Shown here: positions 1 through 64,000 of the stretch, in pieces
How positions within the stretch are numbered: position 1 is the first letter of the stretch
Layout: the number at the start of each line of letters is the position of its first letter
Translations under genes and position numbers: made by a program
Notes under the pieces: model-generated
Seen by the model: the letters and a program-made list of their open reading frames with translations, nothing else
Told to the model about the DNA's origin: nothing
The model's database searches: none
Assembly: GCF_000003815.2 (NCBI RefSeq)
Contig: NC_049980.1
Span: forward strand, 144,981-208,980
Length of the DNA stretch: 64,000 bases
DNA from: Branchiostoma floridae
Lineage: Eukaryota > Chordata > Leptocardii > Amphioxiformes > Branchiostomatidae
Direction: 5' to 3'

Positions 1-185
1 GTCTGAGACTATTTTAAGTTCTTGTATGGCAGAGAACAAATCGTGTGTGAGACCTATTTCAGCATGTGTTGGGACCATTATTTTAGTGCTTCTGTGGGAG
101 AGAATAGTTGGTCTCTATATATGTGTAAGTTTGCAACAGTTGGCCCCCGACTTCTTTGTGAAGTATATCAATGTAGACATCTTAC

Positions 186-3100
186 CGCCAGCTTCTTGCT
201 GATGACTGTTTGAAACATACTGCCTGTGCTTTGCTTTGCGAGGGGCGTTCCTGTAATCCATTGGTGAGCCTGATGTGCCAGCATTATTCCCGGAAGTGCC
301 AGCATCATTCCCGGAAGTGTCAGCATCATTTCCGTGAGTGACAGCATCAGTCCCAGAAGTGCTAGCATCATTTTTGTAAATGCCAGCATCATTCTCGTAA
401 ATGCCAGCATCATTCTCGTAAATGACAGCATCATTTTGGGAAGTGTCATCATTCCCGGAAATGGCAGTATCATTCCCGGAAATGCCAGAAGTTCCAGTTT
501 CATTCCCGGAAGTGCCAGAATTATATCCGGGAGTGCCAACATCATTCCCGGAAATGCCAGCATCATTCCCGGAAATGCCAGAATCATATCCGGGAGTGCC
601 AGCATCATTCCCGGAAATGCCTGCATCATTCCCAGAAGTTCCAGCATCATTCCCGGAATTGCGAGCATCATATCCGGGAGTACTAGCATCATTCCCGGAA
701 ATGCCAGAATCATATCCGGGAGTGCCAGCATCATTCCCGGATATGCCAGCATCATTCCCAGAAGTGCCAGCATCATTCCCGGGATTGTGAGCATCATTTC
801 CGGGAGTACCAGAAACAATCCCGGAAACACCAGCATCATTCCGAGAAGTGTCATCATTCCCGGAAATGGCAGTATCATTCCCGGAAGTGCCAGCATCATT
901 CTCGGAAGTGCCAGCATTTTTTCCGGGTGTGCCAGCATCAATCCCGGAAATGCTAGCATCATTCCGGGAAATGGTAGCATCATTTCGGAAAGTATTAGCA
1001 CCATTCCCGGAAGTTCCAGAAGTGCTAGCATTATTCCCGGAAGTGTCAGAACCACTCCAGGAAGAGCCAGCAGCTCCTCTTTCTTGTGACAGGCTACTGT
1101 CATCATCATATCTGACAGCATATGGCTCCATGCTATCTGGTCGCAAGTCAGTATAAGGATCCGTGCCCTGGCCCTCCGGGTTCTGCCCGTACACCGGGTT
1201 GGTGTCGTCAATTGTAGGAGCTGGCTTCGAGGGCAACAGGTTGCACATGTGCACAAAGGCTTGTTTTGGCTGAAGGGCACCATAGCTGCTTGCTCCACCC
1301 GGATACGTGCGGTCTGATAGAACACAGAAGAACTTTAGAAGAACTGTGTTGCACGACAATCGTACATGGTACAATGTATGGCAACAACTATTACGCAAAG
1401 TACAAAATAGTGGTATAGGATAAAGCTTAACAACCTAGTTAACATCACGATAAGGGCTAACATAATTCTTTGATATAGTATTACAATGGAGTAGGCTAAT
1501 CATTACTTTCGGTATTCTTTCTACTAGCAGAGCAGCCCTTGACATATTTGCCTATTTTTGCACATGAGCTTTAAAAACTAGGCATGTTTTTAAACGTTGA
1601 ACAGTAAGTTTCAATACCAAAGTTGGGCTTACCCATTTGTTTTACTGTCCAAGTCCAGTCTTTGTCAGTATTTGTCATGCCCTGACAAAAACTGGACTTG
1701 GACAGTCAAAAATCTAGAATCGAGAATAACACACAGTGCAATAAATCACATAATAGTAAACATCAGTCAAGTCATTGAGACTAAATTCGTAACACAGTAC
1801 TTATTATATATTTTAGGTATAAGCATTGCTACAATCAACAGCACAGTAGATACAGGCATGCAAATACCTTTTAGGATACAAACATACAAATAGCTAATCG
1901 ATCTTGTTGATATTACAGTTACTATTGATACAATTATTACCGGTCACATTGGACGCCTTGGTACTTTATATTTTCTTATCTACCATAAGAGAAAGTTTTC
2001 ATTTTTACGTTATGTGCTCTTTAAACTTTCCTGTCCGTTTGTTTACGTTTGATGATTTAATATGGCGTCGGATGCCGGCGTTGCTTTAGATGCTTGTCAG
2101 TATTGCAGAGTCTAGTAGCATAATAGCGAGAATGACGACGACGCAGTTACATTTGTCATAGATTGTAGTGCGATTTTGATTTCTTAGGATTTTCATGAAT
2201 AATATGACAGAAATAATCACCGACAAGGACCTAAGACAGTCTTGTTACAAGACTGTTAAATTCTTTATACCCCCCTCACATGTAGCGAAAATCGATCAGA
2301 CGACGAGTCTGCATGATCCTGATGCCGACGAAGAAATGGCAGAGTTCCACCTTCCCGTCAGGGTCATGCCTCCTCGTAATTTAGAGCTCGCAGACTCGTC
2401 GTCCGATCGATTTTCGCTACATGTGAGGGGGGTATTAGGGCGCAGTCATATATCACCTCTCAACTCGATTGTTGTACGATCGCTAACTTCGGGCATTTTG
2501 GAGGACAAAAACGTACGCCTCCTGCAAAGTTTAACTGTCTTGATCCACAAAATGCTATTGTAGATCCATGTCAGTGTTTTTGTCACAGCCTGAAAATCCT
2601 GTAGCATCAAAATCGTCATGCGACGATCGCATGACCAATGTTACCGCGCTCGTACGACACCTGCGCGACTCTCTCGGGAATGCAATAAGTTTGTGACCGT
2701 AAGACAATCGTACGACTATTGGTACTAGACCCAGCAAGACAAGGACAATAACGAGGCAAAAACCGCAGGATTACAAAGTTTTACCTGTTTCGGAGCCGTA
2801 CATAGGGTTGGGTATACTCGCAGCGGCGTCGGCACGTGCCTTGCAATCTGTCTGCTGCTGCTGCATGGGTGCACCGGTTGTAACTGTCGGAACATTTTCA
2901 AAAATCAGCCACATACTTTATATGGTAAAACATATAGAAGGAAGACAGGAACAGGGTCACGTAAGAGGACCTGAAAGCGTTTTACCTTCTCCGGAGGCGT
3001 ACATAGGGTTGGATGTACCCGCAGCGGTGTCCGCAATGGACCACCAATAAGTCTGTAGCCGCTGCATGGGTGCACCTGTTGTAACTGTTGGAAAATTCCA

Positions 3101-5194
3101 AAAATTAGTCACATGCTTTATATGGTAAAAAAATATAAAAGAGAGACAGGATAGCGCTTTACCTTCTCCGGAGGCGTACATCGGGTTGGGTATACTCGCA
3201 GCGGCGTCGGTACCTGCCTGCGAATCAGTCTGTGGCTGCTGCATGGGTGCACCTGTTGTAACTGTTGGAAAATTAAAAAAAAATAGTCACATGCTTAATG
3301 TGATAAAAAAATATACAAGGGAGACAGGAACAGGGCCACGTAAGAGGACGTAAAAGCGTTTTACCTTCTCCGGAGCCGTACATAGGGTTAGGTATACTCG
3401 CAGCGGCGTCGGCACGTGCCGGCCAATTAGTCTGCTGCTGTTGCATGGGTGCACCTGTTGTAACTGTTGGAAAATTCCAAAAATTAGTCACATGCTTTAT
3501 ATGGTAAAAAAAATATAAAAGAGAGACAGGATAGCGCTTTACCTTCTCCGGAGGCGTACATCGGGTTGGGTATACTCGCAGCGGCGTCGGTACCTGCCTG
3601 CGAATCAGTCTGTGGCTGCTGCATGGGTGCACCTGTTGTAACTGTTGGAAAATTTAAAAAAAATAGTCACATGCTTAATGTGATAAAAAAATATAGAAGG
3701 GAGACAGGAACAGGGCCACGTAAGAGGACGTAAAAGCGTTTTACCTTCTCCGGAGCCGAACATAGGGTTGGGTATACTCGCAGCGGCGTCGGCACGTGCC
3801 TGCGAATCAGTCTGTGGCTGCTGCATGGGTGCACCGGTTGTAACTGTTGGAACATTTTAAAAAATCAGTCACATACTTTATATGGTAAAAAATATAGAAG
3901 CAAAACAAAAGCAGAGCGACGTAAGCTGACGTCATGACGTAAAAGCGTTCTACCTTCTCCGGAGGTGTACATAGGGTTGGGTATACTCGCAGCGGCGTCG
4001 GCACGTGCCGGCCAATCAGTCTGCTGCTGTTGCATGGGTGCACCTGTTGTAACTGTTGGAACATTTTTAAAAATCAGTTACATAGTTTACATGGTAAAAC
4101 AATATAGAAGCAAGACAAAAGCAGGATGATGTAAGCTGACGTAAAAGCGTTCTACCTTCTCTGGAGGCGTACATCGGGTTGGGTATACTCGCAGCGGCGT
4201 CGGCACGTGCCTGCCAATCAGTCTGTGGCTGCTGCATGGGTGTGGTGCCTGGAGGAAAATTACAAAATCATAAAAAAGGAACCAACGAAATGTATTTAGG
4301 AGAACACCAGTCGCTGAATGATTTTATAAAATCACAATAGAACTGTTGAAGAGTTTATATTGAAAGAAAGGTATCGAAAACAATTTTCAATTTTCATTCT
4401 ACCTTTTTGATCATATTTGAAAAACCACTCATCAATATATTATATTCATTTATGTATTATATTCATTAATGTATGCATCCATAACAACAAAAAAAGTTTC
4501 GTTCTTTTTTCTTGGTCTGATGTTGTCAATTTTTTTTACATATTTATATTCAGTAACTGTAATAGTATCATTTTATGAACAACAATCGCGTATGCGACAA
4601 ATTGTTAGTGCACATCGCACTATCCAAAGATTATTCTTTAGACTGAAGCATTTTGTCGTATTGTAATTCAATAATGACCGGTGATGACGTCATGGTAAAC
4701 GGAGTGACCAGTTAGGAAACGAGCATCGCGGTTCTGGGAAGATTTACTGTAAATGTGTAAATGTTCGCGGTGGTTTTATGTTCGCAGTTTTCGGGTTGCC
4801 AATTCACCGCGAACTTAAAACCACCGCGAACATTTTTCCATGGCAGTAAGAGACTACAGTACATGGTGCTACCGCGAACTGAAAAACAATCCTTTTCCCG
4901 CTACCGCGAACTTCAAATGCATTTACAGTACTTTTGAACGAATTTAACGCCTTATGCTCCCCATATACGGGGCTTTACTTCACCATGCGAAATGTTGGAT
5001 ACACCTCTCATTACAACATACTCCAAGCGCGATTCTCACATGATCCATATGGTGAGGTAGTTGGACCACTTATCACTCCACAGGAATAATAAGAATATTG
5101 TAATAATCTTCCAATCTAGCATCATCCAAAACCTACTTAGAAAAAAATGTCTACCTGTGTCACCTGATTGGGACTGTTGTTGCCCTCCCGGCAT
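186..5194 (-). CDS. Gene A: 5' part of a type II receptor-like gene, NPMY-repeat and heptapeptide-repeat tail (partial)
   Basis: Ten exons can be joined on the minus strand, all in phase 1. Exon 1 (5194-5164) starts with an ATG and encodes MPGGQQQSQSG. Eight tail exons follow (4248-4156, 4043-3954, 3834-3745, 3632-3543, 3454-3365, 3252-3163, 3075-2986, 2874-2785). The last exon in view (1313-186) ends at a good GTAAG donor, also phase 1, so the gene should continue left of the window. Each tail exon has a core PMQQPQTDSQ and an NPMY or NPMF motif. The 1313 exon holds DTNPVYGQ, DPYTDL and EPYAVRYDDD, then heptapeptide repeats. NPxY motifs are known endocytic/PTB signals; a cytoplasmic tail role is inferred from genes B and C, whose first exons also precede a membrane exon. 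If the donor at 185 is not used, the frame stops at 115-117. I do not recognise an orthologue. Confidence 0.6.
270..1060 (-). repeat. 21-bp minisatellite coding a heptapeptide repeat
   Basis: About 37 imperfect 21-bp units inside the large exon of gene A. On the minus strand the frame encodes a repeat close to G-[TIS]-[SP]-G-[NY]-D-[AS], for example GTSGNDA and GTPGYDS. The frame stays open through the array. The opposite strand is also partly open, which is normal for a 21-bp period and is not evidence of a second gene. Confidence 0.85.
1314..2784 (-). other. Intron of gene A with an inverted repeat
   Basis: This lies between the 1313 exon and the last tail exon. At 2268-2434 there is a foldback: the arm TACCCCCCTCACATGTAGCG is matched in reverse near 2415-2434. 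The open frame at 2195-2563 simply runs through this palindrome. I see nothing else of note. Confidence 0.5.
2785..4248 (-). repeat. Tandem array of eight homologous tail exons
   Basis: The units, exon plus intron, repeat every 168-221 bp (commonly near 200). Each exon is 90 nt between an ACAG|GTGCACC acceptor and a GAAG|GTAAAA donor; the first copy is 93 nt. A second acceptor nine bases upstream (ACAG|TTACAAC) keeps frame, so every unit can be 90 or 99 nt. In the copies at 2785-2874 and 3745-3834 the inner acceptor reads CCG, so only the upstream site (exon ends 2883 and 3843) is usable. All units are symmetric phase 1-1, so any number can be skipped or gained without a frameshift. Confidence 0.8.
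4745..4930. mobile_element. MITE with TACTGTAAATG ends
   Basis: A short element begins TACTGTAAATG and ends in its reverse complement CATTTACAGTA. Inside are repeated TTCGCGGTGG / CCACCGCGAA motifs. A second copy lies at 27598-27799. It is non-coding and sits in the first intron of gene A. Confidence 0.8.
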
Positions 5195-5850
5195 GGTGTG
5201 ACTTGTCAGGTTTCTGCACAGCAATAATTACACGTCCTGCGTTAAAAGAGGTCCGAAACACTTTGTGCAGAAATGAAGAAATTAGAAACAAAAGATGAAA
5301 AAAATCATATTGAGTGGGTGGCAAACAACGCACGTTTTATTTAATACATATCATGCAGACACTTAAGTCTCTTTCTTTGTTTATTTGTTACATAACAATT
5401 TTCAAAAGACATTCTACCTTTTTGATCATGTTTGGAAAACTATTCAGATCAATTAAATTCATTTATGTATACACCCATAAGAGAAAAACAATTTTAATTC
5501 TTTTTTCTTTGTCTGATATTGTTCATTTTCGTCACATAACAAGAAATCAGTTAACACATGTAACATTTTTGCGTTACAAGCATAGGTTTATATAATTTTT
5601 ATACAGATTTATAGATTGTCCACAATAAAATACGTACAGGGTTTTCACCAAAGTTGCAAACCCGTGCTTAGTGCTGCAGTGTTTCTGGGAGTTGTCAGGT
5701 GGCGTCACTTACACGAGCCAGCTTCACACCTGTCAGAAGGTCAATCAGAATGTAATGTTAAACTGCTTGGGGTAAACTAGTAGAACCAAAGTCGATTCAT
5801 GCATCTCTTTAATTATCGAATAGATTTTACAACAGATATGAAGAAATAAG

Positions 5851-5942
5851 TATATTATATTATATCATATCATATCATATCATATCATATCATATCATAT
5901 CATATCATATCATATCATATCATATCATATTATATTATATTA
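5851..5942. repeat. ATATC-type microsatellite
   Basis: About 90 bases of tandem 'atatc' pentamers, flanked by 'attat' variants. Confidence 0.95.
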
Positions 5943-6147
5943 AGTGTGACATGCAATGGTTTTGATGATGTCGTTTTCCAATTTAAAGTTAATTTCCAGT
6001 TTGGAACAAAAAACAATATAGATCCACGGTTGGAGTTTCTTATTAGATAACTAACTCGATGTGCCCTGACCTAACAAATATTTCGAAAGTTGCGAAAAGT
6101 ACGATTTTTAACAAGTACTCTTCGCAACTGTTTGAATATTAAGACTT

Positions 6148-6306
6148 GAAGGAAGGATGGAAGGAAGGAAGGAAGGAAGGAAGGAAGAAAGGAAGGAAGG
6201 AAGGAAGGAAGGAAGGAAGAAAGGAAGGAAGGAAGGAAGGAAGGAAGGAAGGAAGGAAGGAAGGAAGGAAGGAAGGAAGGAAGGAAGGAAGGAAGGGAGG
6301 AAGGAA
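6148..6306. repeat. GGAA microsatellite
   Basis: A nearly pure purine GGAA tract of about 160 bases. Lys/Glu/Gly-rich and Leu/Pro/Ser-rich frames on the two strands are artefacts of the tetramer. Confidence 0.95.
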
Positions 6307-6622
6307 TACATTTTTTAAATTGTCATGCGTTTTTTCAAACGCCCAGCCCGCGTGGGCTTATATATAAGAAACAGATCAACATATAAACAGATAACAGATA
6401 AACAGAGCATACAGCATCAATAAATAGTATACAAATTGGATAGGACAGAGCTGGCACGTTTGTCAACAAAAGGCTGCTATGGGTGGAACACAGTTTTGGG
6501 TACATCAATGCCATTTTGGCCGATGACGTCATCAATTTGGTGGCTCTAGCCTAAGCCTTTATGGCATTATACGACATGAAAGTTGGTGCAGGCTTCAAAA
6601 TCCCCCCGGTCTGAATAGGGCT

Positions 6623-6843
6623 AACGCTAGTTCACCTTTATCCGCAGGGTGACCGGTACCTATATCCGTTGTGTTTATCCACACGGTATTAAGGGATATC
6701 AAGTCGACGGACAGTGTTTTCAAGTTGTAATATGTTCAAATATTGTAGTTTGAAACTGTCGTCCGTCGACTTGATTCCCCTAACTACCCGTTTTTCAAGA
6801 GCAACGGATATAGGTTACCCTGCGGATAAAGGTGAATTAGCGT
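6623..6843. mobile_element. Foldback MITE
   Basis: Arms of about 30 bases containing ACCTTTATCCGCAGGGT on the left and ACCCTGCGGATAAAGGT on the right. There is also an inner inverted pair, AAGTCGACGGAC and GTCCGTCGACTT. No coding capacity. Confidence 0.75.
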
Positions 6844-7759
6844 TTATAAGCCAGCAGTTCTGACACAGCAGTGCTGCCGATTCTTTCTTCATTTACGACA
6901 ACAAAAGGAAGTCAGTCTACTGTGACAACAGTGAAGTTGGGTGTTCTGTTAAAGAGGTATATACGTCCAAAAATGGGTGAAATGTACGAAGTTAGCGTGT
7001 ACAAAATTGTACGAAGTTACAGGTAACTAGAAACAGTGATCGGGAGACTTCGGAAATTGCGAGTGACGTCATCTAACTTCTTTCATATGGTCGGGCCAGG
7101 TATACAAAGTATAAAGTTAACTTAGCCCTATGTTACATAAACTAACTTCGTACAGATGGGCAAGGTTGGTTTACGAAGTACAAAGTTGACAAATCTAACT
7201 GCGTGTTGATGCGTAGTGATGGTGCAAGATGTACGAAGTTAGCTAAGCCCGCTTGACTTCTTGTTTCTTACGGTGTTTATTGCGCATATTTGAAAAATGT
7301 TTTTTTTTACTACGTCTTAAATGTTTTTTGACGTCCCAAAGGTGACAACTTCTCCCAAAGCTCACAACAAAATTGGTCTGCACAAGTAGTATGTGTGCTT
7401 AAATCCCCCTGTTTATCAAATATCTACAACAAAAGAGCTGAGGCCGTTTTTTCTTGTTCGTTTTTTTTTTTTGTATGATATGACACTTCTGACGGAGGCA
7501 GATGTGATGGTATGCATTTTGCTTTATTGCTTTCGTTAGTGTTTTTTTTTGTTCTGACAGATCTCACGGAGGCAGTTTAGAGATCGTCCTTCAGATAAAA
7601 GATTGCATTCTCTTTCATGTAAGATCTTATGTAAAGTCTGTTAAAGGTCGCAGACAAATATTGGTTGTTTTAAGGCCGCTGAGCACTTGTTATTTAGTAC
7701 GTCCTGCTGTCGTGTCGCGGCGGGCTCAGCACACTCGAGCTCCGGGCCGTCCTTCTGGC

Positions 7760-10700
7760 ATGGCGGGGCGACATCAGCACACTCCCGACCGTCCTGCTGG
7801 CTTAGCGGGGCGAGAGCTCCCTCCCGTTCCCCCTGTTGCCGTGGCACAGCGGCTTCAGCACATACCTACCTGGAACCCTCCAGCAGGCCGAAATACCAGC
7901 GGGGAAAAGGGACGACAAGGCAAAACCAACGCACCACAGGTTGGAGACAAACAAGTAGATGCACAAGAATTCATCAATCAGCTTCACGGCAACCCTACGT
8001 ACGATACTGGAGGGGATACAGGTCAGTACCCATACTTCATTGTGTGTTATAGCCTGTCTGAATTTTTTTTCCGTCCCCAAAATTTTGAATGGAAATCCTG
8101 TTGAAGGCATGACGATCCTAGGGGGTCCGGGAGTATGCTGCCAAGGAAAATTTTGAAATCTAGACCCTCTGAAATGCTAATTCCTTTATTTTGAGGGGCA
8201 TACTTTGCTGGTAGACTCAGCTTGGTTCAATTAATGTCTTAGTATGCCCGTTTTTGTCCGTCACAGAGGATGGAATAGGCAAACTTTTTGTCCGTCCCTA
8301 GCTGCAAAAAACGGAAGGTTGGATGCTGGCTAGAACCCTGCTTCACTACGTACAAATCATTGTAGCCTCCTTCGCAGACGTCTGGAGGCTACCAGCTGTG
8401 GCGTTTATTTTTGGAGGAGCGCTTATTCGCGGTGTTCAACATGGGCTAAGGGTCTCTATGCTCGGAAGTAGCATTTTACCGCACAGAGAACCATAGCCCA
8501 TGTTGAACATCACGAATCAGTGCTACCCAAAAACATAAACGCTACCACTTCAGAAGTCTGCAGAGGAGGCTATTGAAAGAATAGGAAGCATATTTTACAG
8601 CTGTATTAGAAGCAAGAAAAGTTTAACATGTACATACTGAAATACATTAGCTAATGTGGATGTAGTAAGATATCAATTTATCACTTGTATTTCATAACCT
8701 GCTTGTAAGAGAAATAATATAATATGTTTATTGCAAGTTCTTGCCCAAGGGCTAATTTAAGGTACAAACAACATGTATAACAAGGAAAATACAAAGGCCG
8801 GTGCTAGGAACTACATTCTTTGACTATGCTGTGCTACTGAAGTGTACATTATACTGGTTTTGTTGGGTTTGACTTCTTCATTTTAGGCAGTGGAAGACGA
8901 ATTTACCCACTTCTTTTATAATGTGTGGGTTCTTTGATTTTAATAATATAATTGATTTCTCGTTGTCAGGAATAGTTAGAAAGTAAGCGTGTATTTTGGA
9001 TACACGAATAAATAGTTGGTTTCTTATATCATCATAAAAAGAAGAATTAGAGATAAAATGACTCTAGTATTCCACAGCATTTGAGGGGCAATATTTACCA
9101 ATCCTGTCAGACACAGGTAGCTTCATATATCTCCCCTTTTCTATTCCCAGGGGGGTGGGCACTAATTCTAACACTTTATTAGTCGCAATAAAAAATGGGA
9201 AAACCCGGCGGCAATCATGCGGGATCGCCCGGTGACATTGTCCCATCTCCCGGCAACGCGGAATTGCTGTCCGTAAGTGCCAGCGGCGGTGTTGGGACCA
9301 TGCCTCCCCGAAAGATGACCGAGCAAGTTGTGGTGGGTCCCGGGAGCTAGTGAGTTCATGGGCCGGCGAGAGCTGTGAAACTCCGGCGGCGATTATGCGG
9401 GGTCGCCCACCCGATGCTAGCCTTGCAATGTCCGTCACGGGCTCTAGATCGGGCGGCGAGAGCCGTGCTAAGTATGCCTCCAATGTTGGTCGGGCCCGTT
9501 GCCGATCAAGACCGCGGAGACACGCCGGCGGGGGCAGTGGCCGGCACGCAGAGCAAGGTCGCTCGGTAATGCCCGGCAGGCGGACTCGCCGCTAAGGACT
9601 CCTCCAACCTTGATCGGGCCCGTTGCCGATCGAGAGCGCGGGGACTCGCCTGCGGGGGCAGTGGCCGGCACGCCGAGCAAGGCCGCTCGGTAATGCCCGG
9701 CAGGCGGGCTCGCTGGCAGAGACTCCTCCAATGTTGGTTGGTGCCGTTGATGACCGAGAGCTGTGGCGAAACGCATGCTTTAGCGGATGCCCAGGCCTCC
9801 AGGCGCCGAGGAGAAGCCCGTAAACTCTTCCGGTCGCGTAAGGCAGGTCCCCGGTCGCGTAAGACAGGTCCCAGTGACCGCTTTGGCGGGCCGGGTGTCG
9901 GTGCCAAAGGCCGGTTGGCGCCGATCGGGGTCGACCGGGTCGGGTCCGGACAGCCGGCGGTGATCAGGTCACCAGGCCCCGGCACCCACCCCGTGGAGCA
10001 TTTTTCAAAAAAGTGCTTTACAGGGTGTCTGACCATGTCGTGGCTCGCTCAATCTACCTTGAGAGAGTGGTCGTTTTTTGACTAGCTCGGCTTTCCGCGG
10101 AGCCTGACGGGTTTCTGCCGGTGGCTGTCGAGTCCGGGATGGATCGGCAGTGACCGTGGGTGTGCGGGGAACATGCCTACGGAGAGAAAAGTCGGGATGG
10201 TCCGGTGACTTTTCCCTCTCCGGCGGTGCCAACGGACTCTGCACCGGCCGAGCTGTCAGCCGTGGGCGGGCGGTTTGTGTCTCCGACTCCAGCCGACTTC
10301 GATCGCGGTGGTGGAGTTCCCGGGCCGTCAAGGCACGAGAGAACGATGCTGCCGTGTCAGGTAGGTCCATGTGACCGCACTGGCGGACGAAGTAACGGCA
10401 CACGGGGCCGGAGTGGACCGTACCGACCCTGACCGTGTTGCAGGCATGGCGTAATACATTAAGTATTGGCCATGTATTAGCTATGGTACGGCGGTAGTAG
10501 GACCCTGACGGGTTTCTGCCGGTGGCTGTCGAGTCCGGGATGGATCGGCAGTGACCGTGGGTGTGCGGGGAACACGCCCACGGAGAGAAAAGTCGGGATG
10601 GTCCGGTGACTTTTCCCTCTCCGGCGGTGCCAACGGGCTCTGCACCGGCCGAGCTGTCAGCCGTGGGCGGGCGGTTTGTGTCTCCGGCTCCAGCCGACTT

Positions 10701-13700
10701 CGATCGCGGTGGTAGAGTTCCCGGGCCGTCAAGGCACGAGAGAACGATGCTGCCGTGTCAGGTAGGTCCATGTGACCGCACTGGCGGACGAAGTAACGGC
10801 ACACGGGGCCGGAGTGGACCGTACCGACCCTGACCGTGTTGCAGGCATGGCGTAATACATTAAGTATTGGCCATGTATTAGCTATGGTACGGCGGTAGTA
10901 GGACCCTGACGGGTTTCTGCCGGTGGCTGTCGAGTCCGGGATGGATCGGCAGTGACCGTGGGTGTGCGGGGAACACGCCCACGGAGAGAAAAGTCGGGAT
11001 GGTCCGGTGACTTTTCCCTCTCCGGCGGTGCCAACGGGCTCTGCACCGGCCGAGCTGTCAGCCGTGGGCGGGCGGTTTGTGTCTCCGGCTCCAGCCGACT
11101 TCGATCGCGGTGGTAGAGTTCCCGGGCCGTCAAGGCACGAGAGAACGATGCTGCCGTGTCAGGTAGGTCCATGTGACCGCACTGGCAGACGAAGTAACGG
11201 CACATGGGGCCGGAGTGGACCGTACCGACCCTGACCGTGTTGCAGGCATGGCGTAATACATTAAGTATTGGCCATGTATTAGCTATGGTACGGCGGTAGT
11301 AGGACCCTGACGGGTTTCTGCCGGTGGCTGTCGAGTCCGGGATGGATCGGCAGTGACCGTGGGTGTGCGGGGAACACGCCCACGGAGAGAAAAGTCGGGA
11401 TGGTCCGGTGACTTTTCCCTCTCCGGCGGTGCCAACGGGCTCTGCACCGGCCGAGCTGTCAGCCGTGGGCGGGCGGTTTGTGTCTCCGGCTCCAGCCGAC
11501 TTCGATCGCGGTGGTGGAGTTCCCGGGCCGTCAAGGCACGAGAGAACGATGCTGCCGTGTCAGGTAGGTCCATGTGACCGCACTGGCGGACGAAGTAACG
11601 GCACACGGGGCCGGAGTGGACTGTACCGGCCCTGATCGTGTTGCAGGCATGGCGTAATGCATTAAGTATTGGCTATGTAACCGAGACGGGCCTGCTTGGC
11701 CGGCGGGGGACTTTTAACCCGGCACCCGAGGCCCACCCCTCTCGGTGGGGCTCGCCGGCAAGAACTCCTCCAATGTTGGTCGGGCCCGTTGCCGATCAAG
11801 ACCGCGGAGACACGCCGGCGGGGGCAGTGGCCGGCACGCCGAGCAAGGTCGCTCGGTAATGCCCGGCAGGCGGACTCGCCGGTAAGGACTCCTCCAATCT
11901 TGATCGGGCCCGTTGCCGACCGAGAGCGCGGGGCCTCGCCTGCGGGGGCAGTGGCCGGCACGCCGAGCAAGGCCGCTCGGTAATGCCCTGCAGGCGGGCT
12001 CGCTGGCAGAGACTCCTCCAATGTTGGTTGGTGCCGTTGATGACCGAGAGCCGGGTCGGGTCCGGACAGCCGGCGGTGATCAGGTCACCAGGCCCCGACA
12101 CCCACCCCGTGGAGCGTTTTTCAAAAAAGTGCTCTACAGGGTGTCTGACCATGTCGTGGCTCGCTCAATCTACCTTGAGAGAGTGGTCGTTTTTTGACTA
12201 GCTCGGGAAACGGCAGCGAGTGGCGAGTGATCGCACACTCTCTCGCCAGTCGTTTTGCTGCCCCGCCGACCAGGCGGCCACTCCCAGCGAGGGCAGCCGG
12301 AGGTCGACATCCTACTTGTCGGCGGTTTTCATAAGTAGCACCTCGGACACTTCCTCCGCGGAGGCTGAGTCTGGGTCCACCGCCATTTCTACCTGCGTTG
12401 CCAAACAGTGTCTAATTGTGGCACACCTCGTTTTTGAGACAGGAGAGGTGAAGTGATACAGCCTGCATTCTTAGCCGCAAGACAAGTTCTTGTTGTCGTT
12501 GAGCAAGAACGTGAGCTCGTGGTATGGAGCGGGCGGTCCGCCCGCACCGAACCACTCTTGGAACGTAGTCGGGCCCGTAAAAAGCGCGGGCCCCACGTTC
12601 GGGCGCCTTGAGTGCGCGCCCGTCGTTCCTACTTGCCTTTATGAGGCGCCAGTCGTTTTGCTACCCCGCCGACCAGGCTGCCACTCCCCGCGAGGGCAGC
12701 CGGAGGTCGACAACCGGCTAGGAAGGCGGCCGTTCCTCCGTTCCTGCGGGCGAGGACGTCCGTGCCGAGGGCGTCCGGAAGCAGCGCCGGGGCCGGCCTC
12801 CGCGGAGGCAGCGCCCGGGTCAACCAGGGACCCAAACGGCGACGGCTCGCCCCTTCCGTCTGCGTGCGAGTACGCCTTGCGGTCTTGGCAGTTCGAGACC
12901 CGGCCGTCCGTCTGCTCGGCAGACGCGTCGGTCGTGAGAGTGCGGGACCGTTCCCTCGCGGGGACGGCTCGGGCGTTGAAGGGAAGCAACGGTCAGGTGT
13001 GGTCGGGAGTTCTGCGCTCAGGCTCCCGTGGGTTTGCGGCACCGCTGCGCATTCCCAATTTACTGTAGCTACGGACTTTGGCGGTGGCGGTTCTCGGGTG
13101 CTTGGCGCGGTCCCGGTCGAGACGCCTAGAGCGTCTCCCGGCGCGACTGTGACGCCCGCCCGCCTTGCCACCAGGGCGTCCTCGCTACCTGGTTGATCCT
13201 GCCAGTGGTCATATGCTTGTCTCAAAGATTAAGCCATGCACGTGCAAGTTCAACTGTCCCAGTGAAACTGCGAATGGCTCAGTAAATCAGTTATGGTTCC
13301 TTTGATCGTCACATCCTACATGGATAACTGTGGTAATTCTAGAGCTAATACATGCGGAAGAAGCGCCGACCTCACGGTTTGGCGTGCATTTATTTAGACC
13401 AAGATCCAACCAGGGGTTCGCCCTGGTCCTTTGGTGACTCTGGATAACCCAGCCGATCGCACGGTCTTCGGACCGGCGACAGATCATTCGAATGTCTGCC
13501 CTATCAACTATCGATGGTAGGTTCTGTGCCTACCATGGTGGCAACGGGTGACGGGGAATCAGGGTTCGGTTCCGGAGAGTTAGCCTGAGAAACGGCTAAC
13601 ACATCCAAGGAAGGCAGCAGGCGAGCAAATTACCCACTCCCGACTCGGGGAGGTAGTGACGAAAATAACAATACGGGACTCTTTCGAGGCCCCGTAATTG

Positions 13701-16700
13701 GAATGGGTACGCTTTAAATCCTTTAACGAGGATCTATTGGAGGGCAAGTCTGGTGCCAGCAGCCGCGGTAATTCCAGCTCCAATAGCGTATATCAAAGTT
13801 GTTGCGGTTAAAAAGCTCGTAGTTGGATCTTGGGACCGGGCTTGCGGTCCGCCGCGAGGCGTGTCACTGCTCGTCCCCGGCCTTTCCTGCCGGATTCTCC
13901 CCGGTGCTCTTCACTGAGTGCCTCGAGGTACCGGAGCGTTTACTTTGAAAAAATTAGAGTGTTCAAAGCAGGCCTGGCGCCTGAATTGTGGTGCATGGAA
14001 TAATGGAATAGGGCCTCGGTTCCTATTTCGTTGGGTTTCGGAACGTGAGGTAATGATCAAGAGGGACGGACGGGGGCATTCGTATTGCGGCGGGAGAGGT
14101 GAAATTCTTGGATCGCCGCAAGACGAACCACTGCGAAAGCATTTGCCAAGAATGTTTTCATTGATCAAGAACGAAAGTTGTGGGCGCGAAGGCGATAAGA
14201 CACCGCCCTAGTCACAACCATAAACGATGCCAACCAGCGATCCGCCGGCGTTGCTTCGGTGACCCGACGGGCTGCTCCCGGGAAACCTGAGTTTTCGGGC
14301 TCCGGGGGAAGTATGGTTGCAAAGCTGAAACTTGAAGGAATTGACGGAAGGACACCACCAGGAGTGGAGCCTGCGGCTTGATTTGACTCGACACGGGGAA
14401 ACTCACCCGGCCCGGACACAGTAAGGATTGACAGATTGCGAGTTCTTTCTTGATTCTGTGGATGGTGGTGCATGGCTGTTGACGGGGGTTGCTCTAGCTC
14501 TGGTTCGGCGATCCCGCTCGATCTCGCCGTAACTAGAGGTACCAGCTGGCTGTTAGCCAAAGACGAGATGGAGCAATTACGGTCTGTGATGCCCTTACAT
14601 GTCCGGGACCACACGCTCGCTACAATGAAGGCATCAGCGAGTGTTTCGCCTTCGCCGAAAGGTGCGGGTAACCTGCTGAACCGCCTTCGTGATAGGGACT
14701 GGGAATTGGAATTAATTCCCATGAACGAGGTATTCCCAGTAGATGCGTGTCATCAGCACGCGTTGATTAAGTCCCTGTCCTTTGTACACACCGCCCGTCG
14801 TTACTACCGATTGAATGGTTTTGTGAGGTCGGCCCTCTTTGGCAACCGCCGGGAGGATCGCTGAGAAACCGATCAAACTTGATCATTTAAGGGAAGTAAA
14901 ACTTGTAACGGTTTCCGTAGGTGAACCTGCGGAAGGTTCATTACCATACAAAGTAGACACTCGTGTCTACTTGTACACACCTCGTGGCAAGGAGCGGGCG
15001 GTGCCCCTGGCCTCCCACCCCGACCCACTCTTCCTTACCGCCTGGACAAGGTGGCGCTCCGACGGTGCTCTCGCGTCAATCGCTTGTCGTCCGTCTTAAG
15101 ACGGCGGCGAGCGCAGGCGGAGAGTCAGGGGCGGGGCGGGACCCGGCAGCTCCCTTGGAACGTTGGTCGGGCGCCTTGAGTGCGCGCCCGTCGTTCCCCA
15201 GACTCAATCAGCGAGCCGCTCCGAGTAGCCTGGTCGAGGACGGAGTCAGGTCCTCCCGGCGAAAAGTTTAGGGCGGGCGAGCGAAAATGGGCACCTATGT
15301 CCTGGCGGAGGGGCGTCGCGTCGCGGGTTTGCGCGGAATGGGGTCGCGGTTTAGTCTCACGGCGGGGCCTAGGTGAGACGGCTCTTCCCCGGCACCCCGG
15401 CTTGGCGTTTCGGTCTCTGACTCGATGCAATCGGTCTTGCGGACGAGTGACCTAACCTTAAGCGTCGGACTTCGAGCGGGCGTCCCGCGGTCCAAGGCCT
15501 CCTTTGGGCAGAGGGGAGGACTGCTGTCTCGGTCCCGCCGGCCAGCCACCGGCGGTCTCGACCGGATGCTAAACTCCCCGAGGTCTTAAAGAGAAGGGCG
15601 GGCGTCACCGTCCCCTCTGCGTCTAACCGGGTTCGGCCGGCAGGGATGCTCAGGGGGCGTGAGGCGGTCTTCGCAGCGGGTCCCGGTTCGCGGAGCGACC
15701 CCCAGCCCTTCCGCTCGTTTGCGCCCTTCACCACGAAGGGCACCTTCCACGTCTCGGAAACGATAGTGCCGAAAGACAGGCTTTCTATGTGTTCAGCTTC
15801 CTGGCGGAGACGCTCTCCCCGGTAGAGACTGTGCTCTGTAGAATGTCTTCCCTGCGAGCCCGTGTCACGGGTGTCCAGGGGGGCACCCCGCGATACTGGG
15901 GTGTCTCCGCCGATAAGAAGATCGGAGGGACTACAGGGTTACGATGCTGTACGAAGGCAGGGGTAGGTGCGCGGGCCGGGCCTGTTGAAGACCAGACGTC
16001 CGGCGGGGGCGGTGACCGGCGCCCCGAGCTCGCCGCTCGGTAATGCCCGGCAGGCGGGCTCGCCGGTTAAGACTCCTCCAATGTTGGTCGGGCCCGTTGC
16101 CGACCAAGACCGAGGGGACACGCCGGCGGAGGCCGGGCGGGTGCCCCGAGCAACCCTGCTCGGTAATACCCGGCAGGCGTTCCTCGCCGGCAAGAACTCC
16201 TCCAATGTTGATCGGGCCCGTTGTCGACCAAGACCGCGGGCGCACGCCGGCCGGGGCAGTGGCCGGCGCCCCGAGCAGGGCCGCTCTGTAATGCCCGGCA
16301 GGCGTGCTCGCCGGCAAGAACTCCTCCAATGTTGATCGGGCCCGTTGCCGACCAAGCCTGAGGAGAAACGCCGGCGGGGGCAGTGGCCGGCACGCTGAGC
16401 AAGGCCGCTCGGTAATGCCCGGCAGGCGGGCTCGCCGGCAAGAACTCCTCCAATGTTCGTCGGGCCCCTTGCCGACGGAGAGCCCGGGGGCACGCCGGCG
16501 GGGGCAGTGGCCGGCACGCTGAGCAAGGCCGCTCGGTAATGCCCGGCAGGCGGGCTCGCCTGCAAGAACTCCTCCTATGTTCGTCGGGCCCCTTGCCGAC
16601 GGAGAGCCCGGGGGCACGCCGGCGGGGGCAGTGGCCGGCACGCTGAGCAAGGCCGCTCGGTAATGCCCGGCAGGCGGGCTCGCCGGCAAGAACTCCTCCT

Positions 16701-19700
16701 ATGTTCGTCGGGCCCCTTGCCGACGGAGAGCCCGGGGGCACGCCGTCGGGGGTAGTGGCCGGCACGCTGAGCAAGGCCGCTCGGTAATGCCCGGCAGGCG
16801 GGCTCGCCGGCAAGAACTCCTCCAATGTTGGTCGGGCCCCTTGCCGACGGAGAGCCCGGGGGCACGCCGGCGGGGGCAGTGGCCGGCACGCTGAGCAAGG
16901 CCGCTCGGTAATGCCCGGCAGGCGGGCTCGCCGGTAAGGACTCCTCCGATCTTGGTCGGGGTCGAGTCCGGACAGCCAGCGGTGATCAGGTCACCAGGCT
17001 CCGGCACCCACCCCGTGGAGCGTTTTTCAAAAAAGTGCTTTACAGGGTGTCTGACCATGTTGTAGGTCGCTCAATCTACATTGAGAGAGTGGACGTTTTT
17101 TGACCTGTTCGAAGTCAGCCAGCCTTCCGCGGACCCTGACGGGTTTCTGCCGATGGCTGGCCAGTCCGGGACTGGTCGACAGGGACCGTGGCTGAGCGGG
17201 CAAGATTTCCGCACGGTGAAAAGACGGGCTTGCCCGGTGACTTTTCCCTGTTTGGCGGGTCCAACGGGCTTTGCACCGGGCAGCGGTGAAGCCTTGGGCG
17301 GGCGGTGTGTGACCTTTGCACCGCCCGATTGCAATCGTGTCAGAGGAAGCCCCGGGCTGGCCATGCGAGCGAGCACGATGCGGCGGTGGCAGGAAGGTCC
17401 CGCCGAGCCTCGAGGTGACGCCAAGGCACGGTTCCTTTGTACAGGCCTTGTTACATCGGATGCATGACCGGATGTCGGCCATAACGGTGACCGGCAGCTC
17501 ACGGCGGCGGAACGAGGTCGGCGGCGGTTGGAGGCGCCTCTCGCCGCCGATGACTACCTCGTAGCGGGCGCCGTGTCCACCACAGGCGGGCGCAGCGCGC
17601 TTTTTTCGGCCTAAGTTCGGCCTCCCGGTGCCGAGACCAAGCCCGAGACCGTGTCTCGGTGGTTTTTCAAAAAAGTGCTCTACAGGGTGTCTGACCATGT
17701 CGTGGGTCGCTCTGCCTACCTAGGTAGCGCGCGTAGTCCAGTGGTTAGCGGCCTTGCCTCTGGAACTAGAAGCCGTGGGTTCGATCCCGGCTGTGTCGTT
17801 CACCCGACATGCACGCTACCGGAAAGGGTTGCAGTCCTTAGGACAGGACGTTAAGCCGTGGTCCATTGTTCATGGTAGGGCGATTGATCTGTGAGCTGTT
17901 GTGGGATGTTGATTTGATTGCTCACGGACCAATAAGGAGGGGAATGTTCGTATGTTTTAGGAGATGGCAAGCGGGGACGACGAAGAGATAGAGGAGGACA
18001 TTGAAATGTATCTCCGGGAAGCAGCGGTGGCTGAGAGAGCCGAGGCGGCCGGGGCGAATGGAACTGTTGGGCAGAATATCGCTGGGGAGGTCGACAGCGA
18101 CGACAGCGACGATTTTGACTTGTATTCCGTCACGAAGCAGGTCAGAGGTGCCCGAGTCGGGGAGTTTTCACGACGGAACAAAGCGAGGGGTCGAGCTGAA
18201 CGGCCGTGGGCATCCGTCAGTGCCGGTGAGGTTCATCCGTACAAGCCCCAGAAATTCAGGGCACCCGGGCCCGTCGGCCCGAGGCGAGCCGAGGACAACC
18301 GGAATGAACTGTCTTTCTTTCTGGAGGTGTTGAACCAGTATCTTATCCGGTATATCGTGCGTTGCACCAATAGGTACGCCCGGCAGAGGCGAAGGGTATT
18401 CCGCAAAGAAAGGCGCTCGCGTTGGTCACCCACCTCGACCACCGAGCTGAAAGCCTTTTTGGGCTGCATGATATGCGCCGGCTACACGTACCAACCGAGA
18501 CTCGATTTGTACTGGTCTGATGACGATGACGTTGGGTGTACGCTGATGAAAAGGACTTTTCCTTCTCATCGTTTTCGTCAAATCTTGCGGTACCTTCACT
18601 ACTCCCCCGAAGGGTTCTATCCTCCTGGCAGCGAGCGTCTGAAGAGTTTTAAAGCAAGGGAGAAGTTGGGCCGAGTTATGAAGGTACGCAAAGTTATGGA
18701 GAGGGTCAGTCGGAATAGTAGCCGTGCCCGCCATGTCGGCGAGCATCTCGTAGTTGACGAAGCGACAGTAGCGTTTAGGGGAAGGCACAGTCTTCGGCGC
18801 TACAACCCTTCGAAGCCGACAAAGTATGGATACTGTCTCCGAGCTCTGGCTGAGACAGACGGCTACATATTGTCCGACGAAGTGTGTGGAGGGCGTGTGG
18901 ACCCAGAGGACATGTCGCCGGACGAAAGATGCATGCACGGCATTGGTGACGAATATGTCAGCCCTCTTGATCTGAAGCCCGCCCGAGTCGTCAATAGACT
19001 GACGATGCCATTTCAGGGATGCTACCGCACCGTTTATTGCGATTCCTACTACACAGGAGTCCAACTGGCAGATTACCTTTTCACCAAAGACACTTACATT
19101 GTGGGGACGGTGAGACGAAATGCGTCAGGCCTACCGACGGAAGGGCATCCCGTTCCACGCAAACCTAGGCCTGGGCCAGGCAGGCCGCCATTGCTGAAGT
19201 TCCCAGACCCCTATCCTAAGAGTGTACCGAGAGGCACTTCTGTCAGGTACCACGACGGGCCGGTAACGGTTGTGAAATGGCAAGACACCAAATCGCTCAT
19301 ACTGCTTTCTACGGGAACTAGTGTCTGTGCTCCCGACGAACTAACCACCAGGCGATGCAAGGGTCCCAGTGGTGCTACCCGACTAGAGGTGACATGTCCT
19401 GCAGCGATGAACATGTACAATCTCCACTACAAGGCGGTGGACACAGCCGACCAGCTCCGGGCAGGGTACGAATTCGGTCGGCCTTCGAAGAAATGGCACA
19501 GGCAAATCTTCTGGTACGCCATGAACAAAGCTGTGGTGAACGCCTTCTTGAACTGGAAGATATACACTGCTGGCAGACAGGATCTCCCAGCACATAGGGT
19601 TGCCCAGCTGAGCTTTCGACGGGCGTTAGTGCGGCAGCTAATCGGCAATTTCTCCGCAAGGCACCGAACACCCACTGCGAGCGTGGCCCTGCCAAGAGTC

Positions 19701-21749
19701 ATCGGCAACCACCGGCAGATAAGCCAAGGGAAACCCACTAAAGCCTGTCGTTACTGCGCAAAAGCTGGCCGTCATATGCCACGAGCGAAACGGTGCAGAC
19801 CGTTCGAGACTGTCTACAAATGCGAGATGTGCAACGTGTCCGTATGCTACGTCAGTTTGCGCCCCGAGTGTTGGCGTGAGCACTTGCAGGACATGCAGGG
19901 CGATGCATAGATGGTTTAGGACCGAGGAAAGTGTGTTGCAAGACCGGCCAAATGTTGTAAAGTTACTGGGAGAAGATGCGATTCTGTCCGGTGGCAACTT
20001 TGTGTCTAACCGGCAACTACCGATAATCCGACTTGTAAAGTTTTAGGACTAAGGAAAATGTGTTGCAAGACCGGCCAAAGGTTGTAAAGTTACTGGGAGA
20101 AGATGCGATTCTGTCCGGTGGAAACTTTGTGTCTAACCGGCAACTACCGATAATCCGACTTGTAAAGTTATAGGACTAAAGAAAATGTGTTGCAAGACCG
20201 GCCAAAGGTTGTAAAGTTACTGGGAGAAGATGCGATTATGTCCGGTGGAAACTTTGTGTCTAACCGGCAACTACCGATAATCCGACTTGTAAATTTATAG
20301 GACTAAAGAAAATGTGTTGCAAGACCGGCCAACGGTTGTAAAGTTACTGGGAGAAGATGCGATTCTGTCCGATGGCAACTTTGTGTCTAACCGACAAATA
20401 CCGATACTCTGCGTAATAAAGTGTTAATTCATTCAGTCATCCATCCATCCATCAATCCACCCATTCATCCATTCATTCATCCATCCATCCATCTATCCGT
20501 CCATTCATTCATTCATCTATTCATTCATTCATTTATTCCTTGAATGGGTTCTAGCTGTATGTAGGGTGTTGAGATATGATATTCCGATATCTGTAAAGCT
20601 TGTGCGAAAAGTCTCTTTTTATAAAGAATCTGAAGCGAACTTAAGGTAACATTCCATCGTTTCTGTGTTGCAGACTACGAAGCCATAGATGATGATGATT
20701 GGTGCATGCGAGCACGTGACTTTCTGACCTGCTCTCGACTGTTCAGCGGTGTCAAGGCAATTGTCGTCATGGCAACGCTGACGATATCCCTGATACTCAT
20801 CGTGATGCCGTTTACCACTCCACGTCCGGATTTTGATATGGTGAGTATTCATCATATCGTTTTTATATTGTAAAATTTACAAAACATGATAACGTCACAA
20901 TCGATCACGTGGTTGATGTTAATGTTGCAATCAAAACAAATGCTTTACAAAAGCACATCGAAAATTTATATGCAGACAAACAAAGCAAAAGACAAAAAAC
21001 AAAGTAAGGTACTACACACTAACAGACATGATACGAAATATAACCAAAAAAATATGTATATATACTGGTAGATTGTGAGCAGTTTCTCCGTGTCAAACTG
21101 GTTTCCTGGAAGATTGGTTACTTTGAATCTCTTGGTTTAATGAGTAATTGAACATGCTGTTTAAGTTTGGCGTTGTATGGATCTGATAGTAATGAGAAAA
21201 CTGTACCTTCATGATAAATGAACATTAGCATGAAGATCATTAAGGTCTGTGACAAATCTGTATATTGTTACATATTACAACGTTATGTTGTGTTCTGTAG
21301 ATTATGTCTACTAGCTTTAGTGATATTTTGTGCGACGGTAAAACCAATAAACCAAATGTTTCTCTTTTTTTTTTTGACAACAGCTGGAGAAGCAATCGGC
21401 CTTGACCAGTCGTCTGCAGGGTCAACTGTCGATTCTTGAGCAACGTCTCGAGAACCGAACAGCGCTCCTGAAGGATCTGAAGTCAAGCCACGCCCAGCAA
21501 TCATCGATGTTCAGCCGCTTGGAGGACCAAGTATCGTCCCTTGGAGAACATCTCGACAACCGCACTGCACTGACCAAACGCCTGGGGGACCAAGTATCAA
21601 CCCTTGAAGAACGCCTCGTTAACCGCACTGCACTGATCAGCCGCCTGGAGGACCGAATGTCGCTCCTTGAGAAAGATAGTCCTGTCGTGGTCGAGCGAAA
21701 CCACGAAAATAAGAAGACCTTTGTCATTGACTTGTCAAAATTTGGGTGA
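7760..21749 (+). CDS. Gene B: type II membrane coiled-coil protein with NPTY tail, split by the rDNA-bearing transposon
   Basis: Proposed exons are 7760-8021 (phase 1 end), 20674-20840 (phase 1 in, phase 0 out) and 21384-21749 with stop. Exon 1 ends in [12 protein letters not shown]. Its start is uncertain: the homologous position in gene C has an ATG that is missing here, so I used the in-frame ATG at 7760 (7661 is also in frame). Exon 2 encodes an acidic cytoplasmic stretch and one membrane segment ([16 protein letters not shown]). Exon 3 is coiled coil with repeats such as [18 protein letters not shown], closely related to gene C exon 3. It runs into a stop instead of a donor, and no Link exon follows before gene C, so the protein lacks a Link domain. 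Intron 1 is about 12.65 kb, almost all of it the insertion at 9168-20427. It could be a decaying paralogue of C. Confidence 0.55.
8363..8573. mobile_element. Foldback MITE in gene B intron 1
   Basis: The left arm TAGCCTCCTTCGCAGACG and the right arm CTGCAGAGGAGGCTA pair imperfectly. The inner arms GTTCAACATGGGCTA and TAGCCCATGTTGAAC are perfect complements. It is non-coding. Confidence 0.7.
8574..9167. other. AT-rich intron sequence left of the giant element
   Basis: Ordinary AT-rich intron sequence in which I see no gene. It ends at CTAA (9168-9171), the proposed left target site, where the sequence turns abruptly GC-rich within about 30 bases. Confidence 0.5.
9172..9187 (+). repeat. Proposed left terminal inverted repeat
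   Basis: CACTTTATTAGTCGCA directly follows CTAA. It matches the reverse complement of the right end over 14 bases, with a two-base insertion (GT). It lies within 30 bases of the start of GC-rich, rDNA-spacer-like sequence. Confidence 0.65.
9188..9480 (+). other. GC-rich left arm of the element, internally duplicated
   Basis: The sequence CGGCGGCAATCATGCGGG (9207-9224) is repeated in varied form at about 9383-9400, so the arm holds a degenerate tandem of roughly 177 bp. It leads into the 124-bp spacer repeats. I see no gene. Confidence 0.45.
9481..9745 (+). repeat. 124-bp rDNA spacer repeats, block 1
   Basis: About two units, with the landmark GTAATGCCCGGCAGG at 9566 and 9690 (124 bases apart). 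The units are closely related to blocks 2 (11758-12020) and 3 (15967-16950). Confidence 0.85.
9936..10090 (+). promoter_or_regulatory. Conserved spacer box A (candidate RNA polymerase I spacer promoter or terminator)
   Basis: The box, from GGTCCGGACAGCCGGCGGTG through TTTTTCAAAAAAGTGCT and CAGGGTGTCTGACCATGT to GTTTTTTGACTAGCTCGG, is almost identical to the one at 12051-12206 just before the 5' ETS. Related copies lie at 16957-17105 and 17662-17725. Duplicated gene promoters inside rDNA spacers are well known, for example in Xenopus. Promoter identity here is inferred from position and conservation; the T-rich runs would also fit a terminator. Confidence 0.4.
10102..11680 (+). repeat. 401-bp rDNA spacer repeat array
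   Basis: Nearly four units with exact 401-base spacing (CCTGACGGGTTTCTGCCGG at 10102, 10503, 10904, 11305). Units are almost identical, which implies recent homogenisation or expansion. A diverged single copy lies at 17130-17560. The similar 90-107-residue open frames repeated here on both strands are by-products of GC-rich repeats. Confidence 0.95.
11758..12020 (+). repeat. 124-bp rDNA spacer repeats, block 2
   Basis: Two units with GTAATGCCC landmarks at 11856 and 11980, nearly identical to block 1. They are followed by the second conserved box, so 124-bp units plus box form a duplicated module. Confidence 0.9.
12051..12206 (+). promoter_or_regulatory. Conserved box B, candidate 18S gene promoter
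   Basis: Same sequence family as box A. It lies about 980 bases upstream of the 18S 5' end, and after it the sequence changes to non-spacer character (5' ETS). That position makes it the best candidate for the polymerase I initiation region. I cannot identify the start base. Confidence 0.4.
12207..13185 (+). other. Probable 5' external transcribed spacer
   Basis: GC-rich sequence between box B and the 18S gene. It holds a direct repeat: CGCCAGTCGTTTTGCTGCCC near 12244 recurs as CGCCAGTCGTTTTGCTACCC near 12646, with about 70 bases of similarity. The segment CGCCTTGAGTGCGCGCCCGT (12604-12623) recurs downstream of the 18S near 15171. No protein gene is credible here. Confidence 0.6.
13186..14943 (+). 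rRNA. Divergent 18S (small subunit) ribosomal RNA gene
   Basis: It begins TACCTGGTTGATCCTGCCAG and ends GGAAGGTTCATTA; the usual 3' end is GGAAGGATCATTA. Conserved landmarks include GCCAGCAGCCGCGGTAATTC near 13752, GAATTGACGGAAGG near 14337 and GTACACACCGCCCGTCG near 14785. It is about 1758 nt, roughly 70 short of a normal animal 18S. The loss is mostly in 14479-14560, where the conserved segment following GCATGGC is replaced by unrelated sequence. The helix GTTGTG (14177-14182) / CACAAC (14213-14218) replaces the common GTTAGA/TCTAAC, three matched pair changes. Against function, the near-universal CAGATACC reads AAGACACC (14197-14204) and the 3' decoding strand reads AAAACTTGTAACGG (14898-14911) instead of AAAAGTCGTAACAAGG. 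It is either a pseudogene or a diverged element-borne rRNA. Confidence 0.9.
14944..15960 (+). other. Region downstream of 18S (ITS1-like); no 5.8S or 28S found
   Basis: GC-rich spacer sequence. I searched by eye for the 5.8S core (CGATGAAGAACGCAGC) and for 28S landmarks and found none before the 124-bp spacer repeats resume. A block near 15171-15195 matches part of the 5' ETS. The unit therefore appears to carry 18S alone. Confidence 0.6.
15967..16950 (+). repeat. 124-bp rDNA spacer repeats, block 3 (seven full units)
   Basis: Unit starts at 16067, 16191, 16315, 16439, 16563, 16687, 16811 and 16935 are exactly 124 bases apart, with partial units at both ends. Each contains GGGGCAGTGGCCGGC or a variant, then GGTAATGCCCGGCAGGCG. 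Confidence 0.95.
16957..17105 (+). promoter_or_regulatory. Conserved spacer box C
   Basis: Third copy of the box family, with CCCACCCCGTGGAGCGTTTT and TTTTTCAAAAAAGTGCT, followed by a diverged 401-type unit. The order 124-bp repeats, box, 401-type unit repeats the order seen at 9481-10500. Confidence 0.4.
17130..17560 (+). repeat. Diverged single copy of the 401-type spacer unit
   Basis: It begins CCCTGACGGGTTTCTGCCG and keeps GGTGACTTTTCCCT and GGGCGGGCGGT in the same order as the 401-bp array, but with many changes. Confidence 0.75.
17662..17725 (+). promoter_or_regulatory. Partial conserved box D
   Basis: Only the core of the box family, TTTTTCAAAAAAGTGCTCTA followed by CAGGGTGTCTGACCATGTCG, is present. 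It abuts the SINE-like module and lies about 240-300 bases before the transposase start. Confidence 0.35.
17727..17880 (+). mobile_element. tRNA-derived SINE-like module upstream of the transposase
   Basis: It has an A-box-like TAGTCCAGTGG (17734-17744), a B-box GGTTCGATCCC (17778-17788), then CAGGACGTTAAGCCG, which resembles the body of the SINE at 32797-33225 (TAGGACGTTAAATGG). I read it as a SINE fragment captured inside the element, not as a tRNA gene, because the acceptor stem and trailer do not pair cleanly. It may lie in the transposase promoter region. Confidence 0.55.
17964..19910 (+). CDS. piggyBac-family transposase, intact
   Basis: A 648-residue cut-and-paste DDE transposase, expected to excise and insert at TTAA. 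Residues 1-60 are acidic and low complexity. The catalytic core shows D265 in [13 protein letters not shown]360 in VYCDSYYTG, and D493/D496 in [14 protein letters not shown] (D441) is another family motif. The C-terminus is a cysteine-rich cross-brace (C595, C598, C611, C620, C623, C628, C636, with H604 and H640), as in piggyBac. There is no stop, frameshift or missing catalytic residue, so the gene is recent or selected. The ATG at 17964 gives full length. It has no introns and lies on the same strand as the 18S gene. The flanking spacer and 127-bp repeats suggest it mobilises the surrounding rDNA. A domesticated PGBD-like host gene is possible but less likely given adjacent TTAA termini. Confidence 0.95.
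   Translation: MASGDDEEIEEDIEMYLREAAVAERAEAAGANGTVGQNIAGEVDSDDSDDFDLYSVTKQVRGARVGEFSRRNKARGRAERPWASVSAGEVHPYKPQKFRAPGPVGPRRAEDNRNELSFFLEVLNQYLIRYIVRCTNRYARQRRRVFRKERRSRWSPTSTTELKAFLGCMICAGYTYQPRLDLYWSDDDDVGCTLMKRTFPSHRFRQILRYLHYSPEGFYPPGSERLKSFKAREKLGRVMKVRKVMERVSRNSSRARHVGEHLVVDEATVAFRGRHSLRRYNPSKPTKYGYCLRALAETDGYILSDEVCGGRVDPEDMSPDERCMHGIGDEYVSPLDLKPARVVNRLTMPFQGCYRTVYCDSYYTGVQLADYLFTKDTYIVGTVRRNASGLPTEGHPVPRKPRPGPGRPPLLKFPDPYPKSVPRGTSVRYHDGPVTVVKWQDTKSLILLSTGTSVCAPDELTTRRCKGPSGATRLEVTCPAAMNMYNLHYKAVDTADQLRAGYEFGRPSKKWHRQIFWYAMNKAVVNAFLNWKIYTAGRQDLPAHRVAQLSFRRALVRQLIGNFSARHRTPTASVALPRVIGNHRQISQGKPTKACRYCAKAGRHMPRAKRCRPFETVYKCEMCNVSVCYVSLRPECWREHLQDMQGDA
19914..20409 (+). repeat. 127-bp subterminal tandem repeats (four units)
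   Basis: The landmark TGTTGCAAGACCGGCCAA occurs at 19934, 20061, 20188 and 20315, exactly 127 bases apart. The array starts just after the transposase stop and runs into the right terminal repeat. Such subterminal repeats often bind the transposase; that is an inference here. Confidence 0.95.
20410..20427 (+). repeat. Proposed right terminal inverted repeat with TTAA target site
   Basis: TGCGTAATAAAGTG (20410-20423) is followed by TTAA (20424-20427). It is the reverse complement of the left terminus apart from the two-base insertion there. After TTAA the sequence is a CATC/CATT microsatellite and host intron. Confidence 0.65.
20428..20540. repeat. CATC/CATT microsatellite
   Basis: Imperfect tetramer run immediately outside the right TTAA, in intron 1 of gene B. 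Confidence 0.9.
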
Positions 21750-24225
21750 TGTTTCTTGTCGGTGCCGTTTTTGGATTTGTCAGTTTGTGAATAACTGAAC
21801 TTTTAATAGAATAATGTAGATTTGTGTTTTTTTAACATGGGCAGTTCTTAACCAATGAAGATTCTTTAGTTGTGAACACATTTGCTGCTCACACACACTG
21901 ATCAAATCTTGATCTCACAGCAGTGTATTTTTTTCTTAACCATTGTCAGATCCTACACAAGAAGCAAGCAAGCAATAGTAAGCTGTTTGTAATACGACTG
22001 GAACTGCACAAGCTGAAGCTAAGTGCAGGTCAATGTAAATAGAATACAGTTCCTAGTGATTCCAAGTACAACTTTTGTCATAAGAATGTGATATATAACT
22101 ACAAAGTGTAAAGTATACTTTGTATACACAGGTTCAATATCTTCTCGCTTATCAAGACAGTTGTAAATGTAAAGGCAGATGGAGTTAAAAATACATGGTT
22201 TGTCTAATTGCATGAGGATTGTAAATGTTGTGCTATTTAAATATTGAACCTTGAATGACAGCATATAGTAAGAGCACCACGCAGTCTTCACACTTTAGGT
22301 GCAATGTTGGACCAAACATGTATATTTTTGCCACACGCCAATGTAATGTGGAACTAGAGGATAGAATGTATAGTCAGAAGTGGAAACTGCAATAAACCGC
22401 ACTCAAGGCGTTGCATCAACTACATTGTCCTTTGTGACTCTTTCCACTGCCTTATAAATCAGACTTGTGAACAGTGACAGTGTTGTTGCATCCCAAACAG
22501 GTCCTCATCCCTAATTATGATAATAACGAGCCTCGAATATTCGACGTGTATCCCAAATCGGTCTTCAGTTTCGTTTAGTTTAAAGTTTAACAAGTGTTTC
22601 AGCAAAAATTGTACAAATTTCATGGATATGCCCAAAGACTGTCCTAGAGTGGCCTCCTAAGGCACCGATCTTTGACCTATATATTTTATCTGGTAGGTCA
22701 GGGTCAGATTACTTAAATCTAAATCCTATACCTGCTGATTTGACTCGGTACCTCGTTGGGGATAAAAATATAGCCCGTCGAGAGCTTCCCGGAAATTTCA
22801 CGGTGCTGGGAGTCTTGCCACCCGCCCAGATCAAGTAGTCGACATCGGGGATTTTTGTACGGGGTGGAAATGAGTTTCTCAGCTTGGGCATGGCTACAGT
22901 TAGAAAAAAAAAACTTCTGACAGAATAAAACCAAATAATTCATGACTTGATTCAGTATAAAGCTTCTATTACAAGCCCATTAGCTAGTTACAAGCTTCGG
23001 TTATGCTTATTTTGAAAGCTGCATCGGGTGCAACTCTTGTTACCAGCATTGTGCCGAGCCATCAGCGTTCATCGGCGGCTCAATGAAGTATATACGCCCG
23101 CCGATTTAATCTAGCGATCCGGTGAGTTTAGTCCGAGAGAGTTTGGCCATCCATGGTACGGTAGGGCCAGCTAAAAATCCATCGATCGGGTTAAACCTTC
23201 CCGGAGCGCTAATTTAGATCGGCGGGCATACTGCATTCGGTCACCGAAGAGACCGGTTGGTAGTACGCGTCGTTGGTCTGTAATCGTGTAAGCAAAGACG
23301 GCCTTTCTAAGACAAAACAAACGTCTTGCTTTAAACTTTCCATCCAGCGCTTGAATCCACCTGTTTTAGTTCAAGACATCAAAACAGATTATGGAGGGTA
23401 AGCCCAACAGGTGGATTCAAGCGCTGGATGAAAAGTTTGAAGCAAAACGTTTGTTGTATTTGAAAGTCTTCGGTTTGAATCTGCGTTTGAGAGGTCGATA
23501 AAGGCCAGCTTCTGTCTAACTTCGAAGTAGATTGGTCTGCTCTGGTCGTGGGTGTGCCCCACGTAGACTTTACTCTTCGAGAAAAGATAACAGAGGGTCT
23601 GTGTGCTATTTTCCGTAAGGCGTAAGCAGCCATTTTAATTTGGTCTTCCATGGACTTGCTTCCCAATAGGGTACAACAGTTTAAGTCAAAATTTAACAGA
23701 CATCTTTCTTCACAATACAGTATTGTAACCGAAAACGCTTGAGTGGCTCAATGAACCTTGTTTTGCGGCGAATCCTAAGTAAATAAAGAATAAGTAGCGA
23801 ATCATTGGAGTATTCCTTCGGATTCAGCGCGTACCTCCCAAGCATAACCTCGATATAAAGAAGGATTTTTAAAAGCTGATTGCTGAAATACGTCCGATCG
23901 AAGCATAAAGTGTTGGCCTTACAAAAACTTACTGCGATAGTGCCAGACTTGAATACTTACAAAGACCCCCGGTCTACCGCGTGCTCACGCCTACACATGA
24001 TGATTAATACTCCCTTTAAATACATTCATGCTATTTTCTAACAGTTGCAACAGACAATCACTGCCGTTCAAAGGGTGTGTTTTTCTGCGTGCAAAATCCT
24101 CTTCGTCATTCGATACGTCTTGCTGCCATTGCGCGGCGGCTCAGTACACTGCCGGCAGGACTCGCCAAGCTGACTATCAGCGGACGAAAAGGACGGCAAA
24201 ACAGAACAAAAACAAAACAAAAAAC
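21750..24225. other. Region between genes B and C
   Basis: I see no exon of the Link family. It contains a foldback at 23094-23230 (GCCCGCCGAT ... ATCGGCGGGC) and a long hairpin at 23300-23470. The exon-1-like sequence preceding gene C (24028-24225) is open in frame with its ATG, but I treat it as 5' UTR. Confidence 0.45.
23300..23470. repeat. Long near-perfect hairpin
   Basis: 23341-23365 and 23406-23430 are perfect 25-base reverse complements (arm begins CATCCAGCGCTTGAATCCAC). Imperfect pairing extends both arms to about 70 bases. It is probably a foldback transposon remnant. Confidence 0.75.
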
Positions 24226-27200
24226 ATGGCGCCCAGGGGAGGAGGACAAGAATCCCAAGGTCAGTACAAACACAAAATATCAAAAGGAATTTGAATGTGT
24301 CGAGAAATATCATCCATCATTTGCACATAAGACGTGATGGTACAAAACTGCAAGAAATTTCAGGAAAATGTTCCAAAGATATCATTATATTAACTACGAC
24401 ACAGTTTTAGAAATCATTTTATCACAAAACATCACACTCAGGTAAACTATTTTCAGAGCCTTCGTGTCACGTGACCTCTGATTTCTGGGCCACGAAACTA
24501 CCTTTTCTAAGCTGATGAAAAATGGCGGATTTGAAAGTCTTAACGCCAGGAAATGATATTTAATTTATTGTTTTTGTAATAATTGTTGATAAATATGATT
24601 TTCTGTACTTTTTCCATTGGTATTTTTTGGTGTACTGGGAGTTTCCTGATGCACAAGATATATGATATCATCAATCAATAGTGTTTTCAGAAAAACAGTG
24701 CAGTTTGATGAAGTTTGTGCACAATTTTTGACAGGAGTATTTCCATCAATGTTTAGCACACAATTTATAAAGTTGTACAGAAGTTACAAAATTCATGACC
24801 ACTTGAGTCTATCGACAATACAAGAAAATAAGAAAAATGTACTGAAAATATTGTACTAGTTGCTGTATTTTCAAAGGTAACCTAACGAATTCATATGACT
24901 GGTCTGACATGTGTATTTTGGGATGTGTATTGAAGAATTATGGGAAGGTAGACTTCCCCCTCCCCCTAATCTTATCTATACAGTCAAACCTGTCTTTAGT
25001 GGCCACTCAAGGGACCGGACAAATGTGGCCACTATAGACAGGTGGCCTCTGTATAGAGGTGGCAACTTGTAGATAAAATACCCAAGGGACCGACAAAAAG
25101 TGGCCACTATGGACAGGTGGCCTCTCTGTAGAGGTGGCCCCTAATGCAGGTTTGACTGTATCTGTAAATTGCAGGCATGTTCATGTTTCTATTGACACAA
25201 AAAAGGGAATATTTTGGAGCTCAAACATTCGTTCAAAAAAAACAACCCACAAATGTTATCCTACTTTGCAGACTACTCAGTGAACAAAGATGGCTTCTGT
25301 AGCCGTGCACGTGATTTTCTGTCGAACCCTTACATGGTTGCCATGACGACCGTCGTTGTGGCAATCTTGATGACGTCTGCAACACTCATCCTGGTTCTCA
25401 TCACCATTCCACAAATGGTTAGTTTCTTTTTCATCTGGCATTTTCTGTCTCATTGACGAAAAACACATGCATGAATCAGTCATTTACATTATTACTAGTA
25501 TGTACATGTGTAACGTGATGCATGTAGTTTTAAGATGTACCATGTACCATATACATATATACATTTTCTGTATACTAGTCACTAAGGCTGGGTATCGGTA
25601 CAGCGTACCGGTACAAAACCGGCTTTTCTTATTGGACCGGTCCAGAAAAACCGGATCTGAAAAAGTTAGGTGGTGGACCGGATGTTGGACCTATTAGAAA
25701 ATTAACAGATTATTTTATCAGGCATTCACGCGTTTTGGCGCTTGCAGGTACGAGGTGGAAGAAAATAACAAGAGTGGAGTAGAGTAGAGTTTATAGTAAT
25801 TTCTACCAAGTTTTACAGCCAATCGTACAGGTGCAGTTAGCGTTGTAGGATTTTAAAACGCCAGTGTGAGTCTTATACTCCACCAAACAGATTTCTTTGT
25901 AGTGAAATGGACCATTGGTATGAGTCATACTGAATCAGGCCCAGGTTCAGGTCCGGACCTGGACCTGATCCTCTGGACCTGAACCGGACCTGGACCTGAA
26001 TTTTCTGTACCGGTACCCACCCCTTCTAGTCACCATGCCGAAAAGACGACAGGAGTTTAGCCGGCAGAGGAGTAAATTGGCCGTTTATTACTTCTCTGCC
26101 GGCTAAACTCCTTCCTCGGCTTATGATACTATCTTATGCTACGCAATATCTGCTTGGAGACTAGAGAAGACTTAAATACCACTGGCAGATATGTGTCAAG
26201 GAGTATAATTGTTTTGTTCATATCTTGTAACAGGTGCAAATCCTGTCTAGTTTGGCAAACCAGACACCGACACTTCAAGCTCAAGTCCAAATCCGCTCGG
26301 ATGTGGTCAGTCGTCTGTGGGACCAACTCTTGACGCTTGAAGAGCACGTCAAGAACCGGTCAGCGCTAGTCGAACGTCTTGAAGACAACGTGTGGGCCTT
26401 TCCGGAACAGCTCAAGACCTGCTCCTTACTGGTCAGCCGTCTGGAGGGCCAAGTATCTACCCTTGAGGAACATCTCAACAACCGCTCTGCACTGACCAAA
26501 CGCCTGGAGGACCAAGTATCGACCCTTGAAGAACGTCTTGTTACCCGCTCTGCACTGATCAGCCGTCTGAAGGGCCAATTGTCGACCCTTGAGGAACAGC
26601 TGGACCAAAAGACTGCCATGTGCAAAGCAACGCCAAAACAAGGTGTGTCAGTGCAGCTTCACAGTGTAGAAGAATTACTTGGGAAATGTACACAAATAAT
26701 TAAAATACCCTTGGGTAGTCAGGCTCATCATTGATTTACAAGTAACGCTATGTTCCTATATCAGTAATAGGTATTGTTTAATTTTCTCAGGAAATATTTT
26801 CCACCTGAGGTCACCGAAGGGCAAGTACATGTACGACTTGGATGAAGCTCGGCAGGCATGCGCAGAGACGGGAGCCGTCCTCGCGTCCTCTGCCCAGCTA
26901 CACCGGGCCTGGCAGGACGGGTATGAACGTTGTGAGTGCGGATGGCTGTCGGACGGGACGGCTCGCTATCCCATGCAGGAGGCCAGGTATTTATAGACCT
27001 TTAATACGCGGCGGCCATGACAGATCGAAAACGAGGTAAATGAGGCAAACAGACAAACTTATTTGTAAAATGGGGTAGGGAATTTCCCGAGCAGCCTCGT
27101 AATCCCTGCTTCGCCTATTGAGTCAGTGAAGTCAAGCTTGCCTAAGCTTGATGTTTCTGACTTAGGGAGAAGAAATGCTGCTACAGTTATCGCTATGGGC

Positions 27201-28163
27201 CGCTCTTCATCTTCATGATGGTAACATCAAGCCCTGCGAACCTGATTTAGAAGAAAAAAATCATGTCTCATGTAGCTTTCCTAAAAACCACACATATTAA
27301 AACTAGTGTTATGCACCGAAAGATTAGCAATTTAGAGTAGCGTAGACTGACCCCATATTCCCTTAAGAGATGCAAAAAATAAAAACATAATGATACAAAT
27401 ATTTGACGGACCTGTATTCATTCACTTATTGGTCGATTTCCTAAATGCTACAATTGGTTGAACTGCTAATCATGATGGACATTCTTTTGTTTGCCTCATT
27501 GACCTCGTCTTCGATCTATCATGGCCGCCGCGTGATAAAGGTGTATTGGTTTGGCTGTTCAACTCGCACTGCCAGGGCTGCCCAACTATCAATAGACTAC
27601 TGTAAATGCAGAAATGTTCGCGGTGGATTAAAGTTCGCGGTTTTCGCGTTGACCAATTCACCGTGAAATTAAATCCACCGCGAACATTTTTCTATAATGG
27701 TATTAGACGGTGTTACCGCGAACTTAAAACCACCGCGAAAAGTTCTTTTTCCCGCTCCCGCGAAATTAAATCCCCGCGAACTTAAATGCATTTACAGTAT
27801 CATGTGGCGATAACAAAGGGCTAGCCCTCCTGCCATCATGACAAAGACAATAACAATACAAATGGAACTTCACATGGACAGGATAAGAAAACAGTACCAA
27901 AATTCTTAGTACATAAAAAAAAGAGGAGGCCAGGTAAGTGCACGGAACGATGTGGAAGATTGATATGATATGATTATTACAACACATTCATGAAATGCAT
28001 GTATCCAATGCTTCACCAAAGTGTTCCAAAGATCTCAGCTGATCTATGTGTTCTGTTTCACCAAAGGCAGGATTGTGGCCATTGGAAAGGAGTCAACAAG
28101 TGTGACTGGCAGGGGACCTGGAACGCCTGGTGCTTCGTCTCCGTTTCCACATGTGACGACTGA
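24226..28163 (+). CDS. Gene C: type II membrane, coiled-coil, Link-domain protein
   Basis: Five exons join in frame: 24226-24259, 25272-25417, 26234-26642, 26791-26986, 28067-28163, giving 882 nt and 293 residues. The short tail MAPRGGGQESQG leads to one membrane segment (VAMTTVVVAILMTSATLILV). Exon 3 is about 136 residues of coiled coil with a repeating [10 protein letters not shown]-like unit. Exons 4 and 5 form a Link fold: IFHLRSPKGKYMYDLDEA, then CAETGAVLASSAQLHRAW, CECGWLSDGTARYPMQEAR, and after the intron a C..C..W-N-A-W-C-F tail ending in CDD. Link domains (TSG-6, aggrecan, CD44) bind hyaluronan; ligand here is unknown. Topology is inferred type II because there is no signal peptide. 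The last exon uses the CAAAG acceptor (28066), which keeps the cysteines in frame; a CAG four bases later would not. A MITE begins seven bases after the exon 4 donor. Confidence 0.75.
24979..25160. mobile_element. MITE with TACAGTCAAACCTG ends
   Basis: It begins TACAGTCAAACCTG and ends CAGGTTTGACTGTA. Internal GTGGCCACTAT repeats are present. It lies in intron 1 of gene C. Confidence 0.85.
25584..26025. mobile_element. Non-autonomous DNA element, GGGTACCGGTA-type ends (copy 1)
   Basis: The ends are GGGTATCGGTA and ACCGGTACCCACCCC. The interior carries GGTCCGGACCTGGACCTGA. Related copies lie at 33677-34068, 44651-45132 and 48750-49150. The ends look hAT-like, but no target duplication is clear. 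Confidence 0.65.
26051..26112. repeat. 25-base hairpin
   Basis: AGGAGTTTAGCCGGCAGAGG is matched in reverse at 26087-26112 with one mismatch. It lies in intron 2 of gene C. Confidence 0.8.
26994..27546. mobile_element. MITE with CGCGGCGGCCATGA arms, containing a nested SINE fragment
   Basis: The left arm near 27008 (CGGCGGCCATGACAGATCGA) matches in reverse the right arm near 27512-27535. A SINE 3' fragment (27068-27196, GGGAATTTCCCGAGCAGCC) is inserted inside. A second, un-nested copy lies at 58317-58710. Confidence 0.8.
27598..27799. mobile_element. MITE with TACTGTAAATG ends (copy 2)
   Basis: Same family as 4745-4930, with TACTGTAAATGC and GCATTTACAGTA ends and internal TTCGCGGTGG motifs. 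Confidence 0.85.
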
Positions 28164-28228
28164 TAAACGATTGAGCAAAGTGGGTGTGATAACCAGAAGT
28201 ACAAAGATGCATTGATTAGACCTTTACC

Positions 28229-28648
28229 TTAGACCTTAGTTCCTCCCGCAACACTGTTGCATTGGTCGACTCGTCGAGCATACTTTCTCCAAAGGGTGCG
28301 GTCTTTAGCAGCCACTGCCATGCTTTCCATGTTGTTCAGCCCCATTTTCCTTCCATCATCTAAGATTGTCCGTCTTAGTGTAGTTTTAGGCCTGCCCCTG
28401 GGGCGGGTGCCCTTAGGAGCCCATGACACAGCTGTTTTTGTTGTTATTTCGTCGGATAGGCGCCATACATGTCCGACAAATCTCAATCTTCTTTTTCTGA
28501 CTGTCTCACTGGCTAGAGGCACCTTACCTCTTTGCATGAGCTCTTCATTTGTGACGTGGTCACGCCAGGAGATGCCTAGGATTGTCCTAAGGCATTTACG
28601 TTGGAAAGTGTCAAGTGATTGTGTTATCTTAGATTGTTTAGACCACAC
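28229..28648 (-). pseudogene. 5'-truncated non-LTR retrotransposon, reverse transcriptase C-terminus
   Basis: The open frame reads CLRTILGISWRDHVTNEELM, then RLRFVGHVWR and GTRPRGRPKTTLRR, typical of the C-terminal end of reverse transcriptase ORFs of RTE-like LINEs. Only about 139 residues remain. It sits just downstream of gene C on the other strand, inside the duplication but only in copy 1, so it arrived after the duplication. Confidence 0.75.
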
Positions 28649-29018
28649 TGATTAAATTGTATGAATGGGATCCTCTGAAGAGCCAAACACTAATGCGCGA
28701 GGGCAAAAAGAAGAAAAAATCGAGTTAACCTCAGGACTCAACATCCAGTCCATTCTTTTCGAGGCGAGGCTTGGTTTGTCTTATGTTTTATTACCATTCT
28801 TGTTTAAAGAGGGGAACAATGGCGCCGTGGCGCCATGCCCTGACCATGTACTCCCTGGATAACAGATCCTCTGGCAGCCATGAAATTCCATGAATTTCTC
28901 AGAAATGTTATTGCGTCACATGTGACCACAGTTTTATTTAGGGGTAGAACAGGCGAAAATCAATGCGCGCGGGGATGTCATCCATAAAAATAAGTGGCGC
29001 CTTATTACTCCTTGACGG

Positions 29019-29342
29019 AGGGTAACCTCCGACGGAGTACTGTAGTTGGCATCCTCCTACGCAGGGACATCCAACAGCCAAACCGCCTGTCTGGATGTGC
29101 CCTGCTCTTTTAACCGTCACTCTTAGTTCCTGTTGACGCCCCCCCCCCCCCCACCAGCTGTCAGCCAATCGGAGAATATGCCTTTCAGTTTTCAAAAGGT
29201 GTCTCGCATATATATAAGGTTAAGCTCATTAATATTCATAAGTAGGGCGGTCAGGAACTAAGGGTGACGGTTGAAAGAGCAGGGTACATCCAGACAGGCG
29301 GTTCGGCTGTTGGATGTTCCTGCGTAGGAGGATACTAGGTGT
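29019..29342. mobile_element. Foldback element (copy 1)
   Basis: Arms of about 85 bases: GGCATCCTCCTACGCAGGGA and CATCCAGACAGGCGG-type motifs appear in opposite orientation on the two sides. A homologous copy lies at 34722-35013 in the second duplicate. Confidence 0.8.
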
Positions 29343-30032
29343 AAGGAGGGTGATGTGATACCTGTTCGCAGCTGTATCTCTATGTTCCCTTTGCTGCATT
29401 CATATGTAGTTTGGCATGTCGTCTTCTCGTAGTTGCGAGATGATGCACTTTTTTCACATTACCTGTTTGTATAAGAAATTAAATATTTTCAGAAAATGTT
29501 CTCGGTATTGTGCACCAGGTCATCGATATCACCATTAGTTGGGGTGGAATAGTTTCAAAGCAGATGTTGGGCTATATGTCTTGACACAAATTGATTAAAC
29601 AGCTGTTGCTCCAAATGGGGTGGAATAGTTTCGAAGTAGATGTTAGACTTCAACCATCCTTTACTGCATTGGGTGTCATACCTAGTGTTAGAATAAACAA
29701 CTATCTGTACATACATTGAAACTTATCACACCCCAATACAAAAACCATAATTACGTCACGTAGTATGTGACCTACGGTCTCTTGTTTGTATTTGTAACGT
29801 TTTCAATATTTGGTACCTTGTTTCAGTGCCTATGAAACACTCAGTTGCACGTGCACATCGTAAATACATGTACCATAGAAGGAGACCATTAAATTACTTT
29901 CAGCAATAATGACAGCACTACACAATGTATTTTTATATGCTCATTGTAAAATTTCAATAATGTATGTAGGGCATCAGGCTTTTGCAAACTGATCTAGAAT
30001 GATTTTATGGTGTTCAGTTATGCCTGCTAAGC

Positions 30033-30172
30033 CTGAGAGTTTACTTACTTTGACTTTACTGAGAGTTTACTTACTTAGACTTTACTGAGAGTTTACTTAC
30101 TTAGACTTTACTGAGAGTTTACTTACTTAGACTTTACTGAGAGTTTACTTACTTAGACTTTACTGAGAGTTT
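30033..30172. repeat. 26-bp tandem repeat
   Basis: More than five units of CTGAGAGTTTACTTACTTAG plus ACTTTA. The matching place in copy 2 (about 35693) has a single degenerate unit, so the expansion followed the duplication. Confidence 0.95.
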
Positions 30173-30317
30173 AGTTGTGTATTTTAAACATGTTGTAGTG
30201 AAAACCAAACAAGAATATGAAAACGCGTAAAAAAATCGCAATAGAGCAACTATTTGCTGTTACCAGAGCTTGAGTAGACATACGACCAACTAGCTGTGTT
30301 ATTTGAATAACACAAGA

Positions 30318-30377
30318 AGAAGAATACGTATGCAAATTTAAGTATTAGAATACTTAAATTTGCATACGTATTCTTCT
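30318..30377. repeat. Perfect 27-base hairpin
   Basis: 30318-30344 and 30351-30377 are exact reverse complements with a 6-base loop TTAGAA. It is absent from the second copy of the duplication. Confidence 0.95.
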
Positions 30378-32688
30378 ACCCTCTTTGTAAAATGTTCACC
30401 AGAAATTATATTAGAGACGCCCAATTGCTGCCTGACAGTCGAACGTAGATTTCAGATGCTGTTTATATGACAAGGTATCTAGAACCAAAATGACAGTGAC
30501 ACGGTAGAGTGAGAGAAAAATGTAAGGGGATACAACATATTTTGGGGTTTGCAAAATATGTTGATCTCTAAATACAAATTTGTAAAGTGATATGCACTGA
30601 GGAACCTATTATGTGACCTCAAAGTGAAACGCCTTACCTGGCAAAATGTTTAGTCTTACATTTCTTAAGTCTCAAACAATTCTTATGTTAACTTACTGAA
30701 AACGTTATCTTAGTTCACATGGTATGAAATGTTTTGTCACCTGTAAACAACAATATCTTTGGTCAAATAGTAAAACAAGGTTCCTTTAGTTCCTTCCGTT
30801 GGATATTGTGACAATCATTGGTAGTCAAAAGTATCCATTTGTGCTACTAATTGTTGTAATCTTGATGGAGCAATAAAAGTAAATCACATCTAAATGTGAT
30901 GATGTACATGAGGACAGAATGTGTTGTGACTTAATGTGTGAAGAGACAATTCAGAACGGCATGGACCTACAGATTTCTTAGCGTGGTAAGATGTAAGGTG
31001 TATATTAGACCACGTCAGGTAGTTGATGATCCTCTGCATACTCCAGATTTAGTAATAGAGGGCTAAAAATTAAGATGGTTAAAAACACCACGATAACTAT
31101 ATTTTTAAAATAGGCACCATAAACGTTGCAACAAGAATTGAAGTGACAAAACGTGATATCACAGCCAACAAGTCTTTCACTTCCGTGTGCAAGAAGTGCA
31201 CAAAGTGGTACTAGTGTGGTAGACTGGTAACACTTACCAAGTTGGTGACTATACTCATGGCTACCACACTGGTGCTACTTCGACCTCTACAACTACGGTC
31301 ATGGCTACATGTTCCTCGCAAGTGTCACTTCTACAAGTACATGTGTACAATCAAGACGAAATTTCCCCATTTTAGTACTTTCTCGTCATGTTGACGATCT
31401 CAGGAGGGAATTAATTTTTCTTGAAAATCAGGCCAAAATTGATGAGCGCGCTGATGTCATCCATAAAATTTACTTGCTGTGTCCTTAGCTTTAATATACG
31501 GCCCATGTTCCTTTGTTCTTGCGTGTCGTTTCTTTACATAACGTTTGGCCGGAGTACTCTTGGCCATGTGATTTTATCTGGTGGAATTGTTATGGGAGGA
31601 AAACAGGGCCTATCTTAACTCTTTTTGGCAAAACGACCAAACAACGTGTTTACGTGTTCTCGTGACAACATCAAAACAGTGATTTAAGCAAGGTATTAGT
31701 CTGTAACTTTCTTAGATCTGACAACTTTGTTATTTATAAGGTTTCCTAAGAACCAGAAGGGTTTTTTGAAGCCAAGACTGTAATCTCAGAAATGCAAGTA
31801 GCCTTTGTCAAAGAAAGGGCAAACCGGTATTCAAAAGCTTGAAAGATATCATCACTTGTGTAAACAAAATTGTGTCGCATAATTGTGTCCCATAATTGCA
31901 GTACGGTCTCGTATCACCACCCCGGTGTCTTTTTTTATCACCCTTTACGAAACTCTTTTGGCTGTTGTTTATCAATCGATGATTGCCATATATATTGTCC
32001 TTCTCTACTAACTAACTATTCTGGCAACTTATTTGACCACTTTCCACTTATTTTCTGAGCAAACATTACGTAACGTACAAGAGAAAAATCCAGATAGAAT
32101 CATCATAAGCTTCTTGTTCATGTCCTGTCTCTGTATTTGTGTCAACGTAAATGAATTGCATTCTCCAGGCTAAGGACATATTGATTCGTATACATGGATT
32201 ACATCCACCCCTGGATAAATTTTCGCTAATTTCCAAAAAGTTTTCGACCATAATATAAGTCGTACAAAGTAACTGCATATTGCGCAAATGTATAAGGTAA
32301 GTTGGGACAAAATGTCGGAAAACGGATACTGATGTAATAGAATACCAAGTGACCCTAACTCTACAGTTAAAGAAAAAAAATTATGAAAAAAAAACAGAAA
32401 TGAAAACTATTGTTCGTTAGGTCATACTCTCCATGTTAGACTTTTTTTCAAGTTTCCTGACCACTTAGATTTCACAGCTTTTTGGTCAAACATGTTTGCA
32501 CGCTTGCATCAGTTTGGGGGTTACCAGAGCATCGATCGAATCAGCATGGCTTTATACCATGTAATGATCAACGCAATTCAGAAGTATCAAGTATATCATT
32601 TTTGTATTCCTACTATGTTGGTTAAAGGAATAAAGATTAAAAGATAAACCATGAGTATGTCGTGTAGGACACAAGTGACATGTGGTGT

Positions 32689-32765
32689 TCAGTCGCAGCT
32701 GGGCATCTTACGGAAGCACCAGGCGTCGTTAAGGGCTTTGCTCCCGCAGTCGACGATGTCCACCC
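32689..32765 (-). pseudogene. Orphan Link-domain terminal exon fragment
   Basis: The minus strand encodes [20 protein letters not shown] then PSCD and a stop, very close to the last exons of genes D and E. The upstream Cys-Gly part is missing, and no Link exon precedes it. It is a relic of a further D/E-like gene. Confidence 0.75.
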
Positions 32766-32796
32766 TGTTATTTTCGGATGTCTCTTAGACATTTAG

Positions 32797-33225
32797 TGGG
32801 ACCGAGTAGCGCAGCGGCAGCGTGTTTGCCTCGTGGCCGAGAGGTCTCGGGTTCGAATCCGGCTGCCGTGTTACCGATCTTGTGCCCTTCGGAAATGCCT
32901 TTTACACGACTTTCCTCATTTTGCTCAGGTGCGAAATGAGTACCTAGCTTCGGCTAGGGCCGTCCCTCGGATAGGACGTTAAATGGAGGTCCCGTGTTTG
33001 GGGAGAGCAACATCCCAAGCACGTTAAAGAACCCGCCACATGTGCGATGGTGCGGTGTGAGCGGATCAAGCCATTCCGGCCAAAATGGTGTAGGGAATCT
33101 CCCGAGCAGCCCTCGTAACCCCTGCCTCGCCTATTGGGTCAGTTAGTCCTTACTCATAGTGAGCAATTGGGCTGGTCTCAATCATGATGTTTCTGACCTA
33201 GGGCGAAGAGATGCTGTTACAGTTA
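32797..33225 (+). mobile_element. tRNA-derived SINE, near full length
   Basis: The tRNA-like head begins GGGACCGAGTAGCGCAGCGG, with B-box GGTTCGAATCC (32850-32860). The body contains TAGGACGTTAAATGG and AGCACGTTAAAGAACCC, and it ends in GATGCTGTTACAGTT. Fragments of the family occur at 27068-27196, 46274-46441 and in reverse at 56660-56860. Confidence 0.85.
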
Positions 33226-33355
33226 AAATCATGTAACCCGTAACCTTGTTACGTGGTGACCATTAAGTAAAAAAAATTACGGGTTAAAAAGAAAAAAGAC
33301 AATGACAATACAAATGGAATTTGACATGGACAGGATAATAAAACAGTACCAATAT

Positions 33356-33559
33356 TGGATGTAGGAGAATTCTTTTTTCACAATTTAATTGGCTTACGTT
33401 TCGATGTCTCTTAGAAAAACCTCAGAGCTTCTGACTGGAGTTCAGCTTCTCGCCACTATAAGTAGCCGATGTAGGTGGCGCTTTTGCGGCGAGAGCCATC
33501 GAAACGCAAGCCAAGTTAAAAGTACCTACTGGTTGTGAAAAAGAATTCTCCTACATCCT
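33356..33559. mobile_element. Foldback MITE
   Basis: It begins GGATGTAGGAGAATTC and ends GAATTCTCCTACATCC. Inner arms CGTTTCGATG and CATCGAAACG also pair. Confidence 0.85.
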
Positions 33560-33676
33560 AAATTATATCAACCTGATAAAATTATTTTCGGAAGTACCAA
33601 TATCCTCAGTAGATTATGTAAATTATATAGGAGGCAAGGTGACAGCACGCAACGATGTGAAAGATTATGGTATGAA

Positions 33677-34068
33677 TAGGGGTGATGAACAAAACCGTTT
33701 TTTCGTATTGTTCCGGTCCGGAAAAACCGGACCTGAAAAAAATAGCTGGACCGGATGTTGGACCTATAAAGAAATTAACAGATTATTTAATCATGCATTT
33801 ACACGTTTTGGAGTAGAGTTTGTAGTCATTTCTACCAAGTTTTACAGTCAATCGTACAGAGACAGATAGAGTTGTGGGGTTTTAATACCCAGAGTAAGTC
33901 TATTACTCTACCAAAAAGATTTCTTGGTAGTGAAATGGGCCATTGTTATGAGTATCGTCCATACACAAGTTTTTATACTGAATCAGGTCCAGGTCCGGAC
34001 CTGGACCTGATCCTCTGGACCTGAATCGGACCTGGACCTGAATTTTCTGTAACGGCACCCACCCCTAG
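33677..34068. mobile_element. Non-autonomous DNA element, GGGTACCGGTA family (copy 2)
   Basis: It begins TAGGGGTGATG and ends CACCCACCCCTA, with internal GGTCCGGACCTGGACCTGA like the copy at 25584. Confidence 0.65.
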
Positions 34069-34196
34069 GTATGAATATTGCAACATTTATTCTTATCAAT
34101 CTATGAAATGCATGTATCACATAAAAACCTCCAATGCGTCAGCATAGTGCTCCATGCAAAGATGTAAGCTGATCTATGTGTTCTGTTTTACTAAAG

Positions 34197-34296
34197 GCCG
34201 TCTTGTGGCAGTCTGATAGGTGTCAACCATTGTGACTGGCAGCAGGAAACCTGGGACGCCTGGTGCTACATCGCCGTCTCCACTTGTGACGACTGA
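34197..34296 (+). CDS. Second Link-domain terminal exon (duplicate of gene C exon 5)
   Basis: After a CTAAAG acceptor, phase 2 reading gives PSCGSLIGVNHCDWQQETW, then DAWCYIAVSTCDD and a stop. It keeps all cysteines of gene C's last exon with one extra codon. No Link first-half exon lies between it and gene C. It is either an alternative terminal exon for gene C or an orphan; conserved cysteines and an open frame favour at least recent use. Confidence 0.6.
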
Positions 34297-34721
34297 TAAT
34301 GTACAAAGAGGGGGTGATAATCAGCAGTAAAAGCTGCATTGTTCAGGCCATAATGATTTAATTTTTGGATTAATGCGCGAGGGCGAAAAAAATCCAGTTA
34401 ACCACAGGACTCAACATTCAGTCCATTCTTTCCCAGGCTTGGTTTGTCTTATGTTCACCTCCAGTAAGATCATCGTTGCCGTTTCAATAATGTTTCATTG
34501 CCATTCTTGCTCAAAGAAGGGGCAAGGGTGCTGTGGCACCATACCCTGTCCATGAGCTTCCTTACCGTGGAGAGCAGATCGTCTGGCAAGCAAAAAATTC
34601 TGATTTGTCAGGCATGTTATTTGGTCAGATGTGGCCACATTTTTTGGGGGAGGCGAAAATCAATGCGCGCGGGGATGCCATCCACAAATTTAAGTCACTG
34701 TGGCCTTATTACTACGGAGTA

Positions 34722-35013
34722 CTGTAGTTGGCATCCTCCTACGCAGGGACATCCAACAGCCAAACCGCCTGTCTGGATGTACCCTACTCTTTCAACCGCC
34801 GCACTTAGTTCCTGTGGACCCCCCCAAATCAGCTGTCAGCCAATAAGAGAATATGCCTTTCAGTTTTCAAAAGTGGTTTTGCATATATAAGGGTAAGCTC
34901 TTTAATGATAATAAGCAGGGTGGTCAGGACCTAAGGGTGACGGTACGCGGTTGAAAGAGCAGGGTACATCCAGACAGGCGGTTTGCTGTTGGATGTCCCT
35001 GCGAAGGAGGATG
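34722..35013. mobile_element. Foldback element (copy 2)
   Basis: Same arms as 29019-29342, here with GGCATCCTCCTACGCAGGGA at 34729 and its reverse partner near 34990-35012. Confidence 0.8.
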
Positions 35014-36236
35014 TGTAGTTGGGTGATGTGATACCTGTTCGCAGCTGTATCTCTATCTTCCTTTTTCTGCATTCATATGTAGTTTGGCATGTGGTCTGCT
35101 CGTAGTTGCGAGATGGTGCACTTTTTTCACATTACCTGTTTGTATAACTAATGTAATATTTTCAGAAAATGTTCTCGGTTTTGTGCCCCAGGTCATCGAT
35201 ATCGACATGTAGTTTAGGTGGAATAATCTATAAGCAGATGTTGGGCTATGTCTAGCTACAAATTGATTAAACAACTGTTGCAACAGCTCTAGATGAAACT
35301 CTAAGCAGATGTTAGGCTCCAACCATCCTTTACTGCATTAGTTGCTATACCTAGTGTTGGAATAATCAACTACCTGCACATAAATAAAAACGTATCACAA
35401 TCCATTGTAAAAAAACATAATTACGTCAAGGAGTATGTGACCTACGGCCTCTTGTTTGTATTTGCAACATTTTGAATATTTGGTACAGTGTTACAGTGCC
35501 TACGAAGTAGTCAATTGCACGTAAACATCGTAAATGTCATAGAAAGAGACATTGAATTACTTACAGCGATATTGACAGCACAAAACAGTGTATTGTTTAT
35601 ATGCTTATTGTAACATATTTAATAATGTAGGGCATCAAACTTTTGCAAATTAATCTGGAATGATTTCTATGGTGTTTGGCTGACTGCTAAGCCTGAGACT
35701 TTAGTCGTGTATTTCAAACATGTTGTAGTGAAAACCAAACTAGAATATAAAACCGTATAAAATAACTCGGAGTAGAGCAACTATCTACTGTTACAAAAAT
35801 CACCAGAGCTTGAGTAGACGTACGACCAACTGTCATTATGTCATTAATGCTCAAATAAATTTGCAAATTAAGTATTGTTCTACTCTCTTTGTAAAATGTT
35901 CACCAGAAAGTAGAGACGTCCATTGGTTGTCTGAGAGTATAAAGTAGATTTCAATTGTTTTTGATATAACAAGGTATTTAAACTATAAAGTAACAGTTGC
36001 AATGTAGAGTTAGAGGAAAAGTAATGGGAGACTACATCTTTTTTCTGTTTGTTTCGATAAAATATGTTGATCTTTGCTTATAAATTTATAATATTACATG
36101 CACTGAGCAATGTATTTTAGGGTTCCAAAGTGAAATATCTTACCTGGCAAATTATGTTGTTTAGTCTCAAACCATTTGTAATGTTAATTTATAGAACGTT
36201 ATCTTATTACAATTGGTTTAACGCAAATAGTACATA

Positions 36237-36470
36237 AAGCTAAGGCACAACCCGCCGTACGTACAAATACGTGCTGCATGTGTGCGTGCGAAAACGTGGG
36301 CAATCTTTTGGGATCCGTATGAGGTACGTACCGCCTCCGTACGTGCCAGTACGGGCGACGCACCTGCTCTGTACAGCCTGAACGTTTTCATAAATTCGTG
36401 GCGGACGTGGTATCACAAAAAAAAAACATACGGACAAATTGCACGTACGGCGGGTTGTGCCCTTAGCTTA
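36237..36470. mobile_element. MITE with GGCACAACCCGCCGTACGT arms
   Basis: It begins AAGCTAAGGCACAACCCGCC and ends GGCGGGTTGTGCCCTTAGCT with one base difference. Non-coding. Confidence 0.85.
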
Positions 36471-37165
36471 ACGTTTTGTTATCTATACATAACAAATCTT
36501 TTCCCATAAAACTAGTGTTATAAAACTTCATTGTTATTGATGGCCAAAAGTACGTTTGTGCTGACCAATCTTGAAATCTTGATGGAGCAATATAAGTAAA
36601 CCACATCTCAATGTGATGGTGCACATGAGGACGGAGTGTGATGTGACTTAATATGCGAAGAAACTTGATAGTTCAGAACGTAATGGACCGACAGATTTTT
36701 TTCTTACCCTGGTAATTTGTATCTGATATAAGGCCAAATCAAGTTGACTTTATTGGTGATATCTTCTGCAAACTTCATCAATTAAGTCTACCACAAGATG
36801 TCACTTCTACAAGTATAAGCAAGGCGGCCACAGGATATTTTCCATTTTGGTACCTCTTCGTCATTTTGCATCTCGGGGGGGGGGGGGTATTTTTTCTTGA
36901 AAATCAGGCAAAATTAATTAGCGCGTTGATGTCATCCATAAAGTTTGCTTGCTGTGGCCTTATCTGTAGTGTAAAAAAATCTATATTCCCCATGTTCCCT
37001 TGTTCTTTTGTGCCGTTTCGGTACATAATGTTTGATCGGAGGACTCTTGTCCATGTATTTTTATCTGGTGAAATTGGTATGGTATGGAAAACAGGGCTTC
37101 TAAACTCCCTTTAGTCAAACGACCAAACAATGTGTTTACGTGTTCTCATGACATCAAAATAAGAC

Positions 37166-38471
37166 AGTCCAATGTAACACGTTATCGTTACTAATATGAT
37201 AACAGGCATATCGGCATCTTGAAGTCCAATATCCAGCTATGTTCCGTCAAAGCGATTTGGCGGAAATTGTCGTCCCCATGTTAAAGGGAGTCAAATATTT
37301 CAAACGTACATAACATGTATTAGATGGCATTTTCAGCACCGGGGAAAACCTCAGCTGCTCAATAACATTCCCGTGTTTTACTGTTTGTAAATTAAAGGCA
37401 CCTCTTTTATTTTCATTTATCTTTTTGAATATGTGATATTGAAAATATACTCAACTTTGAACAGTCCTTTTAACTTAAACAGATCACGACGCCATTTTCT
37501 GTTTAAGTGTATAACAAGATAGACAGACAGCAGCTTAGCAAGGTCACCTCATCATGAGGTGTCAGAGTTGAAGGTTCATCTAAAAAATGACAATTAGCAA
37601 AGAGACAGGTTTTTCCACTATGTTAAAGACCGCCGATGGCAACACTGCCAAATCAGGCTTGTGGCTGTGACGTCACACAAAACAGCTTGGATCGTCCAAA
37701 CTTAAGTAAAATCATAGAATGTTGTCAAAAATCATTGATGTTCGACAGGATAAATGGCCTCGGTCGGGCTACTAATAGCTCACAGATAGAGAATGGGTGT
37801 ATGTTTACTGTATGGTCTTTTGTCTGAATTCATAAGGGTTCTAAGTTACCTCTGCATGCTCGGATTCTAACGATCACACCTCCATTAATAGAGGCGTCTA
37901 TTGAGTAAGTCAATGAGGGTTAGACATCCAGGTATCAGTACTTACACGACACGCGAAAAAGCAGTTACTCAAGCAACTGGATATGATTTTGCAAACGATC
38001 AGACGTTTCAGACAAAATCTACTGTCTTTCGTCAGTGACACGGAAGAATTTGGTCTCTGCCTGGGCTCTGCACGAGCAATTAAACCGATACGATCAGGTT
38101 GGACAACACCGATGATGTAGTCTCTCTACATAGATCGGTGACATCATCGACTATACCTAAAACGATTCGGATTTCGCCGAAAGAAGCATTAAATCTGTCA
38201 TTATATATTCACGCTCATGACGTATGGGGCAACAGCAGTGCCTAGCAACCAATGGGGAACGGCTTTGTCCCCAGAAAAAAGTACGGGAGATTCCCTTGCT
38301 TCTTCTATGACTTATTTGTCAGTTTATATCTAAGTCTCCTCAGAGAAATCTTCAATCGCGGTGGATTGTTACACACAGCCGCAGCGCGACTCGTAGCCCC
38401 TAGAACATCATTGCTTGATTGTTCTTCGATTCAGTTAAGCTCGTTGCTCAACTATCCCTAGGGTGTAGAAA
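37166..38471. other. Region upstream of gene D
   Basis: No exon is recognised. A repeat with CTCAAGCAACTGGATATG at about 37972 is related to foldbacks at 43200-43376 and 50860-51050. The gene D promoter should lie near 38200-38470; I see no clear TATA box. Confidence 0.4.
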
Positions 38472-40044
38472 ATGAGCACAGACAAGCTTATGAACGGAGA
38501 CCTGACGCTTGGCAGGCCCGTGTATGCTGACCGGAGGTCCCGTTTGCGCCCGGCGGGGCTCCAGATCGCCTGCGCCGCGGCCGTCGTGCTGGCTGTCTCG
38601 GCGGCGCTGGTGGCGGTGCTGCTGCTGCAGAACTGGCAACTCAAGCAGCTGCTGTCGGCAAACGACGACAGGATTGTTGCGAACGACAAGAGGATTGTGC
38701 TTTTGGGAACGAAGCTTCAAGAGTGCAACAACCTGATCCTAGATCGCATCGCTTCGTTGGAGGTTCTGACTAAAGGCAACTCCAGAGAAGACAACAGCCG
38801 TCGTGTGGAGAGCACTGAGGTAGAAAATGTCAACACACTCATCTTCTTTTGATAAGTAATTACGATACTTTACTTGTGTAGTAAGGTGTGGTATGGTGAG
38901 CCTTCAACCAAATTGAACCTTTGTGATGTCTTGTACAAAAGTATGATTGAACGAAGTCAGCTGGGTGCACATTTTCTCCGTAAACCCAATAAAATACAGA
39001 CAGCCACATATTGTACTCTAACATTTACTTATTAGATCTAATTGAGTGAAATAATTGAACCGGTTCAACGTCAGACAGGGTCTTGTTTACAATTGGCATG
39101 TTGAGAAGAGACGATTGACAAGATCTGCTGATGGTTACAAATCTATGTTTTATGTCGCTCTATACTTCTATTCTAAAGATAACTGTTACCAGCCCTGTGC
39201 AAATCCTACATCTTTGCTCAAGATAATGAAACGGATTTAGGACGTTTTTGTTAGTAGATCAATGTTTATTAGAAGCCAATTAGCTATCATGGAAAGGCAA
39301 TACCTGGAAATAAACTGTGAGACGTAGCCAAACGACTACATACACATACATTAAGTATTGTTCAAGTAATTATTACCATGGAAAAGTAAAGTTTGCTAGT
39401 ATTGTGTAGTTAAAGTTTAGTAAAAGCTACTATTGTATACATGTAAATATAATATTTTGTATATTATAGTATAGTATAGTATAGTATATCATAGCATAGC
39501 ATAGCATAGCATAGCATTGCATAGTATAGTATAGCATAGTATATCACTGCATGGTAATAAAAGTACAGTACAGTGTGGAACAGTAAGTAATTTGATGTCT
39601 CTTCCAGTCGGCGGATGGTGCCTTCAGCCCCGATACTCTATCTGATTCCGGCATGCACCACAGGGCGAAGAGAGCCGCGAATAGCTTGACTCTGCCTTTC
39701 GGAGGTAAAGAGAAACTCGGCAAACAAACAAACATACAAACAAACAAACAAACATACAAACAGAATCTCTTCTGCTGAACATGGGAAAAAGCGTAACGAC
39801 TAGAGACCCGGTACCCCAAACCTACACCACTTATTCTCTATCCCAAGATTAAAGGCTATCTACTGCTCGAAAATCACGACTATAGCCAGACCATGTCCAG
39901 AATTCGAGATATCAAAACCCGAATGTCTGCTGCAGTACTTCAACAAGCCGCTAGGGGAACCCAAAGTCTTATAATTTTTTAAGGTCTCGTCGATACCCAC
40001 TCCAATACCAAATATCAGTACAATACATTCAGACCTACACACAC

Positions 40045-40086
<42 letters not shown>

Positions 40087-43000
40087 ACACACACAAACAT
40101 ATACACACATACAAACACGTTCACACAGACACGCAACGTTATCTTGATAGATAGATAGACAGATGAGCTGAATACTCACATCTGCTCGGAAATTAGCGTA
40201 CTAGCTCAGTTTCCACGCACGTCCTTATACAGGCTGTCCTCAGGGGCCACCTGGCAGAGACGGACCGGCAGGAACGAACGGCCAGTCCGGTAGAGACGGG
40301 CGCGATGGAGCGACTGGACCTCCGGGGCCTCCAGGCAAAGACGGACTCACAGGAGCGACAGGAACGAACGGTCGCGATGGGAGAGACGGGCGCGAGGGAC
40401 CGACTGGTCCTCCAGGGCCTCCCGGTCCACCTGGTCCGCCCGGCCACGATGATCCCGGGCAAATGAAAGGTACCTTTAAATGATCTGTCTTTCCAGCTTC
40501 GGCGAGCTCATGTGATCTCCAAGCTGATTTAGCTGATGACATAAGACAGTTATAAAAAGCCGGCCATTGTTTTATCTATTAGCCCCGATCTCTAAAGGGC
40601 ACTGCTTGACCGGTTTTTGATACTGTCTCATGCCACCAGTAAATCTACATAAAGATTAATTTGATGCAAATTGTAACTAGAGTTCCACGGGCAACTGATA
40701 CTTTGATAATTTCACCTGGATGATGTAAGGGGGCAAGCAAGTCTTATCTTAGAAAGGAAACGCTATTAAGACATTTCTTTGTCAATTATGCAAAATCCTT
40801 TCCAATTTGCATAATTTATGTTCAGTTGTATCAACCTTTGATTGAATTAAAAATATCAAAGTCCACATTCCAATTTACCACTATGGTATAATAGTATAAT
40901 AAATTATTCAAATGAGGACGTAATTTGCATAATCTATATCTGTCAATATTCCTCACTTTGTCATCTACATATGTAGCATGTTTGAAAGTTCTGTTATGGA
41001 ACGCAACAGATGTATAAGATTTCCTCGTTAATTGTGCAGATTACAATGTGGCTCCAAAATGTCATTACAAGGATTCAATAATGTCATAAATCACCTAAGC
41101 TATATGCAGGCTATAAGCATCACGAATATCAGTGCAACCATTTCTCTGTTATTCCCTCTGTTTAATTATCGAACAAAATCGACCCCTGCAACTCTGCAAA
41201 AGCTACTGAGAGGCCAAAAAGACATCATCTGAGACAAAAGCCTGTCTACTTTGTGATCTATCACAAAATTCCTGTTAATTCTATCATTTTTAGGGTGCCC
41301 ATACATTCCACTCATGCCTTACACATTTCCCAAAACTGAGAAGTTAAATATTAGCATTTTACCGGGTTGGTCGATTCTCACTTCGTCCATGTCCAAGAGA
41401 TGCTACCATATCATGGAGGTATATAATAATTGGTGTTGCCGAAATACGTCACCCGAGCACCGCCCAATATGTGAAGGGGCAGATTTTCAGTGACAAATAC
41501 AGCCGGTGCTCGGGCGATGTTGAAATTCGGCGAGCTCTGACCGATCTACAAATTTGACCGGCGTTCGCATGAATCGCAAAGCCAACTTCACGACATTCCA
41601 GATGGCATAAAGATTCAGCCAAAGTTAAGCTGAAGTTAAGCTGTCCACAACTTCCATTCTATGACACCACCAAAAATCCCTTGGCAAATAATAGCAATGT
41701 ATAATCTTTTATACCTCTCCAAATGCTTGTTGTTCGTAGCGTTTTATGGTATCGGAGATTTGATCGTGCGGCGAACACTTCCTGGTATTAGTGCGCGATG
41801 GCGGTAAAGCGTTTCGTCGCCTGATTACCCAGATCGTGCGTTCTATGTGCGTTTTGGCTGTTTTAGCGCCATCGGAGCTTGCGGAAAACGTATCGGATAA
41901 CTTTTCTTCCTTTTTACTCAGTATACAGAAGAAGTCTTGACCTTCATTGCCATATAAGTCATTATCCCAGGAAAATTCATTTTTGCCGTGTAGCGGCCTG
42001 TAAAGAATGGCCCCAAATTAGCAATTTTTGGGTGAAAATCTTATTTTTTGATGGTTTTTACCAAAAATTACATTTCTACAGAAAATGTCAAATGAGTCTG
42101 TCGGTCAGCGACAAAGCACCCTTTCTATCGGAACCATTTAATTGTCCGAAAAACGATGTTTTGAGAAGCGCTAGTGCTTTTCTCAGAGACAGTCAAATCG
42201 GCCCCGAATCGTAAAAAAAACTCCGAACCGAGACCAGAAGGCCATTCTAGAAGGTTCCGAATGAGGTTAGGACGTCAGTCTCCTCTTATTGCAAGCCGGA
42301 GATGCTTGACGGAGATAAAAAAAACTTAATTATGAGATCTCCTCGGAGAAAGAGAAGTGTCAGACGTGACACAGGTCAAGGGTTCTTTATCTCCTTCCCA
42401 CATTTTCTTGACAAATCTTGTCTGCCAAAGTTATTTGGAACTCCTCCAGATCCTCATTGCTTCAAATAGACGCTTGTTGTTCATGTGCAAAATATAGGTG
42501 AGGTTTGATTGCCACAATCCGGTTCAGATAGAAAGTGTATTAAACACTATATACAAGTCAACAGGGTTGCCCTCTCGGCTTACGACGTTGACTTCTAAGA
42601 GCGACATAACACATAATACATAGCACATAACTCTTGGCGTGAATTAAGCTTAATTACAGGGTCAGCAGATTTTTGTAGGGTTGGTTGGGTAACCCGGAAC
42701 ACAATCTTTTGTTTCCCTGTTCCGAATATGACATATAACGTACGTAACAAACGCGTGCGCTCTGGACATGTTTGAGGTGATCGATGTTAATGCCAAACTC
42801 TGCTGCCCTCCGTAGCTCTAGAGGACCGAGTAGGGAACCTTGAGGAACAGCTGGCCGAGGAGCGAACCATTCGGGAACGGCTGGAGGGAAAGATCAACGT
42901 CACCCAGGCTGACCTGACGCATGTGCAGAACACCACTGCCCAGCGGGGTGACTTGGCAGGAAAACTGAAGTCTGACTTGTGCCAAGCAACACCGAAACTG

Positions 43001-44461
43001 GGTAAGTTATTGTAGGGGAATCAGACTACTGTGAAATTTGTACAGTGATCAGTAAGTTCTTGGTCTCACCAAGAAATAAGATGTACAACAAATTTTACGG
43101 CATAATTATAAAGTGTAAAAAGCTAAGGCTTTTAAGAATGTCTTTCAATATCCAAACCATTATGATCATTATACTTCCTTGAAAGTTAGACAGGTAATAC
43201 GATAAGCAATTACGCAAGCAACTGGATATGTTTTCGGAAACGTTTCAGATATTAATTCATAGGTATAGTATATAAAACATGCTCTCCAACAAGATCTCTT
43301 CAGTGCCACTGACGAAACATATCTGAAACGTCTGACCGGTTTTAAAATCATATTCAGTTGCTTGAGTAATTGCTATTTGCCGTAGCGCATTATGATTATT
43401 ACTTTGCGGACAACACCCAGTTTCTATGTAGCAATTTGTGGTAACCTTCTGTAACCAGTCACTAACCTATGATTAACCAATCAGAACGTATCATGGATAA
43501 GAGAGGTGTAGATTGATGCAGCAGTGACTTGTTTCAACGCGTGCTATTGGTTCTGTCCAGGGAGACTCTTCCACCAGAGGCACCCGACGGGTCACTACAA
43601 ATACGACCTGGAAGAGGCAAAGCACGCATGCGCAGAGAAGAATGCGACCCTCGCCTCGTATCACCAACTGTACGAGGCTTGGCAGGACGGGCTTGATGTC
43701 TGCGCATGCGCCTGGCTGTCGGACGGGACTAGCCGTTATCCAACGCAGACGGCAAGGTTAGTAAACGCGATGCTCCACGCATGCGCGGTCGGAATAATAA
43801 GGTAAGCCTCAGCTCGGCGGCAATCAAATTTGGTGGCATCACCTTGAAGCTCTCATTCCTTTTCTGGCGCCACCTCAGAAGCGAGCCTAATAGTGTCCAG
43901 AATTCATACCTAAATTTTGTTTGCATGTTCGGGCATGCGTGCTTTGCACAATTGATTAGTTCCTTTGATGTGTTGTGAAAGAAACACGTTGTTCTCTTAG
44001 TCGGAAAGACATTTCTGTACAAGTCAAATAGATAAAGATATAACCATTCCTTGGTTATAGAAATGCATCTCTTCCAATGGAGACTCATCTTTGTTGGTAA
44101 AAAATACATAGTTACAAAGTTTGAGCAACTCTTTTATAGAACGAGAAAATACATTTCCCGAACTGGCATACTGTTATTGACATAATGTTCTAGAATATTA
44201 AGATATATAACGTTAACTAGATTGTTGATACTGTTATATAAGTTTAATTTGAATTGTTAGATAGTAGCATTGCATTTAGTGAAACCCCCAAGTTGCCATA
44301 CATTGTCCCTGCTACAATTGTCGTGCAAATATGAAGTTCTTCTCCTTCTTCAATAATATTCCCTCAGGTCTGGTTGTGGGAACAGGGTAGCCATCATTAA
44401 CTGCGGGAGCCACACCCCTAACGACGCCTGGTGCTTCCGGAAGATGCCCAGCTGCGACTGA
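38472..44461 (+). CDS. Gene D: membrane-anchored collagen, coiled-coil, Link-domain protein
   Basis: Six exons join in frame: 38472-38819, 39608-39704, 40233-40469, 42816-43001, 43561-43756, 44368-44461; 1158 nt, 385 residues. Phases are 0, 1, 1, 1, 2. Residues 30-52 form one membrane segment with no signal peptide ahead, so type II. Exon 2 contains RAKR (135-138), a furin-type site. Exon 3 is a collagen stretch of 23 Gly-X-Y triplets ending [15 protein letters not shown]. Exon 4 is coiled coil ([16 protein letters not shown]) with an N-V-T sequon. Exons 5 and 6 form a Link domain: [39 protein letters not shown], then CGNRV and NDAWCF. The plan resembles class A scavenger receptors and collectin-12, but with Link in place of SRCR or C-type lectin. 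A surface or shed pattern-binding or hyaluronan-binding role is inferred. Confidence 0.8.
39468..39545. repeat. ATAGT/ATAGC microsatellite
   Basis: Imperfect pentamer run in intron 1 of gene D. Other simple runs follow in the same introns: (CAAA)n at 39720-39772 and (CA)n at about 40038-40110. Confidence 0.9.
43200..43376. mobile_element. Foldback MITE, CAAGCAACTGGATATG arms
   Basis: The left arm AGCAATTACGCAAGCAACTG and the right arm CAGTTGCTTGAGTAATTGCT are complementary with one mismatch. The same insertion exists at 50860-51050 in the other arm, so it predates the inverted duplication. Confidence 0.8.
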
Positions 44462-44483
44462 TCAGCACGCACCACTTGTCTCC

Positions 44484-44647
44484 TAGAAGCCGTTTAATTG
44501 CACAGCCTTCGTGCGATTATCCGGCTGGTGCAATCATGTGAAGTTATCCAGCTGGACCGAATTGGTTTGGGATTTTGAAATTCCGTGTAGTTAACAAAAA
44601 TTGTGCGTTAATCCTTTGTTTAATTAACTGGCGTCTACTGTACTACA
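44484..44647. mobile_element. Short element with AGAAGCCGTTTAATTGCAC ends
   Basis: Left end AGAAGCCGTTTAATTGCAC, right end TTAATTAACTGGCGTCTACT. It is a deleted relative of the larger element at 54221-55061. The other arm has it at 49147-49312. Confidence 0.65.
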
Positions 44648-44650
44648 GAC

Positions 44651-45132
44651 TAGGGGTGGATACCGGTATGGTGAATCGGTATAATTTTTTTCTTCTTCTT
44701 TGACCTGTCCAGAAAAATCGGACCTGAAAAAGACAGTGATGTTGGACAATTAAAAAATAAACAGATTTTACCGGCAGGCGTTCACGTGTTTGGGGGTTTA
44801 CAGGACAAAGAAAATAACCAGAGCGCAGAGCAAAGTAAAGGGGAGTTGATAGTCATTTGTACCGATTTTCTACAGTCAAACTTGGTTTAAACAGAAGCAG
44901 ATACTGTTGTTTACATGAAGATACGATTTTAAAACGGCAATAGACGATGGCTACTCCACCAAACAGAATCCTTTGTTAGTGAATGGATCACTGTTTGGAG
45001 TATCACCCATTCACAAGTTTTCACGGATAATTATGTCCAGACCGGACCTGATCCTCTGGACCTAGCTGAAGCTGATCTTCTGGACCTGGACCGTACCTGA
45101 ACCTGAATTTTCTGAACCAGCACCCACCCCTA
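44651..45132. mobile_element. Non-autonomous DNA element, GGGTACCGGTA family (copy 3)
   Basis: Ends TAGGGGTGGATACCGG and CACCCACCCCTA. It is shared with the opposite arm (about 48750-49150). Confidence 0.65.
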
Positions 45133-45714
45133 CTGCAGACTCGTAGAGTCAATCTTTCAGTCTCTATCCTTTTGATCAACATAGTAGAATACAACGATAA
45201 CATTCATATGCATGAATTGCGTTGTTTATTACATGATATTGGACCATGTTGATTTGATTATATATATGGAAAACGTCATATCACAGGAACGCTTAAACTG
45301 ATGAGAGTGTGAAAAAATATTGTAATTCTATTAAATCTAACTGGCCAGTGAGGTTGAACTAAGCACACAGAGTATGATATACCAAACAATCATCGCCATT
45401 TCTGTTCTTTAACATCTTCTTCTTCAGAATTCACTGTCTTGGTATTCTATGACTTCAGTATCAGTTCTCCGATATTTTTTAGACTTAATACTTAAACGTT
45501 TGCAAATGCTTTTTCTGGCTAACAGTATGGTAGAACACGTTTTGGAAACGTTGTGGATGCAATTAGCCCTCGGGCAAGAATTTTCAATAAACTAATATTA
45601 TTAATCCAAGATTTATAATGGTACCGTCTGTATTTTGCTTTTTGCTCTGTAATTTTTGTAACGGTTGCTCAGAAAAGAAACAGCGGAAAGTGGCTAAGAA
45701 GAGTTACGATAGGA

Positions 45715-46270
45715 GAATGAATGAATGAATGACAGGTTTATTCGTTCAAAACAATAAAAACGTACAAGCTTCTGATAGCAGCCCAAGGGCTGAATTGGTG
45801 GGCTTGTTAACAGTTAAAAATGGCTTAAAAACTGTTCCAACTATATACATATGTACATCAATAATCACATCATTACGCAGACTTATTTACAAACTGGGAA
45901 GGTAGAAACACATAGTTCATACAATGTCGTCATTGAGTAGTGAGACCATATAGTATATTGGACTTTTCCTTAAACGAGAGGTGTTGGCTCTGGGGACCTG
46001 CAGTTTGTTGGCTGAACGTGTATTTCTGCCAGTAATCTCCTTACGACAGGGAGGGAACCAGTCCCTGTAGGTCGGGGATCTATACAGTGAACGAGCATAA
46101 GAACTGCATAGGTCATGACGTCTCTGAGACAGTGATGTGAGGGAGAGTTCAGTCAGTGCCGAGCTGTAGCAGGTATAGTTCTGTCCGAGGATTATCCTAC
46201 AAGCTCTCTTCTGCACTCTTTCAATTGACTTACATTCAGCAACAGAAGAGAAGGACAATATGGCAACCAC
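45715..46270 (-). pseudogene. 5'-truncated CR1/L2-like LINE, reverse transcriptase end
   Basis: The minus-strand frame (46270-45917) contains SIERVQKRACRIILGQNYTC and SLTSLSQRRHDLCSSYARSL, a typical C-terminal reverse transcriptase tail. It ends in a short tandem tail (TCATTCATTCAT on its own strand), as in CR1/L2 elements. Confidence 0.75.
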
Positions 46271-46273
46271 TGG

Positions 46274-46441
46274 TGGCGTCGAGCGTGGCGTAACTGGTAG
46301 AGCGTTCGGCTTGGAACCTATAGGTCCTGATTTCGATCCCCGCCATGCCCCCGACGTTGTGCCCTTTGGAAAGGCACTTTACACGACCTTCCCCACTTCA
46401 CTAGGAGTACAAATGGGTACCTGACTTTAGTCGGGGATGTA
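46274..46441 (+). mobile_element. tRNA-derived SINE fragment
   Basis: The tRNA-like head GAGCGTGGCGTAACTGGTAG has B-box-like TTCGATCCCC and a body with TGTGCCCTTTGGAAAGGCAC. It is truncated after about 165 bases and directly abuts the LINE end. Confidence 0.75.
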
Positions 46442-47758
46442 AAATGACTACATTTACCTTCTGTCTGTACCGTGTATGTGGCTTTCTTAATATAAGTTAC
46501 AAACTTGAGTGCAGTCCCACATTGTCCTCGTCTGTCCAACAGCAAATAAATAAACAACAAAAACATCAACCAAAAGATTATGCAATGATTGCATGTTCAC
46601 AATTTTGTTGACACATGTGAGCGTACCTTTCAAGTTTTTTTTTTTCAATAAGCCCTTTCTTTAACAAAAGCAACGTTCATTTCGAAGATTATATAAGCGT
46701 GGCTTTAAAGACCTCCTCCCACACAATCTGATTCTTAACACGTCACTCAAGATGTCAGATCTAAGAAAGCTGCAGACTAATAGCTTAAGTTAAGTCAGTG
46801 TTGTTGTTTTGTTTTTGTCACCGCCAACATTGACAAGGGGACGCGATAGTGAATCATAGGAGCCGATACAACTTGATTGGAAGAGGCGTTTATTTCATGA
46901 TGTTCACTCAAACACAGCCATGATAGAAGAGAGCGAAGAGGATCATGGGATCCCTGACAGTCAAGGCAGTGACGTCACTAACTCATTAACATAACCCAGT
47001 GGCGTGATTTCTCCTTATCTTCTTATTTCTCTCTTTCTCCTTTTTACAAAACTATCGTGTGCTAAAAACCAGGAAGATCAATAAATGCAATGTCTAAAAA
47101 ATCAGAGCCTGTTGTATACTTTTCGTAATCAATGGTATAAATACTATAAATCTGCAAGGTGTGCATTAATAATAGTGAAATCCATGAAATAACCCTCTTA
47201 GCAAAACTTGTGAAATCTAGATGTAATGAAAAGACAGACCTATTACAAGATTGTGAATACATTACGTACGAATGAAGGTAACAGTTGAACTGAAATAGAT
47301 TGTCAATGTTTTTCTGTGAGATGGCTAACAATAGTAACATAAAATGGGGACGAATACAATATCGATTATCTGCAGAAGAAAGAAAAAAATATACTGGTAG
47401 AAGCAGGGTTCTGTGTGGGCAAAGTTCGTGACTGGCAAAGTTCTGTGACTCTCTTGGCCGGTGGTGTTAACAGTTACAGTTCGGCGTGAGCGATGTTCTT
47501 CTTGGCTGGTGCATAAGTATGTGCCTCTTGGCTGGTATACAGTTCAGTGTAGATGATATTCGTCTGAGTAGGCACAGTTCAGCGGTGATCAGACGAAGTT
47601 TGTAGAGCGGAGTTCGTGGGGGAAAGTCCGTGGGCGGTCCGCGTCAAATCGGGTAGAACTTGTTAGAAGATGGTAAAGAACAGAAATGGCGATGATTGTT
47701 TGGTATATCATACTCTGTGTGTTTAGTTCAACTTCACTGGCCAGTTAACATCGACTAT

Positions 47759-47968
47759 CATAATTCCACCAGGTGGCATTATACCGCCACCTTAAAAAAC
47801 TTTAGTATAAAGGTCTTCCCAAGATTGTCTTGAACACCGAATGTTGAATATCTTAAATGTAATACAATTCAGATACAAAATGTATTTACGTGTTGAAGAC
47901 GATCTTGAGAAGTCCTCTATAACAACGTTTTTGGAGGTGGCGGTATAATGACACCTGGTGGAATTATA
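47759..47968. mobile_element. MITE with ATAATTCCACCAGGTG ends
   Basis: It begins ATAATTCCACCAGGTGGCAT and ends with CACCTGGTGGAATTAT; inner TATACCGCCACC / GGTGGCGGTATA also pair. It is absent from the left arm. Confidence 0.85.
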
Positions 47969-48124
47969 CGAATGTATGTTAGATTTAATAGAATTACAAT
48001 ATTTTTTCGCACTCTCATCAGATTTAGCGTTCCCGTGATAGGACGTTTTCCATATTATGAAATCAACATGGTCCAATATTATGTAATAAACAACGCAATT
48101 CATGCATATAAAGTATGTATCGTG

Positions 48125-48224
48125 NNNNNNNNNNNNNNNNNNNNNNNNNNNNNNNNNNNNNNNNNNNNNNNNNNNNNNNNNNNNNNNNNNNNNNNNNNNN
48201 NNNNNNNNNNNNNNNNNNNNNNNN
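48125..48224. other. Assembly gap (100 N)
   Basis: Exactly 100 N, a conventional unknown-length gap. The sequence after it (48225-48740) has no match in the left arm. Confidence 1.
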
Positions 48225-48740
48225 AGGTCCGCTTTTTCACACTCAAAGGTCCACTTTCTCATGCTCAAAGGTCCACTTTTTCATGTCCAAGATTTTTTTC
48301 AAAGGCATGACTGATTTGCCTTATTCACCGATAGACATTTCATTCAATCCTAGTGAGTCTATCAGCAAAATTTGCCCCCAGAAAGTGCAGGAAATGGCTT
48401 TTCAGAGGGTCCAGATTTCAAAATTTCCCCGGACCACCATTGCAACGCCTCCCGCCTTTGGTATCGGACATGGTGAAAATATGTCGGGGGAGTCGGCCTC
48501 AAAGACTTATGCCAAAAACCTTGTGTATTTTAAGAGAAATTCCATTTAACTTAGCCAGCGAATTTTGCCCGTCAAAATGCAGGAAATGGCGTTTCAGAGG
48601 GTTAGGATTTCAATTTTTCCCGGGGGAGCATGCCCCCGGACCCCCCTAGGCAGCTCACGCCTTCGGCGTGAGTCTCGCGCCTGCGGCGCTAGATGGTCCC
48701 ACAAGTACTAAAAAGAACCCCCCCAACCAAAATCCTAGCT
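48225..48740. repeat. Repeat-like block after the gap
   Basis: It contains two related segments with GCAGGAAATGGC and TTTCAGAGGGT, then GGGGGAGCATGCCCCCGGAC. It looks like the end of a dispersed repeat. No gene is recognised. Confidence 0.5.
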
Positions 48741-49335
48741 ACGGGCATGGGATCAGGTCCAGCCTGGACCTAATTATCCGTGAAAACTTGTGAATGTGCG
48801 ATACTCCAAACAATGGTCCATTTCACTACAAAGGACTCTGTTTGGTGTAGAATCCGAAGCCCATTGCCGTTTTGAAATCCTATCTTCATGTAAACAACAG
48901 TATCTGCTTCTGCTTTATACCAAATGTGACTGTATAAAATCGGTACAAAGGACTATCAACTCTAGTTTGCTTTGCTCTGGTTATTTTCTTGGACCCGTAA
49001 ACCCCAAAACATGTGAACGCCTGCCTGTAAAATCTGTTCATTTTTGAATTGTCCAACATCACTGTTTTTTTCAGGTCCGATTTTTGTGCACAGGTCAAAG
49101 AAGAAGAAAAAATTTTTATACCGATACACCATACCGGCATCTACCCCTAGTCTGTAGTACAGTAGACGCCAGTTAATTAAACAAATTAGCGCACAATTTC
49201 TGTTAACTACACGGAATTTCAAAATCCCAAACCAATACGGTCCAGCTGGATAACTTCACATGATTGCACCAGCCGGATAATTGCACGGAGGCTGTGCAAT
49301 TAAACGGCTTCTAGGAGACAAGTGGTGCGTGCTGA

Positions 49336-52300
49336 TCAGTCGCAGCTGGGCATCTTCCGGAAGCACCAGGCGTCGTTAGGGGTGTGGCTCCCGCAGTCGA
49401 CGATATCTATCTTGTTCCCACAACCGGACCTGAGGGAACAAATTATTGAAGAAGAAGAACTTAATTGTAAGACAGTTAACAGGGACAATGTATGGCAACC
49501 TGTATGTACACGGGAGTTTAACCGGACTCTAGAAAGAGCAGCGATGTATCACTAATGGAGATCCGGATAAACCAAACCAAACTAAAATGTATTTGCTAAT
49601 ATCTAACCATTCTAAAGAACTAATCAAATCTAACAGTATGGGCAACACCATATCAATAATATAATTATATTCAAGGTTATACATGTTGATACTCTAGAAC
49701 AGTTAACAGTTTGACGCTTTTAGGAAAATATGGCATCGGCTCGCTTTTGCAAAGAGTTTACAAATTTAAATTGACCTACATAGATACTTAATGAACAGGA
49801 CATGATAATATCCTATGGCTATGGCTAAAACTTTTATTTCCTTGACTACGAGTCGCCTCTTACTAGGGGGTGAACGTTAGAAAACTCAAACCATGGAAAG
49901 ACAATAGATTTTTTGCACTGTCCATTGCATGTTTGCACTGTCCATTGCTGTGAAGAGGTTTCTTGTTGGTTCCGTGGCCGAGTAACAAGAAATGAACAAT
50001 GATTTCTAGTATTGCAATTTTTTTCTCTAGCTGCCAGTTTGCTGTGCACTTGGAATGCTATGCAGACAAATACACCATCAAATAACGACAACAACAGAGA
50101 TGCCTAATGTTATAACCAAGGAACGACTGGGAAGCATGTTATATATCTTTATCTATAAGCAGTATGCACATTGACTTGCACAAAAATGTATACGTATTTC
50201 AGAGTTAGAAGATTTGTCTCTTACAAAAAGATACATTTAAGAAACAGTGATAAATTGTACAAAGTACGCACCAACAAAATTCCTGCATAATGTCTGGACT
50301 TCTTGTTGAATGAACTCAATCGCATAAAATCGAGTTCGCTTCTGAGGCGTTGCCAAGAAACAGAACGAGAACAATATCGAATGACATCCAAGATGGTGTC
50401 AGCAACTTGGACTGCCCCTAAGGCTTACATTACCAGGCAAAGTGCGCATGCGTGGATAATCTCGTCCACTAACCTTGCCGTTTGCGTTGGATAACGGGCA
50501 GTCCCGTCCAACAGCCATGCGCATGCGCAGACATCTAGCCCGTCCTGCCAAGCCTCGTACAGTTGGTGATACGAGGCGAGGGTCGCATTCTTCTCTGCGC
50601 ATGCGAGCTTTGCCTCTTCCAGGTCGTATTTGTAGTGACCCGTCGGGTGCCTCTGGTGGAAGAGTCTCCCTGGAGAGGACCAATAGCTCGCGTCGTAACA
50701 AGTCACTGCTGCATCAATTTACACTTCTCTTATCCATGATACGTTTGGATTGGCTAATCATAGGTTAGTGATTGGTTTCTGAATTTTACAACAAATTGCT
50801 ACATAGAAACTGGGTGTCACCTGCAAAGTTATAATCATAATAGGCTATGCCTATTACTCAAGCAATTAGCAATTACTCAAGCAACTGAATAAGGTTTTGT
50901 AACCGATCAAACGTTTCAGATATGTTTCGTCAGTGACACTGAAGAGATCTTGTTGGAGAGCAGGTTTTATATAATATAACTATGAATAAACATCTAAAAC
51001 GTCTGACCGTTTCCAAAATCATATCCAGTTGCTGGAGTAATTGCTTATCTAATTACCTGCCTAACCTTGAATTAAGGGTTAAGACCCGCCTGTCCCTCGG
51101 TGTATATGGTGTCATAACGCCTTTGCTACAACCATCGAATAAAACCACCGAGTGAGCGAAGCGTTTTATGAGGTGGTTATAGCAAAGGACCAGGCGTTAT
51201 GACACCATATGCACCGAGGAACAGGCGAGTCATTAACGTTATTATCATATAGCCTACCCAAACTTGCAAACTTTTGTATGACGCATAGAACCCTTGGTAC
51301 TATACGTGTGAATTCCTTTGTCGAATTTCTGAAAATTCACATTTGTTCTTTGGTACATACATTTGTTAGCAGATTACAGATTGCATTTTGAAAACTGAAT
51401 ATCTTGTGAGGCCAAGATGTTATTGATCATTATCTGATTATTATCTGATTCCCCCATAGGAACTTACCCAGTTTCGGTGTTGCTCGGCACAAGTCAGATT
51501 TCAGTTTTCCTGCCAAGTTAACCTGCTGAGCAGTAGTATTCTGCACATGCTTCAGGTCAGCCTGGGTAACGTTGACCCTCCCCTCCAGCCGCGCCCGAAT
51601 GGTTCGCTCCTCGGCCAGCTGTTCCTCAAGGCTCCCTACTCGGTCCTCTAGAGTTGTCATCAGAGCTACGGAGGGCAGTACGTGTATGGTTTGGTCAATT
51701 TGCATACACATTTTTGTAGTCGACTAGGGACTGTGTGAGGAGAAGCTTATGCCACTCAAGTGCCGTTTTCGAGTGGGAAAGCTCCATTTCTCATCAATTG
51801 CTCAAACTTCCCCCACACAGCCCCGAGTCGACTCCGAAATTGCGTGTGTTGATTGGCTCACACATGTCCACATGCAGCGCATGCGCTCGTGACGTAAAGA
51901 CCCTGTCAATTTGGTCGTAAGATAGGCTAAAAGGGGAGTGTCCTGGTTGTGTCGATCAAAATAAACTGACCTATGTTTTGCATTTCAACAAGCTTCAGCA
52001 ATAAGAGAGATCTGAACGAGTTCCAAATCACTTTGGTCGTCAAGACAATGTGGGGAGGAGATAAGGATTTCTTGGCGTGTGTCACGTCTGACACTTCCTT
52101 CTCTCCAAGGTGATCTCATAAGAAAGTGCTTATCTCTGTCAAGCATCTGCCTGGTAACTAATGATCATAAGAAGAGACGGAAGTCTTGACCTCCTTCACA
52201 TCCTTCTAGGAGTACTGGCGTTACTCTTTGTTTGGGGGAGGGGCAGATGATTAGCAATTTTCAACACATAGGCCAGGTTGTTATGTCACAAGCCCACCCC

Positions 52301-53557
52301 ACCCCTGTCAATGATATCTCGTTGATGCCTCAACGACGTTTTAATCATGTCTCGATGACGTTCCAATGATCTGTCAATGAAGTCCCTTTCAATGATGTCT
52401 CCATGATGTTTTAATTACATTTTGAGACCTGTCAATGATGTCTTAATGTGGTTTCAATGATCTGTCAACGGTGTCTCAATGATGTCTCAATGATTTCTCT
52501 AAAATCTATCAATGGTGTCTCATTAATGTGTCAATGATATTTCAATTATGTCTCGATGATGTCTCAATAATCTGTCAACTGTGTCTCATTGATGTCTCAA
52601 TGACATTCAATGATGTCTCAATAATACTTCAATGCCCTCTCATAAGTGTCTCATTGATATTTCAATGATGTCTCAATGATGCCTCAATAATCTGTCAATA
52701 GTGTCACATTAATGTCTCAATTATATTTCTAGGGTGTCTCAAAGGTGCCTCAATAATCTGTCAACGGTGTCTCGTTGAAGTCTCAATTATATTTCAATGA
52801 TGTCTCAGTGATGTCTCGATAATCTGTCCATGGTGTCTCATTGATGTCTCAATGTCTCAATGATCTGTCCATGGTGTCTCATTGGTGTCTCAATGATCTG
52901 TCAATGGTGTCTTAATAATGTCTCAATGCTGGCTCAATGATCTGTTAATAATGTCTCAATGATCTGTTAATGATGTCTCAATGATCTGTTAATGATGCCT
53001 CAATGATGTTTCAACAGTGTCTCAATGATCTGTTAATCATGTCTCAATGGTGTCTCAATGACCCGTCAATGATGTTTCAATGATGTCTCTATGCATATGA
53101 TGGTTCAATGATCTGTCAATAAGATCTAATAGATATTTCATTGATGCCTCAATGGCGTTTCGATGACCTGTCAATGATTTCTCTTCGCTGTTCAATGATC
53201 TGTCAATGGCGCCTCGTTGATGTCTCAATGATGTTTCAACGATGTGTCTCAATAATGAATGATATCTCTAGATATTAATGATATCTCTAGCTCACCTGTT
53301 GCCCAGGCAGCGTTCCTTGTACTCAGACACATGGCCTTACCTTCATATGGCTTCACGGTGTCCTCCATCTTCGACATCCTCCTCATGAGGTCCGCCATGA
53401 CGGCCTGCAGCAGGGCCCCGCTCGAGCACGCGCTCAGGTCAGGGAACGAGATGAACTGGCCCAGGTCCGTCATGCCCTCCTGAGGCTCCTCGTCCCCAGA
53501 ACACACACGGACAAGAACGCTCAGCACGAAGCAAAGACTCGCAACAGAAAACAGCAT
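49336..53557 (-). CDS. Gene E: secreted coiled-coil Link-domain protein
   Basis: Four exons on the minus strand: 53557-53296, 51665-51468, 50669-50474, 49429-49336; 750 nt, 249 residues, phases 1, 1, 2. Exon 1 begins with a clear signal peptide (MLFSVASLCFVLSVLVRV) and continues with a short acidic and helical region with few cysteines. Exon 2 is coiled coil ([20 protein letters not shown]) with an N-V-T sequon. Exons 3 and 4 form a Link domain almost identical to gene D's ([49 protein letters not shown]). Exons 2-4 belong to the inverted duplication shared with gene D; exon 1 is unrelated to D's, so the duplicate swapped a membrane/collagen front for a secretion signal. It likely forms oligomers through the coiled coil. 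Intron 1 is mostly minisatellite. Confidence 0.78.
50860..51050. mobile_element. Foldback MITE, right-arm copy
   Basis: Counterpart of 43200-43376, with AGCAATTACTCAAGCAACTG and ATCATATCCAGTTGCTGGAG arms. Confidence 0.75.
51087..51226. mobile_element. Foldback element in gene E intron
   Basis: The left arm ATATGGTGTCATAACGCC and right arm GGCGTTATGACACCATAT are perfect complements, with flanking CCTCGG / CCGAGG. It is absent from the left arm of the duplication. Confidence 0.8.
52305..53262. repeat. Degenerate minisatellite in gene E intron 1
   Basis: Nearly 1 kb of short units related to GATGTCTCAATGAT and CTGTCAATGGTGTCTC. The unit length drifts around 11-23 bases. Two ATATCTCTAG copies flank the end near exon 1. 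Confidence 0.9.
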
Positions 53558-55451
53558 CGTTGAACTTCAGCTAGACCTGATACATGAAGCAACGCGACAG
53601 AAAAAATTCGGCTGCAGGCTTGTCAAGACAATTGGGAAGTATGAAACAGTCTCCCTCGAAACTTACAATCTTGCTTTTTGCTTCCGCCAGATTGCTGTGG
53701 ACATCCCGGCGAAACTGGCACGGACGCGTTGTGGAAACTGGCCCAGACACAGTTTGGCGGCGAACGGTTTGGGACAAAGTCGTGACTTCTTAACTTGTTA
53801 CCTCCATGGAAAACAAAGGCAAAGTTTGGGGTCTGTGTGTCTTTGTGTCTGAGTTTGTGCCCGTGTGTTTCCGAATATTTGCGGTCGTCATTTATTATAA
53901 CCATCTGGGTTGATTGTAATACTACTCATAGCATTCAGTATGTGCGTAGGTATTGGGAAGATGAAGTTCAATTTTAGATTGTGATTTACATGGTAAACAT
54001 CTAATTATATCAAGCACCACTGTCTATCTACATACCAAAATCATGACGATCCGTCAACCCCTTCTTGAGTTATTTTTCTTTCAAAGCCCCTCTCCCCACA
54101 GCCTCAACCTTATGTGATTCACATTGTGAAATGGACAATCCCCGCACCATCAAGCTTGCGTAAAATTTGCTTTCCCTCCCTTTCCCCGAAGGATTACGTG
54201 AAATGGATGGTCCCTCTCATGTGGAAGCCGCTTAATTGCACACACAATTTGCCATCGAATTTCGTGCAATTATCCGGCATGTGCGATAATGCGGAGTTGG
54301 TCATTTGGACCGCATTACCACGGGCGGAGGAGCCGAGAGGTGGTGTGGGAGGTAGTACAACGCACAGTTTATTTACGTGTTACAGTAGTGCTGTACCTGT
54401 TGTGCTCCGGACGTCATATATATATACATGTCTTCACGAAACATCGTACTGCAATGCACTTGAAATTGAAACTAAAAGTAAGTTACTATATACGTTATGT
54501 AACTTCCTGATCACGAAACTAAAGCATTGCACCGCCGAAGGCGAGTGTTATGTCCGTCTGTAGGACCCGAGTCGCTGTTGGTTTCCGACTGGCTGCCAAG
54601 AACATAATCCACTGCATAAATATATTTCCCCGCAACCCTAATTACGTAATTAGACAATGGACAGATAGAGAACAGTTGCTATTGAGTATGTCATTGTAAG
54701 TTGTCTGCTAAATCGTAATGCCGGCTTTGACGACCTTTAGCGGTTGGGCGTCTCTTCAATATCGCTTTCTTTTGATCCCAATAACAATTTCAAACAAGTT
54801 GTCAGTATAGCGACTTCGCAAAGGCCGTTATCGGCTTATTTGTACCGTGTCTGACGATTTTTAGCACGCGTTTTCAGTCAATTTGTCGACGATGTTTGAC
54901 AAATTTTCGTGCATTATCCGGCGTTGGTGATTTTTGTCGTGCAGATAAGCGAAGTCACTAACAATGGAGTGAATTGGAGACGGTTTGGGATTTGGGGATT
55001 CCGTGCAATTACCCGAAGTGTGCGTTTATCCGAGGTGCAATTAACTGGCTTCCACTGTATTCTAAACCTTACACGCCCTTTACTTAGCCTGAAATGAATT
55101 GTCCCTATCCCCCACACCCTCAACCTGCCTTGAAATGGATAGTCCCTCTTCCCCAAATTCTCAAGATCATCATCATCGGTCGTCGTGATCAAACATCTCA
55201 AGACCTCTCAACCTTAACGTCGTTGAAATAGATTATCTTACCCACTCCCTCAACCCGACGTCAAATGGATTGAACGTTATATCGTTATATTAGATTTAGA
55301 TGCTTCCTATCTCCCTTTTCAAGAATTTACGCGAAACAGGTGGTCCTTTTCACGACCTTACCCGGCATGAAATGGATATTCCCTTTCTAAGCACTCCTGC
55401 CTCGTATACAAAATGGACTGCCCCTCCCTTCCCATAGTGCACCAGAAAAAA
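53558..55451. other. Region between gene E and tubgcp5
   Basis: Divergent promoter region. It holds the element at 54221-55061. Elsewhere I see repeated short CC-rich motifs near GAAATGGATNGTCCCT, but no gene. Confidence 0.45.
54221..55061. mobile_element. Non-autonomous DNA element, TACAGTGGAAGCCAG-type ends
   Basis: Left end GTGGAAGCCGCTTAATTGCA; the right end AATTAACTGGCTTCCACTGT is its imperfect reverse complement. Inner TATCCGG motifs occur on both sides. No transposase frame is evident. Confidence 0.7.
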
Positions 55452-58400
55452 ATGGCGGCCTGGCGGAAAGATTTTGAAAAGGATGCAAAATCTCTCATCA
55501 AGTGTCTGACAGGGTTTCAGGTGATTAAATAGGAACTTCTTATTCCTCACGACTTGACTAGCCTTCTAGGCGTGTATTTCAGTTACCTAGGCACAGATTC
55601 AGAGAGTTAGGAGTCTTAAAAACGACGTATTGTTGTCCCTTTTAGGGGGAGGGGGGCTCTTTTCGCGATCGATTGAGAAAGATTTATGATTTATCCTGTC
55701 AAAATTATTGTAAAATTTGTTATATTTTTTTGCACCTGAACATGCTCAGCTACAACCATTTACAGACCTGAATTTACTACTCAACTATTGTGCCCTGATG
55801 ATAAAAATCGCCATAAACCTGAAACATGTATATTATGCCAGATAACGTACTACTACTAATTAATTACCTAACGTTACAATTATGAAAACTTTTCATTACT
55901 AGTATGACTATGAACTTCCATGTCTTAACTACCAGTATCAGAACTATACCAAATGCATAATTTACTGTTATCAGGATATATTGGTGATTATTGTGAGGGA
56001 TGTCTGTACTGCATGTAATGTTATTTTAATTGTTTGCAAGGGTGATGGGCCATTTTATTAGGTTAAGCAAGGGTTAAGTCACTGATGCAAATATATACTC
56101 TTGACGAAATATTTCAATGATTTTACACAGCAAAGTTTGCTATAGCTACTTTGGGATCTTTCGAGATTCACTCTTTCTCAAGCCAGTACTAGTAGATCTT
56201 GTAGATCTCTCAACCACTTAGAACAGTTGCTGACATTATGCACAGATGAGTCTCTACTGTACAGGTTTTACAAGTACTAGACTTTGACACACTACATGTA
56301 CTTTGTTCTTAGTACACTTGTATGGGGTTGCAAAGAGCTGCAGTGTTCTGTGACCTTAACTTAAGTTTGCAAGCTTTTTGAATAACTTTATCTTTTTCAT
56401 TAAATTTAAAGGAAGGAGAAGAGAACTTCGGTACCTGTCTGGAATTTGTAACATCAAACTTTAGGTGAGTCCAGTGCACTAACTCAGATTACCTCATTAC
56501 AACAGTTAGTGCCCCAGGTGTGGCCATACAACTACTAGTACAGGTTTTGAACTACTCATGCCGAGATTCGGAGAAGGACCCCTACTCTCTTTGATAGGTG
56601 TGTTGTGTTCTTCAACATGCTCGAGGTGTCTCCTCAAACATGCGACATCCATTTAAGTTAACGTTGTATCTGAGGGACGGCCCTAACCGAAGCTAGGTAC
56701 TCATTTTCACCCAAGTGAAGTGAGGAATGTGGTGTTAGGTGCATTTCTCAAGGGCACAATTTAGTGGTAGCATTTCAACGGATTCGAACCCAGAATCTTT
56801 TGGTCATTAGTCAAACACTTAAAAACTTATTAGTCAAACACCCAGCTGTTACAGTTACACCACACAACCCCACATGTAGTGATGTAGATGATAATGATGT
56901 GGTTCTCGTGGCATCTTAAACAAACAAATTTATCTGGTTCTTACACATAATGACATATGGCCTTCTTTAGTCACTATTGACCATGGTAAGATCCAAATTG
57001 GTATCAGCCAGGGACAGCTTCGTCTAGTCACAATGAGTATGACTTAACCGTTAACGTAAATTGTAATGCATGACTGTAAATAGTACTTAATATGTACATT
57101 TATACTGATTGGTTTACTTCTGACTGGAATTACTTTCAACTTTTCTACACCTAAATGTTTGACCCTATGCAATGACATATTCCTTGGTTTACTTCTTCCA
57201 GGTTCCACAGATTTCTGGATGTCGACAGCCACAAGGTTGACAGGACAATAGATGGGTAAGGAAAAGTGTTAGACTTAGAACAGTGTACCTATCAACTTTT
57301 TGGTATAGGTACAGGTACACATCTAGAGGTTTACGTACAGGTCAGATCACTTTTAGTACTGGTACAAGCAAACCCTCAGAGACTTCTTAATACATGAATA
57401 TGAAAGTATATTTTGAATGTGTACAAAATGACAGTGAGAGTGACAACAAACACAGTGTTGCTATCAAATTTTTGGTACATCTACATGTACAGGTACAGAA
57501 GTTTAGGAACAGTTCTTTATACATGAGTATGAAAGTACATCTTGAATGAAAGTTGAAGCTGTGTACAAAGTAAGTGGCAATAAGACAATTTAAAAAAAAA
57601 TTAACCAAATGACGGCACATAAGGTACCCCCGTATTGCAATAAGAAGTCCATTGCAATATTGTAATTCCACTATCTTGTTTGAATTCCCAGTTTGTGTGA
57701 CAAGTACACTGTTCACTCCAAGGCAGACACTGCCGACACCCTGAGAAGTCTTGTGGTGAAGTTTTTGGATCTGCCCGTCACTCAGGAGAAACAATGCAGT
57801 AAGGTAAGCATTACGTTAGACATCCAGGTAATAAGATACGCCAAGTCGCAATTACTCAAGCAACTGGACATGATTTTGAACTGGCCAGATGTATGAGATA
57901 GCACCCACTAATATCTTTAGTCACTTTTAGGCACTTTTGTCTGTCAAAAAAAGCAAAACATAGACACGTTCATGCATTAATACTAATAGGGTTGCCATCC
58001 TACTTAGTATACTTGAAAATGTGGTTCAAACTTTCCTTAAATCACCATATCACAACTATTTCACAAAATGCACAATAAGAAATAACAATTTTGTCAAGAG
58101 CAGTTATACATGTCTAATTGTTTGCCAAAAAGTTTTGCAAAACTTGTTTATTATAACAGAAATTCTGTTGCATAAATTTTGCTCATTTTTTTTTACAATG
58201 TACTATAGTATAGTATTGTGTGCGAGTAGCTGGACAAAAAGCATTTTTCTGGGAGGGAAACATTATGCATTTTCTCAAAATGTTGCCTTTCTATATGTAT
58301 AGCAAATTCATGGCATATATACACCTTTCTCACGCGGCGGCCATGATAGATCGAAGAAGAGGTCAATGAGGCAAACAGACATTTCTAAAATCAGGTCCCA

Positions 58401-60853
58401 TTTAGTTTTCCCCCAAACCACACAAATTTTCATGATATAAGATAGAATAATAAATATTACAAGACGTGTTATGCACCGAAAGATGTAGCAATTTAGAGTA
58501 GTGTAGACTGACCCCATAGTCCCTTAAGTCCCTTAAATAAAAACATAATAATGCCAACTTTTAACGAATTTGCAGCCATTCACTTATTGGTCGATTTCCT
58601 AATTGGCAGGCTACCATTGGTCGAACTGCTAATTATGATGGACAGCCTTTTGTTTGCCACATTGAACTCGTTTTAGATCTATCATGGCCGCCGCGTGAGA
58701 AAGGTGTATAGAGTTGATGAGTGTATTTGTTCTGGACTCAGAGTGACACCCACTATGCAGTACTGTCCTTACTGCTGTGTCTATCAGAGACCCCCACCAG
58801 TTTGGACTATCAGCAGCAAGTCTCCACCAGCACACAAGGTACACATGCCAATCTTTATCATGGATTTATCTATGATAAGTTTATATATCTGTGACAAATA
58901 TCGACATGTGAAATGTAGGACTGTCAGACTAAGAAACTTGCCGATACCCTATGTTATGCAACTTTTAAATGCTTAATGATTTGTAAGGATATCTGTTGTG
59001 CTTTTAAAGTGTTGTTACACACACTTGATTTGGTTTTATCAATGTCAGAATTTTAAACGTTATTTCAATGTTTAATATATAATTGATGATATAGATATTT
59101 AATGTTTCCATAATTAGTTCTGGCTGGAAAACAATTATTTGTATGAAAATTTGAAATCCGCCAATCAGCCAACAGGCTGCGAGAGATTTTTACCCTAATA
59201 CACCATTCATCTTCATCATTTATGTTTTGTTATAGTTTTTGTTTGTTTGTATTGCACTATTTGCATACCAAGTAAACCACTATATAGCATAACACATACT
59301 ATTCATGTAAGCTGTACAGACAGCAGGTATATTTTCCATCAATTGGCATTGGGCATGTTCTATTTGCAGAAGAACCAGATACATTTGATTGGACCAGTTA
59401 CTTGTTGGAGGGAATAGACATAGACACAGGACCATTTCCAGAAACTCCAGTAAGTAGTAGTAAATGATTCTTACTTAGTTGTATCACACAGGCTTCCATT
59501 TATTAAATAGAACGCACTCTATGCCCGCCGTTGCTATTTATGAACTCACAGGTGCAAGCAAACTAATTTTTCTGAAATTGATGTTCTTAAATAATAAAGT
59601 TGTTGGCGCATGTTGAAACAATGTGTCAAATTTTATCCTTTTTAAGAGTAGTTTGTCAATTAAATGAGTGTTTTCCAACCTAGATTTGACATCACCCTCG
59701 GTCCCAGCCCTCCAATAGGTCGGGCGATCCTACCCGCGTTTGGGCTGGTACCCTGGGTGATAGGGAATACACTGTGTTGCATTCTATATTTAATGTACAT
59801 TACAATGGTACATATAACAATGTATGAACTTGTATTTTATTGATGACAAGCCCTGGTCTGAAGATGAAGATGATGATGATGATGATAAGGATGACAGTTC
59901 AGACGACAACACACTTTCCACATCCAACAGCCAGCAGGTTTCAAGTTTGAGGAAGGACTTTCTACAGGTATTGTTTTATATTTAGGCCATGTTGATTTGA
60001 TTACATCCATGGATTTCATCCATGCGGACATCAATTTTTTCCGTTTCAAAAATTACAGGTTTCCAGAATTAGGAGGTGCTTAGAGGCAGTTAAAGGGGAA
60101 GGGCTAGCAACCATTCCTTGAAAAATATGCCCTGCTACTGAAACAACAAGGAAATGACCTACAAAATGTACAATGTATGACTTTGTGCCTTTCAGTTTCA
60201 GACAAGTAATAACAATGTATGGCCTCCATTAGTCAGTATGAACCATGGTAAGATACTAATTGATGTCAGCTTTGCCTATGGCTAAACAGTCCTATACAAG
60301 ATTGAACGTCTCTACTACATTCTGTAACTTAGTGTAAGCTGGCACAGGTCTGTTGCAAAGTTGTTCAGATCCACTTTTTCATTTGAATCCACTTTTGTTC
60401 TACTCTGTTCATCAGTCTGGCTTCTTCTGATTTTACCATAGGCACTGTAACAGTACAGGGGTTACAACAAGAATTTCTGATACTATTAGCAACTAATACA
60501 GTTGTCTCCTGCTTAATTTTCTTTCCGTTCCACTGTTTGTTTCAGAGACCATCTTGTTGATTTTTCTGGCTAAAAATGTCATTTTTTGCAGATGAAAGTG
60601 CATTTTCAACATTTTTGGATGGATAGTGTAAAATTACTTTCTGTCCCAAAAAGCAAATTTCTATTCCCAGACGGAAGGATGGGTCCTGGAGACAAATCTC
60701 AACTAATGTCTTTGTCCATTAGTGTGCAGAACAAGGATGGTTGCCGAAAGCTGATTGGCTGAAGAACAGCGTGATGGTACAGTATTGGAGTGAACGACCC
60801 CAAACCATGGAGCTGACAAACACCCACCACACTGCCAACCTCACTAACATCTG
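55452..60853 (+). CDS. tubgcp5: Gamma-tubulin complex component 5, N-terminal exons (partial)
   Basis: GCP5 is a subunit of the gamma-tubulin ring complex that nucleates microtubules. Eight exons join in frame: 55452-55520, 56412-56464, 57202-57255, 57692-57803, 58742-58838, 59370-59449, 59851-59967, 60723-60853 (713 nt, about 237 residues). Diagnostic stretches are SNFRFHRFLDVDSHKVDRTI, SDTHYAVLSLLLCLSETPTS, FDWTSYLLEGIDIDTGPFPE and an acidic WSEDEDDDDDD segment, all in the order known from vertebrate GCP5. The start MAAWRKDFEKDAKSLIKCL follows an A-rich leader. Vertebrate GCP5 is about 1,000 residues, so only the first quarter is here; the GRIP1/GRIP2 domains are missing. After 60853 (good GTATGT donor, phase 2) I find no further exon before the gap and telomeric sequence. 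Confidence 0.85.
56650..56865 (-). mobile_element. SINE fragment, reverse orientation
   Basis: In reverse complement it shows the GGTTCGAATCC-like B-box near 56780 and the CTAGCTTCGGTTAGGGCCGT body of the 32797 SINE family. It lies in intron 2 of tubgcp5. Confidence 0.7.
58317..58710. mobile_element. MITE with CGCGGCGGCCATGA arms (un-nested copy)
   Basis: It begins TATACACCTTTCTCACGCGG and ends CCGCGTGAGAAAGGTGTATA, perfect complements with TA flanks. It ends 31 bases before exon 5 of tubgcp5, so it may supply part of that exon's splice-acceptor region. Confidence 0.9.
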
Positions 60854-62316
60854 GTATGTTGTCTCTTCTGTCAACTTAAGATCAAATCTGTCATTGCTTC
60901 AAATGCCAAGATAGTGACATTTCCTTCAGCATAAGGAAGTGAAGTGATGCTTTCTACACAACCATTGCTTTTATTATTAGTCCAACATTTTGGTGACCCT
61001 CTGTCACCTTCTTCAGGGCAATTCTGACTGGTTCACATTGTAGACAGGTGTCACTGCTTATACTAAGTTACAGCTTAGATTACCCTGGGAGCCAGACAAG
61101 ACCAGGTAGCTATTGAGTTTTGTTTGGGGGGCCAAGACAGTCAGCCTGCCAATCTCGCATTAGTGCTCCTGGGGAGTTTAAGCCCGAAGGAGTTATCACT
61201 AGAGCCAGTAGTAGAGGGCAGGTGGACCAAATCAGGCTTAAACTCCTCGGGGCGCTAATAGGAAATTGGTGGGCTTGACTGTCTTGGGCCACCAAACAAT
61301 CTGTCCTTAGCTGCCCGATCCCGGATGGCTTCAGAGTAAGTTTAGATGCGGTCACAAAATGTATTACTAATTTATTTACATACATGTATGTACAGACAGC
61401 TTTATGCAAAATATTTACAATGTGGTCCCAAACGCAAAGGAAAATAAAACATCCATAAGTTAACAGTTGTCAATTAACGGTGAAATGATGTAAAAAAATT
61501 TCATCTACCTTTTAAGACTGTCCCTCAAAAAGTAGTAGAAACTGTTCCATCATCATGCAGTACAATGTGAACCAGTCAGAATTGCCCTGAAGAAGGTGAC
61601 AGACGGTCACTGAAACGTTGGTAAGAATAAAGCAATGATTGTGTAAAAGAGTCTCTTTATTCAGTTATGTACGCTCTACCTCGTAGTTTGTATTTTCTTG
61701 GACGGTCACCGATAAGTGCGATAAGTGAACGACAGTTGACATAATCTGTGAACATTGTCCAGGGCTCGAAATACTGGGTGCATGTGCACCCAGGTGCACC
61801 CACGCACCCAAAATTGGAGCTGTGCACCCAATTATTTTCTGTGGGTGAACAGGGTGCACCCAAATATTTTCTTAGGTTTAAGTATGTAAAGATATCAAAG
61901 TATACTAGTATACATCATATTCTTGACATCTAAGTGTTAGAAAGATAATAAAATGTCTGTCATGGTACTTGTTAAGAATTTGATAGCTTGTAACTAAGTT
62001 TTATTATTAGGTTATTACTTAGATTTAAGTGGTGCACCCAAAGGTTTTTTGGTGCACCCAATTGTTTAAGCTCGGTGCACCAGTACACCTAATCCCAAAA
62101 ATGAATTTCGAGCCCTGTTGTCTAATCGGTCCAAGATCTTGATCTCTCCAAGTTGTTTTTATTTTCGGACCAGTCAAACCAGTTTTGTACCGGTACACTA
62201 TACTGGTACCAAGCCCTAGTTGAGAACGATGAACTCTTTGTAATATTACCAGCTGGGAAAGACAATTTCATTTTATTTGTTGAGTTGTCGTGTGTTTTGG
62301 TCCCCAGGGAGATGCA
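60854..62316. other. Region after the last recognised tubgcp5 exon
   Basis: It contains a nested foldback: outer arms at 60962-61045 and 61558-61645 (CAGTCAGAATTGCCCTGAAG and its complement), inner arms at about 61115-61305 (TTTAAGCC / GGCTTAAACTCC). A GTGCACCC-rich block follows at 61770-62095. No exon is recognised. Confidence 0.55.
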
Positions 62317-62416
62317 NNNNNNNNNNNNNNNNNNNNNNNNNNNNNNNNNNNNNNNNNNNNNNNNNNNNNNNNNNNNNNNNNNNNNNNNNNNNNNNNNNNN
62401 NNNNNNNNNNNNNNNN
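62317..62416. other. Assembly gap (100 N)
   Basis: Exactly 100 N between gene-bearing sequence and subtelomeric satellite, so the join is unproven. Confidence 1.
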
Positions 62417-62596
62417 AAACTTCACAGTGACCCTCCCGCACTCCCGCGGCCCGCGCGACCCCTACCTTACCCCCCCTGATAGGAAGGTAGCGTCAAGCCC
62501 CCTCGATAGCTTCAGGCGTCTACACATCCTCCTCACATCTGCTTGAAGAAATCTGAACTCACTCAGTAGCTGAACTACACTAACCCTACCCGCCTT
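62417..62596. repeat. Subtelomeric block, copy 1
   Basis: It contains AACTTCACAGTGACCCTCCC and AGCTTCAGGCGTCTACACAT. Near copies lie at 63405-63575 and 63728-63900, the last running directly into CCCTAA repeats. Confidence 0.85.
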
Positions 62597-63300
62597 GCCT
62601 CACAAGAGCAAGTTGTGGGTTTTTCACCAAAAAGTTGCATATTTCATGCTGAAAAATTGTTCCGCATCTCGACAAGGTTGGTTTGAAGAAAACCCCACAT
62701 CCTTTCGCGATATCCGATTTTTATGCGAAAAAATGCTCTTTTTGCTCAGAAAGAGCACTGAGGGGTTTTTGACCAAAAAGTTGCATATTTCATGTCAAAA
62801 ATTTGTTCCGCACCCAATAAGGTTGGTTTGAAGAAAATCCGACATCGTTTCGCGATATCCGATTTTCATGCGAAAAAATGCTCTTTTTGCCTCAGAAGAG
62901 CAACTTGAGGGTTTTTGACCAAAAAGTTGCATATTTCATGTCAAAAAATAGTTCCGCACCCAATAAGGTTGGTTTGAAGAAAATCCGACATCGTTTCGCG
63001 ATATCCTATTTTCATGCGAAAAAATGCTCTTTTTGCCTCAGAAGAGCAACTTGAGGGTTTTTGACCAAAAAGTTGCATATTTCATGTCAAAAAATAGTTC
63101 CGCACCCAATAAGGTTGGTTTGAAGAAAATCCGACATCGTTTCGCGATATCCGATTTTCATGCGAAAAAATGCTCTTTTTGCCTCAGAAGAGCAACTTGA
63201 GGGTTTTTGACCAAAAAGTTGCATATTTCATGTCAAAAATTTGTTCCGCACCCAATAAAGTTGGTTTAAAGACAATCGGACATGGCTTTGCGATATCATT
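62597..63300. repeat. 146-bp tandem satellite
   Basis: About five units. The landmark GCCTCAGAAGAGCAACTTGA and its variants occur at 62597, 62744, 62889, 63035 and 63181 (spacing 145-147). The units share TTGACCAAAAAGTTGCATAT and TTCGCGATATCC. Confidence 0.95.
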
Positions 63301-63404
63301 TTTTTATGCCAAAAAAATGCCCCCCTCCCCATCCCACAAGACTGTCCAAAAGAGCCGCATCTTGAGACGGTGGTTTGCTGGGTTGCTCTCGACGCCTCGT
63401 CCCA

Positions 63405-63900
63405 AAAACGTCACACTGACCTTCCCCCATCCACGCGTTCCATCTGACCCCTACCTTATCCCCCCTGATATGATGAAAGCGTCAAGCCCCATTGATAGCT
63501 TCAGGCGTCTACACATCCTCCTCACATCTGCTTGAAGAAATCTGAACTCACTCAGTAATTGAACTACACTAACCCTAAGTAAGATTCTTATAGGAGATCA
63601 AGAATGCTAACTCACCTTATTAGGGAGTACCCATAACCCTAGCCACCCCCCTCCCACATACCAAAGGACTGCCCCAAACAGCCATCTTAAGAGGGTAGCT
63701 TACTGGGTTGTCGTCGTCATCTCGCCCCGAAAACTTCACAGTGACCCTCCCGCACTCCCGCGGCCCGCGCGACCCCCACCTTACCCCCCCTGATAGGAAG
63801 GTAGCGTCAAGCCCCCTCGATAGCTTCAGGCGTCTACACATCCTCCTCACATCTGCTTGAAGAAATCTGAACTCACTCAGTAGCTGAACTACACTAACCC
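63405..63900. repeat. Subtelomeric blocks, copies 2 and 3
   Basis: Copies of the 62417 block at 63405-63575 and 63728-63900. Both end in GAACTACACTAACCCTAA, a natural transition to telomeric repeat. Confidence 0.85.
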
Positions 63901-64000
63901 TAACCCTAACCAGTTTCCGTTCCCGTTCCCGTTCCCTAACCCTAACCCTAACCCTAACCCTAACCCTAACCCTAACCCTAACCCGTTCCCTAACCCGTTC
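63893..64000 (-). repeat. Telomeric repeat (CCCTAA)n with GTTCCC variants
   Basis: Runs of CCCTAA interrupted by GTTCCC units. A right-hand chromosome end would read TTAGGG on this strand, so this is an interstitial, inverted or misjoined tract. Confidence 0.95.

Follow-up and report, generated by a model that had tools for sequence, protein, structure and literature searches.

The locus examined here raises the question of whether an 18S rRNA gene and a piggyBac-class transposase, which lie in one GC-rich block of the genome of the lancelet Branchiostoma floridae, are parts of a single mobile element or neighbors brought together by separate events. The window (the whole stretch of 64,000 nucleotides that was analyzed) corresponds to C2:144981-208980 of the searched B. 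floridae genome (513 Mb, 431 contigs). A first-pass annotation had proposed that the block is one transposon from terminus to terminus, with a captured rRNA gene inside. As far as the unit is concerned, this proposal was borne out: positions 9172-20423 form one piggyBac-superfamily transposon of 11,252 bp, and the unit recurs at several genome sites. We are nearly certain that the element is an autonomous-looking piggyBac-superfamily DNA transposon with a left arm of ribosomal-DNA-type sequence.

Boundaries, architecture and transposase

The block is GC rich, as had been stated (0.53-0.72 across the block versus 0.33-0.47 in windows of the left flank), and the sequence at about 20674-20841 resembles an exon, with splice-like edges. 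The left edge consists of CTAA followed by CACTTTATTAgtCGCA (9168-9187), and the right edge of TGCGTAATAAAGTG followed by TTAA (20410-20427). The 14-base inverted match reported at these edges is present, with a two-base insertion in the left end; short terminal inverted repeats of this kind, which are a mark of piggyBac elements, are kept in the other copies. The match had also been estimated to be rare by chance, and a score of 15 was reached in only 2 of 20,000 shuffles of both 100-base edges; it was also reached by 20 of up to 20,000 random host-window pairs, a count that includes low-complexity matches. A chance match was rejected because the same termini head and close other genomic copies. 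A shorter inner piggyBac was rejected as well, since the block contains no end-like site at ≤3 mismatches apart from the two termini; an exact second occurrence of either terminus was not found elsewhere in the 64-kb window. The 127-bp repeats reach the right edge as four full units, the last of which ends in register with the right terminus.

The features of the window copy are collected in Table 1. By analogy, block A may be a polymerase I spacer promoter, and block B is a candidate gene promoter, a function suggested by its sequence. The last ~220-250 bases of the ETS-like segment match the upstream sequence of four core-bearing 18S loci of the same genome at 84-86%. The outer spacer arrays presumably derive from rDNA as well. 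The tRNA-like segment carries unscored motifs that we take to be A and B boxes, and ARAGORN found no tRNA in 17722..17825.

Table 1. Features of the window copy of the element and of its edges (positions are those of the window)
Feature	Position	Strand	Basis
Left target-site edge CTAA	9168..9171		TTAA at six other readable left edges
Left terminal inverted repeat CACTTTATTAgtCGCA	9172..9187	+	identical 16 bases head 7 copies genome-wide
Left arm, spacer-like, with 124-bp repeats at 9477-9761	9188..9934	+	in all 7 left-ended copies
Promoter-like block A, 156 bp, 98% to block B	9935..10090	+	self-comparison
401-bp tandem repeats, 3.9 copies, 97-99.5% alike	10099..11679	+	repeat search and self-comparison
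124-bp tandem repeats, 2.4 copies	11748..12051	+	repeat search and self-comparison
Promoter-like block B, 156 bp, 979 bases upstream of 18S	12051..12206	+	self-comparison
5' external transcribed spacer (ETS)-like segment, 979 bp	12207..13185	+	similarity to other 18S loci upstream
18S rRNA gene, end to end but degenerate	13186..14943	+	Rfam and alignments
18S lesion, conserved 3' core partly deleted and replaced	14473..14536	+	all five covering family copies
ITS1-like segment	14944..15999	+	downstream sequence of four core-bearing 18S loci, 82-89%
124-bp tandem repeats, 7.8 copies	16000..16960	+	repeat search
Promoter-like block C, diverged copy	16960..17110	+	self-comparison
Diverged 401-bp unit, about 75%	17131..17400	+	self-comparison
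Promoter-like fragment D, 60 bp	17662..17721	+	self-comparison
tRNA-like folded segment with A-/B-box-like motifs	17722..17825	+	sequence and fold
piggyBac-class transposase, 648 aa, no internal stop	17964..19910	+	ORF and domain
Four 127-bp subterminal units with TTGTAAAGTT-type motifs	19915..20422	+	repeat analysis
Right terminal inverted repeat TGCGTAATAAAGTG	20410..20423	+	sequence read and exact genome matches
Right target-site edge TTAA	20424..20427		sequence read and copy comparison

Two small features of the interior were also recorded. A 31-base exact direct repeat is present at 12599-12629 (ETS-like) and 15167-15197 (ITS1-like), and the same 31-mer is found in the ITS1-like part of three of the four core-bearing 18S loci, with N at that place in the fourth. 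The 233-bp tRNA-like/leader segment (17731-17963) shows 0% divergence among the five copies compared; C192a has the identical sequence and C192b a single difference, a uniformity that possibly reflects constraint or chance.

The transposase is intact as an ORF, in agreement with the initial reading, and matches Pfam DDE_Tnp_1_7 with E=1.4e-63, which passes the cut-off. By sequence comparison with solved proteins, it matches piggyBat (E=1.2e-23) and 6x67 (E=4.7e-15), which is listed as 'Transposase' and which we take to be the piggyBac transposase. D265, D360 and D493 of the ORF align with aspartates of the solved proteins, and these positions are presumably the catalytic aspartates of the predicted enzyme. 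The predicted structure was unusable (pLDDT 35). Full ORFs without stops are present in four copies of the window family, but dN exceeds dS in five of the six pairs of copies, and purifying selection is thus not apparent between them. The best protein match was a B. floridae piggyBac-derived protein identical to the protein of the C183 copy. Among the matches listed, relatives with 62-66% identity over most of the protein occur in Branchiostoma lanceolatum and Branchiostoma belcheri, another with 61% lies on a 2.7-kb JGI contig, and none of the 17 homologues listed is named Pokey. A 27-kb contig of the searched genome (C363) holds 12 related transposase fragments with 41-74% identity, ten of them with stops, and represents a graveyard of the family.

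Copies and insertion sites in the genome

Nine regions were compared, of which seven contain the element and two lack it, which gives eight copies together with the window; matches of ≥60 columns were counted in the self- and copy-comparisons (≥30 in the comparison of the second family described below). The left terminus, with any two bases allowed at the variable positions, was found at seven places, all with GT and all with the element behind it; three places were found with the pattern read backwards. The exact right terminus occurs at seven places, five of them within element copies, and at none when read backwards. The 14-mers at C1:26825643 and C17:10931182 have neither TTAA nor a listed similarity to the element and were set aside as chance occurrences.

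The first-pass annotation had implied that inverted termini some kilobases apart would recur in the genome, and both ends were found in the correct orientation, 9.5-13.2 kb apart, in four of the eight copies (window, 11,252 bp; C10, 9,545 bp; C15, 11,600 bp including 761 N; C183, 13,222 bp). The other four end in truncations, gaps or the contig end. Insertion at TTAA, also anticipated, is seen at 11 of the 12 readable edges, the exception being the CTAA at the left edge of the window copy. The left flanks of the window, C10, C15, C183 and C3 copies are mutually unrelated. The left flank of C193 is that of C3 (100% over 1500 bp), the right flank of C192b is that of C183 (99.2% over 1394 columns), and only 56 bp are common to C192a and C3. 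The pairs C183/C192b and C3/C193 may be haplotypes or duplicates. Because of these shared flanks, the genome is counted as holding at least eight copies at five or six independent sites.

The C15 copy of the window family is inserted in a dispersed host repeat. When its flanks were joined at one TTAA, they matched five genome places at 3 mismatches. At four of these (L044-L047), which are free of the element, the alignment passes through the junction with 75.6-83.2% identity over 716-753 columns; in the fifth (L048), the junction is also crossed by an alignment of 406 columns (73.4%) that starts 19 bases before it. The junction is TTAA in four of the five element-free sequences and TGAA in L045. 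These sites are paralogues, 17-25% diverged, rather than alleles.

Divergence between copies is low in all parts of the element, with segment means of 0.24-1.05% that are alike for 18S, ETS, spacer, transposase and ends. The ranges are 0.28-0.46% for 18S, 0-0.5% for ETS, 0.3-0.6% for the transposase, 0.2-1.0% for the right end, 0-1.3% for the left arm and 0-1.6% for the right spacer. From the similarity of these low values it follows that the unit spread recently and as a whole.

It could be proposed instead that a short piggyBac inserted later beside a dispersed rDNA fragment and that the left-end match is due to chance, a hypothesis which can draw on the scattering of rDNA fragments in genomes, on the two extra bases in the left end and on the fact that this end is without the subterminal motifs of the right end. 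However, this left end, extra bases included, begins the same arrangement at seven places, six of them preceded by TTAA, and no alternative left end (≤3 mismatches) lies closer to the transposase. Element-free paralogues align with the C15 flanks when these are joined without the whole unit, and segmental duplication of one locus with shared flanks is excluded for five sites. Such a two-event history is in our estimate extremely improbable. The preferred reading is that of one element, with the rDNA part inside its termini at unrelated sites of the same genome, as the initial annotation had supposed. In C15, C183, C192a and C192b, the ITS1-like segment is present twice, and in the window copy once; the 438 bp between the two segments match neither the window element nor Rfam.

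Decay of the 18S gene and a second piggyBac family

The claim that the element carries an 18S rRNA gene was correct in extent, with a correction as to condition: Rfam places the gene end to end at 13186-14943 (1457.5 bits, model 1-1831), but it is degenerate, not intact. Even with E allowed up to 1, Rfam found no 5.8S or 28S in 9100-20500. The window is without a 28S match, and the 11 stretches scanned gave no rRNA family besides 18S. The window, C15, C183 and C192a copies have the 18S from end to end; in C192b and C193, a gap or the end of the contig interrupts it. The C10 copy has 211 bases of 18S left, and the C3 copy has lost ETS and 18S, the segment between two 124-bp arrays being gone; both keep spacer. 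At gathering scores, Rfam reported the 18S in C15, C183, C192a, C192b and C193, with the C10 remnant unreported. Since most or all of the 18S is gone from C10 and C3, the gene is not required for movement.

Other 18S loci were located in the genome contigs by a conserved-core pattern, an approach by which further loci may be missed and whose first version returned nothing usable. At least four core-bearing loci were found, on C1, C10, C13 and C15. Those on C1 and C10 are full length (1816 bases), that on C15 is missing 21 bases near the 5' end, and that on C13 has a 41-base deletion near the 3' end that takes the decoding-centre stretch with it, a loss that speaks against membership of the C13 copy in the native rDNA. 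The 18S of the window family differs from these other loci by 6.6-7.3%. This distance also bears on the idea that rDNA reads were misjoined to a transposon in the assembly, which several copies and the second family might invite because they adjoin N gaps. An inner 18S so distant is no ordinary rDNA put in the wrong place, the sequence between the termini is free of N in the window, C10 and C183 copies, and private substitutions distinguish the copies; we give next to no credence to an assembly artefact.

Compared with the C1 18S, the window 18S has deletions of 37, 13 and 5 bases and several shorter ones, through which the 3' core is partly lost; of the 1739 sites compared, 114 are substituted. 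The lesion of the 3' core is common to all five copies that cover it (window, C15, C183, C192a and C192b), as is the loss of two bases before GGTTTCC. The decoding-centre stretch, AAGTCGTAACAAGG in C1, reads AACTTGTAACGG in the window and AACTCGTAACGG in C15, C183, C192a and C192b; a C-to-T change there and a single-base deletion near 13661 are confined to the window among the covering copies. As a further measure, seven 18S controls were fetched, of which five foreign eukaryotic ones were aligned (L003-L007) and two left out (L001 and L002). In the 1067 columns that are invariant in the five controls, with at least three covering, the window differs in 143 and C183 in 140, versus 57 (C1), 56 (C10), 71 (C13) and 71 (C15) at the core-bearing loci. 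The mismatch at conserved positions is 5.9% in the window, 8.9% in control L003 and 1.3-3.9% in the other four controls; because L003 exceeds the window, this value alone is no proof that the 18S is dead. The 18S is judged dead on three other grounds: the deletion in the core, the altered decoding centre and the comparison within the same genome.

It has to be considered whether the element-borne 18S is nevertheless a working dispersed gene that supplies rRNA to ribosomes. The window 18S is present end to end with promoter-like blocks upstream, a second family with a similar transposase lies near core-bearing 18S that is full length at one site, and, of the seven changed conserved pairs outside the lesion, two are compensated, which exceeds the expectation of pure decay, so that some of the divergence may have arisen while the gene still functioned. 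However, four of these pairs are broken and one is a wobble, the unit is without 5.8S or 28S, and the window family has neither an intact conserved core nor an intact decoding centre. We consider a working gene very unlikely; judged by its sequence, the 18S of the window family is a dead, decayed passenger.

A GC bias in the decay was suggestive at all 756 conserved positions, but it was gone at the 653 control-invariant sites (13/344 versus 12/309) and was also absent in the comparison with the C1 and C10 18S (39/814 versus 51/925). One control, NZ_CP050525.1 (L007), is a 1,764-bp Acinetobacter baumannii 'plasmid' record that matches 87% of the 18S query at 79% and looks like a eukaryotic 18S deposited as a plasmid.

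The transposase search of the genome gave 46 matches, among them three open frames at 63% identity, on C15, C9 and C10. The corresponding places are C15:1659094-1669219, C10:3033771-3044788 and C9:5047002-5048921 (L041, L043 and L054-L056). The three copies are identical over 1928-1948 bases and then pass into unrelated flanks after CTTCTGACCGGTAAAGAG, which is followed by TTAA in C15, TTAT in C10 and GTGT in C9; this right end occurs three times in the genome at ≤1 mismatch (twice when read backwards). Upstream of it and on the same strand, an 18S core lies at a distance of 11.0 kb in C10 and 10.1 kb in C15, with N runs between, and the conserved-core pattern found no 18S core on C9. A promoter-like fragment lies directly upstream of the second-family transposase in C10, where C15 and C9 have N. 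The existence of a second 18S-carrying piggyBac family is supported, not proven, because of the N gaps between 18S and transposase and because its left end was not found.

The 18S genes of C10 and C15 show no substitution over 1795 sites, and those of C1 and C13 none over 1775 sites. The two types differ by 0.77-0.80%, and the full-length C10 gene of the second lineage is 0.77% from the C1 type. At the 14 differing sites, the window has the C1 state in nine and the C10 state in one; this suggests that the C1 type is older and the C10 type derived. It is conceivable, though we think it rather unlikely, that two lancelet piggyBac lineages have repeatedly taken up a whole 18S with its promoter region, or renew it from the rDNA array, and would act as mobile rRNA genes that spread transcribable 18S units and are themselves expressed from ribosomal promoters.

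Relation to known elements, possible origin and meaning

A long-term link between mobile elements and rDNA is known from R1/R2-type retrotransposons, which insert into rDNA by target-primed reverse transcription, and the Pokey family inserts into 28S rRNA genes. R1/R2 elements enter rDNA, whereas the lancelet element carries rDNA-type sequence elsewhere. R1/R2-type elements are also named in the available portion of one of the Pokey papers (PMC3849761). According to the available portions of these papers, Pokey belongs to the piggyBac superfamily and targets TTAA, with CTAA at 0.85% of insertions (PMC3849761), is 4.5 to 10 kb long, occurs outside rDNA too, and contains rDNA-derived repeats, IGS 'A' and ITS2 'C', upstream of the transposase (PMC3849761, PMC4912750). 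The lancelet element resembles it in superfamily, in its TTAA target with rare CTAA, and in having rDNA-derived sequence upstream of the transposase (18S by Rfam, ETS- and ITS1-like segments by their matches to other 18S loci). The same portions describe short spacer repeats in Pokey and mention no rRNA gene, whereas the lancelet element contains an end-to-end 18S within about 8 kb of rDNA-type sequence, of which about 2.9 kb matched other 18S loci and the outer spacer is assigned by inference. The host is a chordate in one case and Daphnia in the other.

With piggyBac from Trichoplusia ni and with piggyBat, the lancelet element shares the transposase domain, the aligned aspartates and the TTAA edges, as well as the asymmetric ends that characterize both, whereas the sequence similarity of the transposases is low. 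To our knowledge, piggyBac and piggyBat are compact and without host rDNA. Among the literature matches listed, seen as titles and abstract openings, covering little of the subscription literature and including PMC10257491 and PMC3902484, there was no transposon with an 18S gene and no rDNA-bearing lancelet piggyBac.

By the model of the piggyBac superfamily, the encoded DDD transposase would cut the unit out at its 14-base ends and paste it into TTAA, and the 18S would travel as cargo between the termini. The 127-bp right subterminal units with TTGTAAAGTT-type motifs are likely to be extra transposase-binding sites that probably help excision. As to origin, an ancestral element in or next to an rDNA unit may have taken in neighboring rDNA and lost the 5.8S-28S part; for the uptake, template switching in post-excision repair would suffice, and so would the use of a second copy's end. 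The spacer and promoter-like arrays may have been kept because they aid expression or nucleolar access, as has been proposed for Pokey, and transcription may be driven or insulated by the spacer blocks, a role that the Pokey authors propose for the Pokey repeats.

The element extends gene capture by transposons to an end-to-end rRNA gene and shows an actual way for 18S sequence to become scattered in an animal genome. Such dispersed 18S is a potential source of error in copy-number counts, FISH probing and 18S barcoding. Together with Daphnia Pokey, the element suggests that piggyBac elements have become tied to rDNA more than once, and the reason for the tie (spacer promoters, nucleolar access or shelter in the array) becomes testable. 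Because the second family lies near a full-length 18S at one site, direct expression tests are possible.

Some minor searches also touched the rDNA-type part. A search with an ORF from the 124-bp array gave no match, and scans of viral collections and a phage collection gave nothing usable. An ORF that spans the ETS/18S junction, used as a query, returned three proteins, none with usable context. Spurious proteins on a B. lanceolatum chromosome and another contig (P0020 and P0019) match this junction ORF; the B. lanceolatum match seems to leave the 18S after its first bases and perhaps belongs to a related element.
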